From Neolewinella persica DSM 23188 (lineage in GTDB: Bacteria; Bacteroidota; Bacteroidia; Chitinophagales; Saprospiraceae): DNA of 64,000 nt. A program made the position numbers and the translations under genes. This document shows positions 1-64,000 of this stretch, piece after piece. Where the stretch lies: NCBI RefSeq assembly GCF_000373105.1, contig NZ_KB890414.1, positions 113,620 through 177,619 on the forward strand, given 5' to 3'. The notes under the pieces were generated by a model. It worked only from the letters and a program-made list of their open reading frames with translations. It was not told where the DNA came from and did no database searches. Numbering within the stretch: position 1 is the first letter of the stretch; each line of letters opens with the position of its first letter.

Positions 1-51
1 CCCGCCACTACAGGCTTCCCCTTGATTTACGAAACCCGGTGCAGGATTCAT

Positions 52-3000
52 TTATTTCAAATTAATCTTCTCCTCCAACCCCTTAAACACCCTCCAATTA
101 TCCGGATACTTAACCATCAGCCGCATATACTCCACCGAGGGGCGGGCCATCAGCCGGCCTAAAGGCGGCGCTACGGCGAAGCAACCTTCGCCCTCCACGC
201 ACCCGAGGGTAGCCTCGACTTTCCGGTTAATGGCCTCAACTTTCCTGCTAAGCGCCCGGTCATTGAGTTCCCCGCCCAGCGCAAGGTGAACGTTCGTTTC
301 ATCGAGGCGGAAGGGCAGATCAATAACGTGATACTCCTCCACGAGACCAAGCTTCTTCGGTACGTCGCTGCGGAGGTAATCATCCCAGGAGTTCGGGACA
401 CCGCTAACGCCGGAGTTGATGGCGGCGTTAGAGTTCGCGCTTAATTCAGAACGGTAGAAATTCCGGTTCAGCGCGTCCTTCTGCGTCAGGAACTGGTCCC
501 GGACGAAGCGGGCGATGTCGTTCCGGACGCCGATCATGATGACCGGGTGGTCGTTGAAGAAGCGTTGGTAAACGGTGTCTCCAGGTTGGCCGGGAGAGAT
601 GGCATTTGCCTTCATATAATTCAGCACATGCATGATGGTGCTGATGCCCGAATTATCGGCATTACCAGCATCGACGAAATGGCCCCGCCCTTCGATCCGG
701 CCGGCGGGGCTCATGATCGGGAACCGGTTGGCCAGGAAAGCCGCGTCGGGGAAGGAGATGGCTTCATTTCCCCGGGCGGTCAGGTCCACCATCCCCGGCA
801 TAAGGTCGGTGTTGGACAAGGGGTGGATGACACCCCGCATCCCGTCTTCGGCCCGGGTGGTATTACTGATGAATAACGGCAACTGGTAGTTGACCTTCTG
901 CCACAGGTGGGCGTAGGGTTGCTCCCGGATTTCGTCGTAAGAATAAGGCCCGGTTTTACCCCCGACAATGTTAAAATAAGCGCGGGCCATTGCCTCGGCC
1001 CGGTCTTCCAGATCCCTGGCTCCCCACCCTGGCAAGTTGGGGACGAAATTGACGGGGAAACGGGCAACCAGGCCGGTAAAATCACCACTCAGAAAGTTGG
1101 TGGCACCAATTTTTTCTATGGCCGCGCGAATCTCTGGAAGGGGCTTTTGCTGTCCCTTCAGGTAGGTGTACATCGACAGGCCCATGTTGCCGCCGCTGGC
1201 TCCGCTGAGCAGGTAGACGTTGTCGTCGAACAAGCCCATGGAATCGAGTTGGTACAGCTGGAGCATGGTCCAGTAACAGGCTTTTAGGCCGCCGCCGTCG
1301 GCGGCAAGGAGGAGGATGGGTTCCCGGTCACCGGGCTTTGCCTCCAGCCTGTCCAGGAAATCAGCGGTGTAATCGACGAGGCTTACTTTGCCATCCTCTT
1401 TCATTTCTGCCCGGTAAGAGACTTCGTGGTAGCTGTTGCCGTAGTAGGCAAGTGCCAGCACGAGGGCAACCACAGCCACGCCACGGAAAAAATTCATCAC
1501 GCTGATGGTGTCGTACTTCTTCCCCTTATTCCCCGGTTCGCTGTAAAAGGCGTGCTGTATGCTGAGGTCTCGTAGCAGCATAAACCGACCTATGATTAGT
1601 AGCATGGCGATGAACCCGTTGATCAGCAACAAGTAGATATTCAGCGGGTTCAGGTTTTGCAAAAAGGAGCTTGACAGGAACTTCCCCGAGAACATTCCGT
1701 AGATGAAGAAAAATACAAACCCTCCCGCTACCAGCCAGAGAAAGATCAGCATTGCTTGTGTGCTGGAATACCCCAGAAAATCCAGTCCGCGATCCCAGCG
1801 ACTGACCTGTGCGTGCTGCATAACGCGCGTTGCATTTTCGTCCGATACAGATTTACGCAGCTTGGCGTCAAAAGTAAAGCGTTCATAGAACCCACCGTAC
1901 ATCACCAGCCAGACAAACGAGAAGATACTGACCAACAGGAAGCTAAGGAAGTACCCGAAGGTGACTTGCCATGCTGCGCCGGCAATACTTTTCCACAAGG
2001 TCAATAAAAAGAAAAGCAAGCTGAACCCAACCGATACCAGGCCAAGCCAGAAGGTCCACTGCCGATCCACGAAGTAGATTTTGGTGTCTTTGGGCTTATC
2101 CCCTTCCCGGTCCCGGAGGTTGTACCACCATTGCCAGGGCTTGAAGCTAAAAGTCTTGTTTTCGCTCACCACCCGGTCGGCCAGGTTATCGGGACGCCTT
2201 GCCCCGGAGAAAGATTTCTGGATGTACACCCAATAAGTGAGTACCAGCCCCAGGGTGATTAACGGAACGATGGTACTGAAAGACGCCAGTGCAGAGTTGT
2301 TGCCCAGGTAAATCCCCGTACAAATGGAGATTAAACTGAACAAATAAACGACCCCCAGTAGCCGACCCGTGCTAAAAAAGGTAAGAGTGGGCGGAGGGAT
2401 TTTCGCATTTTGGAGCGGCAGGTAATACTTTGGTGGAGGTATTGGCTCAACGTTGGCCGGTTTCACCCCGTACAGGCGCTCGTGAAGGAACAGCCAACCG
2501 AAGATTCCCAGTCGACTGATGGCAGAGGTTTTACCCGCCAGGTGCGTCTCCGCCACATTCCAGCTGTCGGCCCGGTGAGCAAATTTCTGATCGGTAAAGA
2601 AGGAGTACACCGGTCCGAACCAAATGATGACCAGGGAAACCGGGAAAAGGAATAAGGTAAAAAGCAACAGATTGCCGGGACTCTGGACTAACTCGATGAA
2701 GAAAGCATCGAATTGGGCCAGCTTCGAAAAAACGAAGGTAATGATGCCTACGGAGATGATCGTGGGATAGAAGTAGGGGAGGAAATCGGATGTGAACTTG
2801 CCCACCCGTACGGCAAAATCGTGGTAAATAAACTGCAACAGCGTACTTACACTTAGAAACAGGCACAACAGCCTGCTGATGATGGCCAGCAAGTAAATGG
2901 AGGTAAAAAAGCCACTGGAAAGATCCATGTCCGGATTTCGCAGCAAGCGAAAAAAGTAGGTAAACAAGATCGTATTGCTCACCAGCATGGTGGCAAAAAG

Positions 3001-3600
3001 CACGAAGGTTCCGTACCAGAAAAGCCGGCGCCAGATGTTTTTTTGCAAGTTTATTGGAGTGGGCAGCAAGCGCACCGGCTGCAACCTGAAAATCCGGGTA
3101 AAACGATGTTCCTCCTTATCCCTGGATTCTTCTTCCTCAAGTTCTTCCTCTCTGGATTTTTTAATTTCAGGCTTTCCTCCCTTCAGTTTTTCTCCCTTAG
3201 TTTTTTCAACCACGGGTTTCCCATCTCTAAGTTTTGCCTCCTTGATTTCGGACAAGACGGCACTGTAGAACAACTGGTACAACAGGTAAGTAAGCGCAAG
3301 AATGAACAAGGCACTCAGTACGAAGAACATATAGCCCGTCTCCAACAAATCGGGGATTACCCAACGGGACTTGAGGTCGAGCAAGTCGATCAACGAACCG
3401 ACAAAAGGCGTTGGAACCGTAGGCCTGCTCTTAAAAAAAAGGTAAGCAATGGCCACGACGAAAAAGCCCAGAAAGGCCAGCTGTAAGAAACCATGATAAT
3501 GAAACCGCCAACGGACGGTGGCGTCCTGATGAAAGAGAATGTCCGTCTCTTTTGCGACTTCCCCAATTTCTTTTTCTTCTTCTTGCTCTCTTAACATCAT
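52..3600 (-). CDS. Multi-pass membrane protein with C-terminal patatin-like phospholipase domain
   Basis: The protein has 1182 residues. About the first 720 carry many hydrophobic stretches separated by charged loops, including a Lys/Glu-rich loop near residues 125-165. A patatin-like lipase domain follows from about residue 762. It shows an oxyanion-type DGGGLK, the nucleophile elbow SGASGG (Ser near 802) and a DAG at about 977 that would supply the Asp of the Ser-Asp dyad. Patatins are acyl hydrolases of membrane lipids; fusion to a long membrane region is less usual. I infer a membrane-bound lipid hydrolase with unknown substrate. Start: two adjacent Met codons; the first is used here. A TATCTTTA box, one mismatch from TAnnTTTG, lies just upstream. 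No operon partner is visible. Confidence 0.8.
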   Translation of the reverse strand: MMLREQEEEKEIGEVAKETDILFHQDATVRWRFHYHGFLQLAFLGFFVVAIAYLFFKSRPTVPTPFVGSLIDLLDLKSRWVIPDLLETGYMFFVLSALFILALTYLLYQLFYSAVLSEIKEAKLRDGKPVVEKTKGEKLKGGKPEIKKSREEELEEEESRDKEEHRFTRIFRLQPVRLLPTPINLQKNIWRRLFWYGTFVLFATMLVSNTILFTYFFRLLRNPDMDLSSGFFTSIYLLAIISRLLCLFLSVSTLLQFIYHDFAVRVGKFTSDFLPYFYPTIISVGIITFVFSKLAQFDAFFIELVQSPGNLLLFTLFLFPVSLVIIWFGPVYSFFTDQKFAHRADSWNVAETHLAGKTSAISRLGIFGWLFLHERLYGVKPANVEPIPPPKYYLPLQNAKIPPPTLTFFSTGRLLGVVYLFSLISICTGIYLGNNSALASFSTIVPLITLGLVLTYWVYIQKSFSGARRPDNLADRVVSENKTFSFKPWQWWYNLRDREGDKPKDTKIYFVDRQWTFWLGLVSVGFSLLFFLLTLWKSIAGAAWQVTFGYFLSFLLVSIFSFVWLVMYGGFYERFTFDAKLRKSVSDENATRVMQHAQVSRWDRGLDFLGYSSTQAMLIFLWLVAGGFVFFFIYGMFSGKFLSSSFLQNLNPLNIYLLLINGFIAMLLIIGRFMLLRDLSIQHAFYSEPGNKGKKYDTISVMNFFRGVAVVALVLALAYYGNSYHEVSYRAEMKEDGKVSLVDYTADFLDRLEAKPGDREPILLLAADGGGLKACYWTMLQLYQLDSMGLFDDNVYLLSGASGGNMGLSMYTYLKGQQKPLPEIRAAIEKIGATNFLSGDFTGLVARFPVNFVPNLPGWGARDLEDRAEAMARAYFNIVGGKTGPYSYDEIREQPYAHLWQKVNYQLPLFISNTTRAEDGMRGVIHPLSNTDLMPGMVDLTARGNEAISFPDAAFLANRFPIMSPAGRIEGRGHFVDAGNADNSGISTIMHVLNYMKANAISPGQPGDTVYQRFFNDHPVIMIGVRNDIARFVRDQFLTQKDALNRNFYRSELSANSNAAINSGVSGVPNSWDDYLRSDVPKKLGLVEEYHVIDLPFRLDETNVHLALGGELNDRALSRKVEAINRKVEATLGCVEGEGCFAVAPPLGRLMARPSVEYMRLMVKYPDNWRVFKGLEEKINLK

Positions 3601-4165
3601 ATGGGTGGTGTGGTGGGTCGCTAAAGATAGTGAGTTATCGAGTTAGTGAGTTGGTGACTCATCAACTCACTTTGCACCCGCGTCCGCGCCCGAAAAAATG
3701 TACCACAGGTAAGGTTCTCTCCTTCTTCTTAGTGAAGCCTTTCCTGCTCTGCTGGCGCAACGAGGATTTTGGGGTACGCTGGCGGCGGGCACGACTGTTA
3801 CTTTCGCTGTTTGTCATCACAATGATCTCCCCCGTTTTCTTTTTACGGCGTTCCTGAAACAAGCTTTTGCTAAGCACTTCTCCGGGTAGAAGGGCTGCAA
3901 TGGTCAGCCGGGCTTACTATGAAGTAAACCTTCCGAGGCTAGGGGCCAGGGTCGTTGTCTCTCACGGCGTCCCGTCCTTCGGCTACACTGTTCTGGATGG
4001 CGTATTGATCGACGAAGAGCGTAAGAAGCTGGAAGAAGCTATCACTACATTTACCCAGGCAGTTACGGCGCCTTAGAAGTAGGGTGGTTACTCAGCATTT
4101 ATGCTGAAATGCACCCTATCAAAATTGATGCCGCATGAATAGCGATTCCACCATTGGCTAATAAA
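3601..4165. other. Intergenic region with two doubtful small ORFs
   Basis: About 560 bp lie between two minus-strand genes. A plus-strand ORF at 3867-4076 (69 residues, ending in a Lys/Glu-rich helix-like stretch) and a minus-strand basic ORF at 3662-3877 (71 residues, rich in Arg, Lys and Ser) could each be coding. Neither resembles a family I know, and the minus ORF ends by reading through the dispersed GC-rich motif. Short inverted repeats built from GAGTTGGTGA-type phrases sit at 3640-3665. I cannot support a gene here with confidence. Confidence 0.3.
3671..3692 (-). repeat. Dispersed GC-rich motif, solo copy (intergenic)
   Basis: Variant with CCCGCGTCCGCGCCC in place of CCTGCGGCCGCGCCT. 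It sits directly after a short GAGTTGGTGA/TCATCAACTC inverted repeat. Confidence 0.75.
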
Positions 4166-6418
4166 TCACGGTACTTTCACCAAGCGCAATACCGTTCCGC
4201 TATGCTGAAAATGAACTTGGTACAATCCCGCCAACAGGTCTAATCTTTCTTTTTGGGCACCGTTTCCAGTATGGGAAATAGTAGAAACCACCCGTCCTTG
4301 TGCGTCATAAACTGTTATTTTTTGGGCAATCGAAGAAAAGAGGGTGATCGCCTCTGAGAAAGGGTTGGGATAAGCCGTTTCGGCCAGTAGGCTCTGTTGA
4401 ATTTGGCGAACATCGCTGAATGCAAAAGCACCATCGTGGTCTTCTTGCCGTAGGCGGTAGTAAAGAATTGAGACAGGTGGTTCTTCATCTTCGAACCTAT
4501 AGGTTGGTGCAGCCTCCGGACTTGCAATTTTGAACCCAATGTTTGCCCAGTTTTCCCCATTCACGGATCGTTGAATGGTAAAGCCTGCATTATCTATTTC
4601 CTGGGTCGTTCCCCAGTTGAGAAGTACCCTTTTACCAGTGCTTCGTTCTGCGGTGAAATAGCGCCAGCTTACGGGTAGGATTAAATCTTGTACGGTGATT
4701 ACCGCATTACAACGACGAATATTCCCGCTGAGATCCCGTACCGTTAAAGTCACGGGGTTGGGACCAATATCAGCGGTCGTAAATGTTGATCGGTTAAGCG
4801 AAAAGAAGGCAATACCACAATTATCTGTCGAACCGTTGTTAATTGATACCGGGGCGATACTGGTGGGATTTCCAGTGAGCTCCAGGACGCGGTCCTGGCA
4901 ACGGGCAACGGGGAGATTCCCATCAAAGGGAGTAACCGTCACCGTACAAGCGTCGGTGTTTCCGCTATTATCCGTTACTGTAAGCGTAATGGGAATAGCT
5001 ACGTCTGCATCATCACAGTTAACAACGGATCGGCTAAGTACTTGGGAGACCACCTCTCCGCAGGCATCGCTTAAGCTGCTTCGGATTGAGCTGACGGGGA
5101 TGGTGGCCATACCACTCTCTCCTATACCTACGACCGGTGTGACACAGGTAAGTACTGGCGCAACATTATCCCTAACCACTACATTGATATTGCAAAAAGC
5201 TATAGCACCGCTGCTACTGGCAACAATCATACGATGATCGAGGATGGTCCCAACGTCGGAGCAGTCCAATTCAATAAAGCGTTCAATTTGTCCGGCGATG
5301 ATAAACCCAAAATCAGTTATTGTCTCCCCGACATCTACGCGGCGGTAGTTAGTGACTGAGCTCCCAAAAATTCGGGTATTGTCGGTGGAGATGCTTACAG
5401 AACCGTTGGTTCGACAAGCTATTTCGGTACCCGCTACGGACCGGAAGGCAAAATTAGCCCAACCGTCTTCGGGGCTATTGGTCGTCTGCAGGCCGGTGAT
5501 GATGTCGAATTGTCCGATGCTGGCCGGGTTGATGAAAGAGCCACCTCCACCGCCGCCGCCGCCGTTAACGCCACTGGCGTAGTTTCCGCCGCCACCGCCG
5601 GAATAACCGCCGCCACCGCCGCCGCCGCCGCCCACAACACCTCGTCCAGTTCCTCCTCCTCCGTAGCCGAATCCACCGGTCCGGGTAAAGTTATTTGTCG
5701 TAGAGGCTCCGCCAGCGCCGCCAACTAGCCATCCTTTTCTGCCATGAATTACCTGCGTACTATTATTATTTCCGTTGGTTACATACCCCCCCCCAGCACC
5801 GCCATCACTTAGTCCCCACTCCCCTCCGGTACCATTGACACCGCCATCATTACCCCCTCCACCCGAAGTTCCACTAGTTCCGGTATTTCCACCACCGCCA
5901 TTATCTCCGCCGGAACACCCAAAAAGGTCCCTATTGACACTTACTCCGCCACCACCACCTGCTACCGCCAAAACGACCCAACGATTACTTTGCTGGGTAA
6001 TACTCGGCGTGACGATAGTGGATGTATTGTTCTGTGAGTAAATAATCCCTGTTCCACCGCCACCGCCGGCACCGCCATCATTTTGGTTACCGAAGCTATC
6101 TCCTCTGCCACCAACAATGAACCGGACATATCCCCCTGGTTGAAGTTGGTTTGTGCCAGTTCCAATACTAAACACTGCCCGCACAACGGCACCTTCTCCT
6201 CCTTTACGGTTACACGCATTGTGCTCCCCACCATCTCCTCCTTTGAGGTTAAACTCAATTCTGGTAGCTGATGTACCAGCAGGGATCTGGTATTCTACGT
6301 AGTCGCCACTAAAGGGAACGGAGGTAGTAATACCATTGGTTTGCATAATGGATTGTGCCGCTAGTGGTGTAAAAAAGGCATAAAAAACGATCGTTAAAAC
6401 AGTAATAATAAAGCGCAT
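4166..6418 (-). CDS. Glycine-rich secreted protein with T9SS type A C-terminal signal
   Basis: This 750-residue exported protein begins with a signal peptide (about residues 1-21, ending LAAQS). Residues 40-310 form an extremely Gly/Asn-rich region with long Gly runs. Two or more Ig-like or HYR-type segments follow, marked by repeated VARCQDR- and NCD-like phrases. The tail carries the T9SS type A pattern: an AYPNPF start, a VYDAQGR strand and a final GLYQVHF strand. T9SS cargo crosses the outer membrane and is usually anchored or released at the surface. The Gly-rich part resembles PPE-like or silk-like adhesive folds, but I cannot assign a ligand. It ends 566 bp before the next minus-strand gene and appears monocistronic. 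Confidence 0.85.
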   Translation of the reverse strand: MRFIITVLTIVFYAFFTPLAAQSIMQTNGITTSVPFSGDYVEYQIPAGTSATRIEFNLKGGDGGEHNACNRKGGEGAVVRAVFSIGTGTNQLQPGGYVRFIVGGRGDSFGNQNDGGAGGGGGTGIIYSQNNTSTIVTPSITQQSNRWVVLAVAGGGGGVSVNRDLFGCSGGDNGGGGNTGTSGTSGGGGNDGGVNGTGGEWGLSDGGAGGGYVTNGNNNSTQVIHGRKGWLVGGAGGASTTNNFTRTGGFGYGGGGTGRGVVGGGGGGGGGYSGGGGGNYASGVNGGGGGGGGSFINPASIGQFDIITGLQTTNSPEDGWANFAFRSVAGTEIACRTNGSVSISTDNTRIFGSSVTNYRRVDVGETITDFGFIIAGQIERFIELDCSDVGTILDHRMIVASSSGAIAFCNINVVVRDNVAPVLTCVTPVVGIGESGMATIPVSSIRSSLSDACGEVVSQVLSRSVVNCDDADVAIPITLTVTDNSGNTDACTVTVTPFDGNLPVARCQDRVLELTGNPTSIAPVSINNGSTDNCGIAFFSLNRSTFTTADIGPNPVTLTVRDLSGNIRRCNAVITVQDLILPVSWRYFTAERSTGKRVLLNWGTTQEIDNAGFTIQRSVNGENWANIGFKIASPEAAPTYRFEDEEPPVSILYYRLRQEDHDGAFAFSDVRQIQQSLLAETAYPNPFSEAITLFSSIAQKITVYDAQGRVVSTISHTGNGAQKERLDLLAGLYQVHFQHSGTVLRLVKVP

Positions 6419-6540
6419 AACCGGTGAATTTTAGTTCGTGGACAGTTATGCAAAGGTGCTAGGAGACAAAAGGGAAAAACGCGCCAATCTAGGTGAAAAA
6501 CGGGCCAAATGCGCGGATAAGCCCAGTAAAAGTCGAGGGA

Positions 6541-9459
6541 TCAGGCCTTCAAATAGCTGATGGGGCGCCGTCCGAACCGCTCTTCAAAAATCCGGGAAAA
6601 ATATGTTGGTGTGCTGAAGCCGCTTGCGTGGGCTGCTTCCGCTACCGTCTTTATCTGTTTAGTTTCCAGCAACGCGCGGGCACGGTCGAGCTTGATCTCC
6701 AGCAGGTATTGTTTGGTGGAGAGACCGGTGGCAGCCCTCAAATGCCGCTGAAGGGTTCGCTTACTAATATGGCTACTGCTGGCCAAATACTCGGCGTTAA
6801 GGGGAAGTTGCTTTGCCAAGGCCTCTCTGGCCAGCACTTCGAGTTCTTTCAACCAGGCGGCATCGACAGACGGTGTCTCAACCGTGGCTGTCTCCCTCAT
6901 GCGTACCCGACACAGCAGGTGGTGGATACGGAGCATCAACTCCTCGGCGGAGAAGGGTTTGTCCAGGTAATCATCTACGCCAAGGCGCAGGGCCTGCAAG
7001 CGGTCTTGCTCTGCCGTCCTTGCCGTTAGCATGACAACGGGAATTGCTGCCGTAGCCGGAGATTTTTTTAGTTCCTGGAGTAGTTCGTAACCGTCCATAT
7101 CCGGCATCATGACATCGCTGAGAACGAGGTCGAACCTGGCATTACTCGAAGTGATAAGGTCCAGTGCTTTTCGGCCATCCGCTACGGCGGTACATCGATA
7201 GCGAGGTGACAGCAAACCCTCTAAAAGGTGGCGCATATCGGGATTGTCTTCTACCACTAAAACATGGCTTCCGGTCGTTTCTAAATTCGGCCAGTTGGCG
7301 ACAAGCGCTTTGCCTTGCTCCTCTAATACCTCTACCTGCACCTGCGGCCGCGCCCCTTCCATACGGTTGATGGCAGGAAGCATTTGCTCCTTATGGGTTG
7401 CGTCTACTTCAATGGGTAAAACGAGTATAAAACTACTCCCAATCCCTTCCTCACTACTTACGGAAATACCTCCGCCCATACCCAAAGCCAGTTCCCGGAC
7501 TAAAGCCAGGCCGATGCCGTTTCCGCCCTTGAGTTTTTTATCCGGGTTCTTCGTTTGAAAGAATCGATCAAAAATATGCGGAAGATCCTCGGGAGGAATC
7601 CCTTCTCCGGAGTCGGTGACCGACACCTTTAACTGATCACCTTCGGTCCTGCCGTGCACTTCAATACGGCCACCAGGTGGTGTGTATTTTAGCGCATTAG
7701 ACAAGAGGTTGCCCATAATCTTATGGAAACCACGGGTGTCCAGCTGGATGGTGCGCGTAGGAAGTTCAACCCAATCAGCTATCAACTCAATATTTTGTTC
7801 TTCAGCGGCGGGACGAAACACGTCGAAGATAACTTCAAGCTCCCGTTGGACATCTACCCAAGTGACTTCCGGTATCCCCCCTCCGTTTTCCATGCTTGCC
7901 AAATCCAGGATGTCTTCAACTAACAGGATCAATTTTTCTGCATTTCGTTTAGCGATGTCCAAAGAATTCAGCGCAGTGGCATTAAGCTGGTTGGCCGTAT
8001 TGGCGAGCAACCGATCTATTGGTAAAAGGATTAATGTAAGCGGTGTGCGCAGTTCGTGGGAAATATTGGTGAAAAACCGTGACTTCATTTCGTCCAACCT
8101 CGACAGCTCATTTCGTTGTGTAGTGATCGTATTGTTTTGCTCCGCCAACAGCGTAGTTTTTCGCTGTACGATACGAGTAGTTCGATAGGCCAATAATGTG
8201 ATCAGCACCAGAATTGCCGCCAGCCCAATAAAAATATTTCGGAGCAGTTGCTGCCGCTTAGCTTCTACCGCTAAAACCGTTCTTTCCTTGTCAAACCTGG
8301 CCTGAACAGCAAGGTTTTCTTTTTCATAAGCGTACTCTGCCTGCTGAAGGGCAAGTTGCCGGGTAGTTTCCACGCCCACCAGGGAGTCCCGGTAAACAAT
8401 ATATTTCTCATAAAAAGCTAGCGCAGTGCTACTCCGGTTCAGTGATTTATTAGCACGGTATAGGCAAAGGCAACTAAGGGCGACTTGCTTAACATTACTA
8501 GCCTGGTGGGCAAGGTCTAGCCCTTTCCGACAGTGATCAATGGCTTCGTTTGGTCTATTAGTTAAGTTAGCGGTACGCCCCAACGTACCATAGGTGGACG
8601 CTATATCTTCGATCAGTCCCAGTTGCTGCCGATAGGCCAGACTTCTTAGGAAAAAATCTTTGGCTTGCCCATAATCTTGCAGGCTGAGATAAGTATTCCC
8701 AAAGCTTTGAAAAACATTGGCCAGCCGTCCCTTATTTCCAGATTTTTCTACTATTGGCAAGGCCCGATTTAAATAATCAAGAGAAAGTGTATACGCTTCC
8801 AGACTATGAGCTACGGCGGACAGGTTAATCAGAACGCTGGCTACACCCTGCTTAGACTGAAGAGTGCTATATATTGTCAAAGCCCGTTCATAATATGTTT
8901 TGGCTTCTTCGTTATTACCGATATTGAGGTATAATGACCCCAAGGAATTTAACATGCCAGCCATTTGCAAGGAACTGTCCTTACCTATTGCCGTAAGATG
9001 ATCCATGCCTTGTTTATAAGTTGCCAGAGATTCAGCAATACGTCCTTTTTTACGGAGAATATAGGCAATGCGTTTATAGCTGCCGGCAATATACTTGTTG
9101 TCCTCCAGGCCCTGTTGCAGCACAAGCGCCTGGCGACTGATAGTAAGGGCTTCTTCCATCTTCCCCACTTTAATCATCCAATCTGCTTCTTTGGCCAACC
9201 CCAGGTGCTGCCATTTCATGTTTCCCAGTTCAAGTCCTAAGTTGTATTGTTCGTGTGCGTAATAGATGGAACTATCCGGTTGTTGGCGGAAAAGCTGATC
9301 GGCAAGAATCTGATTCAGGGCGATGAAACGTACCGTATCGTTTTCATTTGCATTCTTCCATATTCCCAGTAAACTGTCCCGAATGCCTGACTGAGCTTTT
9401 GCCTCCTGGTTAAACCCAGCCAGGAAAGAAATGAACAATATGGCAATCCAACGAATCAT
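6541..9459 (-). CDS. Hybrid two-component regulator (TPR sensor, histidine kinase, receiver, AraC HTH)
   Basis: This 972-residue protein combines a whole two-component system. A signal peptide (1-22) leads into a periplasmic TPR region (about 50-390). One transmembrane helix (about 408-430) and a coiled coil follow. The HisKA domain has ISHELRTP with the phospho-acceptor His468, and the HATPase has GNLLSNALKY near 583, GEGIP near 619 and GNGIGLALV near 647. The receiver (about 732-850) has phospho-acceptor Asp near 782 in LSDVMMPD and the Lys in DKPF. The AraC-type HTH occupies about 880-970. Classic Bacteroides hybrid regulators sense glycans with propellers; a TPR sensor makes the ligand unpredictable. 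The dispersed GC motif lies in the kinase-receiver linker (residues near 702-709). No obvious target operon adjoins it. Confidence 0.93.
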   Translation of the reverse strand: MIRWIAILFISFLAGFNQEAKAQSGIRDSLLGIWKNANENDTVRFIALNQILADQLFRQQPDSSIYYAHEQYNLGLELGNMKWQHLGLAKEADWMIKVGKMEEALTISRQALVLQQGLEDNKYIAGSYKRIAYILRKKGRIAESLATYKQGMDHLTAIGKDSSLQMAGMLNSLGSLYLNIGNNEEAKTYYERALTIYSTLQSKQGVASVLINLSAVAHSLEAYTLSLDYLNRALPIVEKSGNKGRLANVFQSFGNTYLSLQDYGQAKDFFLRSLAYRQQLGLIEDIASTYGTLGRTANLTNRPNEAIDHCRKGLDLAHQASNVKQVALSCLCLYRANKSLNRSSTALAFYEKYIVYRDSLVGVETTRQLALQQAEYAYEKENLAVQARFDKERTVLAVEAKRQQLLRNIFIGLAAILVLITLLAYRTTRIVQRKTTLLAEQNNTITTQRNELSRLDEMKSRFFTNISHELRTPLTLILLPIDRLLANTANQLNATALNSLDIAKRNAEKLILLVEDILDLASMENGGGIPEVTWVDVQRELEVIFDVFRPAAEEQNIELIADWVELPTRTIQLDTRGFHKIMGNLLSNALKYTPPGGRIEVHGRTEGDQLKVSVTDSGEGIPPEDLPHIFDRFFQTKNPDKKLKGGNGIGLALVRELALGMGGGISVSSEEGIGSSFILVLPIEVDATHKEQMLPAINRMEGARPQVQVEVLEEQGKALVANWPNLETTGSHVLVVEDNPDMRHLLEGLLSPRYRCTAVADGRKALDLITSSNARFDLVLSDVMMPDMDGYELLQELKKSPATAAIPVVMLTARTAEQDRLQALRLGVDDYLDKPFSAEELMLRIHHLLCRVRMRETATVETPSVDAAWLKELEVLAREALAKQLPLNAEYLASSSHISKRTLQRHLRAATGLSTKQYLLEIKLDRARALLETKQIKTVAEAAHASGFSTPTYFSRIFEERFGRRPISYLKA
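7337..7356 (-). repeat. Dispersed GC-rich motif, solo copy inside hybrid regulator gene
   Basis: Exact 18-base core TGCACCTGCGGCCGCGCC. It is read here as G-A-R-P-Q-V-Q in a linker between domains. Confidence 0.85.
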
Positions 9460-9571
9460 GGCTAATCGGTAATTTCGTGTAAAAGGTAAATGGAGTTCCT
9501 GTCAAAACCAATTGTCCCGATCGATATCGCTTAAACTATCGAAAATACATTATCGAACTGTCAATAAAACA

Positions 9572-9607
9572 AAAGCCCCAACCACCAGTACTGGCAGTTG
9601 GGGCTTT
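9572..9607 (-). terminator. Rho-independent terminator after nqrF
   Basis: On the minus strand, AAAGCCCCAACTGCC and its complement form a stem of about 11 pairs. TTTTGTTTTATT follows it. It begins less than 20 bp past the nqrF stop codon. Confidence 0.85.
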
Positions 9608-9624
9608 CTCTATCTCGCTTTCGG

Positions 9625-10929
9625 TTATCCACCGAAATCATCAAAGGCGATGTTTTCGTCTGGCACACCAAGCTCATCCAAGGCCTTGATGACCGACTGG
9701 TTCATCATCGGAGGGCCACAGAAGTAGTACTCGATCTCTTCCGGCTCGGGGTGCTTAGAGAGGTACTGCTCCATTACTACGGGCATAATGTATCCTTTGA
9801 AGCCGTCACCCGCAGCGTCAATGTCTTCCTTGACTTTCCAATTGTCTTCGGGCTGGGGGTTGTCCAGTGCGACGTAGAACTTAAAGTTAGGAAACTCTTT
9901 TTCGATCTCGCGGAACTGGTCGATGTAGAACAGCTCGCGCTTGGTCCGCCCGCCGTACCAGTAAGAAACCTTACGATCAGTGGTCTTGAGGGTATGGAAC
10001 AAGTGGAAAAGGTGGCTGCGAAGCGGGGCCATACCGGCACCACCGCCAACGTAAACCATCTCTTTTTTAGTCGGCTTAATGAAGAACTCTCCGTAAGGAC
10101 CGGAGATCGTCACCTTATCACCTGGCTTCTGGTCGAAGACGTAACTGGAACAAACGCCTGGGTTAACGTCCATCCAGCCGTTCTTCTTACGGTCAAACGG
10201 CGGCGTGGCGATACGAATGTTGAGCATGATGATGTCGCCCTCCGCCGGGTGGTTGGCCATGGAGTAGGCACGGAATTGCTCTTCGTCGTTGACCATCTTG
10301 AGGTCCCACAACTTAAAGTTATCCCACTCGCTTTGGAACTTTTTCGGGTCATCGCCATGGTGTTCGGGGTGCCCCTCAATGTCTATGTTCTTAAAATCGA
10401 CAGTGACTACCGGTACATCGATCTGGATATAGCCTCCAGATTCAAAATCCATCGTCTCGCCTTCCGGCAGCTGTACTACAAACTCCTTAATAAAGGAAGC
10501 CACGTTGTAGTTGGACTTAACCGTACATTCGAACTTCTTGATGCCGAAGATTTCTGCGGGAATCTGAACCTCCATGTCTTCACGCACCTTCACCTGACAA
10601 GCCAGGCGTTTGTGCTCCGCTACTTCACGACGGGTGAGGTGATTGAGTTCAGTTGGGAGTACATCACCACCGCCGGAAGGGATATGACACTCACACATTG
10701 CGCAAGTACCACCACCGCCACAGGCAGAAGGCAGGAAGATATTTTGGTCGGAAAGTGCGGAGAGCAGATTGGTTCCCGGCTGAATCATCAGCGGGTTTTC
10801 CGTATCGCCGTTTACGACGATTTTGACCTCTCCCTGGGGGACAAGGCGCTTGCGAGCGACCAGCAGCAAAGAAATTAGCGCCAGTACTACCGCAGTGAAG
10901 ATCAAAACCGCAAAGAGAATCGTAGTCAT
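9625..10929 (-). CDS. nqrF: Na+-translocating NADH:quinone reductase subunit F
   Basis: NqrF is the NADH-oxidising entry subunit of the sodium-pumping quinone reductase. The 434-residue protein has an N-terminal membrane helix (about 4-24). A plant-type 2Fe-2S ferredoxin domain follows with Cys70, Cys76, Cys79 and Cys111. The FAD domain shows FRAYSMANH and the NADH-binding domain [16 protein letters not shown]. The C-terminal aromatic region ends the protein as in ferredoxin-NADP reductase relatives. It is the last gene of nqrABCDEF and is followed by a strong terminator. A 174-bp gap to nqrE, wider than the other gaps, contains a weak GGGAG/CTCCC hairpin followed by T residues, so partial termination before nqrF is possible. 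Confidence 0.97.
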
Positions 10930-11103
10930 CTTATTCGGTGTTTAAAGGTTGAAAACCGCCAAAAGGGAAGTTTCATTTATTGTAAAAGCTAAAGCCGGAA
11001 AGTACACCGGTAGTTCAGCAATTTGTGTCAAAAAAAAGGAATAAGGATAGCAGGGATAAAAGGGAGGTGATTACTCCCCTTACTCCTTTTCTTCCTTTTG
11101 CCT

Positions 11104-11712
11104 TTACTTAGCCGGGCTCCAACCTCCGAACACCGCCGGATCGATACCCGAGAGCGAAAGGAATGCCAGGCCCATAAGGCCGGTAAGCAGGAAGGCCATA
11201 CCGAGACCGCGCAGCGCAGGAGGCACGTTGCTGTAGCGGATGCGCTCCCGGATAGCGGCAATAGCGATGATGGCCAGGAACCAACCGAAACCACCTCCGA
11301 GGCCGAAGGCTACGGATTCAGACAGGTTGTACTCACGGCTAACCATAAAGAGGCTACCACCAAGGATGGCACAGTTTACCGTAATCAACGGCAGGAAGAT
11401 ACCAAGAGCCGCATATAGGCTGGGGCTGAACTTCTCCACCACCATTTCTACCAGCTGTACCATTGAAGCAATTACCGCGATAAAGACAATGAACCGCAGG
11501 AATTCTACTTCGAAGCTAACCAGCAGGTATTCGTTGATCAACCAGTTAATCGGCATCGTGATGCCAAGTACGAAGATCACCGCCAGACCAAGACCAAAGG
11601 CCGTTTTAAGGGATTTGGATACGGCCAGGAAGGAACACATGCCCAGGAAGTAAGCCAGGATCATGTTCTCGATGAACGCCGACCGGATAAAGATATTTAT
11701 GAAATCGCCCAT
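11104..11712 (-). CDS. nqrE: Na+-translocating NADH:quinone reductase subunit E
   Basis: NqrE is a small integral membrane subunit that, with NqrD, forms part of the sodium and electron path and coordinates an intramembrane iron centre. The 202-residue sequence starts with FINIFIRSAFIENMILAYFL, typical of the family, with the conserved FLGMCSFLAVS and GLGLAVIFV segments. A second half, AILGGSLFMV, repeats the inverted-topology pattern shared with NqrD and RnfA/E. The length is normal. It is in the nqr operon order between nqrD and nqrF, separated from nqrD by about 100 bp of simple-sequence inverted repeats. Confidence 0.97.
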   Translation of the reverse strand: MGDFINIFIRSAFIENMILAYFLGMCSFLAVSKSLKTAFGLGLAVIFVLGITMPINWLINEYLLVSFEVEFLRFIVFIAVIASMVQLVEMVVEKFSPSLYAALGIFLPLITVNCAILGGSLFMVSREYNLSESVAFGLGGGFGWFLAIIAIAAIRERIRYSNVPPALRGLGMAFLLTGLMGLAFLSLSGIDPAVFGGWSPAK

Positions 11713-11815
11713 TAGGAGTGATTGTTAATTGTTAATTGGAAATTCTTGATTGTTAATTGATCGTTCTCAACTGGAGGTGTCTGATTTACAATCACCAATC
11801 AAGAATTAACAATCA
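11713..11815. repeat. AT-rich simple-phrase repeats between nqrD and nqrE
   Basis: The spacer is built from repeated ATTGTTAATT and TTCTTGATTG phrases on both strands. Stretches such as TTCTTGATTG near the nqrE side have complements in CAATCAAGAA near the nqrD stop, so the RNA could fold as an intercistronic hairpin. Confidence 0.6.
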
Positions 11816-12544
11816 TTAAGAAATGTCGACCAGTTTCGGGTTACGTGAACGCTGAATCCAAATCAGGACAGCAATGACAAACATGGCGGCGACAGACATA
11901 ACCATCAGGTTGTTGTTGGCGTACCAGCCAAAGAAGGTGTTACCCCACTGGCCGGCGGTAGCCGTATCGATCCAGTATTGAGGGCCTGCACCAATGATGT
12001 TCATCGCTATGCCGGAACCGGCAAACAAGCTGCCTTTACCGAAAATTTCCCGCACGGCACCAACCACAACAAGGATCAGTCCGTAGCCAAGGCCGTTACC
12101 GATGCCATCAAGGAAAGACCGCCAGGGCTTATTGGCCATTGCGAATGCTTCCAGGCGGCCCATCACGATACAGTTAGTAATGATCAAACCGATGTAAACC
12201 GAGAGTTGCTTATAGACCGGGTAGTTGATGGCCTTGAGTGCTTCGTTCACCAGTGTTACCAGCGTAGCGATGATAACCAGCTGCACGATAAGACGGACAG
12301 CCTTCGGGATCGTATTCCGGAGGATGGAAGTTGCCAGACTGGAGAAAGCACAAACAAAAACTACCGCCACCGCCATTACCAGCGACGGGTAGATGAGTGA
12401 GGTTACGGCCAGTGCAGAACAAACGCCGAGTACCTGAATGGTGATCGGGTTATTGTCCAGCAACGGGTCGGTCAATAATGCCTTTTCTTTTTTGCCAAAC
12501 AAGGGTTCCTTTTCGGCGACTTTAGCTTCGGTTGATGTAGCCAT
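11816..12544 (-). CDS. nqrD: Na+-translocating NADH:quinone reductase subunit D
   Basis: NqrD is the integral membrane partner of NqrE. The 242-residue protein has a longer hydrophilic N-terminus (about 28 residues, rich in Lys and Glu) than the roughly 210-residue family norm. DNNPITIQVLGVCSALAVT then begins the conserved region. Family features include NCIVMGRLEAFAMAN and the DGIGNGLGYGLILV helix. It lies between nqrC (about 45 bp upstream) and nqrE. Six membrane helices are expected from the hydrophobic pattern. Confidence 0.96.
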   Translation of the reverse strand: MATSTEAKVAEKEPLFGKKEKALLTDPLLDNNPITIQVLGVCSALAVTSLIYPSLVMAVAVVFVCAFSSLATSILRNTIPKAVRLIVQLVIIATLVTLVNEALKAINYPVYKQLSVYIGLIITNCIVMGRLEAFAMANKPWRSFLDGIGNGLGYGLILVVVGAVREIFGKGSLFAGSGIAMNIIGAGPQYWIDTATAGQWGNTFFGWYANNNLMVMSVAAMFVIAVLIWIQRSRNPKLVDIS

Positions 12545-12589
12545 AATATATGGTTGTTGTTCGTCGGTGGGGTAAACCGTCGGGGCTTT

Positions 12590-13327
12590 TTATTGGAGGT
12601 TCATGCTGGTGGGGCCTTCGGCGTCCTCCATGTAAGGTTCGTAGGCTTTGAGGCCATCGTAGAGCATTTTGGTCACGCCGTCGGCAGTAACCGTGGCACC
12701 GCTGAGGCCGTCCACTTCGTGCTCCATATCGATGGCACCGCCCTTACGGACGTAGACGGAGACATACTTGTCACCATCGTAAATTTTCTTGCCGACAAAC
12801 TGCGCCTTCCACGCATTATTGTCTTTGATTTCGGCACCGAGGCCCGGGGTTTCACCAGCGTGGTCGAAGGAAACGCCGGCTACGGTGTTCATGTCTTCCT
12901 CCAGGGCGATGTTGCCCCAGATTGCGTCCCACAGACCAGAGCCGCGTACGCTGAAGATATAGAAAGACTTACCGTCAAGCGACACCTCGTAAACGGGGTA
13001 CATACGCTCGGCTTCTGGCTTCTTGCGTTCCTTGGCCATGTCGACATCAATCGCCTTAATGCTCTCAACGGAAGCTCCATCGGCGGTAACAACTGCCTGT
13101 TCTACCTGCTTTTCGAAAATGTCCAGCACTTCCTGATCGGACAAGCTGGCAACGGCTTTCCCGGCTTCCTCCAGTGGAGTAGCAATGGCCTCAAGGATCT
13201 GTCGCTTGTTGAAGATGTCTTCGTTCTTGGAAGCAATTGGCTCGAGAACCACCTTTGAACCGGCCAGCAGCAGTGCAACTACTACGGTCATGACCAAAGC
13301 AAAAATATAGATGTATCTGGTACTCAT
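12590..13327 (-). CDS. nqrC: Na+-translocating NADH:quinone reductase subunit C
   Basis: NqrC carries a covalently bound FMN on the periplasmic side of the complex. The 245-residue protein has one N-terminal helix (about 7-24) and an FMN-binding domain. The domain has the flavinylation motif SGATVT (Thr212 the likely attachment site) and GETPGLGAEI upstream of it. Covalent attachment needs the transferase ApbE, which is not in this window. The spacer before it, toward nqrB, holds an inverted pair of the dispersed GC-rich motif. Confidence 0.96.
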   Translation of the reverse strand: MSTRYIYIFALVMTVVVALLLAGSKVVLEPIASKNEDIFNKRQILEAIATPLEEAGKAVASLSDQEVLDIFEKQVEQAVVTADGASVESIKAIDVDMAKERKKPEAERMYPVYEVSLDGKSFYIFSVRGSGLWDAIWGNIALEEDMNTVAGVSFDHAGETPGLGAEIKDNNAWKAQFVGKKIYDGDKYVSVYVRKGGAIDMEHEVDGLSGATVTADGVTKMLYDGLKAYEPYMEDAEGPTSMNLQ

Positions 13328-13353
13328 GGTTATTAGTTTTTAGTTCTTTAGCT

Positions 13354-13449
13354 GGGCGAGGCCGCAGGTACAAAAAGGTTTTTTGTAGGCGCAAGGTTCG
13401 TAACACCGTTCCTTGCTTTAGTCCTTTTCATTGCACCTGCGTTCTCGCC
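13354..13449. repeat. Inverted pair of the dispersed GC-rich motif between nqrB and nqrC
   Basis: Left arm GGCGAGGCCGCAGGTACAA and right arm TTGCACCTGCGTTCTCGCC are inverted copies, 16 of 19 positions paired. An AT-richer centre of about 57 bp separates them. The element sits inside the nqr operon. Confidence 0.75.
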
Positions 13450-13472
13450 ATATAACGCCTGACGAGGTTACT

Positions 13473-14885
13473 TTATGTAGTTGCCCCGCGCCTAAAAGAA
13501 GTATCGTGTAAAGCTCCCGACTTCGTAGCCGCCGAATCAGCATCATAAATGTGCGTGGCTCCACGCATCGTGATCAACTCTTTGCGTTGTTCGGCCATTG
13601 CCGACGTACGCTTGGCGCGGCGGTTCATATTGGCCTCGTAGACGTAGTGGTCGATAAGCGGAGCGAAGGTGTTGAGCAGCAAAATGGAAAGCATCCAGCC
13701 TTCGGGGTAAGCCGGGTTCATCACGCGAATGATGAGACCGATGAAGGCGATCAGAAAACCGTAGATCCACTTACCCGTGGGGGTGTCCGCACTGGAAACC
13801 GGGTCGGTAGCCATGAAGGTAATCGCAAACAGGAAGCTGCCCATGATCATTTGGTAGTACCACGGGATGGCCATGAACTTGAAGACGCCGGGAGTGTCCG
13901 CCGTCAATTCGGCAGGAGAAATAGCATTCATCATAAGCGCACAGACCACGAAGCCGATCAGGCCGCCGAAGATCACGCGATAATCCGCAATTTTGGTTAC
14001 AATCAGGAAGACCATACCGATAATGATCAACGGCACACTCATTTCACCAATAGAGCCGGGGATACCGCCCCAGAACATCTGGTCCGTAGAGTACACTGCT
14101 GTCACGCCTTCCCAACCTTCTTTAGCAGCAATGCCAAGCGGTGTTGCTCCGGTCCAACCGTCAACAACAGCCGCGCCACCAGCACCGAAGGTGCTGCCGC
14201 CGAAGAAGCCGAAGATCGAATCAAAGACACCGTAGATCCAGCCATAGGCCTGGCCAAAGTGCTCGGTGCCTACCTTCTCAATACCCGCAATCCAAACTTC
14301 ATCGCCGGAAATAGTAGTAGGGTAAGCAAAGAAGATGAACACACGTGCGAGCAGGGCAACGTTCCAAATGTTCATACCCGTCCCACCAAAGGCTTCTTTA
14401 CCGAGGATAACGGCAAAAGCAATGGCGATGGCGAGCCAAAGCAATGGAATATCGGGTGGCATGATCAAGGGAATCAGGGCACCAGAAACCAGGAAGCCTT
14501 CCTCTACGCTGTGTCCCTTACGGGCAGCATAGATGAATTCGATTCCCAGACCGACGACGTGCGTTACGATGAAGATCGGGATGATCTTGATCAGACCATA
14601 CACGAGCTTGAGGTGAAAACCCTCCAGTAAACCGGTGTGCTCTCCCAACGATACGAAGTGCTGGTGACCAATGTTCCAGGTACCAAAAACGTAGAGCAAC
14701 TGGAGCGCAAGTACCACGTGCACCATCAGGCGCTTAAGGTCCATGCCATCCTTGATGTGCGTCCCGCCCGTTGTAACGGTATCGGGTTGGAAGAGAAAAG
14801 TGTAAAAGGCGTCGAAAGTCGTGTGGGCCAATTTATTCTCCTTGGCCGGCTCAAACTTTTTGACGAAATCGTGTAATGCTTTCAT
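13473..14885 (-). CDS. nqrB: Na+-translocating NADH:quinone reductase subunit B
   Basis: NqrB is the large membrane subunit. It binds a covalent FMN and riboflavin and forms the main part of the sodium channel and quinone site. The 470-residue protein has about ten hydrophobic helices. The flavinylation motif TGAT (Thr248) lies in DGWTGATPLG, and the FLVSGALIPLIMPPDIP and ATDPVSSADTPTGKW segments are typical. A C-terminal hydrophilic tail of about 40 residues after NMNRRAKRTSA makes it longer than the usual 410-415. It follows nqrA by about 48 bp. Confidence 0.97.
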   Translation of the reverse strand: MKALHDFVKKFEPAKENKLAHTTFDAFYTFLFQPDTVTTGGTHIKDGMDLKRLMVHVVLALQLLYVFGTWNIGHQHFVSLGEHTGLLEGFHLKLVYGLIKIIPIFIVTHVVGLGIEFIYAARKGHSVEEGFLVSGALIPLIMPPDIPLLWLAIAIAFAVILGKEAFGGTGMNIWNVALLARVFIFFAYPTTISGDEVWIAGIEKVGTEHFGQAYGWIYGVFDSIFGFFGGSTFGAGGAAVVDGWTGATPLGIAAKEGWEGVTAVYSTDQMFWGGIPGSIGEMSVPLIIIGMVFLIVTKIADYRVIFGGLIGFVVCALMMNAISPAELTADTPGVFKFMAIPWYYQMIMGSFLFAITFMATDPVSSADTPTGKWIYGFLIAFIGLIIRVMNPAYPEGWMLSILLLNTFAPLIDHYVYEANMNRRAKRTSAMAEQRKELITMRGATHIYDADSAATKSGALHDTSFRRGATT

Positions 14886-14933
14886 ATTGCTATTCTAGCT
14901 GAGACGACCGAGAGGCCGCCGATTGTTCTTAAT

Positions 14934-16550
14934 TTATCCCTGTGCAATCATCGTGTCGAGCCCTTCACGCAAAATTCGCTGCAGGGGCTGCTTGGAAACA
15001 CAGGCGAATTCCGCCAGGGCCACATCTTCTTCCACAAGTTCGTAGATACCAAGTCCTTCCATCGATTCGAAGTCGTTGACCATGATCGATTTCATGAGCT
15101 GCTGGGTGTAAACATCCATGGGCATTACCTGCTCATAGACATTGTTGACCACAAAGGCACGTTTTTCACCGTGGGTGTTGGTCGTAGCCGCAAAATCACT
15201 GAACGTCGGAATGGTAGCTGAAACCGAAGCCCGTGGCTTAAGTGGTAGCAACCAGCCGAAAATCTCTGCTTCGTTGCCTTCCGCCAGAACCGTGATTTGA
15301 TCATCGAAGAAACCGAGGTAACCGTCGGTACCAACAGCATCGCCGGTCAGGACATCCCCGCTGATAACGCGAGCGTTCTCGAGGGTTTCACCTTTCAGCA
15401 AATCGCCGATGTTGGCACCAGCGTACGTACGGACGTGGCGCGGGTTGCTCAGGGGAGCTCCGGCGAGCGCAATCACACGCTCGGTGGAGTAACGACCGTT
15501 TTTGAACAGCTCACCGAGGAGGATGACGGAGTTGACGTCAAGGGTCCAAACGGTATTCTCACCGTTGCCAACCGGGTGGATGTGGTGCATCTGTACACCA
15601 ACGTTGCCAACCGGATGCTTCCCCATGAAGTAACGGTGCTCCGCACCGTTGACCCGGCTAAAGCCCGTTTCTGCGGGCTCCCGCCCGTCGAGACCAAGGT
15701 AAACGATACCTGGCGTAAGGCGGTTCAGCAGGTCGATACCTGCCTGGAAAACATCTTCACGACCAGCCAGCTGTAGTTTGCTGTCGGGTGCCAGGGGCGC
15801 TGAATCAAAAGTAGACACGAAAATGTCACGGGGCGTCACCTCCGGATCTGCAATAACATTATAAGGACGTTGCCGGATGGCAGGCCAGGCACCGCTTCCC
15901 AACAGAAACTCGACGAGTTCCTCACGGGTAGCGTTTGCAGCAGGAACATCGTAGCTACGGCTTTCCTGTTCCTTGCCTGCCAGGATAACGATGCTGGCAA
16001 TGGAACGCTTCAGGCCACGATTGATCTCAATCACCTCACCACCAACGGGGGAGACGAATTTGATCCGGTCCATCTTTTTATCGTAGAAGACCACATCGCC
16101 GGCTTTGACAATGTCGCCAACTTCAACGACCACCTTAGGGATGGGCATCAGGCCGGGAAAATCTGGTGGCATGATGGCAAAGCGAACGGCCTGCACGTCG
16201 GTATCGATAGATTTAGCAGCCACGCCTTCCAGCGGGATGTCAAAACCTTTGTTCAGTTTATAGCTGTGCTTCCCGTCCAGGTAAGCCGGTGCCTTCTTAC
16301 TGAACAGCTCGTTGAGCCTTGGGTACAGCCCCATATTGGCCTTTTCACCGTTGATGCCGGATTCGTTGGACTCGATAACCATGAAGTTATCCGCCACGCT
16401 GATCACGATAAAAAAGAAGATGAGCAGAGCTACGGCAGCAAGGCCGTAAAAGAGCATGTTTCCGCCACCAGCCGAAGCCTGAGACTGAAAAGAAAGGTTG
16501 ACCAATGCCATCAGAGCGAGGCTACCGATCAGTCGCTTAAGAGATTTCAT
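14934..16550 (-). CDS. nqrA: Na+-translocating NADH:quinone reductase subunit A with N-terminal membrane extension
   Basis: NqrA is normally a soluble cytoplasmic subunit of about 445 residues that starts near the KGLDLPIAG-type motif. Here the equivalent HSYKLNKGFDIPLEG begins near residue 90 of 538. The extra N-terminus has one hydrophobic segment at about 7-20 (signal-like, ending SQASA) and a clear transmembrane helix at about 33-54 (FYGLAAVALLIFFFIV). A charged linker follows. The remainder matches NqrA, including MPPDFPGLMPIPKVVVEVGD and DSVILLGELFKNGRY-like parts. Two membrane passes would leave the NqrA domain in the cytoplasm as expected. It is the first gene of the operon and is preceded by a TAACTTTG box. 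Confidence 0.93.
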   Translation of the reverse strand: MKSLKRLIGSLALMALVNLSFQSQASAGGGNMLFYGLAAVALLIFFFIVISVADNFMVIESNESGINGEKANMGLYPRLNELFSKKAPAYLDGKHSYKLNKGFDIPLEGVAAKSIDTDVQAVRFAIMPPDFPGLMPIPKVVVEVGDIVKAGDVVFYDKKMDRIKFVSPVGGEVIEINRGLKRSIASIVILAGKEQESRSYDVPAANATREELVEFLLGSGAWPAIRQRPYNVIADPEVTPRDIFVSTFDSAPLAPDSKLQLAGREDVFQAGIDLLNRLTPGIVYLGLDGREPAETGFSRVNGAEHRYFMGKHPVGNVGVQMHHIHPVGNGENTVWTLDVNSVILLGELFKNGRYSTERVIALAGAPLSNPRHVRTYAGANIGDLLKGETLENARVISGDVLTGDAVGTDGYLGFFDDQITVLAEGNEAEIFGWLLPLKPRASVSATIPTFSDFAATTNTHGEKRAFVVNNVYEQVMPMDVYTQQLMKSIMVNDFESMEGLGIYELVEEDVALAEFACVSKQPLQRILREGLDTMIAQG

Positions 16551-16580
16551 ACGCTTGATTGCGTTAAAACTAAGATAAGA

Positions 16581-16653
16581 GGCTGAGATCAGCCCGAAAA
16601 TGCTCGAAAAACCGCCATTTTATTAGGAGGTTTTCGAGTTTGCCGCAAAGTTA
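16581..16653 (-). promoter_or_regulatory. nqr operon promoter -7 box and leader hairpins
   Basis: A perfect TAnnTTTG box (TAACTTTG) lies at 16646-16653 on the minus strand. It predicts a leader of about 90 nt for nqrA. The leader contains CTCGAAAA (16631-16638) paired with TTTTCGAG (16603-16610), extended by neighbouring CC/GG pairs. A second small hairpin, GGCTGA/TCAGCC, lies at 16581-16594. I see no convincing -33 TTTG. Confidence 0.55.
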
Positions 16654-16750
16654 CAACTTCAGAAGGTTCTAAGCTAGAAAGTTAGGCGCATGTTGAACCG
16701 CAGCTACTATTTAGATTGAATATAATTAAGGCCACTACTTGGAAGTCTTC

Positions 16751-16875
16751 CCGGGCGCGGACGCAGGTGCCTTAGGAAAAATTCAGGAGCAGGGTAACCA
16801 TAATCTCCGCCCATTGCATTGTTGACCATCTGCCCGGCTTACCAATCTCACCCCTGCACCTGCGTCCGCGCCCGG
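16751..16875. repeat. Perfect inverted pair of the dispersed GC-rich motif
   Basis: CCGGGCGCGGACGCAGGTGC at 16751-16770 is the exact complement of the sequence at 16856-16875, with an 85-bp centre. It occupies the divergent spacer between nqrA and the giant T9SS gene, outside the predicted nqr promoter. Confidence 0.9.
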
Positions 16876-16975
16876 TACTTCTTTAAACATCTGGTAACAA
16901 CTCCCCCTTCCCGTGTCATTAATCACCGTCCGGTAATTGTCCAACGCCACAAATCGTCCAACAATGGAAAGGGTG

Positions 16976-16983
16976 TATCTTTG
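16976..16983 (+). promoter_or_regulatory. TAnnTTTG -7 box for the giant T9SS gene
   Basis: TATCTTTG matches the Bacteroidota -7 consensus exactly. It lies about 41 bp before the chosen start at 17024. This argues against the upstream in-frame ATG at 16937. No good -33 TTTG at the expected distance. Confidence 0.45.
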
Positions 16984-17023
16984 GTATGTTTTTAAGATTC
17001 CCTATTCCATAGTCCCTGCCCAT

Positions 17024-20000
17024 ATGAGATTTTCTGCCTTTTTGCTGCGTACCAGCCTGCTCGGTCTTTTTGTACTTTCCAGCCTCCTTAACCTTTCCGC
17101 CGCCGACTATTACTGGATCGGCGGGACCGGCAACTGGTCCGACATCAGCCACTGGGCTACGACCTCGGGAGGCGTCACCACCCACGCACAAGCCCCCGGT
17201 TCGGACGACGACGTTTATTTTGACGCCAATTCCTTTACTGGCCCCGGCCAAACGGTGACCCTAAATACGGACATCATCTTTTGCCGGAATCTCGACTGGC
17301 GAGGTGCTACAGGCACTCCTACCTTTACTGGAGGACGCAGCGTAACCGTCATGGTCTACGGTTCCCTGGAACTGATCCCCGCCATGACCTACACGATGAA
17401 TGGCAGCATCGTTTTTACCGGAGACCTGCCGGACAACACCGTTAACTTCAGCGCCAATTTAGCTGGAACGAACCTCACCTTTTCGGGTGGTGGTGACTGG
17501 ACGCTGACCGGCCCCGTTGCGGTAGACAGTACGCTTTTTTTCAACGAAGGCACGTTGAGCACCGACGGCCAACCCGTAACCACCGGCTATTTTCGCAGTG
17601 ACACGGACGCCAGCCGGACACTGAATTTGGGTGCCTCCCGCCTCACCATCCGTAAAAACACCTGGCGGCCTTACCCGGAGGCCTATGCCACCATCACCTG
17701 GCCTTCATTATGGATCGATGCCCGTAACCTGACACTGGATGCCGGCACCTCCACCGTTACCTTAAGGGGCAACCGAACGGATCTTTATTTTGAGGGTCCG
17801 GGCACGCTCGCTTTCAACGAAGTCGTCCTCGATGCAGCTATGGGTAATTCCCGCCTGATCCGGTGGGGCGATCAAAACGGTTTTGGCACCGAGCCTACGG
17901 TCAGTTTCGCCCGGTTGGATCTGTTCCATCGTACGGAACTGAGCGGAAGCTACGCCTTTGATCAACTGGAATTGCATCCTGGCCAGCAGTACCGCTTCCG
18001 CAGCGGAGACACCTTCACCATCGGCGACCTGGTGGCCGTGGGAGATTGCCAGGGAGACATCGATCTGGGCGGAACGGACGCCGGAACGCCGGCCATCTTC
18101 ACCTCCTCTGCTCCAATCACGGCCGATTTCGTAACCCTGAGTTCACTACAAGCCGGTGGAGCGGGCAGCTTCACTGCCAATAACGCCATCGACCTGGGCG
18201 GCAATACCGGTTGGACACTGAACCAACGGCCTACGTCGGATTTCTACTGGATCGGTGGCACCGGGAACTGGAACGACCCGATGCATTGGTCGGCCACCAG
18301 CGGTGGCCCGGCCAGCGGCTGCGTCCCTTCGCTGGCCGATGATGTTTACTTCGATGGCAATTCCTTCTCCGCCACCGGGCAGACCGTAAACGTCAACATA
18401 GAAAATGCTGGTTGCCGCAATATGAGCTGGGCGGCGGCGACCTTCCGCCCCTTCTTTGCCGGGCCCGACGATCACCGAATGCGGGTAGCAGGGTCACTTG
18501 CCTTTACGCAAAACATGGAGCATACTTTCGCGGGGAGCTACTTCTTCACTTCCAGCATGATGGGTAATACCCTGACCAGTGCCGGCCAGGACTTCAACCA
18601 GGACGTCACCTTCGAGGGGAGTGGTGAATGGACGCTTACCGATAGCCTCCACGTCGAGTACTTCCTGTACTTCCGCTCTGGGACACTACGGACCAACGAC
18701 CAGGCGGTAAACACCAACTTTTTCTGGGCCAATACCAGCGACGTAAGGGAGCTCTATTTGGGAGGTTCATACATAACGCTGGAATCCCGGAACAACATTT
18801 ATTTCTACTCCGAAATGCAGTTACTGGCTGATAACCTGACTTTCGACGCCGGCACCTCGGTCATCGAGTTTACGGGCGGCTACAACGGAGGACTTTATGC
18901 TTACGGGAACGGGGCCTTGACCTTAAACGTAGTCCTTTTCAGCTCCACTTATGGTTCCTTGTATCAGTCCATCTTCGATCCAGCAAACCCTTCTCCGCTT
19001 GCTGTCGATTCCCTGCTCTATTATAACTCCGGATCACTGGGCGGGGAGAATAACATCAATTACCTCTACTTCCAGCCCGGCCGTACTTATGAACTGGCCA
19101 ACGGCAGCACGCAAAACATAACGGAGCTCGACGCCGGTGGAAGCTGCGACGCAGGTCACACTAACATCATTCATTCTTACCCTGAAACGACTTCCTCCAT
19201 CAGCCTGCCGCCCGGTCAAAGTTTTGACCGGCTATTCTTGCAGGGCATTACCGTCACGGGCGGTGCGCCAGCGATCGCCAATAACTCTGTAGACGGCGGT
19301 GGAAATTCTGGCTGGACGATCAATGAAGAAGCCAGCCGGACCCTCTACTGGGTAGGTGGTGACGGTGATGGTGACTGGTTCGACCGGGCTCACTGGTCCC
19401 TGACCTCCGGCGGGATGGGGGGAGAATGTGTTCCCACTCCGATTGATGATGTTATTTTCGACGAGGGTAGCCCGCTTTCGCCGGGCATCGGCTTCAGCGT
19501 GATCAACGGCACCACCAACACCGTCTTTTGCCACAACATTGACTGGACTGCAGGGCTTACCGTTCCGGTTTATTTTCAGGTTAATCAACTGCGGGTCGCG
19601 GGTAGCTTTACCAACCGTTCCACAGCCCTAAATTTTCAGTCTAACCCCGTCATTTTCTACGGAGCCGAAGATCAAACCATTACCACTGGCGGGATACGTT
19701 TTTACCAATTCATAATGCGGCCGACCGGCACTTATACCTTCCTCGATGATTTGGAAGGGGAAGACATCGTCCACCAAACCGGTACCGTCAACTTCGCCAA
19801 CCAGCTGGCAGAACTACGGCACATCAGGGTAGAATTCAGTGTCAACCCCAAATTCCTAAATCTGGGAAGTACACACTTCAAAATATACGGTGAAACAGAT
19901 CCTTACATCCGCGGGCTGTACGTGTACAGCGATTCTAAAGTTACCATTGACCCCGGCACTTCTTTACTGGAATTTACTGGTTTTAATGCCGACATAGACG

Positions 20001-22411
20001 CTGGCATCCCCATTAACCTGAACAATGTTCTATTCAGCAATGCCGGAGGCAACGGAAAAATCCAGGCGGAATTCGTTCCGTCAAGCGCCGTTATGGCCAA
20101 CGCTGTCGTCTTCAACGGAAACGGCCAGGTGGACCTGGCCATGACCACCGACACCCTGATTATGGCCCCGGGAAAGTCTTACGTATTCCGGGCTAACAAA
20201 ACCCAGTTCATCAATAAATACTGGCAGGTTATAGGAAACAACTGTACACCTATCTCCCTGCAATCAAGCATACTGGGCACTGCCGCTACGGCAAGCATGC
20301 CGGTACAGGGAGAGATTCTTGCTGATTTCATCCAGATGCGAGACATTACCGGGGTGGGCGGGGCCAGCTTCCTGGCAGGCTCACGGAGTACGGACATTGC
20401 CAACTCTAACCTTAACTGGGTCTTCGAAACTGCTCCGGAATTCGAAACTGTAGGTTTCTTAGGGGAGGATCAAACACTGTGTGCTGGTGGAGATGTAACC
20501 CTTAATGCCTATAATTTCAGTCCGGGAGAAACCTACCGCTGGCAGGATGGCTCGACCGACACCACCTTCACCGCCAGCGCGGCAGGTACTTACGCTGTGG
20601 AGGTAACGTTTCAGACAAGTTGTGTTATCAGAGACAGTATTACCGTACTCGATGCCGCGGATTTTGAAGTTGCACTGCCTGATGACCCCGTCATCTGTGC
20701 CGGCGATACCCTGATCCTGAGCGGAGATGCCGGCATTAACTCCGCCGACTACCTCTGGCAAGACGGCAGTACCTCCCCTACCCTGGCCGCCTTTGCCACT
20801 GGTTTCTATAAATTAGTGGTCGATTTAGGTGGGTGTGAAAAATCCGACAGTACGTTGGTCACCGTTACCGATCTGCCAACCGTCACCCTGGGGCAGGACC
20901 AGGTAGCCTGTGATCAGGAGGATTTTACGCTAACTGCTAACGTCAGTGCCGAAAGTTTCCAATGGCAGGATGGCTCAACGGGCACAACTTTCACCAACGA
21001 CCAGCCCGGTTTTTACTGGGTGGAAGCCTTAAACGGTGCCTGCCCCGTCCGGGACAGCGTTGAGGTGACCTACGTTACGCCAACGACCGTTGACCTGGGC
21101 ACCGACACGACCTTATGCGTTGCCAACCAGTTCACCCTAAATGCCGGAGCCCCAGGGTATGATTACACCTGGCAGGACGGTAGTGGCGGACAGAACTTTA
21201 CGGCCGTTGCCAGCGGACAATACTTCGTAGAAATCGATACGGCCGGCTGTACTTCCTCCGACACGATAAACCTGGTCTTCCCGGACCTGCCCGTTATCGA
21301 CGTCGTTGACGGCTACGAGATCTGTGACGGTGAGACGTTCCGGCTCGTCACCCAAACGCCTGCTGACGCAATTCGGTGGGACAACGGGCAGAACGGCTCT
21401 GAGTTCGTGGTCACCGTCGGCGGCAACTTCTCCGTGTCCATGGATTTTGGCACTTGTACGGTAGACAAACCATTCCAGGTAGACTTTCTCGCGCCGCCGG
21501 TGGTAGAGCTTGGCCCGGACGTAACGGAATGCGAAGGCATCCCAGTAGTACTCGATGCCGGGATGACCGGCGTTTGGCAAGACGGCTCAACGGCAGCGAC
21601 CTTCAGTACACTGATGCCCGGTGAATTTAAAGTGGTTGTCACCGACGGTCCTTGTATGGTAGCAGATAGCCTGAACGTGACCTTCCTGGCCGCCCCGGAA
21701 TTCTCTCTCGGCGACGATCAACTTGCCTGCGAGGGTGAAGTCCTCAACGTAGCCGTCACGCCCAACAACCTGGGCATCATATTCTGGGACGACGGGTTGG
21801 ATGTCGCAAACCGATCATTCACGAGCTCCGTACTCCACTGGGTCGAAGTAGAAGACGCCAATGGCTGTATTACCCGGGACTCGGTTCAGCTTACCTTCCA
21901 GGCACCTCCGGAGCTGGAATTAGGGCAGGACACGACGGTTTGTGACGATCGGCCTTACCTACTTACCCCCCTGGCCGGACCGGGTAACCTCTCGTGGCCC
22001 GACGGCAGTGCCAGTCCCGAATTCGAAGTGATATCCCCTGGACCTCTTGTCGCGACCCTGGACGATGGCGTATGTTTGGTCAGGGACACCGTGATCATTA
22101 CCCAACGAGAATGTTTAGACTTCAAGGCTTATATGCCGACAGCCTTCTCTCCCAACTTCGATGGTGTCAACGATGAATTTCGTCCGGGAACTAACCCTCG
22201 GATCGAAATCATTTCCTATCGAATGGAAGTTTTTGACCGTTGGGGAGGACTGCGTTTCGCCTCAGATGACATCACCAATGGCTGGGACGGAATGGATGCA
22301 GGTCAGGCAGTAGAAATGGGCGTGTACCTCTACAGCATCGAACTTACCTATCGGGATGACCGGGGGGTTGGTTCTGCGGTGATTGGGGGGGACGTTACGG
22401 TAATAAAGTAG
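17024..22411 (+). CDS. Giant secreted repeat protein with T9SS type B (gliding-motility-associated) C-terminal domain
   Basis: The start at 17024 is chosen because it begins a signal peptide (MRFSAFLLRTSLLGLFVLSS, then LLNLSAADYY) and lies downstream of a -7 box. The 1795-residue product has three large beta-rich repeats. Each opens with a Y-W-I-G-G-T-G-N-W-like motif, near residues 28, 406 and 775. From about 1140 to 1690 come eight Ig-like repeats of about 70-90 residues. These have a DxxxC-G start, a central WQDGS or variant, and C-x-x-xDS at the end. The last 90 residues are a type B T9SS signal with YMPTAFSPNFDGVNDEF. Such proteins are surface adhesins or mineral- and polymer-binding proteins in gliding Bacteroidota; the exact ligand is unknown. 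The paired Cys of each repeat suggest disulfides. Confidence 0.88.
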   Translation: MRFSAFLLRTSLLGLFVLSSLLNLSAADYYWIGGTGNWSDISHWATTSGGVTTHAQAPGSDDDVYFDANSFTGPGQTVTLNTDIIFCRNLDWRGATGTPTFTGGRSVTVMVYGSLELIPAMTYTMNGSIVFTGDLPDNTVNFSANLAGTNLTFSGGGDWTLTGPVAVDSTLFFNEGTLSTDGQPVTTGYFRSDTDASRTLNLGASRLTIRKNTWRPYPEAYATITWPSLWIDARNLTLDAGTSTVTLRGNRTDLYFEGPGTLAFNEVVLDAAMGNSRLIRWGDQNGFGTEPTVSFARLDLFHRTELSGSYAFDQLELHPGQQYRFRSGDTFTIGDLVAVGDCQGDIDLGGTDAGTPAIFTSSAPITADFVTLSSLQAGGAGSFTANNAIDLGGNTGWTLNQRPTSDFYWIGGTGNWNDPMHWSATSGGPASGCVPSLADDVYFDGNSFSATGQTVNVNIENAGCRNMSWAAATFRPFFAGPDDHRMRVAGSLAFTQNMEHTFAGSYFFTSSMMGNTLTSAGQDFNQDVTFEGSGEWTLTDSLHVEYFLYFRSGTLRTNDQAVNTNFFWANTSDVRELYLGGSYITLESRNNIYFYSEMQLLADNLTFDAGTSVIEFTGGYNGGLYAYGNGALTLNVVLFSSTYGSLYQSIFDPANPSPLAVDSLLYYNSGSLGGENNINYLYFQPGRTYELANGSTQNITELDAGGSCDAGHTNIIHSYPETTSSISLPPGQSFDRLFLQGITVTGGAPAIANNSVDGGGNSGWTINEEASRTLYWVGGDGDGDWFDRAHWSLTSGGMGGECVPTPIDDVIFDEGSPLSPGIGFSVINGTTNTVFCHNIDWTAGLTVPVYFQVNQLRVAGSFTNRSTALNFQSNPVIFYGAEDQTITTGGIRFYQFIMRPTGTYTFLDDLEGEDIVHQTGTVNFANQLAELRHIRVEFSVNPKFLNLGSTHFKIYGETDPYIRGLYVYSDSKVTIDPGTSLLEFTGFNADIDAGIPINLNNVLFSNAGGNGKIQAEFVPSSAVMANAVVFNGNGQVDLAMTTDTLIMAPGKSYVFRANKTQFINKYWQVIGNNCTPISLQSSILGTAATASMPVQGEILADFIQMRDITGVGGASFLAGSRSTDIANSNLNWVFETAPEFETVGFLGEDQTLCAGGDVTLNAYNFSPGETYRWQDGSTDTTFTASAAGTYAVEVTFQTSCVIRDSITVLDAADFEVALPDDPVICAGDTLILSGDAGINSADYLWQDGSTSPTLAAFATGFYKLVVDLGGCEKSDSTLVTVTDLPTVTLGQDQVACDQEDFTLTANVSAESFQWQDGSTGTTFTNDQPGFYWVEALNGACPVRDSVEVTYVTPTTVDLGTDTTLCVANQFTLNAGAPGYDYTWQDGSGGQNFTAVASGQYFVEIDTAGCTSSDTINLVFPDLPVIDVVDGYEICDGETFRLVTQTPADAIRWDNGQNGSEFVVTVGGNFSVSMDFGTCTVDKPFQVDFLAPPVVELGPDVTECEGIPVVLDAGMTGVWQDGSTAATFSTLMPGEFKVVVTDGPCMVADSLNVTFLAAPEFSLGDDQLACEGEVLNVAVTPNNLGIIFWDDGLDVANRSFTSSVLHWVEVEDANGCITRDSVQLTFQAPPELELGQDTTVCDDRPYLLTPLAGPGNLSWPDGSASPEFEVISPGPLVATLDDGVCLVRDTVIITQRECLDFKAYMPTAFSPNFDGVNDEFRPGTNPRIEIISYRMEVFDRWGGLRFASDDITNGWDGMDAGQAVEMGVYLYSIELTYRDDRGVGSAVIGGDVTVIK

Positions 22412-22511
22412 GTGATGGCTATAATGCCTTTTTCATCCGGTGTATCTTTTGCTGACGTAGTCGTAAAAGTTTATCGGATGTATAAAAGGTGGTAGAGCAC
22501 GCGATTAGACA

Positions 22512-22562
22512 CATCGGATGAACTTCCATCCGGCTGCGCCAGGCTGGAAGATGCATCCGATG
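22512..22562. terminator. Hairpin between convergent genes (possible bidirectional terminator)
   Basis: CATCGGATG (22512-22520) pairs with CATCCGATG (22554-22562), and the inner CTTCCA pairs with TGGAAG. CATCCGATGAGCG is repeated directly at 22608-22620. It lies between the end of the giant T9SS gene and the end of the DJ-1 gene. No T run follows, so a terminator role is inferred from position. Confidence 0.5.
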
Positions 22563-22627
22563 AGCGAACCGCTGTATTTCGCGAAATCTAAAATTCTAAC
22601 TACCCTACATCCGATGAGCGCGTCGCA

Positions 22628-23191
22628 TTAACCAGCATTAAAAGCCATACTCTTCCGAATCTGCTCCGTCCGTTCGGGCCCAACAAATTTATTGCACAAG
22701 TAAAGGCCCAATGGAAGGGAGGAGGCAACGGCTCCTGCAGTAATTATCCCGTCATCTTCTACAATGACTTCTTTTTCAACGACTTCGCCGCAATAGGGGC
22801 GCAGTGCTGGGTATTCATTAAAGTGGGTAGTGGCCTTCCGCCCGTTCAGGAACCCAGCGGCGCCCAGCAGCAGAGCGCCGGTACAAACGGAGGTTTTGAG
22901 GGGGACCGGGGCGGCAGTCCTCAGCCAATTCATAAAAGTGGGGTCGTGTTGCAGTTCACGGGTGCCGAAGCCGCCGGGGACAAAAATGAGGTCGTAGTCG
23001 CTGAGGTCCGGTAAGACGCGGTCCATAACTATTTTCAGGCCGAAGTTATCGTGAACCTGTGGGGAGATCCCACACAGGTCCCAGGTAAAACCAGGCAAAT
23101 GGCCCTGGGACTGGAGTCGGCTCAGGGGATCGTAGAAGCCGATAAAGTCGAGCAGGGTGAGGTTATCGTAGAGGATGTAGGCGGCTTTCAT
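22628..23191 (-). CDS. DJ-1/PfpI family protein (isonitrile-hydratase-like)
   Basis: This 187-residue cytoplasmic protein has the DJ-1/PfpI (glutamine amidotransferase-like) fold. Asp15 in LTLLDFIGF and the nucleophilic Cys103 in KTSVCTGALLLGAAG match the subgroup that includes isonitrile hydratase and AraC-type amidase domains. KATTHFNEYPALRPY further supports this. The subgroup hydrates isonitriles or acts on small electrophiles, but substrates differ widely, so I leave the reaction open. It is transcribed away from the DUF1080 gene. A copy of the dispersed GC motif lies directly at the start codon, in the 5' leader. Confidence 0.85.
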   Translation of the reverse strand: MKAAYILYDNLTLLDFIGFYDPLSRLQSQGHLPGFTWDLCGISPQVHDNFGLKIVMDRVLPDLSDYDLIFVPGGFGTRELQHDPTFMNWLRTAAPVPLKTSVCTGALLLGAAGFLNGRKATTHFNEYPALRPYCGEVVEKEVIVEDDGIITAGAVASSLPLGLYLCNKFVGPERTEQIRKSMAFNAG

Positions 23192-23211
23192 GGGCGGGGG
23201 CGCGGGTGCAA
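23192..23211 (+). repeat. Dispersed GC-rich motif, degenerate solo copy
   Basis: GGGCGGGGGCGCGGGTGCAA abuts the DJ-1 gene start codon and would be in its 5' leader. An oppositely oriented copy lies 215 bp away in the DUF1080 gene. Confidence 0.6.
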
Positions 23212-23335
23212 TGAATGGGTTTCAGATAGCAAGGTACGGTGAGTTGCTGCTTGAGGACCGGAGTTAAAACCAATTCCTGGCTACTCGTTTTCCAATTCTT
23301 GTCTATCTTCCCTCCACATATTCATAACTACATTC

Positions 23336-24103
23336 ATGCAAATCAAACAACTTTTACTCCCTGCCGCCCTGCTTCTGCTGGCGGCCTGCGGAGGGCCGGG
23401 CACTGCTTCCACCGATTCTCCCGCTGCACCTGCGTCCGCGCCACCACTAACCCCTACAGAAAAGAAGGCCGGCGATTGGACCCCACTTTTCAACGGAACC
23501 GACCTTTCCGGCTGGCATACCTACGGCAAAGAAGGTGTGGGTGCTGCCTGGAAAATTGACGATGGTGCCATCCACCTTGACGTAGCCAACAAAGAAGGCT
23601 GGCAGGCCGAAGGCGGCGGTGACATCGTGACCGACAAAGCCTACGCTAACTACGAATTGGAACTGGAATGGAAAATCGGTGAGTGCGGTAACAGCGGCGT
23701 CATTTACAACATCGTTGAACTCGATGAATACGACTACCCCTGGCTTACCGGCCCGGAAATGCAGGTGCTGGACAACAAGTGCCACCCCGATGCCAAGATC
23801 AAGACCCACCGTGCCGGAGACCTTTATGATTTCATCTCCGTTGCGGAGGAGAATGTAAAACCAGCTGGCGAGTGGAACATGGCCAAACTGGTCGTTACCG
23901 ACGGTAAAGTTGAGCACTGGCTCAACGGCAAAAAGCAGGTTGAATACGTCAACAAAGGCCCGGAATGGGAAGCGATGATCGACAAGTCGAAGTTTAAGGA
24001 CTTTGACGCCTTTGGCATGTCTACCTCCGGCAAAATTTCCCTCCAGGATCACGGCGACGCGGTCTGGTACCGAAATATCCGGATTCGGCAACTTGGAGAA
24101 TAG
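23336..24103 (+). CDS. DUF1080 (3-keto-disaccharide hydrolase-like) lipoprotein
   Basis: This 255-residue lipoprotein has a signal peptide with lipobox LLAAC (Cys about 19). An Ala/Pro/Ser linker follows and contains a copy of the dispersed GC motif, read as A-A-P-A-S-A-P. The DUF1080 domain then runs from about 45, with LFNGTDLSGWHTYG and GNSGVIYNIVE. This domain is a concanavalin-like fold found in enzymes that hydrolyse 3-keto-glycosides and related sugars. The protein probably sits in the periplasm or on the outer membrane. The MFS transporter gene follows 133 bp downstream on the same strand, which suggests uptake of the released sugar. A long hairpin lies between the two. Confidence 0.9.
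   Translation: MQIKQLLLPAALLLLAACGGPGTASTDSPAAPASAPPLTPTEKKAGDWTPLFNGTDLSGWHTYGKEGVGAAWKIDDGAIHLDVANKEGWQAEGGGDIVTDKAYANYELELEWKIGECGNSGVIYNIVELDEYDYPWLTGPEMQVLDNKCHPDAKIKTHRAGDLYDFISVAEENVKPAGEWNMAKLVVTDGKVEHWLNGKKQVEYVNKGPEWEAMIDKSKFKDFDAFGMSTSGKISLQDHGDAVWYRNIRIRQLGE
23425..23442 (-). repeat. Dispersed GC-rich motif inside DUF1080 lipoprotein gene
   Basis: TGCACCTGCGTCCGCGCC is identical to the core of the 16.8-kb pair. It falls in the disordered linker after the lipobox. Confidence 0.85.
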
Positions 24104-24107
24104 TTGA

Positions 24108-24169
24108 GTAGTGAGTAGTAGGTAGTCCCCCGGCACACGTGCTATACGGAACTACCTACTACTCACTAC
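24108..24169. repeat. Long intergenic inverted repeat
   Basis: Arms of 19 bp (GTAGTGAGTAGTAGGTAGT and its exact complement) at 24108-24126 and 24151-24169 enclose a 24-bp loop. It begins 5 bp past the DUF1080 stop and could act as a transcript end or stabiliser. Confidence 0.8.
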
Positions 24170-24236
24170 AGGCTATTCACTCCCCACTAACCAATCTACC
24201 TATTTTACACTTCCATCTTCAAAAAAGCTTAAACAC

Positions 24237-25718
24237 ATGTCTACTACCACGACTAAAACGTTTGCGGACGTGCCGGCGAACCGCGACCGGCTCTTTTTTG
24301 CCAGTTGTATGGCCCTTGTCGTCACTTCGATGACCTTCGCCATCCGAGCGGCTACCCTTAAAGACTACACCTCTGATTTTGGTCTTTCCGATGCGGAGAA
24401 CGGGCAGGTTGCCTCCATGGTATTCTACGGTTTCCCCGTTGCCATGCTGATTGGAGGTTTTCTTTACAATCAACTCGGCCCCAAACTGCTATTGTTGGTA
24501 GCCTTCGTCTGCCACTTAATAGGTCTGACGCTGTGGTTTACCTCCTCCGGTTATTGGGGACTGATGGGTTCAACATTCCTTGTTGGATTTGCTAATGGTT
24601 CCGTGGAAGCAGCCTGTAACCCCTTGGTTGCAGACATGTATCCTGACAAGAAAACCCAGATGCTGAATAGATTTCATGTTTGGTTCCCGGGAGGATTAGT
24701 GATCGGTAGCCTGATTGCTTACTTCTTTGGTGGATCCCTGGGGTGGGAAATGCTAGTAGCTGTTGCCCTGGTACCAACCCTGATCTACGGTGCCCTAATT
24801 TTTGGGCAGACTTTCCCGAAAACCCAGAACATCGTCGGTGATATGGGAGAGAACATAAAAGGAGTGCTGACGCCGCTTTTCATCATCATGGCGCTTATTA
24901 TGACTGTCACTGCGACCACCGAATTTGGTGCAGGCCAATGGGTAGACCGAATCCTGGGTAGTTCCGGTGCTCATCCGATGATTCTATTAGGGCTTACTTA
25001 CGGCGTGATGGCTCTTGGCCGTTTCTTCGCCGGGCCAATTGTTCATCGTTTTAACGCGGTGGGAGTCTTGCTGCTATCTGCCATATTATCCGTGATAGGA
25101 TTATATATTCTGGGCAATTTTACCGGAGGTATGGTTTATATCGGCGCTATTGTATTCGGCTTAGGTATATGCTATTTCTGGCCGACAATGCTTGGCTTCA
25201 CGGCGGAGAACATTCCAAAGTCCGGTGCCCTCGGACTTGCCTTAATTGGCGGAGCGGGAATGCTTGGTGCCGGAATATGGCAGCCATTTATTGGAGGATG
25301 GATTGATAATTACCGGGGGGAAGCTTTGCGGGAAAACCCTGAATTGGTTGAGCAAGTAAGTAACTATTACCAGGAAAATCCTGACGAATTAGCGACAATT
25401 GAAAACCTTCCCGAGGAGGGAAATGACCGTACTCTGTCGCTTTATACGGCATATACAGGAACTCGTACCGGGTTGATGGAAGATTTAGCAGGTGAAGATC
25501 CTAATTCCGCCGAAGCAATGGCCATTAAACAAGAATTAGAACCGGCCAATGAGGTAGAACTCGCTGCGGGTCAAGGCACCCTCAGCCGCTTGTTGCTTTT
25601 CCCCGCAGTACTCATTGCCGTTTTCGCCGGGCTCTACTTTTTCATGAAGAACCGTACGCCAGCAGAGGAGGCAGTGCTTAATACTGACGCTATGTCTACT
25701 CCTGGTTCCGCAATGTAG
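24237..25718 (+). CDS. MFS transporter (sugar-type)
   Basis: This 493-residue inner-membrane permease shows the 12-helix major facilitator pattern. GPKLLLLVAFVCHLIG and ALGRFFAGPIV lie near the loop 2-3 and 8-9 regions, and GLGICYFWPTMLGFTAENIP is in the C-terminal half. A hydrophilic segment of about 85 residues (rich in Glu, Asn and Pro, residues about 360-445) precedes the last helix and is unusual. Related Bacteroidota permeases often sit beside DUF1080 or oxidoreductase genes for sugar derivatives, matching its upstream neighbour. The substrate is inferred, not shown. Confidence 0.85.
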   Translation: MSTTTTKTFADVPANRDRLFFASCMALVVTSMTFAIRAATLKDYTSDFGLSDAENGQVASMVFYGFPVAMLIGGFLYNQLGPKLLLLVAFVCHLIGLTLWFTSSGYWGLMGSTFLVGFANGSVEAACNPLVADMYPDKKTQMLNRFHVWFPGGLVIGSLIAYFFGGSLGWEMLVAVALVPTLIYGALIFGQTFPKTQNIVGDMGENIKGVLTPLFIIMALIMTVTATTEFGAGQWVDRILGSSGAHPMILLGLTYGVMALGRFFAGPIVHRFNAVGVLLLSAILSVIGLYILGNFTGGMVYIGAIVFGLGICYFWPTMLGFTAENIPKSGALGLALIGGAGMLGAGIWQPFIGGWIDNYRGEALRENPELVEQVSNYYQENPDELATIENLPEEGNDRTLSLYTAYTGTRTGLMEDLAGEDPNSAEAMAIKQELEPANEVELAAGQGTLSRLLLFPAVLIAVFAGLYFFMKNRTPAEEAVLNTDAMSTPGSAM

Positions 25719-25736
25719 TGGTATAGTAAATAGTCA

Positions 25737-25799
25737 AGCAATCTGAAATCAAACAGCTAAGTAATCAAGCATTACTTAGCTGTTTGATTTTGGATTGCT
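25737..25799. repeat. Long intergenic inverted repeat (29-bp arms)
   Basis: Arms at 25737-25765 and 25771-25799 are complementary, apart from two positions that become G-U pairs in RNA, so the stem is continuous for 29 pairs with a 5-nt loop. It separates the convergent MFS and DMT permease genes and probably serves as a shared transcript end. Confidence 0.85.
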
Positions 25800-25813
25800 C
25801 GACTTTGTAAAGA

Positions 25814-25835
25814 GGCGCGAACGCAGGATACAAAG
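25814..25835 (+). repeat. Dispersed GC-rich motif, degenerate copy
   Basis: GGCGCGAACGCAGGATACAA followed by AG and AAAG. It lies 14 bp beyond the long hairpin and 7 bp before the permease stop codon. Confidence 0.6.
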
Positions 25836-25841
25836 AAAGTT

Positions 25842-26747
25842 TTAAAGCAAGGCCTTCCGGGACAGCACCTCCGCACGATGCCGAAAGTACCGTTTCAGGC
25901 CCGCGTAGCCGAAGACGGCCACCAGAATCACCGCCGTACCCCAGTAAAAATTCGGATCAAGTTCCTCGGCGTCGTTGAGCAGGAAATACGCTAAGGCAAT
26001 ACCGTAGACCGGTTCCAGGTTAATCGTCAGGTTAGCAGCAAAAGCAGAGAGTTTTTTCAGCACCCGCAGGAAAAGGAAGTTGGTAAAAGTGGTACAGAGG
26101 ATGGCCAGGACGATCAGCCACAGCCAATCCATCGGAGTTGGCGGCCAAAATCTGCCGGGCATAAACGGCAAAAGCGGCGTGAGAAAAAGGGTGCCCGCTG
26201 ATAGTTCGATGAAGGTGATCCGCAGCGGATCGGCCTTTTCTACGTAGCGTTTGTTGAAAGACGAAAAGATGGCGACAAGCAGAGCAGAGAGCAATCCTAC
26301 CAGAATCCCTGGCGTCATCGAAGCGTCTACGCCATCGACGATCAACCAGATGCCGGGAAGGATAAAAGCGCCCAACAGCAGCTCATACCAGAGGAATTTC
26401 CGGCCGGTGATCCACGGCTCCACGATGCTGGAGAACAGGGAAGTGGTAGCCATGCAGATCAGCCCAACACTGGCGTTGGCCAGCTTAATGGCGCCGTAGA
26501 ACGTCACCCAGTGTAGCGCTACGATACAGCCCAGACCGGCAAAGATCAGCACCTGCTTGCGGCCAAGTTCTTGCATAATTCGCCCTACGCGGACAAAGGC
26601 AAACAAACTGAGGCTGGTGAGCATCACCCGCCACCAGACGAGGGTGACGGCATTGAGGGGAATGATATCTCCCAGGATGGCAGTAAACCCCCAAAGAAAA
26701 ACGGCAAGGTGGAGTTCCGCATAGGCGCGGGATTCGGAGTAGGCCAT
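25842..26747 (-). CDS. EamA/DMT superfamily permease
   Basis: The open frame extends upstream to 26900, but the start is placed at 26747. There MAYSESRAYAELHLAVFLWG leads straight into the first helix; the upstream residues look non-coding. The 301-residue protein has ten hydrophobic helices in two EamA repeats: VTLVWWRVMLTSLSLF in the first, LEPVYGIALAYFLLNDAEEL in the second. EamA proteins export or import small metabolites such as amino acids or nucleotides at the inner membrane. Substrate unknown. It converges with the MFS gene. Confidence 0.85.
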   Translation of the reverse strand: MAYSESRAYAELHLAVFLWGFTAILGDIIPLNAVTLVWWRVMLTSLSLFAFVRVGRIMQELGRKQVLIFAGLGCIVALHWVTFYGAIKLANASVGLICMATTSLFSSIVEPWITGRKFLWYELLLGAFILPGIWLIVDGVDASMTPGILVGLLSALLVAIFSSFNKRYVEKADPLRITFIELSAGTLFLTPLLPFMPGRFWPPTPMDWLWLIVLAILCTTFTNFLFLRVLKKLSAFAANLTINLEPVYGIALAYFLLNDAEELDPNFYWGTAVILVAVFGYAGLKRYFRHRAEVLSRKALL

Positions 26748-27168
26748 GTTGGTGCAATTGGGCTGTTCTGCAAAGGTCATCCAAAACATCGAGAAATTAA
26801 ACGTGAATTGGTCGACGATTTTCAGCCCGGGCGAGAATGGGGATAAAGGCTCGCGGAGCGTGCTAGTGCGGCGGCGCTTACTTGGCAGTACAACGGCCAA
26901 AGCCGCTGCGCGCGCTTGATTGGTTCTGACGGTAAGTACGTGTACAAGAACCGGGCTACCCTATTTGGAGAACGGACGAAGAATTGATGATCAATAGCTC
27001 GTAGCTTATCCCAGAAGCGTGATCAAATAGGACTGCCGGATTAGTGGCCGTCGTTAAATTGAGTTCTGGCTTCATGGCGCGGAGTTTGCGAATCAATCAG
27101 ATCAAGGCGGAAGAGCCCTACCTGGCGGGGGCGTTGATCTTTCCGCAGTAGGACCACTGTAAAAAGAG
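26748..27168. other. Intergenic region with possible gene remnants
   Basis: About 420 bp without a convincing gene. On the plus strand, a frame ending near 26990 encodes a protein-like tail (IGSDGKYVYKNRATLFGE then RTKN and stop). Another, at 27074-27151, reads MARSLRINQIKAEEPYLAGA then LIFPQ and stop. These may be remnants of decayed genes. I recognise neither. Confidence 0.3.
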
Positions 27169-27205
27169 AAAGGCCGGACCATCCATAATGGATGATCCGG
27201 CCTTT
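27169..27205 (-). terminator. Rho-independent terminator after the cupredoxin-like gene
   Basis: AAAGGCCGGA and TCCGGCCTTT form a ten-pair stem, extended by an inner CATCC/GGATG. On the minus strand TTTCTCTTTTTAC follows. It starts 23 bp past the stop codon at 27228. Confidence 0.9.
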
Positions 27206-27227
27206 CAATTTGAGATTAAGGTGGCAA

Positions 27228-27929
27228 TTATTTTACCGACACCTTATAGTGAGGTGTTGGGTTCAGGGGGCAGCTGTACTGGTAATCACCGGCAGGGAGG
27301 TAAACGACACCCGAGCGGCTGGTTTGTCCACGGCCAACTAATTCTTTCAATCCAGAATCCGCGACTTGCTCACCGTCTTCATCCTGGAGGTAAAAGCCAA
27401 GGTCTTTTTCTACGCTCAGATTTTCTACTTCAAAGACATAGTAACCTGGTGCCAGGTTCAGGCCGGAGGTTTCGTAGACGCCGGCAGTTTGGTTCAGGTG
27501 AATCACACGGGGAGTACCTACGTTGATCGTATAATGAGGCGTCGGGTTCAGCGGGCAACTGTATTGGAATAGGCCCTCGGTCAGGGTCACTATACCGGTA
27601 CGGCTGGTTTCACCATTGCCGATCAGCGCTTCAAGTCCGGAGTTCTTAACCTGCGCACCGGTTTTATCCTGCAGGTAAAAGCCGAGGTCTTTGTCTACTT
27701 CGGTATTGGTGACTTCAAAAATATAATCGCCGGGTGTAAGGTTCAGCAGTTGATTCGTGTACTCCCCCTCAATTTGGCTGAGCTGGATGACTGTAGGCGC
27801 AGCTTTCTTTGCCTTCATGGTCTCGCCTTTAGCGACCATATTATCCTTATGCGTCATTTGAGCAGTAGCGGAAAGAGAGAAGGTGAGCACCAAGGCCAGG
27901 AGGGAAAGAAGTTTTGCGAAATTTTTCAT
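27228..27929 (-). CDS. Secreted protein with two cupredoxin-like repeats
   Basis: The frame is open upstream to 28289, but the start at 27929 is chosen because it begins a signal peptide (MKNFAKLLSLLALVLTF, cleavage near ATAQ). The upstream part reads antisense through the rnr tail. The 233-residue product has two repeats of about 83 residues. Each has PG-DY/YY-FEV, a DLGFYLQD strand and a terminal YSCPLNPTPHY. The Cys-x6-His ending recalls the C-terminal loop of cupredoxins, but the Met and upstream His of a type 1 copper site are not evident, so metal binding is uncertain. A CATCTTTG box (one mismatch) about 45 bp upstream may be its promoter. Confidence 0.8.
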   Translation of the reverse strand: MKNFAKLLSLLALVLTFSLSATAQMTHKDNMVAKGETMKAKKAAPTVIQLSQIEGEYTNQLLNLTPGDYIFEVTNTEVDKDLGFYLQDKTGAQVKNSGLEALIGNGETSRTGIVTLTEGLFQYSCPLNPTPHYTINVGTPRVIHLNQTAGVYETSGLNLAPGYYVFEVENLSVEKDLGFYLQDEDGEQVADSGLKELVGRGQTSRSGVVYLPAGDYQYSCPLNPTPHYKVSVK

Positions 27930-28083
27930 TGCTTTATCAATTGTAGTTGTGATGGCTTTATCAGCCGTTTGATTTGATATTGCAAAGATGGAGGTCGCTG
28001 TAAGGGAAAAAAGTACCGGTTTTTCCCGATGGGAGGTCAGTTTTTCCCTTCGCCGTCCGCTCCGATCGTTCGGATCGGAGCAT

Positions 28084-30462
28084 CTACTTCTTCTTCCGAG
28101 GCGTCCGCTGCTTACGGGCCGGGGCCGCAGCCCCGGTTTTTGACTTTGGCTTGCGGGCACTGCTCTTCCGGGTAGCTTTCTTTGCACCTGCGGCCGCGCC
28201 TGATGATGCACGACCTGATCCGGCCTTACTTGCGGAAGATTTACGCCGACTGCTGCTTTTCTTCCCAGAACCGGAATCAGGCTCACCATTGATCTTCAGT
28301 ACCTTGACCAGCGCCATATCAATCCGACGACGGTCCAGGTCCACATCCTCAATCCGAACGCGCAGCTGGTCGCCCATCTTCAGGGTTTTGCCCGTCTTGC
28401 GACCGGTGATGGATAGCTTACCCGAACCGAGATCATACGGCTCGTCCATGTCAGCAAAAGAGATCATGCCCTCCACGTAGTTCTCGGTGAGTTCCACGAA
28501 GACACCAAAGTCAGCCAGACCGTTAATGATGCCATCGAATTCCACCCCGACGTTGTCGAGCATGAATTCCGTCTGCTTGTACTTGATGGATTCCCGCTCG
28601 GCGGTTACCGCTTTTCTTTCCTGAGCGGAGATGTGCTTGCAAATCTCCTCCAGCTTCATGGGGTTGGTCTTGTACAGGCTTCCCTTGTCCAGGTTAGCGT
28701 CCAGCAGGCGGTGTACCAGCACGTCGGCGTACCGGCGGATGGGACTGGTGAAGTGGGTGTAATTGTCGAAACCAAGACCGTAGTGGCCGATGTTTTCAGA
28801 AGTATAAATGGCTTTGGCCATTGTCCGGATTGCGATCGGCGAAAGCATTTTCACCATCGGGTCTTCGGATGCCTTACCTAAAAGTTCGTTGTAGCTATTA
28901 GCAATACTTTGCGGTGTGCGCAGGTCCATTTTATAGCCCAGCGCTTCGGCAAACATGGCCAATTCTTCCACTTTTTCCATGTTCGGCTCATCGTGTACCC
29001 GGAAGACGAAGGGAATCACCTCCTTCAATCGTTCGGCCTTCTGAATCATGAACGTAGCCACTTCCTTGTTAGCCAGCAACATGAAGTCTTCGATCAACAT
29101 GTTGGTATCGATCCGCTCCTTGATGTAGACTTCCAGCGGGGTGCCGTCTTCATCGAGTTTGAAACGGACTTCATTGGTAGCGAAGTCAATTGCGCCTTCT
29201 TTGAAGCGCTTTTTCCGCAGCACCTTGGATATCTTGTCCAGCAGGAAAAGCTCTTTCTTGAAGTCACCCTTTCCGGTGTCCAGCACATCCTGGGCTTCTT
29301 CGTACGTGAAACGACGATCGGAATGAGTAACGGTGCGGCCAAACCAGCGCTGGCGGATCTGGTACGTCTTGGGGTCCATGGTAAAGACGGCACTGAACGT
29401 CAGTTTGTCTTCGTGCGGCCGCAGGGAGCACAGCTCGTTGGAGATCCGCTCGGGCAGCATCGGGCAAACCCGGTCTACGAGGTAAACCGATGTGGTACGT
29501 TCGGCTGCTTCGCGGTCAAGCGCGCTGCCGGGGCGCACGTAGTGGCTCACGTCGGCGATGTGGATACCGATCTCAATCTGTCCGTTTTCCAGCTCCTGGA
29601 TGGAGAGGGCATCGTCGAAGTCTTTCGCCGTCAACGGATCAATGGTGAAGGTCGTCACGTCGCGCATATCGCGACGAATATTGATCTCCTGCGGGCTGAT
29701 CTTTGAGGGTAAGGCCTCGCTTTCGCGGACCACATCATCGGGGAAGGTAATTTGAAACCCGTTGTTGATCAGGATGCTTTGCATCTCGATTTCACTGGTA
29801 CCTTCTTCGCCGAGTACGGCGGTGAGTGTACCCGATAGTTGCTTGAAGCGGTTAGGCTCCCAATCATCGATACGCACCACCACTTTCTCGTTCGTTTCCG
29901 CACCGAGGTTTTCAGAGCGGTGTACGGCAACGAGTAGCTTAGGGGCACCGACCTGGTCGATTTCCACCTCGGCGTACTTCGGATATTCTATGTAGGTGCC
30001 AACGAAGTGGGTGATGCTGCGTTCGAGCACTTCTACAACTTCTCCTTCGGGTTTCCGGCGGCGGGTTGGCGTCCAGAAGCGGACTTTTACCTTGTCACCG
30101 TCCTGGGCGTTGCCGAGGCGGCGACCGGGGACGAAGATGTCTTCTCCATCACCATCGATAACGATGTAAGCGTCACCGGAGCGGGTTTTGTCGACACGTC
30201 CTTCGATGTAGTCAGAAGAAGTCTTCTGCTGAAAATCGCGGGCGATCTGGTACTTGAAGTTGTCGGTGGGGCGAATGGTGCCGGCCTTTTCCAGGTTTTC
30301 GAGCGCGCTGAGGACGCTGTCCTGGCTATTTTTAACCTTTAGCTTACGAATGAGCTGTTTGGGGTTATACTGTTTGCGGTCGTTGGCTTTTAATTCTTTG
30401 AGGATGGCGCGCTCTAATTCGCGAGCCTTGAGCTTAGTGCCCTTAATCTTATTTCTAGACAT
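28084..30462 (-). CDS. rnr: Ribonuclease R
   Basis: RNase R is a 3'-5' exoribonuclease that degrades structured RNA. The start at 30462 (MSRNKIKGTKL) fits the family better than the Met nine codons upstream. The 792-residue product has an N-terminal helix-turn-helix-like region (1-80) and cold-shock OB folds (about 85-230). The RNB catalytic domain has TFTIDPLTAKDFDDALS (Asp275, Asp281, Asp283, Asp284). An S1 domain (about 640-715) contains GLADFGVFVELTENYVEGM. A basic Ser/Lys/Arg/Ala tail of about 70 residues follows. The tail includes a copy of the dispersed GC motif read as G-A-A-A-G-A. Lengths of such tails vary between species. Confidence 0.96.
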   Translation of the reverse strand: MSRNKIKGTKLKARELERAILKELKANDRKQYNPKQLIRKLKVKNSQDSVLSALENLEKAGTIRPTDNFKYQIARDFQQKTSSDYIEGRVDKTRSGDAYIVIDGDGEDIFVPGRRLGNAQDGDKVKVRFWTPTRRRKPEGEVVEVLERSITHFVGTYIEYPKYAEVEIDQVGAPKLLVAVHRSENLGAETNEKVVVRIDDWEPNRFKQLSGTLTAVLGEEGTSEIEMQSILINNGFQITFPDDVVRESEALPSKISPQEINIRRDMRDVTTFTIDPLTAKDFDDALSIQELENGQIEIGIHIADVSHYVRPGSALDREAAERTTSVYLVDRVCPMLPERISNELCSLRPHEDKLTFSAVFTMDPKTYQIRQRWFGRTVTHSDRRFTYEEAQDVLDTGKGDFKKELFLLDKISKVLRKKRFKEGAIDFATNEVRFKLDEDGTPLEVYIKERIDTNMLIEDFMLLANKEVATFMIQKAERLKEVIPFVFRVHDEPNMEKVEELAMFAEALGYKMDLRTPQSIANSYNELLGKASEDPMVKMLSPIAIRTMAKAIYTSENIGHYGLGFDNYTHFTSPIRRYADVLVHRLLDANLDKGSLYKTNPMKLEEICKHISAQERKAVTAERESIKYKQTEFMLDNVGVEFDGIINGLADFGVFVELTENYVEGMISFADMDEPYDLGSGKLSITGRKTGKTLKMGDQLRVRIEDVDLDRRRIDMALVKVLKINGEPDSGSGKKSSSRRKSSASKAGSGRASSGAAAGAKKATRKSSARKPKSKTGAAAPARKQRTPRKKK
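28181..28200 (-). repeat. Dispersed GC-rich motif inside rnr basic tail
   Basis: TTTGCACCTGCGGCCGCGCC, exact core. It is read as G-A-A-A-G-A-K on the gene strand, in a disordered tail. Confidence 0.85.
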
Positions 30463-30707
30463 GTAAAATTTACTGAGTTCGGTGCCCATTTGACACCACC
30501 GCGCGGCTTGGTTAAGTGAGCCTTTTGCCTTAGAACAAGGCCGGCCCGGTACGCGGATTTTTGGTATTGGGTTATGTTGTTATCGGTGGGATAACGGTTG
30601 GACAGCTGGAAAAGTTCTGTTTTTGTTTTTTCGGATGGTCCTGATTGAAGGAAGTTATGTATCCTTTACGTTGGCTTTACCTGACTGCTTGACTTTGTGA
30701 ATAATCA

Positions 30708-30726
30708 GGGCGGGGCCGCAGGTGCC
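30708..30726 (+). repeat. Dispersed GC-rich motif, solo copy upstream of the broken gene
   Basis: GGGCGGGGCCGCAGGTGCC lies in the 345-bp divergent spacer between rnr and the small broken gene. Little else is visible in that spacer. Confidence 0.7.
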
Positions 30727-30794
30727 GTTAAGGTTAGAGATAGCAGGCTTCTGCAACGTCCCTGGGAGGTAAGGCGTTATTATGTTGAAAACCT

Positions 30795-30802
30795 TAGCTT
30801 TG
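30795..30802 (+). promoter_or_regulatory. TAnnTTTG -7 box close to a start codon
   Basis: TAGCTTTG matches exactly. The ATG at 30808 lies where transcription would begin, implying a leaderless or very short-leader transcript. Confidence 0.4.
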
Positions 30803-30807
30803 GAAGT

Positions 30808-31269
30808 ATGAGTATCGATACCCTCAAGGAACATTTCATTGCGTTACCTAAGGACTGGCAGGAAGAGGCCATTAACTTCATTACGAACCTGTCTAAACTT
30901 CAGGCCAAGAAAAAACCGTGAAGAGCGTTACTGGAACCTGATCGACAAGAACATACTCTACGACCACCATGAAAAGTTCATCTGGTACTTTGGTATAACT
31001 GATGAGGAAATTGGTGTTGATGACCTTACCAAGAGAATAAGAACTCACATTAGAAAGGCAATTTGTATGCGGGGTTTGAAAGGTACTCTGGAAGAATAGT
31101 TAAACGCAAAATTGACAGCCGCTTACGGGGAAGGGCTACTGAAGATGACTTTACTCCTTACTACCGCTCAAAGTATGGAGAAGTTTATCCAAGAGGTAAC
31201 GTAGACCACCCATTTCTTAGTGAGGCGGAACGGCAAATCCATGACGCGCTAATTACGGAAGAGGAGTAA
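30808..31269 (+). pseudogene. Small gene broken by two frame changes
   Basis: The first frame gives 37 residues (MSIDTLKEHFIALPKDWQEE ...) and stops at 30921 just after a run of six A. The frame one base later continues with protein-like sequence (ERYWNLIDKNILYDHHEKF ...) to 31099. The original frame then resumes near 31063 (GFERYSGRIVKRKIDSRLRG ...) and ends at 31269. Removing one A and making one compensating change would give one protein of about 150 residues with a start like DUF2281-type antitoxins. It could be a decayed gene, a sequencing error in the A run, or overlapping small ORFs. The FAD-oxidoreductase starts 21 bp downstream. Confidence 0.45.
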
Positions 31270-31290
31270 AAACCGCCGTACCTTAGCCCC

Positions 31291-32574
31291 ATGTCAACCC
31301 TCCAAGAAACCCCCATCGTCATTATTGGCGCCGGCCCCGGTGGCGCAGCCACCGCCCTAAGGCTCTCTTACCTGGATATTCCCTGCGTTCTGATCGATAA
31401 AGCGACGTTCCCCCGCGATAAAATTTGCGGTGATGCCCTTAGCGGCAAGGTCCCTACCCTGCTCAACAGGTTGGACCCAGCCATTATGGAGCGGTTCCGG
31501 CAGCGGTTCACGCCCATTGATGTTTGGGGTATCCGTTTCATTCCACCTTCTAAAAAGTTGATCGAGCTACCATTCAAAGTTGGCTACGAGCGTATTCCCG
31601 ACGCAGCACCAGGCTACGTTTCCAAGCGGATGGACTTCGACGCCTTCCTCATCGAGGAGGTGCAACGCCGGGACAATATTGACCTGCGGCTGAATACGGA
31701 GATCGGCAGCTGGCAAAAAACGGAGGACGGCTACACCGTGACGACCAAAGACAAATCCGAAAGCTGGAGCTGCCGCCTCCTCGTCGATGCCAGCGGCGCC
31801 CACAGCCGTTTCAGCCGTAAGGAGGCCGGTCAGGAAATCGACCACGACCACTACGCTGCGGCCGTGCGTGCTTATTGGAAAGGCATCACCGGATTTCACA
31901 AAGACAATTTCATCGAACTCCACTTCCTGGAAAAATACAACCCCGGATATTTCTGGATCTTCCCCTTGCCCAACGGAGAAGCCAACATCGGCCTCGGTAT
32001 GCGGTCAGACATTGTGAAGAAGAAAAAGATCAACCTCCGCGAGGCGCTGGACGAGATCGTTACCTCCGACGAATTCAAAGAACGCTTCAAAGATGCCGAG
32101 CAGATTGACCCGACCATGGGCTACGGTCTTCCCCTCGGCTCTAAAGACCGGGTGTTATCGGGAGACAACTACCTGCTGGTCGGTGATGCCGGGCACCTGA
32201 TCGATCCTTTAACGGGAGAAGGGATCGGCAACGCCACTTATTCAGGGTTCATCGCCGCCGAGCTGGCCGAGAAATGCCTGGCCGAAAACCGGTTCGACGC
32301 TGTTTTTCTGAAAGATTACGACGTTCGCATCGAACGGGTATTGCGTACCGAACTCCGTCTGAGTTACCGGATGCAACAAATCATGCAGATTAAATGGCTA
32401 ACTAATTTCCTAACTGGCATCGTTGCAGCCAACCCTAAGGTGATTGAGGTACTCTGTAGAATGTACACCGACTTTGAATTGCGCAAGCAATTGGTCAAAC
32501 CAATGTTCTGGTGGAAGCTCTTTCGGGCCAAATCTGGCAAGCTTCCGGCAGTAGATTCAACGGTTTCAAAATAA
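31291..32574 (+). CDS. FAD-dependent oxidoreductase, geranylgeranyl reductase family
   Basis: The 427-residue flavoprotein has an N-terminal dinucleotide-binding motif IIGAGPGGAATALRL and the family motif DKICGDALSGK. The second FAD motif is LVGDAGHLIDPLTGEGIGNA near residue 290. These define the geranylgeranyl reductase/halogenase-like branch, whose members saturate isoprenoid chains of lipids, quinones or pigments. The C-terminal region (about 340-410) contains hydrophobic stretches consistent with membrane association. The substrate is probably an isoprenoid (inference). A TACCTTAG box, one mismatch from consensus, ends 7 bp before the ATG. Confidence 0.85.
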   Translation: MSTLQETPIVIIGAGPGGAATALRLSYLDIPCVLIDKATFPRDKICGDALSGKVPTLLNRLDPAIMERFRQRFTPIDVWGIRFIPPSKKLIELPFKVGYERIPDAAPGYVSKRMDFDAFLIEEVQRRDNIDLRLNTEIGSWQKTEDGYTVTTKDKSESWSCRLLVDASGAHSRFSRKEAGQEIDHDHYAAAVRAYWKGITGFHKDNFIELHFLEKYNPGYFWIFPLPNGEANIGLGMRSDIVKKKKINLREALDEIVTSDEFKERFKDAEQIDPTMGYGLPLGSKDRVLSGDNYLLVGDAGHLIDPLTGEGIGNATYSGFIAAELAEKCLAENRFDAVFLKDYDVRIERVLRTELRLSYRMQQIMQIKWLTNFLTGIVAANPKVIEVLCRMYTDFELRKQLVKPMFWWKLFRAKSGKLPAVDSTVSK

Positions 32575-32681
32575 CCTAACGAAATTTTAACATTTTTTAA
32601 GTTATATTTCGTAACAATTTGCTCCAAAGTGGAGTTAAAGAATTAGTTGATTAAGTTTCATATACTAGTGAGTGTAAAGTG

Positions 32682-32722
32682 AGCCTCCGACCCTATTTGA
32701 TGGGTACGGGGGTTCTTTTTTT
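32682..32722 (+). terminator. Probable terminator downstream of the flavoprotein gene
   Basis: CCTCCGACCC pairs with GGGTACGGGGG (one bulge, one wobble). TTCTTTTTTT follows. It lies about 110 bp past the stop, which is far but still plausible. Confidence 0.6.
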
Positions 32723-33132
32723 GCAGGTTGCAGCGTTCGCTTGCGCTCACGTTGCAGGTTGCAGCCGCTCACTTCGTTCGCTGTTGCAGGTTCGACCATA
32801 ATCATCATACATAGGTTATTCCGTTTAGAATTCTGAGTTAGCCGCCAGACGACCTTTAATAGGCCAGAGGTTCGTCAGACGATTTTGGTCGAGTTGCGTG
32901 CTTTCCTCTCAGGGTGTGAGCGAACGGAATACCAGGGCTATTGATGTACTGGTTTGAGCGGCTAAGACTGGGGGCGCTTAGGTTAACGGAACGGCCTTCG
33001 TTACGAACGCAGAAGGAATAAACAGCAAAGCTGAAACCCGTTCTGCGTTCCAAAACAACGCCACAATAAAAACAATTTAGTCGCCCTACCCAATTGCCGC
33101 TACCCGACAAGTGCTGAGACACCTGCGGGTAG
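32723..33132. other. Repeat-rich spacer at the edge of the Rhs island
   Basis: No supported gene. At 32725-32795, GTTGCAGG/TTGCAG phrases recur around GCGTTCGCTTGCGCTCACG. At about 33005-33050, GAACGCAGAA pairs with TTCTGCGTTC, with CAGCAAAGCTG nested inside, forming a cruciform-capable hairpin. A minus-strand open frame at 32856-33140 (94 residues) reads straight through this hairpin and looks non-coding. It may be debris from a former mobile or Rhs element. Confidence 0.4.
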
Positions 33133-33771
33133 CTATTCATTGGGGGGGAAACTTATGTTTTCAAAAAGAGCAGATACTTCAGAGGTGGTCATCGTTCTTT
33201 CCGTTTTTACATGAATGGAAAGAGATTTTGGAAAATTACTATTTTTGTTGGAATTGTCAATCATGAAATATTGAAATTCATTCATTTTTGCATTGCCGTA
33301 TAGCTGTATCGTTACTTCGCCATCATCTAGGCTATTCATTTTAGAGAATTTTGCAACTTCCTCTGGAACTGTAATGGCATGAGAATAGTTGCTATCGAAG
33401 TATGAAAAGTTGACGTGTAAATCATCGCCAATTGACACGACACTCATACTGTCCATGATGGCTTCAATGTCAACCTTTTCTCCGTTATTGATTTTTAGCT
33501 TCGGAATCGCATTTATTTTCCACTGACCGCTTTTGATATATTCTTCACCGGAATATGGAGTACTCGAAGAGTAAACTCCATATCCATAGTCAATCTGAAC
33601 TTCCCATTCTTCACAATCATAGATTATGAAATGCGTGTCACTATAAAATTCTGTTTTCTTCTCACAATTTGAAATAGGAAAACCGTAGGCTATATCATGT
33701 TGCATGTGGCAGCCTATTAAGAAAAACAGAAATATGTTGATTAGCACCAGTGCCTTAAGTCGGTTTATCAT
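33133..33771 (-). CDS. Hypothetical lipoprotein, candidate immunity protein of the Rhs tip
   Basis: This 212-residue protein has a signal peptide with lipobox FFLIGC (Cys about 21) and no domain I recognise. The body is acidic and Tyr/Ser/Asn-rich, with codon usage AT-richer than the flanking housekeeping genes. It starts 13 bp downstream of the Rhs-tip gene on the same strand, the usual position of an immunity gene in polymorphic toxin loci. A periplasmic or outer-membrane lipoprotein would suit a toxin that is a secreted protease. Immunity function is inference from position; no similarity supports it. Confidence 0.6.
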   Translation of the reverse strand: MINRLKALVLINIFLFFLIGCHMQHDIAYGFPISNCEKKTEFYSDTHFIIYDCEEWEVQIDYGYGVYSSSTPYSGEEYIKSGQWKINAIPKLKINNGEKVDIEAIMDSMSVVSIGDDLHVNFSYFDSNYSHAITVPEEVAKFSKMNSLDDGEVTIQLYGNAKMNEFQYFMIDNSNKNSNFPKSLSIHVKTERTMTTSEVSALFENISFPPNE

Positions 33772-33783
33772 ACATTGCCTCTT

Positions 33784-34656
33784 TTAATATATTCTTTTAG
33801 GTATTATATCACCTTTCTTCACATTGAAGCCCCAGGGCGCAATGTTCGTCGAAGTATGATAAAACCAATTGGTATTAGTGAATTTGGATATCTCTCGGTT
33901 TGACCCCCGATTTGCATCACTCACATTAGATAGAATATTGACCATCTGTGAACCCGTCAAAACTGACTTTGGATTATCGTATGACATGATATTGCTCGTT
34001 CCGTTGGGCACATGGGGCAAACCCATATTGTGCCCGAACTCATGGATTGCTGTAGAGACGGAATTACCTTCGATGTATCCTATCTTACCTGGAGTATTAG
34101 CTAATCCCCCAGCATTTCCTCCTCCTAGGTCGGGGTCGGCTTTACCTAAAACATTGTCAACTATCACTAATAAATGATCACTTTTGGCAACCTGGCTCAT
34201 AGAGCTGGCCTCCGAAAAATTAACATCAAATGATATATTAGTAATTCCATTGCCTGATTGAGTGCTTGATGATTGCCCGTTGTAATAATCATTTATGCCA
34301 GTGGCTACTTTTTTAGCGTTGCCAAACCAACCTGCTGAATTAAGCACTTTCCCCTCAGCATGTATGGTGAAGTTATTGACTAATACTCCGTCATTATTAC
34401 GTGACTGTTCGATAGTGACCCATATGCTATCTCCAAGAGGATCTGCGTATGAAATTGGATTGTTACCCATTCCAGTGTAAGGAGACATTTGGACAAAAGA
34501 CTCAGCCTTAGGATCCACTTGCAACCACCGTCCTATCGCCGGATCATAGCTTCTAAATGCCGCTAAATCTAGTCCCAAGTCCTCATTCCGTTCGATCCCA
34601 TTAAACCGATAGTGAGGAGATCCCCCCAACTTCCAGTCACTTCCCTTAGCGCGCAC
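33784..34656 (-). CDS. Orphan Rhs core fragment with C-terminal zinc metalloprotease tip
   Basis: The first 76 residues are the end of an Rhs repeat-associated core: YRFNGIERNEDLGLDLAAF, RSYDPAIGRWLQVDPKAE and the boundary YADPLGD. From 77 to 290 the variable tip is a metzincin-like protease. It has HEFGHNMGLPH (His205, Glu206, His209, His215) and a downstream Met in NIMSYD (Met224). The Rhs shell that would encapsulate it is absent. The frame opens with GTG inside the last codons of the peroxidase gene (11-bp overlap), so translation may depend on coupling, or the fragment may be silent. It is AT-richer than its neighbours. It looks like a displaced polymorphic-toxin tip with a downstream partner. 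Confidence 0.75.
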   Translation of the reverse strand: MRAKGSDWKLGGSPHYRFNGIERNEDLGLDLAAFRSYDPAIGRWLQVDPKAESFVQMSPYTGMGNNPISYADPLGDSIWVTIEQSRNNDGVLVNNFTIHAEGKVLNSAGWFGNAKKVATGINDYYNGQSSSTQSGNGITNISFDVNFSEASSMSQVAKSDHLLVIVDNVLGKADPDLGGGNAGGLANTPGKIGYIEGNSVSTAIHEFGHNMGLPHVPNGTSNIMSYDNPKSVLTGSQMVNILSNVSDANRGSNREISKFTNTNWFYHTSTNIAPWGFNVKKGDIIPKRIY

Positions 34657-37501
34657 TCACCGTCTCCAGCACCCGTACCATCTCAACTTTACCCGCAGCA
34701 CCAACCACCCTAAGAAGGTAAGTTCCAGACGGAAGCGCCAAGCCGCTGAACCGGGTCGTTTCAGTACCCGCAGGCAAAGCCTGCGTGCGGAGTACCCGGC
34801 CATTTACGTCCAGTATCTCGGCGGTAGAGCTTGTCTCCAGCGGAGCGGCGAAGTTCAGAGTAACTACATCGGCAAAGGGGTTAGGGAAAATCTTGCTTTC
34901 TAAAAAACCTTCCTCTGCACCCGCGACCGCGCCCAAAACCACGCGCAATGGCGAGCCATCGGCGGCAACCGCAACGGACCGCCCGGCATCCTCCGCTATG
35001 GAGAACATTTCCCGGAGGTTGCCCGTACTATTCGCCTTTACCCGTAGCACTACCGCATGCTCCGCAGCGCCACTTTCCAGGTTAAGCAGCTGTAATTTAC
35101 CGGCCGCAACCCGGTAGTTTTCCGCTGGCAGATCAGTGTACGCCACGCCGAGTAACTCCAGGCCTTCCGTTTCTAGTTCCAACTGAAAACCTGCCAGCTC
35201 GTCACCGCTGAAGCGTACTTCAACCAGGCGCTCTGCCCCCGCCGAAACTACGGCATCGGGTAGATCGACAACCAACCCCACGCGCAGGTTACTAACGTTT
35301 AGTTCCGCATCTGCATTCACGTCTCCGCGTTTCATCGCCACGAATCCTTGATTGATGTCCGCCGGATCTACGTCAGCAAAATCGATGCTGGTAGGATAGT
35401 TTTCCAGGAAGGGATTGGCCGGGTTTTCAAATTCGTAGCCTGCTGGTACGAATATCCATGGCAACTCCGGTTCAGGCCGTAAACTAGTGGCCAGGCCAAG
35501 AATCTGCCGTGCGAGGGCGATGATGTCGAAAACGTCAACTTCAGTATCTCCGTTAGCATCCGCCGCCAGTAGCTGGTAGGGGCTCGAAAATTCCTGCCGC
35601 CCCAACAGGTGGAGGTTAATGTCGACCATGTCGAAGATGTCGAGACCGTTTGTCCAGTCATCATCTAACTCTGCAACCAATTTCAGTTCCCGACAGGCGG
35701 GGAGTTCGTCAAAATCGTAAAAGCCAAGGGCGGTCGTCAGGTCTGCGCTCATAACTTCACCGTTAGCGTCCACGGCGGAAACCGTTACTCCTTCCAGGTT
35801 GGCATTGGTGCTGTGTACACGGATCAGACCGTCGGCAGCAACGGTAGCGCCGCCGCAAATTTCGCTGAAGGGCATCGCCTCAAAAACGTTTTCCTGCATC
35901 AGGTCCACGCCGCTGTTGCGGTAAATGACATCGCGAAAAGTCGTGTTATGAATCCAGTCTTTTTCAGCTTCAGTAAGCACGGGATCGTTGAGGTAGAAAA
36001 AACGATCTCCCGCCCGCAAGTCGCCAAATTGCTGCTCCATAATTTTCCGGATCGTAGGACCAAAGATGGAACCGGGCATGGGTCGCTCCGCCAACATTCC
36101 GACCCAGGGATCAATTTCGTCGATGTCCCCTGCGTACAGTTCCTCCAGGGTATTATAAACTTCAAAATCCGGGTTTATCGCGTCGAATTCAAAGAGGGTT
36201 TGAAGACCGTAGGCCCGACGAACTATATTGTAGGAAGGGAGACCTCGCTCTCGCCCACGCATGATGTTGATGGAGGCTAAGTCAAGTCCGCCGGCACCGG
36301 GAGGGCCAAAGAGGAAATTGCGGACATCGTCCACCACCCGGCTGTCCATCATTTGCTGGGTTTGCTCGGCCATGCCGCGCAGAAAAGGATCAAGTCCGGT
36401 TTCTTGTAAAGCTAATGGATTAAAAAAGGCATCCCGCAGGGTCATATTGCCCTGGGCCAGCACTTCGCCGTTAGCATCAAGCCGGCGGATATTACCATTC
36501 AGTAAAGTGTGACCTACCCGAAAAGCCGCCGCAGAGAAAGAATTAGCCAGTTGGGGGTTGATCGACATATCGTATCCCGGGTAATCCCCTACCGGTACGC
36601 CCATAGCTGGGAGCCACTCATTGTAGACGATGCTCTGGATCAACCCACCCACAAGCTTGCGGGCATGGTGATAGAGTTGTTCATCCGTCCAATCCGGATT
36701 CTCCTGCTTCAGGCGGTCACATTGCAGGTTGTGTTCCCGAACAAATAAAGTGTGGAAACTTGCCAGTAATGGGTTTTCGTTGGCACGCACATCTCCGGCC
36801 ACATACAGTGCTCCGCCGAATCCCGTCCCATTGGCCATGAAAGGCGCATTGGGGTCCCGGGGACCATTTATTTCTGCATTCAGGGTATTGTAGGGCAGCA
36901 TATTTCCTGCGCTAACTTTTAATTTGCCATCCTCAAAGGACCGGAGCCAGTTGGCTCGGGACTCATCAGAACCATAAACACCTGAACCGTCAACGAAGGC
37001 GGTAATCTCATTATCATAATTCCTTGGGTTTCCAATACCGAACCCTGTTCCCAGGCGGGGGAGGTTCCGGTGAAAGGGGATGTGAACGGTACCGAAAAAG
37101 AAGGGGTCAAAGTCAGGGTCTCCCATTGGGACGGGAATCGGCAGGTTTTCTCCCAGTTGATCCGTAAGTGCAATATCGTGGTCAATGAACTGACCAAAAA
37201 CCCAGGTGTAGTCACTCAGGCCCACGGGGTCATTGAGTAGCCCTTCCTGAGCGAACAGGGTATTAGAGATAACGCGTGGGTTAGGTCGGTTCGGGCCGGC
37301 GGGAGCCGACTGCCCGTCAACATACCCATCACCCGCAAGCCGGATCAGGGCAGTATGCGTGGCACCGCGTTGGCGGTTATTCGGGTTATTATACTGGCCA
37401 TCGATCGTCCGGTACAGGGAAACATCGTCAGTTTGCGCGGAAAGATTGAACGACAACACAAATAAACAGCCGAAGAGGCCGTAGCGTAATTTATTAGTCA
37501 T
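34646..37501 (-). CDS. Secreted animal-type haem peroxidase with dockerin-like segment and T9SS type A signal
   Basis: The start at 37501 begins a signal peptide (MTNKLRYGLFGCLFVLSF, cleavage near LSAQ); the frame runs upstream to 37567 without support. The 951-residue protein contains a full animal (peroxidasin/myeloperoxidase) haem peroxidase domain: FGQFIDHDIALTD with the distal His, HTLFVREHNLQCDRL, AAFRVGHTLL near the proximal His region, and RGRERGLPSYNIVRR. A dockerin-like calcium-binding pair (WTNGLDIFDMVDIN ... DANGDTEVDVFDIIALARQ) follows. A beta domain and a type A T9SS tail (IFPNPFADVVTLNF ... GTYLLRVVG) end it. Such enzymes make hypohalous acids or cross-links outside the cell. 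The gene end overlaps the Rhs fragment. Confidence 0.92.
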   Translation of the reverse strand: MTNKLRYGLFGCLFVLSFNLSAQTDDVSLYRTIDGQYNNPNNRQRGATHTALIRLAGDGYVDGQSAPAGPNRPNPRVISNTLFAQEGLLNDPVGLSDYTWVFGQFIDHDIALTDQLGENLPIPVPMGDPDFDPFFFGTVHIPFHRNLPRLGTGFGIGNPRNYDNEITAFVDGSGVYGSDESRANWLRSFEDGKLKVSAGNMLPYNTLNAEINGPRDPNAPFMANGTGFGGALYVAGDVRANENPLLASFHTLFVREHNLQCDRLKQENPDWTDEQLYHHARKLVGGLIQSIVYNEWLPAMGVPVGDYPGYDMSINPQLANSFSAAAFRVGHTLLNGNIRRLDANGEVLAQGNMTLRDAFFNPLALQETGLDPFLRGMAEQTQQMMDSRVVDDVRNFLFGPPGAGGLDLASINIMRGRERGLPSYNIVRRAYGLQTLFEFDAINPDFEVYNTLEELYAGDIDEIDPWVGMLAERPMPGSIFGPTIRKIMEQQFGDLRAGDRFFYLNDPVLTEAEKDWIHNTTFRDVIYRNSGVDLMQENVFEAMPFSEICGGATVAADGLIRVHSTNANLEGVTVSAVDANGEVMSADLTTALGFYDFDELPACRELKLVAELDDDWTNGLDIFDMVDINLHLLGRQEFSSPYQLLAADANGDTEVDVFDIIALARQILGLATSLRPEPELPWIFVPAGYEFENPANPFLENYPTSIDFADVDPADINQGFVAMKRGDVNADAELNVSNLRVGLVVDLPDAVVSAGAERLVEVRFSGDELAGFQLELETEGLELLGVAYTDLPAENYRVAAGKLQLLNLESGAAEHAVVLRVKANSTGNLREMFSIAEDAGRSVAVAADGSPLRVVLGAVAGAEEGFLESKIFPNPFADVVTLNFAAPLETSSTAEILDVNGRVLRTQALPAGTETTRFSGLALPSGTYLLRVVGAAGKVEMVRVLETVSAR
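34916..34934 (-). repeat. Dispersed GC-rich motif inside peroxidase gene
   Basis: TGCACCCGCGACCGCGCCC. It is read as G-A-V-A-G-A-E immediately before the T9SS tail, again a linker. Confidence 0.75.
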
Positions 37502-37691
37502 AACGCATGTTGAGATTATGTAAAAAAAGACATCTAAAGGTAAGAAACACGGCACAACCGGTAGCATCAGTAAAGGGAAAGGACAGAAATTTGACGATTC
37601 TACCAGGCTTATCAGGAAAAAATGGGCGCTGTACTCAATCCCGATAACGGAGGGTTATTTGCAGGTTAGCAAAGAATTCCCCGGTGATTAT

Positions 37692-38465
37692 TTACTTAGA
37701 CTCGTCGATCCCCATGCCAAAAAGGGCAAAATCATAGCGACCGGGATCTTCTGGATCAAACCGGCGTACCGCGGCCGTCAATTCCAGTACCGCTTGCCAA
37801 TCTGTTTGTTTGCGTTTCAATAGTTTCAGGCGGCGGGCCTGGCGTTCGACGTGCACATCGAGCGGGAGGCAAAGTTGCCCCGGAGAGATTTGATGCCAGT
37901 CGCCAAAATCCACACCCCGGTCATCCTGACGGACCATCCAGCGCAGGTACATACACAAGCGTTTACAGCGCGATTTTCTGGCGGGGCTGGCCACGTGCTT
38001 CCGGGTCCTTTGCGGGGCTTCCGGCAAACTGAAGAAATCGTTATGGAAACCAATAAGTGCGGGCTCGATTGTTTGGTCCTCCGGCGTCAGGTGGCGGGAG
38101 AAGGCAGTTTCCAGACTTGCATTTTCCTGATAAAACCGTTGCAGGTACTCCAAAAAATACAGGGTATCTGTATAGGTAAATGTCCGGTGTTTCCAATCGG
38201 CAAAGCGCGCGCGGTCTTCCTCCCGGTGTTCGGTGATGAAACGGTAGGGTTCTCCGCCCATCAGCTCAATCAATTGAGCGCCTTTATTGATAATGGTGGC
38301 TCGCCGCCCCCAGGCAAGAGTAGCCACCCAAAACCCGATAACTTCCCGGTCACGCGGATCATCGAAGGCATGTACGAGGCCGATCGGATCATCAGGGATG
38401 AAGTCTGGGCGATTGTACCGGTCGTGGTAGTGGTCCAGGGTTGCGCGGAGTTCAGCTTTGGTCAT
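37692..38465 (-). CDS. TIGR02757 family protein
   Basis: This 257-residue cytoplasmic protein matches the TIGR02757 (DUF2400) family of unknown function found in Bacteroidota and others. Recognisable parts are the N-terminal DPIGLVHAFDDPRDREVIGF, LAWGRRATIINK, KHRTFTYTDTLYFLEYLQRF, and RWMVRQDDRGVDFGDWHQIS toward the C-terminus. The conserved charged residues suggest an enzyme, but no reaction is known to me. Length is typical. It lies between the peroxidase and META-domain genes, with no shared operon evident (over 180 bp on each side). Confidence 0.85.
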   Translation of the reverse strand: MTKAELRATLDHYHDRYNRPDFIPDDPIGLVHAFDDPRDREVIGFWVATLAWGRRATIINKGAQLIELMGGEPYRFITEHREEDRARFADWKHRTFTYTDTLYFLEYLQRFYQENASLETAFSRHLTPEDQTIEPALIGFHNDFFSLPEAPQRTRKHVASPARKSRCKRLCMYLRWMVRQDDRGVDFGDWHQISPGQLCLPLDVHVERQARRLKLLKRKQTDWQAVLELTAAVRRFDPEDPGRYDFALFGMGIDESK

Positions 38466-38637
38466 GGTCCGGTTTTCGGGTTTTCCAGATGTCGGGTTAT
38501 CGGGGTTTCGGGGTTGTCTGGTTATTCGGTAATCAGGTGCATATATCGGGAAGATTTAATGCCGCACGAGCGAAGCGAGCCCCCCCTTGCGGTAGCTACT
38601 ATCTGACTACTTGACTATCTACTATTTGACTAATAAT

Positions 38638-38655
38638 GCGCGGCCGCAGGTGCAA
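38638..38655 (+). repeat. Dispersed GC-rich motif, solo intergenic copy
   Basis: GCGCGGCCGCAGGTGCAA, exact 17-base core. It directly follows a simple ACTATCTGACTACTTGACTA stretch. Confidence 0.8.
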
Positions 38656-38697
38656 TACCAGCTAAAAGAACAAGGAGAGGAGCCTGTGATCTATGAT

Positions 38698-39147
38698 CTA
38701 CTTCAGCAATTTATCATTCCGCATCAGGGTAAGGGTAATTCCCGAGCCACTCATGGTGAGTTCGTTTCCAGAGACCTTAGTCGTCACCGTGCCGTTCAGC
38801 AGGTCAAAGACCATCTGCTCTTGTTCGGCGGCATCCTGACAGTACATCTTTGTTGACATGACACCGGGGACTTTCATTTTTGCGGCGCTGCCCGTCCAGT
38901 CACCTCCAAAGGTGTTACAACCGGAGTTACCCCCTATTTGGCCCTCACGGATAGCAATAAAACCTTTACTGTTTACTGCGGGAATGCTTTTACCATTTTG
39001 CTCACAGGTCTTAATAACCCAGGCAGAAGGGACGGGAATAGTAGCCATTTCTTTTTTGTTGTCTGCGGCTTCTCCGGCCACGGCACCGGTCTTAGGTTGA
39101 CAGGCCAGGGCGAGGAAGAGGACCACGAGGATGGATAGAATACGCAT
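38698..39147 (-). CDS. META domain lipoprotein
   Basis: This 149-residue lipoprotein has a short signal peptide and lipobox LALAC (Cys about 16). A META/HslJ-like domain follows: IGGNSGCNTFGGDWTG, VMSTKMYCQDAAEQEQMVFDLLNG and a final GITLTLMRND strand. META domains occur in periplasmic or outer-membrane proteins linked to stress or antibiotic tolerance; the biochemical role is unknown. It follows gpmI on the same strand with 33 bp between, so the two may be co-transcribed. Confidence 0.85.
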   Translation of the reverse strand: MRILSILVVLFLALACQPKTGAVAGEAADNKKEMATIPVPSAWVIKTCEQNGKSIPAVNSKGFIAIREGQIGGNSGCNTFGGDWTGSAAKMKVPGVMSTKMYCQDAAEQEQMVFDLLNGTVTTKVSGNELTMSGSGITLTLMRNDKLLK

Positions 39148-39179
39148 AAAGAAAGCTGTTGGTTACCAGAAAGATAAGT

Positions 39180-40712
39180 TTATCCGACCAACGACCTGCC
39201 GGTCATGGCGGATGGCGGGGTGATGCCCATAAATTGCAACAAGGTAGGGGCTACGTCACCTAGTTTTCCACCGGAACGCAGCACCAGATCTGTTTCGCTT
39301 CCAACGTAAATTACGGGAACGGGGTTCGTGGTGTGTGCCGTATGAACGCTGCCGTCCTCATTTCTCATAACGTCGGAATTGCCGTGGTCAGCAATCACCA
39401 GTGCGTGATAGGCATAGTTCTGGCTGACGTTCAGCAGCTCCCCCAGGCATTCATCCACCACCTCCGCGGCTTTGATGGCCGCATCCCAGTCTCCGGTATG
39501 CCCCACCATATCGGTATTGGCAAAATTGAGGCAGATGAAGTCCGGCTGGTTTTCCTGGATATCCTTAATGATGGCTTTGGTGATTTCATAGGCCCCCATC
39601 TCCGGTTTCTGGTCGTAAGTCTCCACATCCCGCGGACTATCGATCAGGATACGGCGTTCACCGGGAAATTCATCTTCCTGCCCTCCACTAAAAAAGAAGG
39701 TAACGTGGGCATATTTCTCCGTCTCGGCGATGCGGACCTGCGTACGTCCGGCTTCGCTGACGATCTGCCCCATAGTCTGGGTGAGGTCATCCGGCTTGAA
39801 GAGGACCGTGACGTTTTCAAATTTCTCGTCGTACTGCGTCATGCACAGGTAGCGCAGGTTGGGCAGTCGTTGCATTCTATACTCCGGAAAATCTTCTTGT
39901 GTCAGAGCGCGGGTGATCTGGCGGGGGCGGTCGGTACGGAAGTTGAAGTTGATCACGACGTCTCCGTCCTCGATCTTTGCTACCGGGTCACCGGCTTTGT
40001 ACATCACGATAGGTTCGATGAATTCATCCATGGTACCCGCTGCATAGTTTGCGTCGATACTGGCCAGGATATCCGTTGACGGGGAGCCTTCTCCCTTCAC
40101 CATCGCGTCGTAGGCTTTTTCGATCCGTTCCCAGCGGGTATCGCGATCCATTGCGTAGAAACGGCCGGTTACGGTGGCTAATTCGGTGGGCTGGTCGGCA
40201 AGGTGCTCGATGAGTCTTTTCACGAAACTTTTGCCGGAGTCGGGAGAGACGTCCCGACCGTCGGTGAACGCGTGTACGAAGATGCGCCGGTTTCCGGCAG
40301 CGGTGGCAATGTCCGACAAGCGCAGCAAGTGGTTGATGTGGGAGTGGACTCCTCCGTCACTGAGCAGGCCCATAAGATGAACAGCCTTCTTGTTTTCGCG
40401 GGCGTAGCGCAGCGCATCCTGTAAAGCTTCCAGTTTAGCGAGTTCTCCCTCCCGGACAGCTTTGTTGATGCGGGCAAAAGATTGATAAACAACGCGGCCG
40501 GCACCGATATTGAGGTGACCTACTTCTGAATTCCCCATTTGCCCTTCCGGCAGGCCAACTTCCTCCCCATAGGTTACCAGAGTGCTATGCGGCCTGTCCT
40601 TATAGATACGATCAAAGTTTGGCGTATGGGCCTGAGCGAGGGCGTCTGCCTCGGGTCTTTGGCCTATTCCCCAGCCGTCGAGGATAATGAGAAGTGCTTT
40701 GCCGGTTTTCAT
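39180..40712 (-). CDS. gpmI: 2,3-bisphosphoglycerate-independent phosphoglycerate mutase
   Basis: GpmI interconverts 3- and 2-phosphoglycerate in glycolysis and gluconeogenesis, using two Mn2+ ions. The 510-residue length is canonical. The metal-binding Asp12 is in LIILDGWGIG, and the phosphorylated Ser62 is in MGNSEVGHLNIGAG. VHAFTDGRDVSPDSGKSF and RYYAMDRD-like RFYAMDRDTRWER match the substrate-binding insert. C-terminal metal ligands lie in NTDMVGHTGD and ADHGNSD. It is probably the first gene of a pair with the META lipoprotein. Confidence 0.97.
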   Translation of the reverse strand: MKTGKALLIILDGWGIGQRPEADALAQAHTPNFDRIYKDRPHSTLVTYGEEVGLPEGQMGNSEVGHLNIGAGRVVYQSFARINKAVREGELAKLEALQDALRYARENKKAVHLMGLLSDGGVHSHINHLLRLSDIATAAGNRRIFVHAFTDGRDVSPDSGKSFVKRLIEHLADQPTELATVTGRFYAMDRDTRWERIEKAYDAMVKGEGSPSTDILASIDANYAAGTMDEFIEPIVMYKAGDPVAKIEDGDVVINFNFRTDRPRQITRALTQEDFPEYRMQRLPNLRYLCMTQYDEKFENVTVLFKPDDLTQTMGQIVSEAGRTQVRIAETEKYAHVTFFFSGGQEDEFPGERRILIDSPRDVETYDQKPEMGAYEITKAIIKDIQENQPDFICLNFANTDMVGHTGDWDAAIKAAEVVDECLGELLNVSQNYAYHALVIADHGNSDVMRNEDGSVHTAHTTNPVPVIYVGSETDLVLRSGGKLGDVAPTLLQFMGITPPSAMTGRSLVG

Positions 40713-40962
40713 TTATTTGGGGAGTTGAGTTGCTGGCCGCGAAGGTACGTTGTTTGAAAATCAACTAAAAACTTAACTTTCTCTTAGCAATCCACATGCC
40801 CATGGGGGCGTTTGCAAGGTGTATCTATTGTGACATTTGTGCATAACGACGTCTAATAGATAGTCATTTAGCCATCAACAGGGCCTAAAACCCGGCCAAA
40901 TGCAACGGTTACCCGTCGTTTTCTTCAGAAACCGGCAATTTTGTAACCTAAATTATATTCCC

Positions 40963-41358
40963 ATGAAAACGATTCTCTTCACCCTTCTGGTCAGCTTCAG
41001 TACCGTGCTTACCGCTACGGAACAGAAACCACTTGTTCTTGACGACGTCTGTCGTGCCATCGGCAGCGGAAATGTCGACGAGTTGGCCGCAATCATGGAC
41101 GCTGAGGTTGAGCTCAGCATCCTCAACGAAGAAGACCTCTACAGCCGCGAACAAGCCACTGCCGCCCTGAAAGCGTTCTTTGGTAAATTCAAGCCCTCCA
41201 GCTTTGGAAAAGTACACCAGGGAGCTTCCAAATCTGCAGATGCGGAGTATTGTATCGGCACTCTGGCTACCGCAAATGGTCCGTTCCGCGTTTACGTCTA
41301 CGTAGCTAAACGCAATAACGGCGTACTTCTGCAGGAGCTACGTTTCGAGCGGGAATAA
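40963..41358 (+). CDS. DUF4783 family secreted protein
   Basis: The start at 40963 begins a signal peptide (MKTILFTLLVSFSTVLTA); an upstream in-frame ATG at 40900 lacks support. The 131-residue product fits the DUF4783 family of small Bacteroidota periplasmic proteins with an NTF2/SnoaL-like fold: IGSGNVDELAAIMDAEVELS, the YSREQATAALKAFFGKF helix and a terminal LLQELRFERE. Function unknown. It is transcribed alone and ends in a strong terminator 23 bp downstream. Confidence 0.85.
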   Translation: MKTILFTLLVSFSTVLTATEQKPLVLDDVCRAIGSGNVDELAAIMDAEVELSILNEEDLYSREQATAALKAFFGKFKPSSFGKVHQGASKSADAEYCIGTLATANGPFRVYVYVAKRNNGVLLQELRFERE

Positions 41359-41380
41359 ATTCCAGCTTAAGAACTTAATG

Positions 41381-41420
41381 ACCGTCGTTGTGCACATAGC
41401 ACGACGGCGGTTTTTTTTTG
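41381..41420 (+). terminator. Rho-independent terminator after DUF4783 gene
   Basis: ACCGTCGTTGTGC pairs with GCACGACGGCGGT (one bulge). Nine T residues follow. Confidence 0.93.
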
Positions 41421-41497
41421 TGCCTCCGCATTATATTATTCTGCTACCGTTCACTAAACGGTAGCTGGTTGTCCAAATTACCCTTAGGCTGGTGCGT

Positions 41498-41505
41498 TAC
41501 CTTTG
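41498..41505 (+). promoter_or_regulatory. Possible -7 box upstream of the hairpin-rich region
   Basis: TACCTTTG matches TAnnTTTG exactly. The nearest TTG is 26 bp upstream, too far for a standard -33. It could start an RNA covering the hairpins at 41.7-41.9 kb. Confidence 0.35.
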
Positions 41506-41694
41506 CACTACATTACACAGACGACCACTGATTCTTATTAGAACTGAAACGCACAAGACGCAAAAAAGAGCTTTGAGATTTAACTACCCAACGCGTCCGT
41601 AACATTCCCCGCTGAACATATTGGTTTTGCTACACCCTTCCCCGTAGCGTAAGCTGGCACCTTCCCTCGCCAAACCATTCTTATTTAAGGTACT

Positions 41695-41905
41695 GGATCA
41701 ATAATGATCCGAAGTATGAACTGCGCATGGTGCGCGGAGCATAACCGGGCGGTCTTAGCTCTGGTTCCTACCAGAGCTGTCCTTGACCGTGGTAGCTTCT
41801 CTACGCCATTACGCGTTCTTCCAACGGAGATTTAGCCGGCCAGAGCCGTGACGCCATCACTGATATATTTTCTTACGGCCCTGCTGTACGTCATAGTACA
41901 GACAG
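41695..41905 (+). ncRNA. Candidate structured RNA or leader (serial hairpins)
   Basis: Successive perfect stems appear in about 210 nt. GGATCA/TGATCC is at 41695-41710 and GCGC/GCGC at 41723-41735. The outer pair CGGTC/GACCG (41750-41789) encloses a nine-pair AGCTCTGGT/ACCAGAGCT with a 4-nt loop. GTGA/TCAC follows at 41848-41860 and CTGTAC/GTACAG at 41884-41901. No open frame covers this stretch and no known RNA family signature (tmRNA, SRP, RNase P, 6S) is visible to me. A separate promoter lies just downstream for the protease gene, so this may be an independent RNA or an extended leader. The strand is assumed from the TACCTTTG box. Confidence 0.4.
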
Positions 41906-41921
41906 CTTGCACACTATTGTC

Positions 41922-41953
41922 TTTGGAAAACATATCAATTATAATTAACTTTG
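41922..41953 (+). promoter_or_regulatory. Bacteroidota-type promoter of the secreted metalloprotease gene
   Basis: TTTG (41922-41925), 20 bp, then TAACTTTG (41946-41953): a perfect -33/-7 match. The leader would be about 40 nt. GTGACAC/GTGTCAC forms a seven-pair stem at 41953-41979, at or just after the start of transcription. Confidence 0.75.
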
Positions 41954-41999
41954 TGACACTGTCCCACATAGCCGTGTCACTCTCTACACGCTGTTTAAC

Positions 42000-44444
42000 A
42001 TGAAATCTAATTTTTATTCGCTTCGTAATGCATTCGCATTACTAACTATTTTTTGTCTCTCCACTTTCGCCTCCGGCCAATCGATAAACCTACTCCAACC
42101 CGTCTCCAATAAGGCTTCGGTAAGTACTTTGGTGGATAAGGAACTCGTCCGCTACGGAATTTTTGAAGTTGATGCAGAAAATTATTCTCAGTTGCTGGCT
42201 GATGCGCCAGATAGCTGGAACCTGACGCTTCCCGCTACAGCGGGAATCAACCCGGAAATGACCTTACGGCTAGAGCGCAACACTTTTCTGCGGACTGATT
42301 TCCGACTCCGTCGTGCTTCTGATGGTAAGGCAGTGCCCAATCCTAATCTTGGCCTGCATTACTTCGGACAAGTAGCAGGTGACGCCAAAAGTAAGGTTGC
42401 CCTTAGCCTCCTTGATGGAGAAATGACCGCCACCATTACTTATGCCGGTGGCGAGCGCCTTGCCCTTGGTAAGATGCAGCGTCAATCCAACAAAAACTCA
42501 GCCATATCCTACATCGTCTTCCCCGATGCTCAGTTGGCTGAAAAACAGGAGTTCGACTGTGGAACTGCCGATACTGGTATTCCTTACACCGCCGAAGAGT
42601 TGGACTACACTGCTAAAAGTCAGTCAACAGTCGGCTGTGTAGACATCTACTTCGAGATCGACTACGACGTCTTTTTCGACAAAGGCAGCGTCACTGCTGC
42701 CGCCCAGCACCTTGCCGCCAATTTCAACGAAGTAGCCATCTTATATGCTGAAATAGATGTCAACTTAAAGATCAGTGAAATACTGGTGTGGGATGAAATC
42801 AGCCCATACTTCGGCACCACCAGCAGTGCGATGCTGACCCAATTTCAATCACAACGCACCTCCTTTAATGGTGATCTTGCTCAGCTCATCAGCTATCAGG
42901 CAAGTGGAGGCATTGCAGTACTCGACGGGCTTTGCCATCCGTTCAATGCTGCGAGGATGAGCTTTTCCAGTATTCACCCCAATTTTGCCGCCGTTCCAGT
43001 CTATAGCTGGACGACGATGGTAATTTCGCACGAACTCGGCCACCTTCTGGGTAGCCAGCACACCCACGCCTGTGTATGGAATGGAAACAATACGGCCATC
43101 GACGGCTGTGCGGGACTGACGGAAGGCCTATGCGGCACTCCCGGCATCCCAACCAACGGCGGCACCATCATGTCTTACTGCCATTTACGGCCCCAGGGCA
43201 TAAATTTCGACTTTGGCTTTGGTCCGCAGCCCTCTGCCGTTATCGCCAACCGGGTAGCTTCGGCTCAGGGTTGCGTTCAGGCAGTCTGTGACAGCGGTGG
43301 CGGCGGCGGAAACGGCGGTGGCGATGATGATGATGATGATGATGTTGCTGAGCCTATTTCCTGCGACCAGCAAACCGTCTACGTCAACGTTACGCTTGAT
43401 GACTTCGGCATGGAGACCATGTGGAAAATTCGTACCGAAACGGGTACAGTACTAGCGACTGGCGGCCCTTATCCCAAGAAACAGAAGGGGCGAATCATAC
43501 GCGATACCGTATGTGTAACCGACGGTTGCTACGTGTTCGAGATTTCCGACCTTGACGGTGACGGTATTTGCTGTGCCTACGGGCAAGGGCGTTACGAGCT
43601 AAGGGACTCTTCCGGAACCGTGATCGTAAACAATACGCGTTTCGACACCCTTGCCGTTGCTGATTTTTGCTTGCCCGAAGTTGCGCCCGGAGACGACGAC
43701 GATGATGACGAAAATGAATGCCCGGTGATCGACTTCGTCGAATATCCCGTTGTAACCTACGGCACGAACCAGGATGGTGGTCAATTCTCTTTACTACCCG
43801 GCAACAAAGGTATCAAGCTTGAAAATAACGCCTGGAAAGCAGTCGTAGTAGACTACACTATGACGGAAGACACCTGGGTTTCCTTCTGGTTCCGTTCGAC
43901 GATGGAAGGGGAAGTTCACGGTATTGGCATGGACAATAACGAAGTGCTGTCTTCTAATCTTACCTTCCGGCTGTACGGCACCCAAGGCTGGGGCATCGGG
44001 GATTTCAATACCTACCCCGGCGACGGCGCCTGGCGTTTTTACCAGATTCCTATCGGACAATTCTATAGCCTGGAAGCCAAGTACCTCTTCTTCACTGCCG
44101 ACCACGACGTGGGTACCGGGGACGGAAACAGCTTCTTCCGCGACGTGGTCATTTCCGAAGGAGCGCCTTGTGGAAATCCAGAACTTCCGGAAACCGACTT
44201 ACCGGAAACAAATGACCGGGCATCACTTGGCCTGACGCCCAACCCCGCAAACTATGAAATCAACGTCTCACTGCCGGCTGCATTAATCGCTGGCCCCTTC
44301 CATATCCTCGATCTCAATGGAAGAACAGTTTTGAGTGGAGAAGCCGAAGCGCAGAATTTTCGTGTACCCGTCGGGAAATTGAAAAGCGGAACTTACGTGT
44401 TGCGGGCCGGCGGGGAGAGCCGACGGTTTGTGGTAGCACGGTAG
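42000..44444 (+). CDS. Secreted zinc metalloprotease with T9SS type A signal
   Basis: This 814-residue exported protease has a signal peptide (1-26, ending FASGQS) and a propeptide-like region to about 200. A reprolysin/M12B-like metzincin domain follows. Its zinc site is HELGHLLGSQH (His344, Glu345, His348, His354), with an IMSYCHL Met-turn near 385. After it come two acidic linkers encoded by GATGAT repeats (seven and six Asp in a row), a beta domain with DGDGICCAYGQG resembling lectin or calcium-binding modules, and a jelly-roll-like segment. A type A T9SS tail (LTPNPANYEINVSL ... KSGTYVLRAGG) ends it. I infer extracellular proteolysis. Its promoter is well defined. Confidence 0.92.
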   Translation: MKSNFYSLRNAFALLTIFCLSTFASGQSINLLQPVSNKASVSTLVDKELVRYGIFEVDAENYSQLLADAPDSWNLTLPATAGINPEMTLRLERNTFLRTDFRLRRASDGKAVPNPNLGLHYFGQVAGDAKSKVALSLLDGEMTATITYAGGERLALGKMQRQSNKNSAISYIVFPDAQLAEKQEFDCGTADTGIPYTAEELDYTAKSQSTVGCVDIYFEIDYDVFFDKGSVTAAAQHLAANFNEVAILYAEIDVNLKISEILVWDEISPYFGTTSSAMLTQFQSQRTSFNGDLAQLISYQASGGIAVLDGLCHPFNAARMSFSSIHPNFAAVPVYSWTTMVISHELGHLLGSQHTHACVWNGNNTAIDGCAGLTEGLCGTPGIPTNGGTIMSYCHLRPQGINFDFGFGPQPSAVIANRVASAQGCVQAVCDSGGGGGNGGGDDDDDDDVAEPISCDQQTVYVNVTLDDFGMETMWKIRTETGTVLATGGPYPKKQKGRIIRDTVCVTDGCYVFEISDLDGDGICCAYGQGRYELRDSSGTVIVNNTRFDTLAVADFCLPEVAPGDDDDDDENECPVIDFVEYPVVTYGTNQDGGQFSLLPGNKGIKLENNAWKAVVVDYTMTEDTWVSFWFRSTMEGEVHGIGMDNNEVLSSNLTFRLYGTQGWGIGDFNTYPGDGAWRFYQIPIGQFYSLEAKYLFFTADHDVGTGDGNSFFRDVVISEGAPCGNPELPETDLPETNDRASLGLTPNPANYEINVSLPAALIAGPFHILDLNGRTVLSGEAEAQNFRVPVGKLKSGTYVLRAGGESRRFVVAR

Positions 44445-44446
44445 GA

Positions 44447-44516
44447 TTCAGGTTTCAAGTTTCAAGTTTCAGGTTTCAGGTTTCAGGTTTCAAGTTTCAG
44501 GTTTCAAGTTTCAAGT
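44447..44516. repeat. Heptamer tandem repeat TTTCAAG/TTTCAGG
   Basis: About nine imperfect copies of a 7-bp unit start right after the protease stop. Further simple phrases (CCTGATCCCTGA types) continue to about 44640 and run into the C-terminal codons of the convergent heptosyltransferase gene. Confidence 0.85.
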
Positions 44517-44549
44517 ACTCAGCATTCAGTCATGTACACCCGCTGACCA

Positions 44550-45623
44550 CTAAATCCTGAACCCTGAATCTTGATCACTGTCTCCTGATCCCTGATTAAT
44601 GTCTCTTGAACCCTGACCACTAACTGCAGCGGCGATCGCCGCTAAGTCCTGGTTCATAATACACCGAAAATGCCCCTTGGGGCATTCCTGGTAGCCGATC
44701 TTCGAACAGGGGCGGCAGGAAAGTCCGACGACTTCCTGCCGCCTTTCTTTTTCCAGGGATTCCTGGCCGGGGAGGTAAGGGTACATCCCGAGGTCTGGAA
44801 CCGTATTTCCCCAGACGCTGATGATCGGCTTACGGAAGGCCGCAGCTACGTGCATCAATCCGGTATCATGGGTGAGAACAATGGTAGCCTGGCGGACGAG
44901 GCTGGCGGAACCACCAAGGTTAAAGTGACCGCAAGCATTATATGTCCTGTTTCCTGCTGCAGTGGCGATGCGGCTACCGATTTCCTTTTCGGCAGGCCCG
45001 CCCAGCAGAATGACGGGTAAGGATAAACGTTTGCACACCTCCAACATCTGAGTCTCCGTCAGGCGTTTGGTCGCGTGGGCGGCACCGATGACGAAAGCCA
45101 CGTAAGCTTCCGGAAGGCCGTTGCCCGGCAGGTCCACCTCATCATTTGGGGCGATGAAATAGTCCAGGCCATTGCCGTCGTTCGTCACGCCGAGGCGATG
45201 GGCAGTACTTAAGTAGCGGTCAACAATATGGATATCCGGCATTCGGTTGTTACCGAATCGGGTAAGGAGGTATTTCTCGAAGTTGAGTTTTGGAAAAGTA
45301 CTGGTTTTAGGGCGCGGCCGCAGGTGCAATAAAGCGTTTAGGGCAAGCCGGGTTTTCAACTCCCGGGTACGGAGATTACCGTGTAGGTCCAGTATATACT
45401 TAAAACGCTCCTTAAGCAGAGATTCTTTGAGTTCGCTGATGTCCTTCTTTATCGTCCATAACCGATCCAGGTAAGGATTGTCCCTTAATACGCCTGCGAA
45501 GGATTGCTTGGTAAGAAAATGAACCTCCAGGTCCGTTTGTTGCTTGACGCACCGGATGACCGGTGTAGTGAGAACGATGTCTCCAATGGAAGAAAAACGG
45601 ATGATCAGGACCTTGTCGGGCAT
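44550..45623 (-). CDS. Glycosyltransferase family 9 (heptosyltransferase-like)
   Basis: This 357-residue protein matches ADP-heptose:LPS heptosyltransferases. The N-terminal VLIIRFSSIGDIVLTTPVI is typical, and LDLHGNLRTRELK and VIGAAHATKRLTE follow. The nucleotide-sugar site is LTHDTGLMHVAAAFRKPIIS, and a Cys-rich segment GLSCRPCSKIGYQECPKGH lies near the end. The enzyme acts at the cytoplasmic face of the inner membrane in LPS core or other surface glycan synthesis. The last 25 or so residues (GSRDINQGSGDSDQDSG) are encoded by the intergenic simple repeat, so the gene has probably gained a low-complexity tail. A copy of the dispersed GC motif is read in-frame as L-H-L-R-P-R-P. Confidence 0.92.
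   Translation of the reverse strand: MPDKVLIIRFSSIGDIVLTTPVIRCVKQQTDLEVHFLTKQSFAGVLRDNPYLDRLWTIKKDISELKESLLKERFKYILDLHGNLRTRELKTRLALNALLHLRPRPKTSTFPKLNFEKYLLTRFGNNRMPDIHIVDRYLSTAHRLGVTNDGNGLDYFIAPNDEVDLPGNGLPEAYVAFVIGAAHATKRLTETQMLEVCKRLSLPVILLGGPAEKEIGSRIATAAGNRTYNACGHFNLGGSASLVRQATIVLTHDTGLMHVAAAFRKPIISVWGNTVPDLGMYPYLPGQESLEKERRQEVVGLSCRPCSKIGYQECPKGHFRCIMNQDLAAIAAAVSGQGSRDINQGSGDSDQDSGFRI
45310..45329 (+). repeat. Dispersed GC-rich motif inside heptosyltransferase gene
   Basis: GGGCGCGGCCGCAGGTGCAA, exact core. It is opposite to the copy at 45707 and read as L-H-L-R-P-R-P. Confidence 0.88.
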
Positions 45624-45706
45624 GGGGTGAAATAGTCAGAGAGTCAAATAGTCCGGGAGTCAGTGTGAATACTCGTACGCCCGAGGGCCTGCTTCTTAAA
45701 ACTGTC

Positions 45707-45726
45707 TTTGCACCTGCGGCCGCGCC
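45707..45726 (-). repeat. Dispersed GC-rich motif upstream of heptosyltransferase gene
   Basis: TTTGCACCTGCGGCCGCGCC, exact core, intergenic. Flanking sequence holds AGTCAGAGAGTCAAATAGTC-type simple phrases. Confidence 0.88.
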
Positions 45727-45862
45727 TGAGTGAATAAAAGAATGGGAGAATAGCTCCCGCTACTTCCACTCACTTCAGACTACTTGTTCGCTAGTGAGTA
45801 AGCGCAAGGCAATGCGAACAGTACTTACGTCAGCCAATTAGCTGCGCTGCTACCAGCGGTGG

Positions 45863-46369
45863 TCACGCAGTCGCTTCATCACGTTTAGCCTGCTGCGCCT
45901 TATGGTCCTGAACGGCACTCATAATTGCTTGAGCCGCTGGGATGAGAAGCTTTCCGGCAGAGATAATTGATGCAAGATTCAGTCCGCTTTTAGCCACCTC
46001 TTTCGCCGAAACCTCAGGCATCGAACGCTTTACCGGGCGCGGAGCCTGGTTCTCCGTGGAAGGCATGTCCCTGGTCGGGGCTGACGGGGTCGCCGGAACC
46101 GGAGCCATTGGTTGTGCTGCCGGCATAACCTGCTGAGGGCTGAGCTGCGACTTATTAGTAGAACGCATCAGCCGGTATCCCACATAAACCGCCAGGCCAA
46201 TGCCCATGGCGGGGATGGCTAAATCTTCGTAGGCAAACCTTTTCATTTTTCCGGGCGCCTGAGCGAGGCTACCTACCAGTCCTTCTTTAGCCGCTTTAGT
46301 TTCATGCTTCACTTGAGCCTGGCGCGCATGAAGATCAGCGAGGCTATCGATATTACTTGACTTACTCAT
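45863..46369 (-). CDS. Hypothetical membrane protein of the envelope trio
   Basis: This 168-residue protein is of unknown family. An N-terminal amphipathic, Lys/Glu/Ala-rich helix (about 5-40) precedes one hydrophobic segment (about 50-66, IPAMGIGLAVYVGYRL). A Pro/Ala/Met-rich linker follows, then a C-terminal Ala-rich helix (about 128-160). Its first codons overlap the end of the holin-like gene by 8 bp, so the two are translationally coupled. The trio with the YtxH-like gene resembles the stress-induced membrane helper cassettes common in Bacteroidota; the function is inferred only from this company. Confidence 0.65.
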   Translation of the reverse strand: MSKSSNIDSLADLHARQAQVKHETKAAKEGLVGSLAQAPGKMKRFAYEDLAIPAMGIGLAVYVGYRLMRSTNKSQLSPQQVMPAAQPMAPVPATPSAPTRDMPSTENQAPRPVKRSMPEVSAKEVAKSGLNLASIISAGKLLIPAAQAIMSAVQDHKAQQAKRDEATA

Positions 46370-46739
46370 TATTTGCTTCGTTTTCGGGTTCAGGGAAGAA
46401 GAAAGAAATGGTTTTGGTCACTGCCGGATTGACAATAATATAGCGACGCAACAGAAAGACTACCACCATGAGAACCAACATGATCAGCGCGACGATACCG
46501 AATCCCCTGGCTGAGTTTTGCATGTCTCCGGCAAGGTAAAAGGCGAAAGCGATCAGACCAAATGTTGCCATGACCACACCCAGGATGGTCATTACAATGA
46601 TGGTAATCATTTTAGAGACGGTCATGGCCGATTTCTCAGCGGCGGCCAATTTGTACTCTTCCATTTTCCGGTCGAACATATGGTTCATATAGCCATAAGT
46701 TTCGCCAAGCTTCTCAATTAGTTCGTCTTTAGCGTGCAT
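46362..46739 (-). CDS. Phage holin superfamily III-like (DUF1469) membrane protein
   Basis: This 125-residue protein has an N-terminal soluble helix (KLGETYGYMNHMFDRKMEEY). Two adjacent transmembrane helices follow (about 42-70 and 80-100), with a short acidic C-terminus. This matches the DUF1469/holin-X family of small inner-membrane proteins, which are chromosomal and not lytic holins. Such genes pair with YtxH and ElaB-like genes in envelope or osmotic stress cassettes. It overlaps the next gene by 8 bp. Confidence 0.8.
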   Translation of the reverse strand: MHAKDELIEKLGETYGYMNHMFDRKMEEYKLAAAEKSAMTVSKMITIIVMTILGVVMATFGLIAFAFYLAGDMQNSARGFGIVALIMLVLMVVVFLLRRYIIVNPAVTKTISFFFPEPENEANNE

Positions 46740-46789
46740 GCTTTAGTTGGTGTGTCCTTGAGGGTAATTTCAATCCGATAATAAATGCG

Positions 46790-46822
46790 AACGGCCGCAG
46801 AGCAATCTGCTCAAGCGGCCGT
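46790..46822. terminator. Terminator-like hairpin between YtxH-like and holin-like genes
   Basis: ACGGCCGC and GCGGCCGT pair, with AGCA/TGCT inside. On the minus strand TCGCATTTATTAT follows, a weak T-rich tail. It would end or attenuate transcription from the YtxH-like gene. Confidence 0.65.
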
Positions 46823-46856
46823 TACTTTAAGTTTCAAGCAAAAGCTAGGTGCCTGT

Positions 46857-47258
46857 TTAGGCCTTCTTGCCTTCGATGCTCGCCTTGGCTTTATTGACGC
46901 CACGCTTAAAGCTGTTTTCTACACTTTCAACGGTGTCTGCGGCACCTGTACGCAGTGCTGTTGCTTTTTCATTGATCGTAGACTTCAGCGAGTCGGCAGT
47001 TTCACCCGCCCACTGTTTGCCTTCCTGGAGTTTATGCTTAGCGTCTTCAGACAGTTGGTTGGCGCGCTCGCTTACTTGCTGAGATACCTGATGACCGTAC
47101 TCAGAGATCTGATTACCGTATTCATCAAAGCGAACCTGTGCCTTACGGCGGGCGGCGCGGCCTTCGTTAGAGTTGAGGTAGTAACCAACGGCGATGCCAG
47201 CGAGAAGGCCGAAACCGAGGATCCATCCTTTACTTGAGTTGTCGTTATTTTTATTCAT
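46857..47258 (-). CDS. YtxH domain protein
   Basis: The start at 47258 is chosen because MNKNNDNSSKGWILGFGLLA begins the conserved YtxH glycine-rich membrane segment; the longer frame to 47369 adds unrelated hydrophobic residues. The 133-residue protein has one transmembrane helix (about 11-28) and a long Lys/Glu/Ala coiled-coil-like region with repeated YGxQxSxxVS and SLKSTINEKA phrases, as in LEA-like stress proteins. YtxH proteins are general stress proteins of unknown mechanism. It is the first gene of the minus-strand trio. Confidence 0.8.
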   Translation of the reverse strand: MNKNNDNSSKGWILGFGLLAGIAVGYYLNSNEGRAARRKAQVRFDEYGNQISEYGHQVSQQVSERANQLSEDAKHKLQEGKQWAGETADSLKSTINEKATALRTGAADTVESVENSFKRGVNKAKASIEGKKA

Positions 47259-47419
47259 TATTTTTTTGATTTTGGTGAGGAGTGCAGTAAAACTGTTCCG
47301 CAAGGTTAGTACTATATAAATCGTGATGAGTTGCAAAATTGTTCGAAGCCACTTCAAAAACATGATCAAACAGCGTAACTTTTCAACGATTCTCTTAAAG
47401 ACCTCGCAAATCAGGCGTT

Positions 47420-47953
47420 TCAGGCCAGGCCATCCGTAAGTTTCAACAACTGAGCCAAAACATCGTCTTTACCCACAAAATCGGTATTGCGCAGGGTGCC
47501 AATGGCTTTTTGCAAAGCCATCTGTTGCTCTTTTCGACGCTGCCAGTCCTGCTCACGTTGTTGCATCACCTGGCTGTTTTGGGCAACTACTGTTGTTAAT
47601 AGTTCCGGAAGCTTCTTGATGTTCTCCTTCAACAGGTAACCGGAAGCTCCACTTAAGATGGTCTCGGCTACTTTTTCCTCATCGTTAAGAATGCCTGTGA
47701 TGAATATGAAAGGGGTACCGTCAAGGTGCTCCCGTACGTAGAGCAATGCCTCCAGACCGTTCATATCGGGGAGGTTGTAGTCAGATAGTACTATGTCGGG
47801 CTGAAAATCGACCAGTTTCTCTTCGAACTCCGTCCGGTTACGGGCTACGGCAAATAGTACCTCTGGGTTATATTTTCGAACCTGTCGCTTATTCAGTTCA
47901 AGGTCGAGTTGCATGTCTTCGAGGATAAAGACTTTAAAGATGTCGGTGTTCAT
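47420..47953 (-). CDS. Single-domain response regulator with C-terminal coiled coil
   Basis: The 177-residue protein has a receiver domain (about 5-125) with acidic Glu12/Asp13 and phospho-acceptor Asp58 in VLSDYNLPDMNG. Thr/Ser lies in FIFITG and Lys in GYLLKEN. A Gln/Arg-rich coiled coil and a short helical tail follow (about 126-177), with no DNA-binding or enzyme domain. Such receivers work in phosphorelays or by protein contact. It follows the thioredoxin-fold gene by 16 bp, which indicates an operon. No cognate kinase is adjacent. Confidence 0.88.
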   Translation of the reverse strand: MNTDIFKVFILEDMQLDLELNKRQVRKYNPEVLFAVARNRTEFEEKLVDFQPDIVLSDYNLPDMNGLEALLYVREHLDGTPFIFITGILNDEEKVAETILSGASGYLLKENIKKLPELLTTVVAQNSQVMQQREQDWQRRKEQQMALQKAIGTLRNTDFVGKDDVLAQLLKLTDGLA

Positions 47954-47969
47954 GGTTAAAGTTATTTAG

Positions 47970-48287
47970 TCAGGCGGCTTCCCGAATGAGGTCACTGATG
48001 CGCCCGGCACTCACGGGGCCGGTCACACGTTGAATCATTTCTCCTGCCTTGATGAGTAATATACCAGGAGGAGACATGAGGTTGAATAGACGGGCCAGCC
48101 TCGGGCTGGCTTCGTAATCTGCTACCCTGAACTGAACGGCAGGGAACTGGGCGGTGAGGTTTTCAATAATGCTGCGCAGGATGATACCATTACCATCCCA
48201 GGGGGAGGTCATCAAAACAACAGAAAGCCCTTCGGCTTGCAGCAAACCAGAGATTTGCCCATCGTCAATGGAGGTTAGCTTATTCAT
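47970..48287 (-). CDS. Thioredoxin-fold protein lacking the redox Cys pair
   Basis: The start at 48287 (MNKLTSIDDGQ) is preferred to an upstream Met seven codons earlier. The 105-residue product follows the thioredoxin pattern: a beta strand LSVVLMTSPWDGNG, FRVADYEASPRLARLF in the middle, and the cis-Pro loop SPPGILLIKAGE. The usual WCxxC is replaced by PWDGNG, so it has no disulfide chemistry. It may instead bind partner proteins. Upstream of and close to the response regulator, it may modulate or localise that receiver (inference). Confidence 0.7.
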   Translation of the reverse strand: MNKLTSIDDGQISGLLQAEGLSVVLMTSPWDGNGIILRSIIENLTAQFPAVQFRVADYEASPRLARLFNLMSPPGILLIKAGEMIQRVTGPVSAGRISDLIREAA

Positions 48288-48653
48288 AAACAGGATGACA
48301 CATCCCAATAACGGGATAAAAGGAATGATTAGTTTGTTCTCTCAGCGAGAGCACCGGTAATGCCGGGTGAAGATAGAAAGCACATTCTCTCTTAGTGTTT
48401 ACTCCGTGAATGGTATTTTTTTCTTCCTTTTCTGAATTTGCCTTAATCACGTTCTTGCCTCTTGGCGATTACTTACTGTATTTCATCAACTCACGATATG
48501 TCAGCAGAGAAACTGGCTACCAAATTATCATAACATTCTCATTATCAATAAATTGAGTTTTTGGCACGGTTATTGGTAAGACCTTGGTGAGTTTCTATTA
48601 CAGTTTCCTTAACCCATTGCTACTCTCTCTCTCTTATTTAAACCCAATCAGTT

Positions 48654-49166
48654 ATGACCAATCAGCAGTTCGTGTCCGAAATGGACAACCTAGAAAACAT
48701 CCTCTTCTCCTTTGCCCTTCGCTTGACCCGTAACTATGAGGACGCAAAGGACCTGATGCAGGAAACGACTTTCCGTGCTTACAAGCACCGGGAGAAGTTT
48801 ACTACCGGTACGAACTTCAAAAGCTGGACGTCGACCATTATGCGGAATACTTACATCAATCGTTACCGTAAAATGAAGAACCGCCGCCACGTCAACGAGC
48901 CGGTGGAAAACTTCCTCTTCGCAGTAGAGAATAAGGCGGCTACCGCCAACGGAGGCGAAGCTAAGATTCACCTGGACGAACTGCAGGCAAAACTGCGCCA
49001 GATCAACGAAATCTACAGTGTTCCTTTCCTGATGTTTTACCGTGGCTACGAGTACAAGGAAATCTCCGGCCACCTGAACATCCCCATCGGAACGGTTAAA
49101 AGCCGCATCTTCCTGGCTCGCAAGAAACTAAAGGCGCTGATTGGAGAACGCCCGGTTGCCGTATAA
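48654..49166 (+). CDS. ECF-type RNA polymerase sigma factor
   Basis: This 170-residue sigma-70 family factor contains region 2 (YEDAKDLMQETTFRAYKHRE, with NFKSWTSTIMRNTYIN following) and region 4 (FYRGYEYKEISGHLNIPIGT then VKSRIFLARKKL). The linker between is short, as in ECF factors. No anti-sigma gene is adjacent, unlike many ECF loci, so control is probably elsewhere or transcriptional. The 366 bp upstream contain no other gene. A terminator follows 43 bp after the stop. Confidence 0.92.
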   Translation: MTNQQFVSEMDNLENILFSFALRLTRNYEDAKDLMQETTFRAYKHREKFTTGTNFKSWTSTIMRNTYINRYRKMKNRRHVNEPVENFLFAVENKAATANGGEAKIHLDELQAKLRQINEIYSVPFLMFYRGYEYKEISGHLNIPIGTVKSRIFLARKKLKALIGERPVAV

Positions 49167-49209
49167 AATTTACAGCACTGGTATAAAGAACTTATGACTA
49201 ACGTGTTTT

Positions 49210-49241
49210 AGCCGGCTGCCCTGAAGGGAGCCGGCTTTTTT
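49210..49241 (+). terminator. Rho-independent terminator after the sigma factor gene
   Basis: AGCCGGCT pairs with AGCCGGCT (palindromic arms) around GCCCTGAAGGG, followed by TTTTTTG. Confidence 0.92.
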
Positions 49242-49282
49242 GTTGTATAATTTCTTAAGGAAGGTAAAGCTACCCTCAACAA

Positions 49283-49414
49283 ATGGACGGTAGTGCAGGG
49301 AAATCTGGACTAAATGAAACAGAACTCGTATCTTACGAAGAACTTTGGCGAATTATACTTGAGCAGTTGGATATCCCCAAGCGAGAAGAAAGGGAGCTTC
49401 AGCGCCTGGTATAG
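49283..49414 (+). CDS. Possible small protein (43 residues)
   Basis: An ATG-to-TAG frame encodes MDGSAGKSGLNETELVSYEE followed by a helix-like, charged segment ending ELQRLV. Composition is protein-like and no competing frame exists on either strand, but there is no family match. It lies just after the sigma-factor terminator and before a perfect 11-bp inverted repeat. It may be a remnant. Confidence 0.3.
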   Translation: MDGSAGKSGLNETELVSYEELWRIILEQLDIPKREERELQRLV

Positions 49415-49443
49415 TTATAAGACTGACCTAAGCAGGCATAAAA

Positions 49444-49512
49444 GTGCCATGACCGTAAGAAGTTATGAGTTGCGCTAAAAAAAGCAACTGTTAAGCTTCC
49501 TGGTCATGGCAC
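49444..49512. ncRNA. Nested hairpin, possible small RNA or terminator
   Basis: GTGCCATGACC (49444-49454) pairs perfectly with GGTCATGGCAC (49502-49512). Inside, AGTTGC (49468-49473) pairs with GCAACT (49484-49489). Another stem, TAGATGG/CCATCTA, lies at 49621-49647. The region to 49790 is AT-rich and otherwise without a gene. Confidence 0.4.
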
Positions 49513-49793
49513 ATCAAAACAGACACCTATGCAGTCCCTATTGCTGCATGCTCTGAAACACTATGAAATAACACTATGAACAACACTTTCAAGAGAGACA
49601 AAATGAACAGAAAATCGTATTAGATGGATATTGGACAGTTCCATCTAGTCGTAGGTGTTTCCCTTTGACATTACAAAGATAGGGTGCGTTTTTGATAAAA
49701 AAGCATCAAAATACACTAGTTTGTTACTATGCTTTTTTACACTAAATAAGCCCTAAAACACCTTAAATAACTGAAAATCAAATCATTAAAAGA

Positions 49794-49826
49794 TTTGAAT
49801 TTGACCCTAAAATCATGGTACTTTTG
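49794..49826 (+). promoter_or_regulatory. Bacteroidota-type promoter of the 515-residue helical protein
   Basis: TTTG (49794-49797), 21 bp, then TACTTTTG (49819-49826), a full consensus match. The ATG at 49832 falls at the expected transcription start, implying a leaderless transcript. Confidence 0.7.
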
Positions 49827-49831
49827 TAACC

Positions 49832-51379
49832 ATGACGTTACTCATAGAACTTGATTCATGTTGTTTGCCTAAATGGGTAAACAAGATCTTACGGGAAGAG
49901 CAAGGTGGAAAACAGGAGAAAAGCCTCATTAGAAAGCTCTATAACCTGGTTCATGCCCGTAAGTATACGGAGAGTGAGATCGTAAAAAAACTTTACGGAC
50001 AAAAACTTACGCCAAGTCATGGACCTTTCCGCACCTTAAAAACTCGGCTGCGTCACGTATTGGTTGAAGCTTACATTATGCAAGGATTGAGTTCTCCATC
50101 CTATAAGTCCTACGATCTGGCTTATCAACATGGCTATCGACAATTGGATGTTGTCCGTCTTTTATTGGGAGGGAAAGCATTTAGTGCGGCGAAAGAGATT
50201 GCCCTCCAAGCTTTTAAAAATGTACGAGATTACGAAATAATTCCTTTGAACCAAGGCCTGACCGATGTCATTTCCTCCTTGCACCTCGGCCTTTTCTACA
50301 ACGAAGAGTTATACTTAAAGTACAGTGAACTTAATCGCTTCTACAGTAAGGCAAGTTATGACCTAAGCATCGTAACTAACTATTACCGGGAAGTCAGGAA
50401 TAGTATGTATGCCCAACGAGACTCTCCTATGGAGACGGGGCAAAAGGCCAGGCGGTACGTAGCGGAGTGTGCCGAGATCAGTAAAAAGTATCCAAAAATA
50501 TCTCTAATTCAAGGTATGCTCGTGGGTACCGAAATTACGGGGTGTATGTTGCGGGGAGAATACCGTGAAGCCATTGAGGTCTCTTTGCGCGGAAGTAAGA
50601 CGCTTATGGCGTGCAAGGGGGTCAGTCAAACCGTACTTAGCGTTTTGGCGCTAAACCGTGTGGAGTGTACCATAATGCTTAATGATTTTGAACTTGGCCA
50701 ACAGCAAATAAAGTACGCCAAAAAACAAGTAGAGGAGAATCCGATTAATGACCTTGCCCTATCAGACTATGCCGTTCGGCTTGGCTTAAGAACCGACAAT
50801 TATGAATTTGCGTATCGCCAATTTACCGCCGTTAGTCAGCATAAAATAAGCAGGTTTCTTACCTCCCGTCCTCAGGAACATTGGGTTATTCTGGAAGCTT
50901 GTATTAACTTTTTAGTTACCGCTGGTGAAATCGTGCCTAAAGACAACTGGCCCAAGCTAAGAAATTTTCGTGCTTCAAGCTTCATGAACAAAGTTTTCAC
51001 TTCTACTCAAAATAAAAAGGGAGAAAATATTCAGATATTGGTTCTTCAAGCACTTTTCTCCATTATTAGAAAAAAGTATGATGACGCAATAGATAAGACG
51101 GCAAGCCTTGAAGCCTATTGCAACCGTTATTTAAAAGATGATGAAAACTTGAGGAATAATTGCTTCTTCAAACTTTTACTGATTACGATAAAAGCAAATT
51201 TTAATCGCAGAATTGCAGAAAGAAAAGGAGAAGCGGTATTTCGAAAGCTACAAGCCACAACTGATCGTTCGAAGCTCAACAATACAGAGTTAATTCCTTA
51301 CGAAAAACTTTGGCTGATTTTACTCAATCACTTAACGATGACTAGAGCTGACGAAGCTGCCTTGAGAAGGAATTTATAA
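49832..51379 (+). CDS. Large all-helical (TPR-like) protein of unknown function, convergent with the peptide array
   Basis: This 515-residue cytoplasmic protein has no signal peptide or membrane helix. Residues about 30-85 (RKLYNLVHARKYTESEIVKK ... TLKTRLRHVLVEAYI) resemble a small helical, possibly winged or HTH-like, domain. The rest is a run of amphipathic helices with TPR-like spacing (KAFSAAKEIALQAFKNVRDY, EYREAIEVSLRGSKTLM, KKYDDAIDKTASLEAY). I recognise no family with certainty. The gene is AT-richer than the housekeeping genes. Its stop lies 9 bp from the last peptide gene of the array, tail to tail, which makes a functional link worth testing. An HTH-plus-TPR layout would suit a peptide-responsive regulator, but this is inference. 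Confidence 0.7.
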   Translation: MTLLIELDSCCLPKWVNKILREEQGGKQEKSLIRKLYNLVHARKYTESEIVKKLYGQKLTPSHGPFRTLKTRLRHVLVEAYIMQGLSSPSYKSYDLAYQHGYRQLDVVRLLLGGKAFSAAKEIALQAFKNVRDYEIIPLNQGLTDVISSLHLGLFYNEELYLKYSELNRFYSKASYDLSIVTNYYREVRNSMYAQRDSPMETGQKARRYVAECAEISKKYPKISLIQGMLVGTEITGCMLRGEYREAIEVSLRGSKTLMACKGVSQTVLSVLALNRVECTIMLNDFELGQQQIKYAKKQVEENPINDLALSDYAVRLGLRTDNYEFAYRQFTAVSQHKISRFLTSRPQEHWVILEACINFLVTAGEIVPKDNWPKLRNFRASSFMNKVFTSTQNKKGENIQILVLQALFSIIRKKYDDAIDKTASLEAYCNRYLKDDENLRNNCFFKLLLITIKANFNRRIAERKGEAVFRKLQATTDRSKLNNTELIPYEKLWLILLNHLTMTRADEAALRRNL

Positions 51380-51388
51380 AAGCCGTTT

Positions 51389-51511
51389 TTACAGCATTAG
51401 GTCGTTAATGACGGTAGCATTGAGCGTTCCTAGCCAATCGGTAATCGTGCCGTAGGCAGAGAGGATGGCATCAACTTGGTCGACAGTAAGGCTATTAATG
51501 ATGGTAGGCAT
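51389..51511 (-). CDS. Tandem acidic peptide gene, copy 1
   Basis: A 40-residue peptide with ends MPTIINSLTVDQ and NATVINDLML. It has no Lys or Arg, four Asp and one Trp. This copy differs from the others at residue 2 (Pro for Ser) and residue 4 (Ile for Leu); other base changes are synonymous. It is the last copy, 9 bp from the stop of the convergent helical-protein gene. Confidence 0.75.
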   Translation of the reverse strand: MPTIINSLTVDQVDAILSAYGTITDWLGTLNATVINDLML

Positions 51512-51614
51512 TGTTGTAGGTTAATAGTGATAAAGGGGTTGAAGCAGGACAGTTTGTCGCCCTTAAAGAGGGCTGGTTGGGTTGCCTCGAAAGGAAGTTA
51601 TCCAAGGCAGTTTA

Positions 51615-51737
51615 TTACAGCATCAGGTCGTTAATGACGGTAGCATTGAGCGTTCCTAGCCAATCGGTAATCGTGCCGTAGGCAGAGAGGATGGCATCAA
51701 CTTGATCGACAGTAAGGCTATTAATGAGGGTAGACAT
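51615..51737 (-). CDS. Tandem acidic peptide gene, copy 2
   Basis: A 40-residue peptide, MSTLINSLTVDQVDAILSAY then GTITDWLGTLNATVINDLML. Identical in protein sequence to copies 3-6, with synonymous base changes (Asp codon GAT, Leu codon CTA). Confidence 0.78.
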   Translation of the reverse strand: MSTLINSLTVDQVDAILSAYGTITDWLGTLNATVINDLML

Positions 51738-51840
51738 TGTTGTAGGTTAATAGTGATAAAGAGGTTGAAGCAGGACAGTTTGTCGCCCTTAAAGAGGGCT
51801 GGTTGGGTTGCCTCGAAAAGAAGTTATCCAAGGCAGTTTA

Positions 51841-51963
51841 TTACAGCATCAGGTCGTTAATGACGGTAGCATTGAGCGTTCCGAGCCAATCGGTAATCGT
51901 GCCGTAGGCAGAGAGGATGGCATCAACTTGATCGACAGTAAGGCTATTAATGAGGGTAGACAT
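51841..51963 (-). CDS. Tandem acidic peptide gene, copy 3
   Basis: Same 40-residue product as copy 2. The Leu codon in TDWLG is CTC rather than CTA. Confidence 0.78.
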   Translation of the reverse strand: MSTLINSLTVDQVDAILSAYGTITDWLGTLNATVINDLML

Positions 51964-52066
51964 TGTTGTAGGTTGAGTAGTGAGAAAGGAGTTGTAGTAG
52001 GACAGTTATCACCCTTAAAGAGGGCTGGTTGGGTTACCTCTAAAGGAAGTTATCCAAGGCAGTTTA

Positions 52067-52189
52067 TTACAGCATCAAGTCGTTAATGACGGTAGCATTG
52101 AGCGTTCCGAGCCAATCGGTAATCGTGCCGTAGGCAGAGAGGATGGCGTCAACTTGGTCGACAGTAAGGCTATTAATGAGGGTAGACAT
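52067..52189 (-). CDS. Tandem acidic peptide gene, copy 4
   Basis: Same 40-residue product. Silent differences include TTG for the Leu in NDLML and GAC for the Asp before AIL. Confidence 0.78.
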   Translation of the reverse strand: MSTLINSLTVDQVDAILSAYGTITDWLGTLNATVINDLML

Positions 52190-52291
52190 TGTTGTAGATT
52201 GAGTAGTGAGAAAGGAGTTGAAGTAGGACAGTTTTTACCCTACAGAGGGCTGGTTGGGTTGCCTCGAAAGGAAGTTATCCAAGGCAGTTTA

Positions 52292-52414
52292 TTACAGCAT
52301 CAGGTCGTTAATGACGGTAGCATTGAGCGTTCCGAGCCAATCGGTAATCGTGCCGTAGGCAGAGAGGATGGCATCAACTTGATCGACAGTAAGGCTATTG
52401 ATGAGGGTAGACAT
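52292..52414 (-). CDS. Tandem acidic peptide gene, copy 5
   Basis: Same 40-residue product. The Ile codon before NSLT is ATC instead of ATT. The spacer on its 3' (left) side is one base shorter than the 226-bp period. Confidence 0.78.
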   Translation of the reverse strand: MSTLINSLTVDQVDAILSAYGTITDWLGTLNATVINDLML

Positions 52415-52517
52415 TGTTGTAGGTTGAGTAGTGAGAAAGGAGTTGAAGTAGGACAGTTTTTACCCTTAAAGAGGGCTGGTTAGGTTGCCTCGAAAGGAAG
52501 TTATCCAAGGCAGTTTA

Positions 52518-52640
52518 TTACAGCATCAGGTCGTTAATGACGGTAGCATTGAGCGTTCCGAGCCAATCGGTAATCGTGCCGTAGGCAGAGAGGATGGCGT
52601 CGACTTGGTCGACAGTAAGGCTATTAATGAGGGTAGACAT
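52518..52640 (-). CDS. Tandem acidic peptide gene, copy 6
   Basis: Same 40-residue product, with GTC-GAC for Val-Asp before AIL. It is the first 40-residue copy in the direction of transcription. Its upstream flank diverges into the 91-bp repeats. Confidence 0.78.
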   Translation of the reverse strand: MSTLINSLTVDQVDAILSAYGTITDWLGTLNATVINDLML

Positions 52641-52698
52641 TGTTGTAGATTGAGTAGTGAGAAAGGAGTTGAATTTGTCAGTGGTGAAAGTTGCTCTT

Positions 52699-52806
52699 TT
52701 AGAGCATGATATCGTCGATCATAATGGAGGAGGTTATGGGTAAAAAAATCTGTTTTCCTGATGCATAATACTTAGCATCACCTGAGTAGTTAAAGCATAA
52801 TATCAT
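52699..52806 (-). CDS. Possible 35-residue peptide gene ending MIDDIML
   Basis: An ATG inside the preceding repeat opens a frame MILCFNYSGDAKYYASGKQI then FLPITSSIMIDDIML. The ending matches the array peptides. The start is weakly supported; the functional product could be a shorter peptide starting at the Met of MIDDIML, or nothing. Confidence 0.35.
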   Translation of the reverse strand: MILCFNYSGDAKYYASGKQIFLPITSSIMIDDIML

Positions 52807-52904
52807 CAATCATGATGGGTGTGGTTATGGGTAAAAGAATCTGTTTTTCTAAGGTATAATGCTTAGTATAATCTGGGTAATTAAAGCATGATATCGTCGA
52901 TCAT
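52699..52904. repeat. 91-bp degenerate tandem repeats carrying the MIDDIML end
   Basis: The codons for MIDDIML plus stop recur at 52699-52722, 52790-52813 and 52881-52904, exactly 91 bp apart. They are conserved at the protein level with silent third-base changes. The sequence between (K-Q-I-x-L-P-I-T in one frame) is also conserved. Confidence 0.8.
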
Positions 52905-53015
52905 AGTATGCTTGATTTTGTGGTGAGAAAAAGATGAATCACACGCTGTTGAAGACTCAGAGAAACATGGAGAATCGATTGTTAAATCAAGTATGCAAGT
53001 CAGCGAATTATTCAT
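52881..53015 (-). CDS. Divergent 44-residue relative of the tandem peptides
   Basis: ATG at 53015 opens MNNSLTCILDLTIDSPCFSE, continues with a Ser/His-rich middle and ends HTMIDDIML. It shares NSLT near the start and I-D-D-I-M-L at the end with the array peptides, while the middle differs and has three Cys. It lies 20 bp or so after a predicted transcription start, which would also drive the rest of the array. Small size keeps confidence moderate. Confidence 0.5.
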   Translation of the reverse strand: MNNSLTCILDLTIDSPCFSESSTACDSSFSHHKIKHTMIDDIML

Positions 53016-53041
53016 GGTTCGTATTTCGTTTTTGTCTGCTG

Positions 53042-53074
53042 CAAATCTCAGGACATAGACCCCGACCGCTCAAA
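53042..53074 (-). promoter_or_regulatory. Predicted promoter of the peptide array
   Basis: On the minus strand TTTG (53071-53074), 21 bp, then GAGATTTG (53042-53049), one mismatch from TAnnTTTG. Transcription would begin near 53035, about 20 nt before the 44-residue gene, and could continue through all peptide copies. Confidence 0.5.
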
Positions 53075-53140
53075 TCAATTTACGCCTGTCGGTTAGCATA
53101 AAAAAAAAGCTTATTTCAATAATCCATAGCCCTAAAACAA

Positions 53141-53176
53141 AGAAAGCCAGCAACTTGCGTTGCTGGCTTTCTTTCC
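53141..53176 (-). terminator. Rho-independent terminator after the phoH-like gene
   Basis: AAAGCCAGCAAC pairs with GTTGCTGGCTTT across a 4-nt loop. On the minus strand TTGTTTTAGGG follows. It isolates the peptide array from phoH transcription. Confidence 0.9.
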
Positions 53177-53223
53177 TCCTGTGAGCGAAAAAACGTTTAA
53201 AAACAATTATTAAAAAGGCATAT

Positions 53224-54267
53224 TTAATCTTCTGAACCTTCATTTCGGCTCCGACCCGGAGGGCCAAGCCGCTCAAAAGTGCTTTCCTGTCGGCCTGAGA
53301 AACGCCCTCTTTCCTCCTCCTTATCGGCCGCATCATAGGCCTTGATAATCGATTTTACGAGGCGGTGCCGGACCACATCTTCGGCGGTAAGCCGGACGGT
53401 ACCGATGCCTTTGATCGGAGATAAAAGGTTCACCGCACGGCGGAGACCGGACTGCTGATTATGGGGCAAATCCACCTGGCTCAAATCTCCAGTGATGATG
53501 GCCTTCGCGGAAGGACCTAAACGGGTCAGAAACATCTTAAGCTGACTGGTAGTCGTATTCTGTGCCTCGTCCATAATGACGAAGCAATTGTCCAGCGTCC
53601 GGCCGCGCATATAGGCCAATGGAGCTATCTCAATGATGCGCTCCTCGCGGAATTTCTCCTGCTTCTCGGCCGGGATCATATCGTCCAGCGCATCGTACAG
53701 CGGGCGGAGGTAAGGATCAATCTTATCCTGCAGGTCGCCAGGGAGGAAGCCCAGGCTCTCGCCGGCCTCTACGGCCGGCCGCGTCAGGATGATCTTTTTT
53801 ACCGACTTGTTCTTTAGCGCACGAACCGCCAGCGCTACCGCAGTATACGTTTTACCGGTACCTGCAGGGCCGATCGCGAAGACAATGTCGTTCTTCTCGG
53901 CAGACTCAACCATTTTAGCCTGGTTAGCCGTACGGGCCTTGATCGGCTTACCGTTCCTGCCGTAAACAATTGTCTTGTTCGCCGCGCCATTTCCAAGTTT
54001 GGTCACAAAAGGGTTTTCCCCGGCAAGAATATCGTCTACGGTTTGTGCATTCACTTCCCGGTTATCTTCCAGGAGCCGCATCATCAGCTCAAAATGATGC
54101 TTGATCTTTTGCATCTCGCTTTTATCACCGCTGATCTTGACTTTGGTGCCTCGCTGAGTAATCTTAGATTCTGGGTAAGCTTCCCGAATTTGGGTCAGTT
54201 TTTTATTGTTCTCTCCCAGGAGAGCTACGGGGTCGACCCCGCCGATGGATAGGATGATTTCGCTCAA
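53224..54267 (-). CDS. PhoH family ATPase with N-terminal KH-like domain
   Basis: This 347-residue protein has an N-terminal KH-like RNA-binding region (about 10-65, TQRGTKVKISGDKSEMQ). The PhoH P-loop ATPase follows with Walker A GPAGTGKT (133-140), RPAVEAGESLGFLPGD, APLAYMRGRTLDNCFVIMDE (Walker B) and AQNTTTSQLKMFLTRLG. PhoH proteins are RNA-linked ATPases/helicases often near ybeY or rnr; here neither adjoins. Length is typical for Bacteroidota. The tail is charged and variable. Confidence 0.94.
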   Translation of the reverse strand: MSEIILSIGGVDPVALLGENNKKLTQIREAYPESKITQRGTKVKISGDKSEMQKIKHHFELMMRLLEDNREVNAQTVDDILAGENPFVTKLGNGAANKTIVYGRNGKPIKARTANQAKMVESAEKNDIVFAIGPAGTGKTYTAVALAVRALKNKSVKKIILTRPAVEAGESLGFLPGDLQDKIDPYLRPLYDALDDMIPAEKQEKFREERIIEIAPLAYMRGRTLDNCFVIMDEAQNTTTSQLKMFLTRLGPSAKAIITGDLSQVDLPHNQQSGLRRAVNLLSPIKGIGTVRLTAEDVVRHRLVKSIIKAYDAADKEEERGRFSGRQESTFERLGPPGRSRNEGSED

Positions 54268-54581
54268 ATGAACTGGTTTTCATCGCCGATGGAAATAACG
54301 ACTGATGCTTAACCCCAAAACTACGGAATAACAGTAAAAGTTGCCGATCTGAAAGCCAATTTGTCAAATATACCCAAACCGTGAAGGTTTGGGATACAGT
54401 TGACCTGAGATTAATAGCGTTTACTGGCGCTCAGCGCCACGTAATGTCCCAAACCACTTCGTGAGGAGTATAGACTTGCTAAAGCCAGTTAACGAACGCT
54501 TTGTCCGGCCAGATCAGGTTACCAAAAATGAAGCCGAGCGGGCAAAGTGGTCATTGTACAAGACCAAACTTGACTACCCGA
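54268..54581. other. Hairpin-containing spacer between SAM hydrolase and phoH genes
   Basis: About 314 bp with no gene. CCCAAACC/GGTTTGGG pairs at 54373-54393, and the near-perfect palindrome TGGCGCTCAGCGCCA lies at 54425-54439. A second TCCCAAACCAC copy lies at about 54448. These could end SAM hydrolase transcripts or regulate phoH. Confidence 0.5.
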
Positions 54582-55361
54582 CTAAACAAACTCCACCTGC
54601 ACCATATCCTCCACATTGATCCCCAGCAACGTTGCTGCCCGTCCCAGGTTTATTGCCACCTCGAGCAGCCCGTCCCCATTGAAGCGACAAAGCGGTTCGC
54701 CTTCGGGCACGTCGTGGTAACGGAAGCTCAGGCCATCAATCGGTGCCATCCGCTTAATCAGTAAGTTGAACCCCCTTCCCTGGCCAATTTCTTCGAAGCG
54801 GTCCCGGGTGATGTTCGTCGTCACGTTGTCAAAGCGGTCAATGAAGACCACCGCCCCACGGATGTAATTAGGGCCGATGACGGGTTGGAAAGCCAGTCGC
54901 TCGCTGAAGCGGGTAGCTGGTAGTCCAATTTCCAGAAAGGGTTTCTCCCGGGCGATGTGGCCCACGGCCCGGGCATAGATAGAGGAAAGCGCGTCTTCCC
55001 GTGTATAACCGTCGAGCACATACGTCTCGGTCGGCATCTTACCGAAAACAAGGCTAAAGATGCCGTTGTCGGGGCCGATGAAGTACTGCCGCTCATACCG
55101 GATCGCCAGGAACCTTCCCCGCGGCTGATAATAATCGTTGACACTGATCAGGTGAATAGTCCCTTCCGGATAATGACGCCAAACGCGGTTAAAGATGAAG
55201 GCCGCCCGGACAATGTCGTAGGTAGGAATCTCGTGGCTAACGTCAACAATTCGCAACTCGCGATGTGCCGAATAAAGATGGGCCTTGAGGCGTGCCAAAT
55301 GAAAATCCTCGCGGCCGAAGTCGGAGGTTAAGGTAAGCAGAGGAGTTGAGGGAGTTGCCAC
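54582..55361 (-). CDS. SAM hydroxide adenosyltransferase (DUF62 family)
   Basis: This 259-residue protein belongs to the SAM-hydroxide adenosyltransferase/chlorinase-fluorinase superfamily. Its relatives hydrolyse S-adenosylmethionine to adenosine and methionine. Visible features are the N-terminal LLTLTSDFGREDFHLARLKA, IVDVSHEIPTYDIVRAAFIF, RQYFIGPDNGIFSLVFG and the C-terminal FIDRFDNVTTNITRDRF. The insertion typical of halogenases is not obvious, so hydrolysis is likelier than halogenation. It acts in the cytoplasm. Monocistronic, with its promoter side facing the long inverted repeat at 55.5 kb. Confidence 0.9.
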   Translation of the reverse strand: MATPSTPLLTLTSDFGREDFHLARLKAHLYSAHRELRIVDVSHEIPTYDIVRAAFIFNRVWRHYPEGTIHLISVNDYYQPRGRFLAIRYERQYFIGPDNGIFSLVFGKMPTETYVLDGYTREDALSSIYARAVGHIAREKPFLEIGLPATRFSERLAFQPVIGPNYIRGAVVFIDRFDNVTTNITRDRFEEIGQGRGFNLLIKRMAPIDGLSFRYHDVPEGEPLCRFNGDGLLEVAINLGRAATLLGINVEDMVQVEFV

Positions 55362-55494
55362 GGGTTGGTTTTCAGGGATCAGTAAAATAGTGTTAAGGGA
55401 TCAGGGATCAGTATTCAGCAGCTAGTGCTCAGTATTTAGGTTTCAGGACTCAGCAGCCAGAACAAAAACTTCACAAATATATAGGGAATCCGGT

Positions 55495-55563
55495 AGTCAG
55501 TAGTCCATAGTTCATAGGCGGTAGTGTCCGCCGATACCGACTATGATTTATGGACTACTGACT
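55495..55563. repeat. Long intergenic inverted repeat next to a GC-motif pair
   Basis: Arms AGTCAGTAGTCCATAGTTCA (extended to 23 bp) at 55495-55517 and 55541-55563 match at 21 of 23 positions. The GC-rich inverted pair begins 13 bp beyond. Confidence 0.8.
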
Positions 55564-55576
55564 AAGAGACTAATAA

Positions 55577-55672
55577 GGGCGCGGTCGCAGGTGCAAAGAA
55601 AGGATATAGAAGCAAAGAACAACCCGCGAACAATTGTGCATAAAAACCATTTATTGCACCTGCGCGCCCGCC
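55577..55672. repeat. Inverted pair of the dispersed GC-rich motif
   Basis: GGGCGCGGTCGCAGGTGCAA (55577-55596) faces TTGCACCTGCGCGCCCGCC (55654-55672) around an AT-richer centre of about 57 bp. It ends 16 bp before the glycosylase start and so occupies its promoter/leader. Confidence 0.82.
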
Positions 55673-55688
55673 AAATAATGAATCGTTT

Positions 55689-56297
55689 ATGTTAACCGAA
55701 ATCACCAACCAACTGTCCCAAAAAGATCCGGTTCTCGCCGCCATTATCCCGCAGGTGACCCTCCCCGACATTGCACCTTCACTGGGTATTTATCACGACC
55801 TCGTGAGTTGTATTGTTGATCAGCAAATCCCCCAACGGACGCGTGGCACCTACATGAAAAAGCTCATCGGTCTGCTCAGCGGAGAGCTCCCCAACGACAA
55901 CAATATCTACACCATTCAGGAAGAAGACTGGGCCATTGCCAAGATGGCCAACCCGAAATACCATACCCTTTTCCGGGTTACAGACGCGTGGCACGCCCAG
56001 AAGATGGATACCTGGAATTGGCAGGAGATGACCGACAAGGATATCCGGGATCGCCTGCAGGCCATCAAAGGCATCGGTCCGCAAACCGTTGATATGATCC
56101 TGCTGTACACCCTTACCCGCCCCGATGTTTTTCCCGTCGGCGACTACCACCTGAAGCAGATCATGGAAGATATGTACGAAGGAGAAAAAGGAGAAAAACT
56201 GCCAAAAATGATGACCAGGGTTGGCGCTGCCTGGGCGCCCTACCGTTCGTTTGGGACACGGTATTTACTGGCCTGGAAGGAGGAGCGGAAACGGTAA
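55689..56297 (+). CDS. DNA-3-methyladenine glycosylase II-like (HhH-GPD)
   Basis: This 202-residue base-excision repair glycosylase has the HhH-GPD fold. IYHDLVSCIVDQQIPQRTRG lies near the N-terminus, and the helix-hairpin-helix is LQAIKGIGPQTVDMILLYTL. The catalytic Asp sits in FPVGDYHLKQI (about 154). It lacks the Fe-S Cys cluster of EndoIII and matches AlkA-type enzymes that remove alkylated purines. It is shorter than E. coli AlkA because the N-terminal domain is absent, which is common. A GC-motif pair lies immediately upstream. Confidence 0.9.
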   Translation: MLTEITNQLSQKDPVLAAIIPQVTLPDIAPSLGIYHDLVSCIVDQQIPQRTRGTYMKKLIGLLSGELPNDNNIYTIQEEDWAIAKMANPKYHTLFRVTDAWHAQKMDTWNWQEMTDKDIRDRLQAIKGIGPQTVDMILLYTLTRPDVFPVGDYHLKQIMEDMYEGEKGEKLPKMMTRVGAAWAPYRSFGTRYLLAWKEERKR

Positions 56298-56321
56298 TTT
56301 ACTGGCAATAAAAGTTGCCAA

Positions 56322-56840
56322 CTACTCTTCCTCATCCTTTTCAAATGCCTTTTTAGCAACTGCGACAACTTTTTGCGCATTTGCCTTTCGGTTTATAATG
56401 AGGTAGGCATCTCGTTTTGGAGCTTCTAAATGATGGAATTCATTCGCGTCAATTAAGTTGAGCATAATTTGGCGATATACTCTAAACCGCTTAGAACTAG
56501 CCTCGTCATTCTCTTCTCTCATTCTGGCTCCAATAAATCCAAAACAGACCGCGTCTGCCCGACCTGCAACTAACAGCCGAATCATTAATCCGACTACGGT
56601 ACTAAGAATCCGAATGGCATCTCTCTTAGAAGTAAGTTCCGTAAATCGGTGACGAGAGTTCTTAGCTTTGTTTCGGCAAAAATCAACAGTATGAAATTTT
56701 TCAGGATACTCCTTTAAATAGATCAAGTAGCGCTCATCGTCTCTTGCGTCGAAACGGTAAATAGTAGTACGAAGATGATAATCAGAGGATAAAGCACTGC
56801 TTACAGTAACCTTAGATACGGGATACGTTTCTTTAAACAT
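56322..56840 (-). CDS. Unknown protein B of an accessory two-gene cassette
   Basis: The start at 56840 overlaps the upstream stop as TAATG, a classic coupled start; a longer frame to 56879 is less likely. The 172-residue product is basic, with YHLRTTIYRFDARDDERYLI near the N-terminus, one hydrophobic stretch (about 89-107, STVVGLMIRLLVAG), FGFIGARMREENDE, and a C-terminal segment ending in acidic EKDEEE. I recognise no family. It is AT-richer than the flanking repair and propeller genes, which suggests recent gain. Tight coupling with protein A implies a joint function, possibly defence or phage-related (speculative). Confidence 0.6.
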   Translation of the reverse strand: MFKETYPVSKVTVSSALSSDYHLRTTIYRFDARDDERYLIYLKEYPEKFHTVDFCRNKAKNSRHRFTELTSKRDAIRILSTVVGLMIRLLVAGRADAVCFGFIGARMREENDEASSKRFRVYRQIMLNLIDANEFHHLEAPKRDAYLIINRKANAQKVVAVAKKAFEKDEEE

Positions 56841-57373
56841 TAGGTGGCATAATCGTATGCGGTGGTACGCGTATTCCACGCTTCGTCTTGGTCAATTACA
56901 TGAAATCCATCTATGAGCGCCTGATCAAGCCCTCTTTGTCCAAAGATCGTGTTTAGAACATCTAATTGCTTTTGATAAGAACCAATATATTTATTAACTG
57001 AACTGCGCATATAATCCGGGACTCCATCAAAATCCATTTTTATATTACGAATGTCCTCCAAGTGGTACAATAGTTTGTCTTTGCGTAAACGTAACAGTTT
57101 GTAGTTTACTGCAGAAAGCGTTCGATTATCAGCTAAAGACAACTTCGAAGTTAAGTCATCAGTTTCTGCAACTTTTCTATTGATGATAAAATCAACAAAG
57201 AGCCAAATTATTCTGAGAAAGAACAGCGAAAATGAGTAAATCAATCGGTCTCGAAAGCTCAATCGGTCTCTGTCTAACTTTAATAAACGAGTTGCCACCA
57301 TGCTTTTCAAAAGCACGTCGCCTGAAGACTCCAGTGATTGTTGTGGTACAACTAACATGATAACTGTTTTCAC
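56840..57373 (-). CDS. Unknown membrane-associated protein A of an accessory two-gene cassette
   Basis: This 177-residue protein has a hydrophobic helix at about 43-65 (LIYSFSLFFLRIIWLFVDFI), flanked by basic residues. A long helical, Lys/Leu/Asp-rich C-terminal region follows (LLRLRKDKLLYHLEDIRNIK). There is no signal cleavage site, so it is probably an inner-membrane protein with a cytoplasmic helical part. No family recognised. It is first in the pair, and its stop overlaps the start of protein B by one base. Confidence 0.6.
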   Translation of the reverse strand: MKTVIMLVVPQQSLESSGDVLLKSMVATRLLKLDRDRLSFRDRLIYSFSLFFLRIIWLFVDFIINRKVAETDDLTSKLSLADNRTLSAVNYKLLRLRKDKLLYHLEDIRNIKMDFDGVPDYMRSSVNKYIGSYQKQLDVLNTIFGQRGLDQALIDGFHVIDQDEAWNTRTTAYDYAT

Positions 57374-57436
57374 TTGGTTAACACTATGACGCCAAGCTTA
57401 AGTTCAAAGATAATAGATAATCAGCTTCTTGACAAT

Positions 57437-58537
57437 TCACACCCGCTCCAAAAAAATAGGCGCACTCCCCTTAGCATCCCACTGACACAAGTAAAGATTC
57501 TCATCCGCATCCACACAGACGTCGTGCCCGTGGTGAAACAGGTTATGCACCGCAGGGTCCTGGTACATGGGCTGTAGCTGACCATCCTTATACGTGGGGG
57601 CGGTTCCACCGGCATTCGAAACAACCTTATTGTCCCCATCCAGGATGGTGATATAACCATTGTGCTTTTGCCTGATTTTACCTTCCACGGTATTGGCGAA
57701 GCAGACACCGGCCAGCAGGTTCTCACCGTGGATCACCGGCCGGCAAACGTACGCACCGGGCAGGGTTACTTGCTCAATAAATTTACCGTCGAGGGTGAAA
57801 AATTTGAATGCCTGATCGTTACGGCTGGTGACCACCAGGCGGGGCTGCCCCGCTTTGCGCAGATCGATGGCGACACCATGAGCCTGATTGAGGTTGTACC
57901 TGGCATCTTCGTTGTTTTTGCCGCCAAAATGCTGAAGGTAACGGCCGTTGGCATCGTAACGGATGATGTAGTTGGAGCCGTAGCCGTCGGCAACGTAGAC
58001 GTCTCCGTTCGGCGCAACGGCAGTTTCGGTGGGGTGATAAGCCATACCTGGTTGGTAGACACCGATCGTTTGCGGGTGTCCGAGTTGGAAGATGATCTCC
58101 CCGTTAAGACGGGTTTTAGTGACGCTTCCCGGCTGATTACGCCGGCGGCCATGTTGGTCGGAGTGGCTACCGGTATCGCAGATAAAGAGCGTTTCTTCGT
58201 CGCCCTCGTCGAAGATTGTCAGGCCGTGCCCGGCGGGAAAAGTATACCCCCAGCTGTCTGTGACCTTACCGGAGCGATCGAAGACCAATACGTTATTACT
58301 GGGATGGTCTCCCAGCAGATAGAGTTTTCCGCTCCGATCTGCTACCATTTCGTGGCAGTTGATGAGCGGGTATTGCCTTGGAGAAACTTTGGCCCAGTTC
58401 GCGTTCACTTTATACTGGTGAGCGCCCTGACCTACGATGAGGTCGTCGGAAACCGCAGCGCGGCCGGTCAAAAAAGCGGGCATGACAATGGCGGTGCCGG
58501 CCAGTGCGGTATTGCGGAGGAAAGTTCTGCGTTGCAT
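57437..58537 (-). CDS. Tat-exported NHL-repeat beta-propeller protein
   Basis: The start at 58537 begins a twin-arginine signal (MQRRTFLRNTALAGTAIVM); the longer frame to 58639 has no support. The 366-residue product is a six-bladed propeller of NHL type: repeated G-x-x-Y/L-V-x-D blade ends such as APNGDVYVADGYG and SGKLYLLGDHPS, with ENLYLCQWD last. GHGLTIFDEGDEE and LNQAHGVAIDL resemble peptidyl-alpha-hydroxyglycine alpha-amidating lyase propellers, but the activity is not established. It probably acts in the periplasm. It is separated from the DUF1553 gene by a divergent spacer with a CCGGCACTTGTGCCGG-type palindrome near 58600-58645. Confidence 0.82.
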   Translation of the reverse strand: MQRRTFLRNTALAGTAIVMPAFLTGRAAVSDDLIVGQGAHQYKVNANWAKVSPRQYPLINCHEMVADRSGKLYLLGDHPSNNVLVFDRSGKVTDSWGYTFPAGHGLTIFDEGDEETLFICDTGSHSDQHGRRRNQPGSVTKTRLNGEIIFQLGHPQTIGVYQPGMAYHPTETAVAPNGDVYVADGYGSNYIIRYDANGRYLQHFGGKNNEDARYNLNQAHGVAIDLRKAGQPRLVVTSRNDQAFKFFTLDGKFIEQVTLPGAYVCRPVIHGENLLAGVCFANTVEGKIRQKHNGYITILDGDNKVVSNAGGTAPTYKDGQLQPMYQDPAVHNLFHHGHDVCVDADENLYLCQWDAKGSAPIFLERV

Positions 58538-58756
58538 GATTTGGGAATATGGCCTTAAAGTTAGTTCGCAGAGAAGAAACCGCTCGTCGGGCCTGGTTCC
58601 CCGGCACTTGTGCCGGCTGATAAGAGAGGGACGGCACAAGTGCCGGGGAACATAGTTCGCCTAGCCGAAAGGGGCGGAAAATTGGCCATGGCATGATGCC
58701 CTAACCAACGAAACCCCTACCTTTAGAACTCTCCAAAAAGTTCTTCCTTCCCGCTA

Positions 58757-61018
58757 ATGCGTCTTCCTAAATCCCCTCTCTTCTCCCTGTTTATCTGTTC
58801 CATGTGGGCCATTATATACAGCTGCGGCAACGAAGGGGGCGAAAAGGTCAGTTTCGCCAACGACATCCGCCCGATCCTGAAAACGAAGTGCATGTCTTGC
58901 CACGGTGGCGTTCGGCAATTGGGCGGATTGAGCTTTCTGTTTGAGGAGGACATGTATGCGGTCTTACGATCTGGCAAGAAAGCCATTATACCCGGGAGGC
59001 CAGAAGAAAGTGAATTATACCAAAGGGTGATCTCTGACAAGCCAGGATTAGTGATGCCACCAGATGGGGAACAGTTGAACGAAGAAGAAACGGAGCTCAT
59101 CCGCCGGTGGATCAAAGAAGGGGCGGTCTGGGAAGAACACTGGGCCTACACTCTTCCCGAGCCTCCGGTTATACCTGAGAAAGCCGACCATCCGATTGAT
59201 GCTTTAGTACGCGAGCGTTTGCCTGCGCACAACCTATCCCCTGCACCTGCGGCCGCGCCTACTACCCTGATTCGCCGCCTGTATCTTGACCTGATCGGGC
59301 TGCCACCACCGCTAGAAGTCACCAGAAGTTTCGCTGACAACCCGAGTGAAGAAGCTTACCTGACCATCGTCGACGACCTGCTTGCCTCCCCACATTTTGG
59401 CGAAAGATGGGCTACCTTCTGGCTTGACCTGGCCCGCTACGCGGACTCGCAGGGCTACCAAAAAGACCACATCCGACGTACCATCTACCTGTACCGCGAC
59501 TGGGTCATCGATGCCTTCAACCGCGATATGCCGATCGACAGTTTCACCATCCGGCAGCTTGCCGGCGACCTGCTGCCCCAGTACTCAGATCAGGACTTGC
59601 TGGCCACCGCTTTCCACCGCAACACGATGACAAACGACGAGGGTGGTACGGATGATGAGGAATTTCGCGTCAAAGCCGTGCTCGACCGCACAAACGTGAC
59701 CATGGAGATCTGGCAGGGCGCCACCTTCAGTTGTGTACAGTGCCACAGCCATCCGTATGACCCCATCCGCCATGAAGAATACTACACCGTCAAGGGCTAC
59801 TTCAACAATACCATCGATGCGGACCTGACGTCGGATTATCCCAAGGTCCCGCTTCATTCCACGGCTCGAAAGCAGGAGCTGTCAAGGTTAAAAAGCAGGG
59901 TGGCGGCCGACACCCTGACCGACGAAGTCATCGCCAAACTCGAAACCGCCATCACTGAGCTGGAGCGTCCGCTGCAGGTACCCGTTCTTCAGGAATATCA
60001 GGATTCCTGCGGCCGCGTAAACCGCCTCTTCGTACGCGGAAACTGGTTGATGGAAGCCGATACCTTACTACCACGCCCGCCCGCCACCTACGATAAAACG
60101 GGTAAAGTATTTGCCCAAAACCGACTTGGGCTGGCCCAGTGGCTCGTTGACCAGGACAACCCGCTGACCGGCCGGGTGCTGGTCAACCGGATTTGGGCAG
60201 AACTCTTCGGCCGGGGCATCGTAAAAACAGTGGAGGATTTTGGTATTCAAGGTGACAACCCCACCCATCCGGAGTTACTTGATTGGTTGGCACTCGAGTT
60301 CACCCACGAGCAGGCCTGGAGCCTGAAGTCGTTGTTACGAACGATCGTCACCTCTAAAACTTATCAACAAAGCAGTACCCTCGACGAAGCCTCTCTGGCC
60401 TACGACCCGGAGAATCGCTGGCTGGCCCGCGGACCACGCTTCCGGCTGAGTGCCGAACATATCCGGGACCAGGCATTGGCGGTGAGCGGCCTCTTGAACC
60501 CCGAAATTTATGGTCCCAGCGTAATGCCTTACCAGCCAGAAGGCGTTTGGAACATCATCCGCCACGTCGCACGCTGGAAGACCAGCTCTGATGGGCAAAA
60601 CCACCGGCGCGGCCTCTATACTTTCTTTCGTCGTGCCAGCCCCTACCCCACCATGTTGTTGTTCGACGCTCCGCCCCGGGACCTTTGCGTTTCCCGCCGC
60701 ATCCGGACCAACACACCACTACAGGCCATGGTGACCCTCAACGACCCCGTGTTTGTCCAGGCCGGAGCAGCATTGGCAGAGGCAGTTCGTACTGAGAGGC
60801 CAGACCGCCCCAGGGAACAGATTGGCCTGGCCTACGAGCGCGCTACCGCGCGCGCACCCGACAGCTTCCGGCTCGCCCGGCTGAAAGAGCTCTACCTGCT
60901 TAACCTGACTGCCTTCCGCACGGATACTTTACCGGATTCCATTCCGCCGGAGGCGGCGGCGCTGCAGACCGTTTGCCGCGCTATTTTGAATTTAGACGAG
61001 GTTTTAGTCAAACGCTGA
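58757..61018 (+). CDS. Cytochrome-like lipoprotein with DUF1549 and DUF1553 domains
   Basis: This 753-residue lipoprotein has a signal peptide with lipobox IYSC (Cys23). A planctomycete-type cytochrome C domain follows, with haem motif CMSCH (45-49). DUF1549 runs from about 145 to 350 ([36 protein letters not shown] and a second CVQCH). DUF1553 runs from about 440 to 700 ([36 protein letters not shown]). These proteins, abundant in planctomycetes and some marine Bacteroidota, work with DUF1501 proteins, probably in polysaccharide breakdown; the reaction is unknown. The DUF1501 gene starts 3 bp after its stop. A GC-motif copy is read as P-A-P-A-A-A-P in the linker after the cytochrome domain. 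Confidence 0.9.
59242..59259 (-). repeat. Dispersed GC-rich motif inside DUF1553 gene
   Basis: TGCACCTGCGGCCGCGCC, exact core. It is read as P-A-P-A-A-A-P between the cytochrome and DUF1549 domains. Confidence 0.88.
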
Positions 61019-61021
61019 ATA

Positions 61022-62488
61022 ATGAACCAACTAGAAAAAGAATGGTGGGCCCGCTCCCAAAGCTACCTGACCCGACGCCAACTGTTCCGGGGTGCCGCCT
61101 TCGGCATTGGCGGCATGGCACTGGGCATGCTGGGTTGTGACGGCCCGACACCTCAAAAAGACGCCGTCGGTGATGCCCTGGAACGGGCGTTGCACCTTGC
61201 ACCCCGGGCGCAACGGGTCATCTTCCTGCATATGGCCGGCGCACCTTCCCAGTTGGAGTTATTTGACTACAAGCCGGAGCTGGCTAAGCTGGACGGCAAG
61301 CCTTGTCCGCCGTCTTTCCTGGATGGCAAACGCTTTGCCTTCATTCGTGGCGTACCGGAGATGCTGGGGCCACAGTTTGCGTTTCAGCAGCACGGTGACA
61401 GCCGTGCGTGGGTGTCTGAATTACTCCCGGAATTCAGCAAAAAAGTCGACGAAGTTACTTTCCTCAAGGCCGTTACGACCGAAGAATTCAACCACGCACC
61501 GGCCCAACTCTTCATGCATACCGGCGGTACGCAGCCCGGCAAACCCTCCTTCGGCTCGTGGGTTACTTATGGACTGGGGACGGACAATGCTGACCTGCCG
61601 GGTTTCATTGTGATGGTATCCGGGCAATCGGCTCCGAGTGGGGGCAAGAGTTTGTGGGGAAGTGGGTTCTTACCCTCCAACTATCAGGGTGTAGAGTTCA
61701 GGTCAAAAGGGGACCCGGTGCTGTACGTCAATAACCCTGACGGTATTTCCCGCGACGTGCGCCGCCGTACGCTGGACGCCATTGGAGATTTAAACCGGCG
61801 GGAGCATGAGGAGGTTGGGGACCCCAATGTCCTCTCCCGCATCGAGCAATACGAACTATCCTTCCGGATGCAGATGACGGTTCCGGAAGCAACGGACGTC
61901 AGCCAGGAGCCGGACTACATCCATGAGCTTTACGGCACGCAGCCCGGGGAGAACTCCTTCGCCAACAACTGCCTGTTGGCCCGCCGGTTGGCCGAACGGG
62001 GCGTTCGTTTCATCCAGTTGTACCACCGGGGGTGGGACAGCCACGGCAGTAATGACTTTGAGAATCTTCACGGTGGCTTCAAGGCCCGTTGCCAGGAAGT
62101 GGACCGGCCGATGGCCACCCTGCTCACTGACCTGAAACAGCGTGGAATGCTGGAGGACACCCTCATCGTTTGGGGAGGAGAATTTGGCCGTACGCCCATG
62201 CAGGAAAACCGCGCCGGCGTGACGAACCCGTTCAAAGGCCGGGACCACCACGGCGCAGCCTTTACGATGTGGATGGCTGGCGGAGGCCTTCGCCCCGGCC
62301 TCACCTACGGCGCTACTGACGAATTCGGATACTACCCGACCCGGGATGCCGTGCATGTGCATGATTTACAAGCGACCATACTTCATCAGTTGGGTGTTGA
62401 TCACGAGCGGTTAACTTACCCGTTCCAGGGCAGGGATTTTCGGTTGACGGATGTGGGGGGACACGTGGTGAAGGATATACTGGGGTGA
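61022..62488 (+). CDS. DUF1501 family protein (Tat-exported)
   Basis: This 488-residue protein has an N-terminal twin-arginine segment (TRRQLFRGAAFGIGGMAL then GMLGC, possibly also lipid-modified). The DUF1501 (sulfatase-like) domain follows, with RVIFLHMAGAPSQLELFDYK, HTGGTQPGKPSFGSWVTYGL, LYHRGWDSHGSNDFENL, TLIVWGGEFGRTPMQE and GRDHHGAAFTMWMAGGG. These match the alkaline-phosphatase-like fold with His and Asp metal ligands. It is coupled to the upstream DUF1549/1553 gene (stop and start 3 bp apart) and the two almost certainly act together in the periplasm or on the outer membrane. Confidence 0.93.
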   Translation: MNQLEKEWWARSQSYLTRRQLFRGAAFGIGGMALGMLGCDGPTPQKDAVGDALERALHLAPRAQRVIFLHMAGAPSQLELFDYKPELAKLDGKPCPPSFLDGKRFAFIRGVPEMLGPQFAFQQHGDSRAWVSELLPEFSKKVDEVTFLKAVTTEEFNHAPAQLFMHTGGTQPGKPSFGSWVTYGLGTDNADLPGFIVMVSGQSAPSGGKSLWGSGFLPSNYQGVEFRSKGDPVLYVNNPDGISRDVRRRTLDAIGDLNRREHEEVGDPNVLSRIEQYELSFRMQMTVPEATDVSQEPDYIHELYGTQPGENSFANNCLLARRLAERGVRFIQLYHRGWDSHGSNDFENLHGGFKARCQEVDRPMATLLTDLKQRGMLEDTLIVWGGEFGRTPMQENRAGVTNPFKGRDHHGAAFTMWMAGGGLRPGLTYGATDEFGYYPTRDAVHVHDLQATILHQLGVDHERLTYPFQGRDFRLTDVGGHVVKDILG

Positions 62489-62724
62489 TTATGAATCAGC
62501 AAATTGAGATCTTCACTAGTATAGTTTCGGGTATTTAGGCCTTTGATTTGAGCGCATTTCTAGGTGGATTTATGGTAACTAAAACAAGCATTCTTGTTAA
62601 GAAAATATTGTTTGACAACCAGCATACGCATTAATATTTACATCAATTATCAATTATCTTTTTCGTAGTATTGCGATCTAAGCTTTTGCTACAACTACTC
62701 AGGGCCTGAAATTCACACGACGAT

Positions 62725-64000
62725 ATGCAATCTACGACCTCTCGTGAAGTATATGAAAGACGAAAATATTTTAATGCCTGTATAAAAGGTTCAAACTATG
62801 GGCCAGGAATAGAACACTGGATTGACCTATGGGAAAGAAAGGTAAGTAGAAACCTAAGTCATCTCTCTGACGCAGAGATATGGGGGTTCCGTCAACGGCT
62901 AAGGTTTATTTGGGGAGATATAAAATCGATAAGGGCCGATTTAAAGAAATTACCTAAAGTAATTAAGAATAATTCAGCCGAAGTATTGATTACTCAGGGA
63001 TTTGTGGCTTATGACGAAAGCAAATTCTTTAAAGCCTATGACCTTTTCCAACGTGCGGCCAAGCTACATAAGGTGCCGATCGCAGGTTTTTCCAACTATG
63101 TACTAATGAGGGTTCACTTACTCTCCGCGAAGTGTTGTTGGAGATGGGACGACTTACCAAAGGCGTTATGTCATCTTGGCATGTCAGCGCACTACGTGAT
63201 GGCTTATCATGCTGAACAACCCGAAGAAGTCAAGTACACTGATTATTACCGTGGTCGGATACTCAGTGTTTACCCCCGTTTATTGACACCACGTCGGGGG
63301 CCGGATGTGGGCGGAACCAACAATATTGAGTTGACTGGACAATACCTTGAAAAGGCTAAACATTTTTTTAAAAAGAGTTGCCCCTTAGTCCGAAAAGACG
63401 ATACTGATGTCATGCACTTGTTCGAGGCAGAAATCTTGGAATTAGAAGCCCACGCTAAACGGAATGAGGCCAGACGCACTGAAGATGAAAACTCATCAAA
63501 ACAACTTTTTGCTGAGGTAAAGGATCTGTTGAAAGACGTATCCTTTATCTTGAAGAAGCAATACAAGAAAAAGAGAACCCGCAGAAAATCACACGTACTT
63601 CGACTAAAGGGGATGTTAAACGTAACTAGAATCCTGAAAAATGGGAGAAGGTTAAATTTCCACCCAGAAAGACATAAGGATGGAAAAAAGGCTACGAAGT
63701 ATTTCACTAAGGAATTAAAACAACGAAAAAAAATTTTTGGAAAAAAGCCGCATACTACTATTGCCCGAGCCTATAACAATCGTGCGTTAGCAAAAATTTT
63801 GTCGGGAAATGCCTACAAGTATTATCCTGAGTATAGGAATATCGACATAGCGATTCCTTTTTGGGAGTCCGCACAAAATGATGCATGGTCAGCCATAAAA
63901 GCCAATACGTCCAATGACCTTACAAAGGCTGGAGCCGATTCGTTCACCTGTCTATCAGACGCCCAGTTAATCACTTCCTTGAATCATCTCATGGATACGA
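62725..64000 (+). CDS. Unknown basic helical protein, truncated by the window end
   Basis: An uninterrupted frame of 425 codons starts with ATG at 62725 (MQSTTSREVYERRKYFNACI) and is still open at 64000. The protein has no signal peptide. It contains helical, TPR-like stretches (FVAYDESKFFKAYDLFQRAA) and a very basic middle (KKQYKKKRTRRKS, then LKGMLNVTRILKNGRR). A further repeat-like helix lies near the end (RAYNNRALAKILSGNAYKYY). Trp and Tyr are frequent. No family recognised. It is AT-rich, like the peptide-array island, and follows a 236-bp AT-rich spacer, which suggests an acquired region continuing past the window. Confidence 0.7.
   Translation, partial: MQSTTSREVYERRKYFNACIKGSNYGPGIEHWIDLWERKVSRNLSHLSDAEIWGFRQRLRFIWGDIKSIRADLKKLPKVIKNNSAEVLITQGFVAYDESKFFKAYDLFQRAAKLHKVPIAGFSNYVLMRVHLLSAKCCWRWDDLPKALCHLGMSAHYVMAYHAEQPEEVKYTDYYRGRILSVYPRLLTPRRGPDVGGTNNIELTGQYLEKAKHFFKKSCPLVRKDDTDVMHLFEAEILELEAHAKRNEARRTEDENSSKQLFAEVKDLLKDVSFILKKQYKKKRTRRKSHVLRLKGMLNVTRILKNGRRLNFHPERHKDGKKATKYFTKELKQRKKIFGKKPHTTIARAYNNRALAKILSGNAYKYYPEYRNIDIAIPFWESAQNDAWSAIKANTSNDLTKAGADSFTCLSDAQLITSLNHLMDT

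Follow-up and report, generated by a model that had tools for sequence, protein, structure and literature searches.

A candidate peptide-ligand and receptor locus with tandem 40-codon ORFs and seven-codon ORFs in Neolewinella persica and its relatives

In the window analysed here (the whole 64,000-nucleotide stretch from Neolewinella persica DSM 23188), a tandem array of short peptide genes adjoins a gene for a 515-residue protein. We lean towards the interpretation that this locus pairs the gene for a receptor with genes for its peptide ligand, as part of a Bacteroidota family that operates in the manner of RRNPP or Rgg-SHP systems. The observed basis comprises selection on the peptides, a partner gene that is constant within the genus, a similar core behind unlike leaders, and a predicted TPR-like fold of the partner. 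Judged by its genomic context, the array is one half of a two-part locus, of which the 515-residue protein is the other half. The features of the locus are as follows.

49832..51379, plus strand: TPR-like helical protein of 515 residues and proposed receptor of the peptides (orthologues, AlphaFold2, Foldseek)
51389..51511, minus strand: 40-aa peptide gene copy 1, closest to the 515-residue gene; residues 2 and 4 deviate
51615..51737, minus strand: 40-aa peptide gene copy 2
51738..51840, minus strand: spacer between copies 2 and 3, the sole spacer folded (RNA fold, z -3.5)
51841..51963, minus strand: 40-aa peptide gene copy 3
52067..52189, minus strand: 40-aa peptide gene copy 4
52292..52414, minus strand: 40-aa peptide gene copy 5
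52518..52640, minus strand: 40-aa peptide gene copy 6, the first of the array in its own direction
52699..52722, minus strand: seven-codon micro-ORF MIDDIML (91-bp repeat)
52790..52813, minus strand: seven-codon micro-ORF MIDDIML (91-bp repeat), deviating from the other two at third codon positions alone
52881..52904, minus strand: seven-codon micro-ORF MIDDIML (91-bp repeat)
53139..53174, minus strand: strong hairpin, a possible terminator, separating phoH from the array (RNA fold)

The array (51389-52640, minus strand) consists of six ORFs, each with 40 codons and a stop, at spacings of 226, 226, 226, 225 and 226 bp, for which TRF reported a 226-bp unit, 5.8 copies and 95% matches. The 515-residue ORF is convergent with it, tail to tail across a 9 bp gap. 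These coordinates and spacings agree with an earlier note on this DNA, which had described six 226-bp units each carrying a 40-residue peptide on the minus strand. Its description of the variation and composition was likewise borne out: eight codons vary among the six copies, six of them silently (5, 11, 13, 14, 27 and 38), and the replacements at codons 2 and 4 are confined to the copy at 51389; the 40-mer has four Asp, one Trp and no Lys, Arg or His, and ends in INDLML. Its leader lacks a double glycine, and no signal peptide is apparent by eye.

Codon statistics support the view, already put forward in that note, that the peptide is a translated and selected product. Six arrays supplied 30 intact copies (window, 6; G002, 4; G005, 5; G014, 3; G015, 5; G019, 7); relative to their consensus, 73 synonymous and 39 nonsynonymous changes were counted (73/112, against an expected synonymous share of 23.7%; binomial p 1.6e-20, the copies being non-independent), giving a pooled pN/pS of 0.17. 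This set excludes genomes with a single copy, part of the G019 copies, and any copy interrupted by a stop or an N run. By genome, pN/pS was 0.06 in the window, 0.10 in G002, 0.06 in G015 and 0.11 in G019, and higher in G005 (0.40, 36 changes) and G014 (0.59, 3 changes only). A profile detected 37 single-core copies in the genus, one of them beside a paralogue; two carry a stop codon and another is shortened by an N run. The earlier note had named arrays in relatives with frameshifts and with nonsynonymous changes at neutral rates as evidence that would count against selection; the two stop codons and the G005 and G014 ratios go slightly in that direction, and the pooled ratio goes against it. 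Between species, pN was 0.31 in the last eight codons versus 0.40 in the leader, so that conservation of the core exceeds that of the leader only slightly.

A full orthologue of the 515-residue protein was found in 17 of the 21 genus genomes, and homologous peptides adjoin the receptor gene in all 17. As for the other genomes, G018 has a fragment at a contig end and G010 distant paralogues only, while no receptor match was found in G003 (88% complete) or G009 (55%). The peptides occur as separate genes in eight genomes (G000, G002, G005, G007, G013, G014, G015 and G019), with up to nine copies next to one receptor (G019) and no ATG visible for the separate peptide of G013. In the other nine (G001, G004, G006, G008, G011, G012, G016, G017 and G020) they take a polyprotein form, in which one to three long ORFs carry a similar leader followed by core repeats (IVVEDIIMRGAEVASNN...), about 6-10 per polyprotein and of the type IVVEDIIMRG/IVVEDIVTRG; the G020 array is apparently split across two contigs. 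For one polyprotein, PHROGs returned four weak matches, all annotated as function unknown, and an NCBIfam match to MmoB (5e-5, 23 bits, cut-off 245) was taken as chance. The element common to all forms is a C-terminal core of 7-9 residues, which forms the end of the single peptides, the repeat of the polyproteins and the entirety of the micro-ORFs.

The micro-ORF trio (52699-52904) sits upstream of the six-copy array and points in the same direction. A 44-aa ORF at 52881-53015 had earlier been read as a divergent upstream member of the array; the real repeat unit is the seven-codon ORF MIDDIML, present three times, and the NSLT motif shared with the 44-aa ORF looks like a coincidence. Across the genus, 32 micro-ORFs were found in 16 of the 17 loci examined, G013 having none. 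Their mean conservation at codon positions 1, 2 and 3 was 0.81, 0.97 and 0.61, and it drops outside the ATG and the stop, except for A at -13 and -12 and a pyrimidine directly before the ATG. A reading of the upstream members as peptides of 36-44 aa was rejected, since bases are conserved from ATG to stop and little outside. The DNA pattern ATGRYHRAHGAYNTHNTNHTNTRR gave 31 matches in the 21 genomes (reversed-pattern control, 2), 29 of which lie at the loci; of the remaining two, one belongs to the second part of the G020 array and the other falls elsewhere in G004. At 28 micro-ORF starts the frequency of A at -13, -12 and -3 was 0.93, 0.79 and 0.64, compared with 0.22, 0.31 and 0.36 at 243 other ATGs in the same stretches. 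Baez et al. 2019 (PMC6847099) describe A at -13, -12, -6 and -3 as positive initiation determinants in Flavobacterium (F. johnsoniae); the start context of the micro-ORFs resembles this favoured one, and their translation is therefore likely.

Within genomes, micro-ORF and array cores form close pairs (MVDDLML/IVVDDLML, MVEDVVL/IVVEDVVL, MVEDIIM/IVVEDIIM and MIDDIML/TVINDLML) or looser ones (MTEDILI/IVVEDVAI and MIEDILI/VVIEDIPM). When a loose C-terminal DNA pattern was run on whole genomes, matches stayed at background level. Among 16 such places viewed, one turned out to be the second part of the G020 array, and another was a peptide belonging to a receptor paralogue of G002; no receptor was seen at the remaining ones, some of which showed a bare short ORF (MIEDIIL, MVEDLLL, MMKSVNDLMI). 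The receptor-less seven-codon ORFs MIEDIIL (L236:3001-3024, G004) and MVEDLLL (L240:2998-3021, G012) are probably chance.

The 515-residue protein is predicted to form an all-helical TPR-like superhelix. AlphaFold2, using 83 sequences, gave an all-helix model with a pLDDT of 89.8 and a pTM of 0.85, and Foldseek matches in the PDB were mostly TPR and similar solenoids, including TTC7B, LGN, Tom70 and MalT domain III, with a phage Rap at rank 35 and none reaching E<=0.001. The N-terminal 94 residues were modelled as five helices (pLDDT 79); 11 of 27 Foldseek matches to this part came from entries titled HTH-type proteins or complexes, all at E>=2.7, which is a hint only of an HTH-like character. 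Family profiles on the 83 aligned relatives yielded Wzy_C_2 in 8 (best 0.0025) and TPR_8 in 1 (0.0049), and on 22 members four TPR models scored 0.05-0.1, each in 1 of 22; a Las1 match in one of the 22 receptors (7e-5) was taken as chance. The protein itself falls in no family of Pfam, NCBIfam or PADLOC, its single PHROGs match (0.033) is of function unknown, and a PDB sequence search yielded nothing convincing. No significant sequence relation to known RRNPP receptors was found in Pfam, NCBIfam or PDB sequences; the family is therefore filed as working like RRNPP, not as belonging to it. Two of the six residues invariant in the 83 sequences are Arg (R432 and R441), which would suit an acidic ligand.

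Based on these features, we infer the following mechanism. The 40-mer would consist of a leader of about 31-33 residues and a C-terminal core of 7-9 residues (..TVINDLML). In its general form, the core begins with an aliphatic run, which a variable residue separates from Asp; an aliphatic residue follows, and after one or two free positions the core closes with a further aliphatic residue. Proteolysis would free the core, which would either leave and re-enter the cell by export and import or act where it is made. It would then bind on the inside of the TPR-like superhelix encoded by the convergent gene, and the N-terminal five-helix region of the receptor would relay the signal, perhaps to DNA. 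Tandem copies, core repeats in polyproteins and seven-codon ORFs may be alternative means of raising the ligand dose. Among the roles suggested in the earlier note, signalling and a processed precursor stand as candidates; the partner gene next door was absent from that note.

A more specific version of this mechanism is put forward tentatively: in a Bacteroidota class of signalling unrelated by sequence to RRNPP, much the same heptapeptide would exist in two forms, an exportable precursor with a leader and a leaderless seven-codon gene that feeds the receptor in its own cell. The latter would provide a baseline or self-signal inside the cell. If so, the micro-genes would rank with the shortest genes that function through their own product.

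The receptor family extends beyond these orthologues. In a collection scan, the best 80 of 128 confirmed receptor loci were used (64 Saprospirales, 6 Chitinophagales, 9 titled only Bacteroidetes/Bacteroidota and 1 Kordia sp. bin); together with the genus loci, and after removal of near-copies, they provided 125 receptors. ORFs of <=62 codons within <=1.2 kb of a receptor were searched for C-terminal core patterns, which were composed after the peptides had been read. The strict pattern adjoins 47 of the 125 receptors, paralogues and orthologues together (1-5 in ten shuffles), and the relaxed one 52 (3-8 in eight shuffles); a few relaxed matches, such as MVLIDKMK and MMIVDCRL, resemble chance. 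Either pattern adjoins 61, and 69 when eight receptors labelled by eye are included; the shuffle controls apply to each pattern by itself. A core ORF was present in 48 of 224 flanking 1.2-kb units versus 3 of 296 further off (one being the tail of the G019 array), and in the window outside the locus in 1 of 24 units of 2.4 kb. Peptides were convergent at 20 receptors, divergent at 26 and on the same strand at 23, with none recognised at 56. On a FastTree tree, all four orientation labels required 29 changes, against a mean of 61 after shuffling; among the labelled rows, the three peptide labels required 7.

Short ORFs beside many of the Saprospirales paralogues have core-like endings such as VIIIDITGV, IVIEDVVM and VIVVDIIAPL. 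Divergent peptides often have hydrophobic N-termini by eye (MTAVIYSLLITFGLITSPADFDNASAQEQQEMMIVIEDVVM), and same-strand ones often end in VIIIDITGV or similar. A few carry a double-glycine leader directly before the core or the core-bearing tail (L158, ...KEVKGG|VIVVDIIAPL; L104, L105 and L100); some loci were entered twice in the peptide survey, which includes the GG leaders and the G020 polyprotein. One GG-leader peptide, searched against 199 family genomes, was found in its own genome only. A second, independent tandem array of four peptides ending in ..DVIIGDYIIK or ..EVIIGDYIIK lies upstream of a divergent receptor paralogue (2290-3807) at L086 (G010:C73). Further small ORFs with GG-type leaders were seen near receptor paralogues at L242:4394-4714 and, about 1100 nt upstream, at L188 (..LQDAQLDAATGG.., ..DDKALESVKGG..).

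In a phylum scan a receptor was found in 21 of 296 genomes. Twenty receptors were checked for peptides, one of the 21 ORFs being omitted as shorter than 380 residues; a candidate peptide adjoins 5 of the 20 (two probably by chance), and beyond the window's family 3 of 16 (one probably by chance). With so few candidates outside the family, the peptide link is well supported only within the window's order and is weak outside it.

A protein of about 150 residues with the motif LG[SM]P...C..xGICR was also observed near receptors (L105:6297-6749, L080:5065-5520, L242:3159-3617 and 27 more matches, those of L079 and L242 being one gene). It flanks 32 of 138 distinct receptors, always divergent-upstream or same-strand downstream, gave no match in the window, and showed no Pfam family (5 scanned) or NCBIfam family (4 scanned). 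It is possible that this protein is a target or a third component.

Around the window's locus, the neighbours scanned were an ECF sigma factor (48654-49166), a response regulator, a thioredoxin-like protein, PhoH, a SAM hydroxide adenosyltransferase and a 202-residue ORF with no family above cut-off; besides the receptor, these six include no modifying enzyme. The 53100-53190 region, which contains the hairpin, folds at -34.9 kcal/mol (z -5.8), and the folded spacer shows two stem-loops, a short third one and an unpaired stretch before the next ATG. Within <=260 nt upstream, two TAnnTTTG-type promoter patterns gave no match in 17 stretches, and sigma-70-like promoters were no commoner than in shuffles. 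No Rfam family reached its gathering score in the window, and no PADLOC model fits the locus. The window also contains a 7-bp tandem repeat (TTCAAGT, ten copies) at 44447-44516. In polyprotein-type genomes, the receptor's upstream neighbours resemble type IX secretion genes, where the window has the ECF sigma factor; the L112:7008-11501 region carries a PorP/SprF and a C25-peptidase protein (by Pfam in L112, by likeness in L116, L117, L118 and L119).

Other explanations of the locus were weighed against peptide signalling. The peptides might stay inside the cell, the receptor reading what is made or released there, for example by a protease, and not an intercellular signal. Leaderless seven-codon ORFs at 16 of the 17 loci, too short for an export leader, and a 40-mer leader in which no export signal is seen by eye would fit this, but some paralogue peptides carry double-glycine leaders or hydrophobic N-termini, and the window's genome encodes three C39-peptidase matches and one OppA-type binding protein, so that export and import are possible in principle; we regard a purely intracellular role as unlikely. 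It is less probable still that the peptides are modified-peptide or bacteriocin precursors for which the 515-residue protein provides immunity or processing. The leader-core layout with repeated cores does resemble multi-core RiPP precursors, and double-glycine leaders occur in some paralogues; however, the scanned neighbours lack a modifying enzyme, and the cores have, by eye, no conserved Cys, Ser, Thr or Lys.

A toxin-antitoxin pair, in which small amphipathic peptides are the toxins and the helical protein the antitoxin, seems very improbable. Tandem small hydrophobic peptide toxins are known (Ldr, Ibs) and offer a precedent, but the part common to all forms here is a short acidic core and not a membrane helix, the micro-ORFs have only seven codons, and the Rfam and PADLOC searches, as given above, were negative. 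That the array is a passive DNA repeat which chances to be open is scarcely credible. Both the 226-bp and the 91-bp units are tandem repeats, and two of the 37 copies are broken; nevertheless, the synonymous excess and the codon-position conservation of the micro-ORFs led us to reject this explanation, and homologous peptides in the same place in 17 genomes also argue against it.

Peptide signalling through a ligand and a TPR-like receptor, the reading we prefer, has described counterparts. Searches of Pfam, NCBIfam, PADLOC and PHROGs with the 40-mer, its partner or both yielded no described family, and no such system was found among the open-access papers searched on Saprospiraceae, Lewinella and Bacteroidota at large, in agreement with the earlier note, whose author knew of no such family. 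Peptide signalling through cytoplasmic TPR receptors is known from Firmicutes and from the mobile elements they carry (PMC10075063). If real, the present family would represent a parallel one in a Gram-negative order, many of whose genomes contain several paralogues. To our knowledge, no earlier candidate cell-cell language has been put forward for Saprospirales; this would be the first, and its predicted cores are readily synthesised. The conserved seven-codon ORFs bear on the minimum length of a working gene.

Double-glycine-leader peptides are exported by C39-peptidase transporters. The paralogue peptides of L158, L104, L105 and L100, with GG before the core or the core-bearing tail, resemble them, whereas the window's own leader differs, having no GG. 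As in RRNPP/RRNPPA systems (Rap, NprR, PlcR, AimR), a propeptide gene adjoins a candidate TPR-like receptor, and the C-terminal part predicted to be active is encoded beside the receptor at 17 of 17 orthologous loci. The partner has 515 residues, compared with about 250-500 for RRNPP receptors. Those receptors start with an HTH or a three-helix bundle, where the partner has its predicted five-helix region with the weak HTH-type matches given above. RRNPP propeptides have a Sec signal or take the PptAB route; by eye, hydrophobic N-termini are present in many of the divergent peptides here and GG leaders in a few, and the window's peptides show neither. RRNPP propeptides with up to six cores have been described, multi-core propeptides being known in AimR, NprR, Rap and PlcR systems, as have 71 Rap proteins accompanied by two propeptide genes each (PMC9765709); the RRNPP survey covered Firmicutes and viruses (PMC10075063). 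Different from these, a single receptor here can have as many as nine separate copies next to it (G019), and polyproteins carry about 6-10 cores each.

The nearest working analogue would be Rgg-SHP of streptococci, in which an adjacent small gene, in divergent or convergent order, encodes a C-terminal core of about 8-9 residues (DILIIVGG, EGIIVIVVG) (PMC3679016), and in which Rgg adopts a TPR-like fold without a recognisable TPR sequence (PMC9765709). The family described here shares with it the small gene beside the receptor, the occurrence of both divergent and convergent orders, and a core that combines an acidic residue with an aliphatic run. It differs in its receptor of about 500 residues, which has no detectable sequence relation to Rgg, in the acidic residue lying within the core and not at its start, and in its Bacteroidota host, polyprotein cores and seven-codon ORFs.
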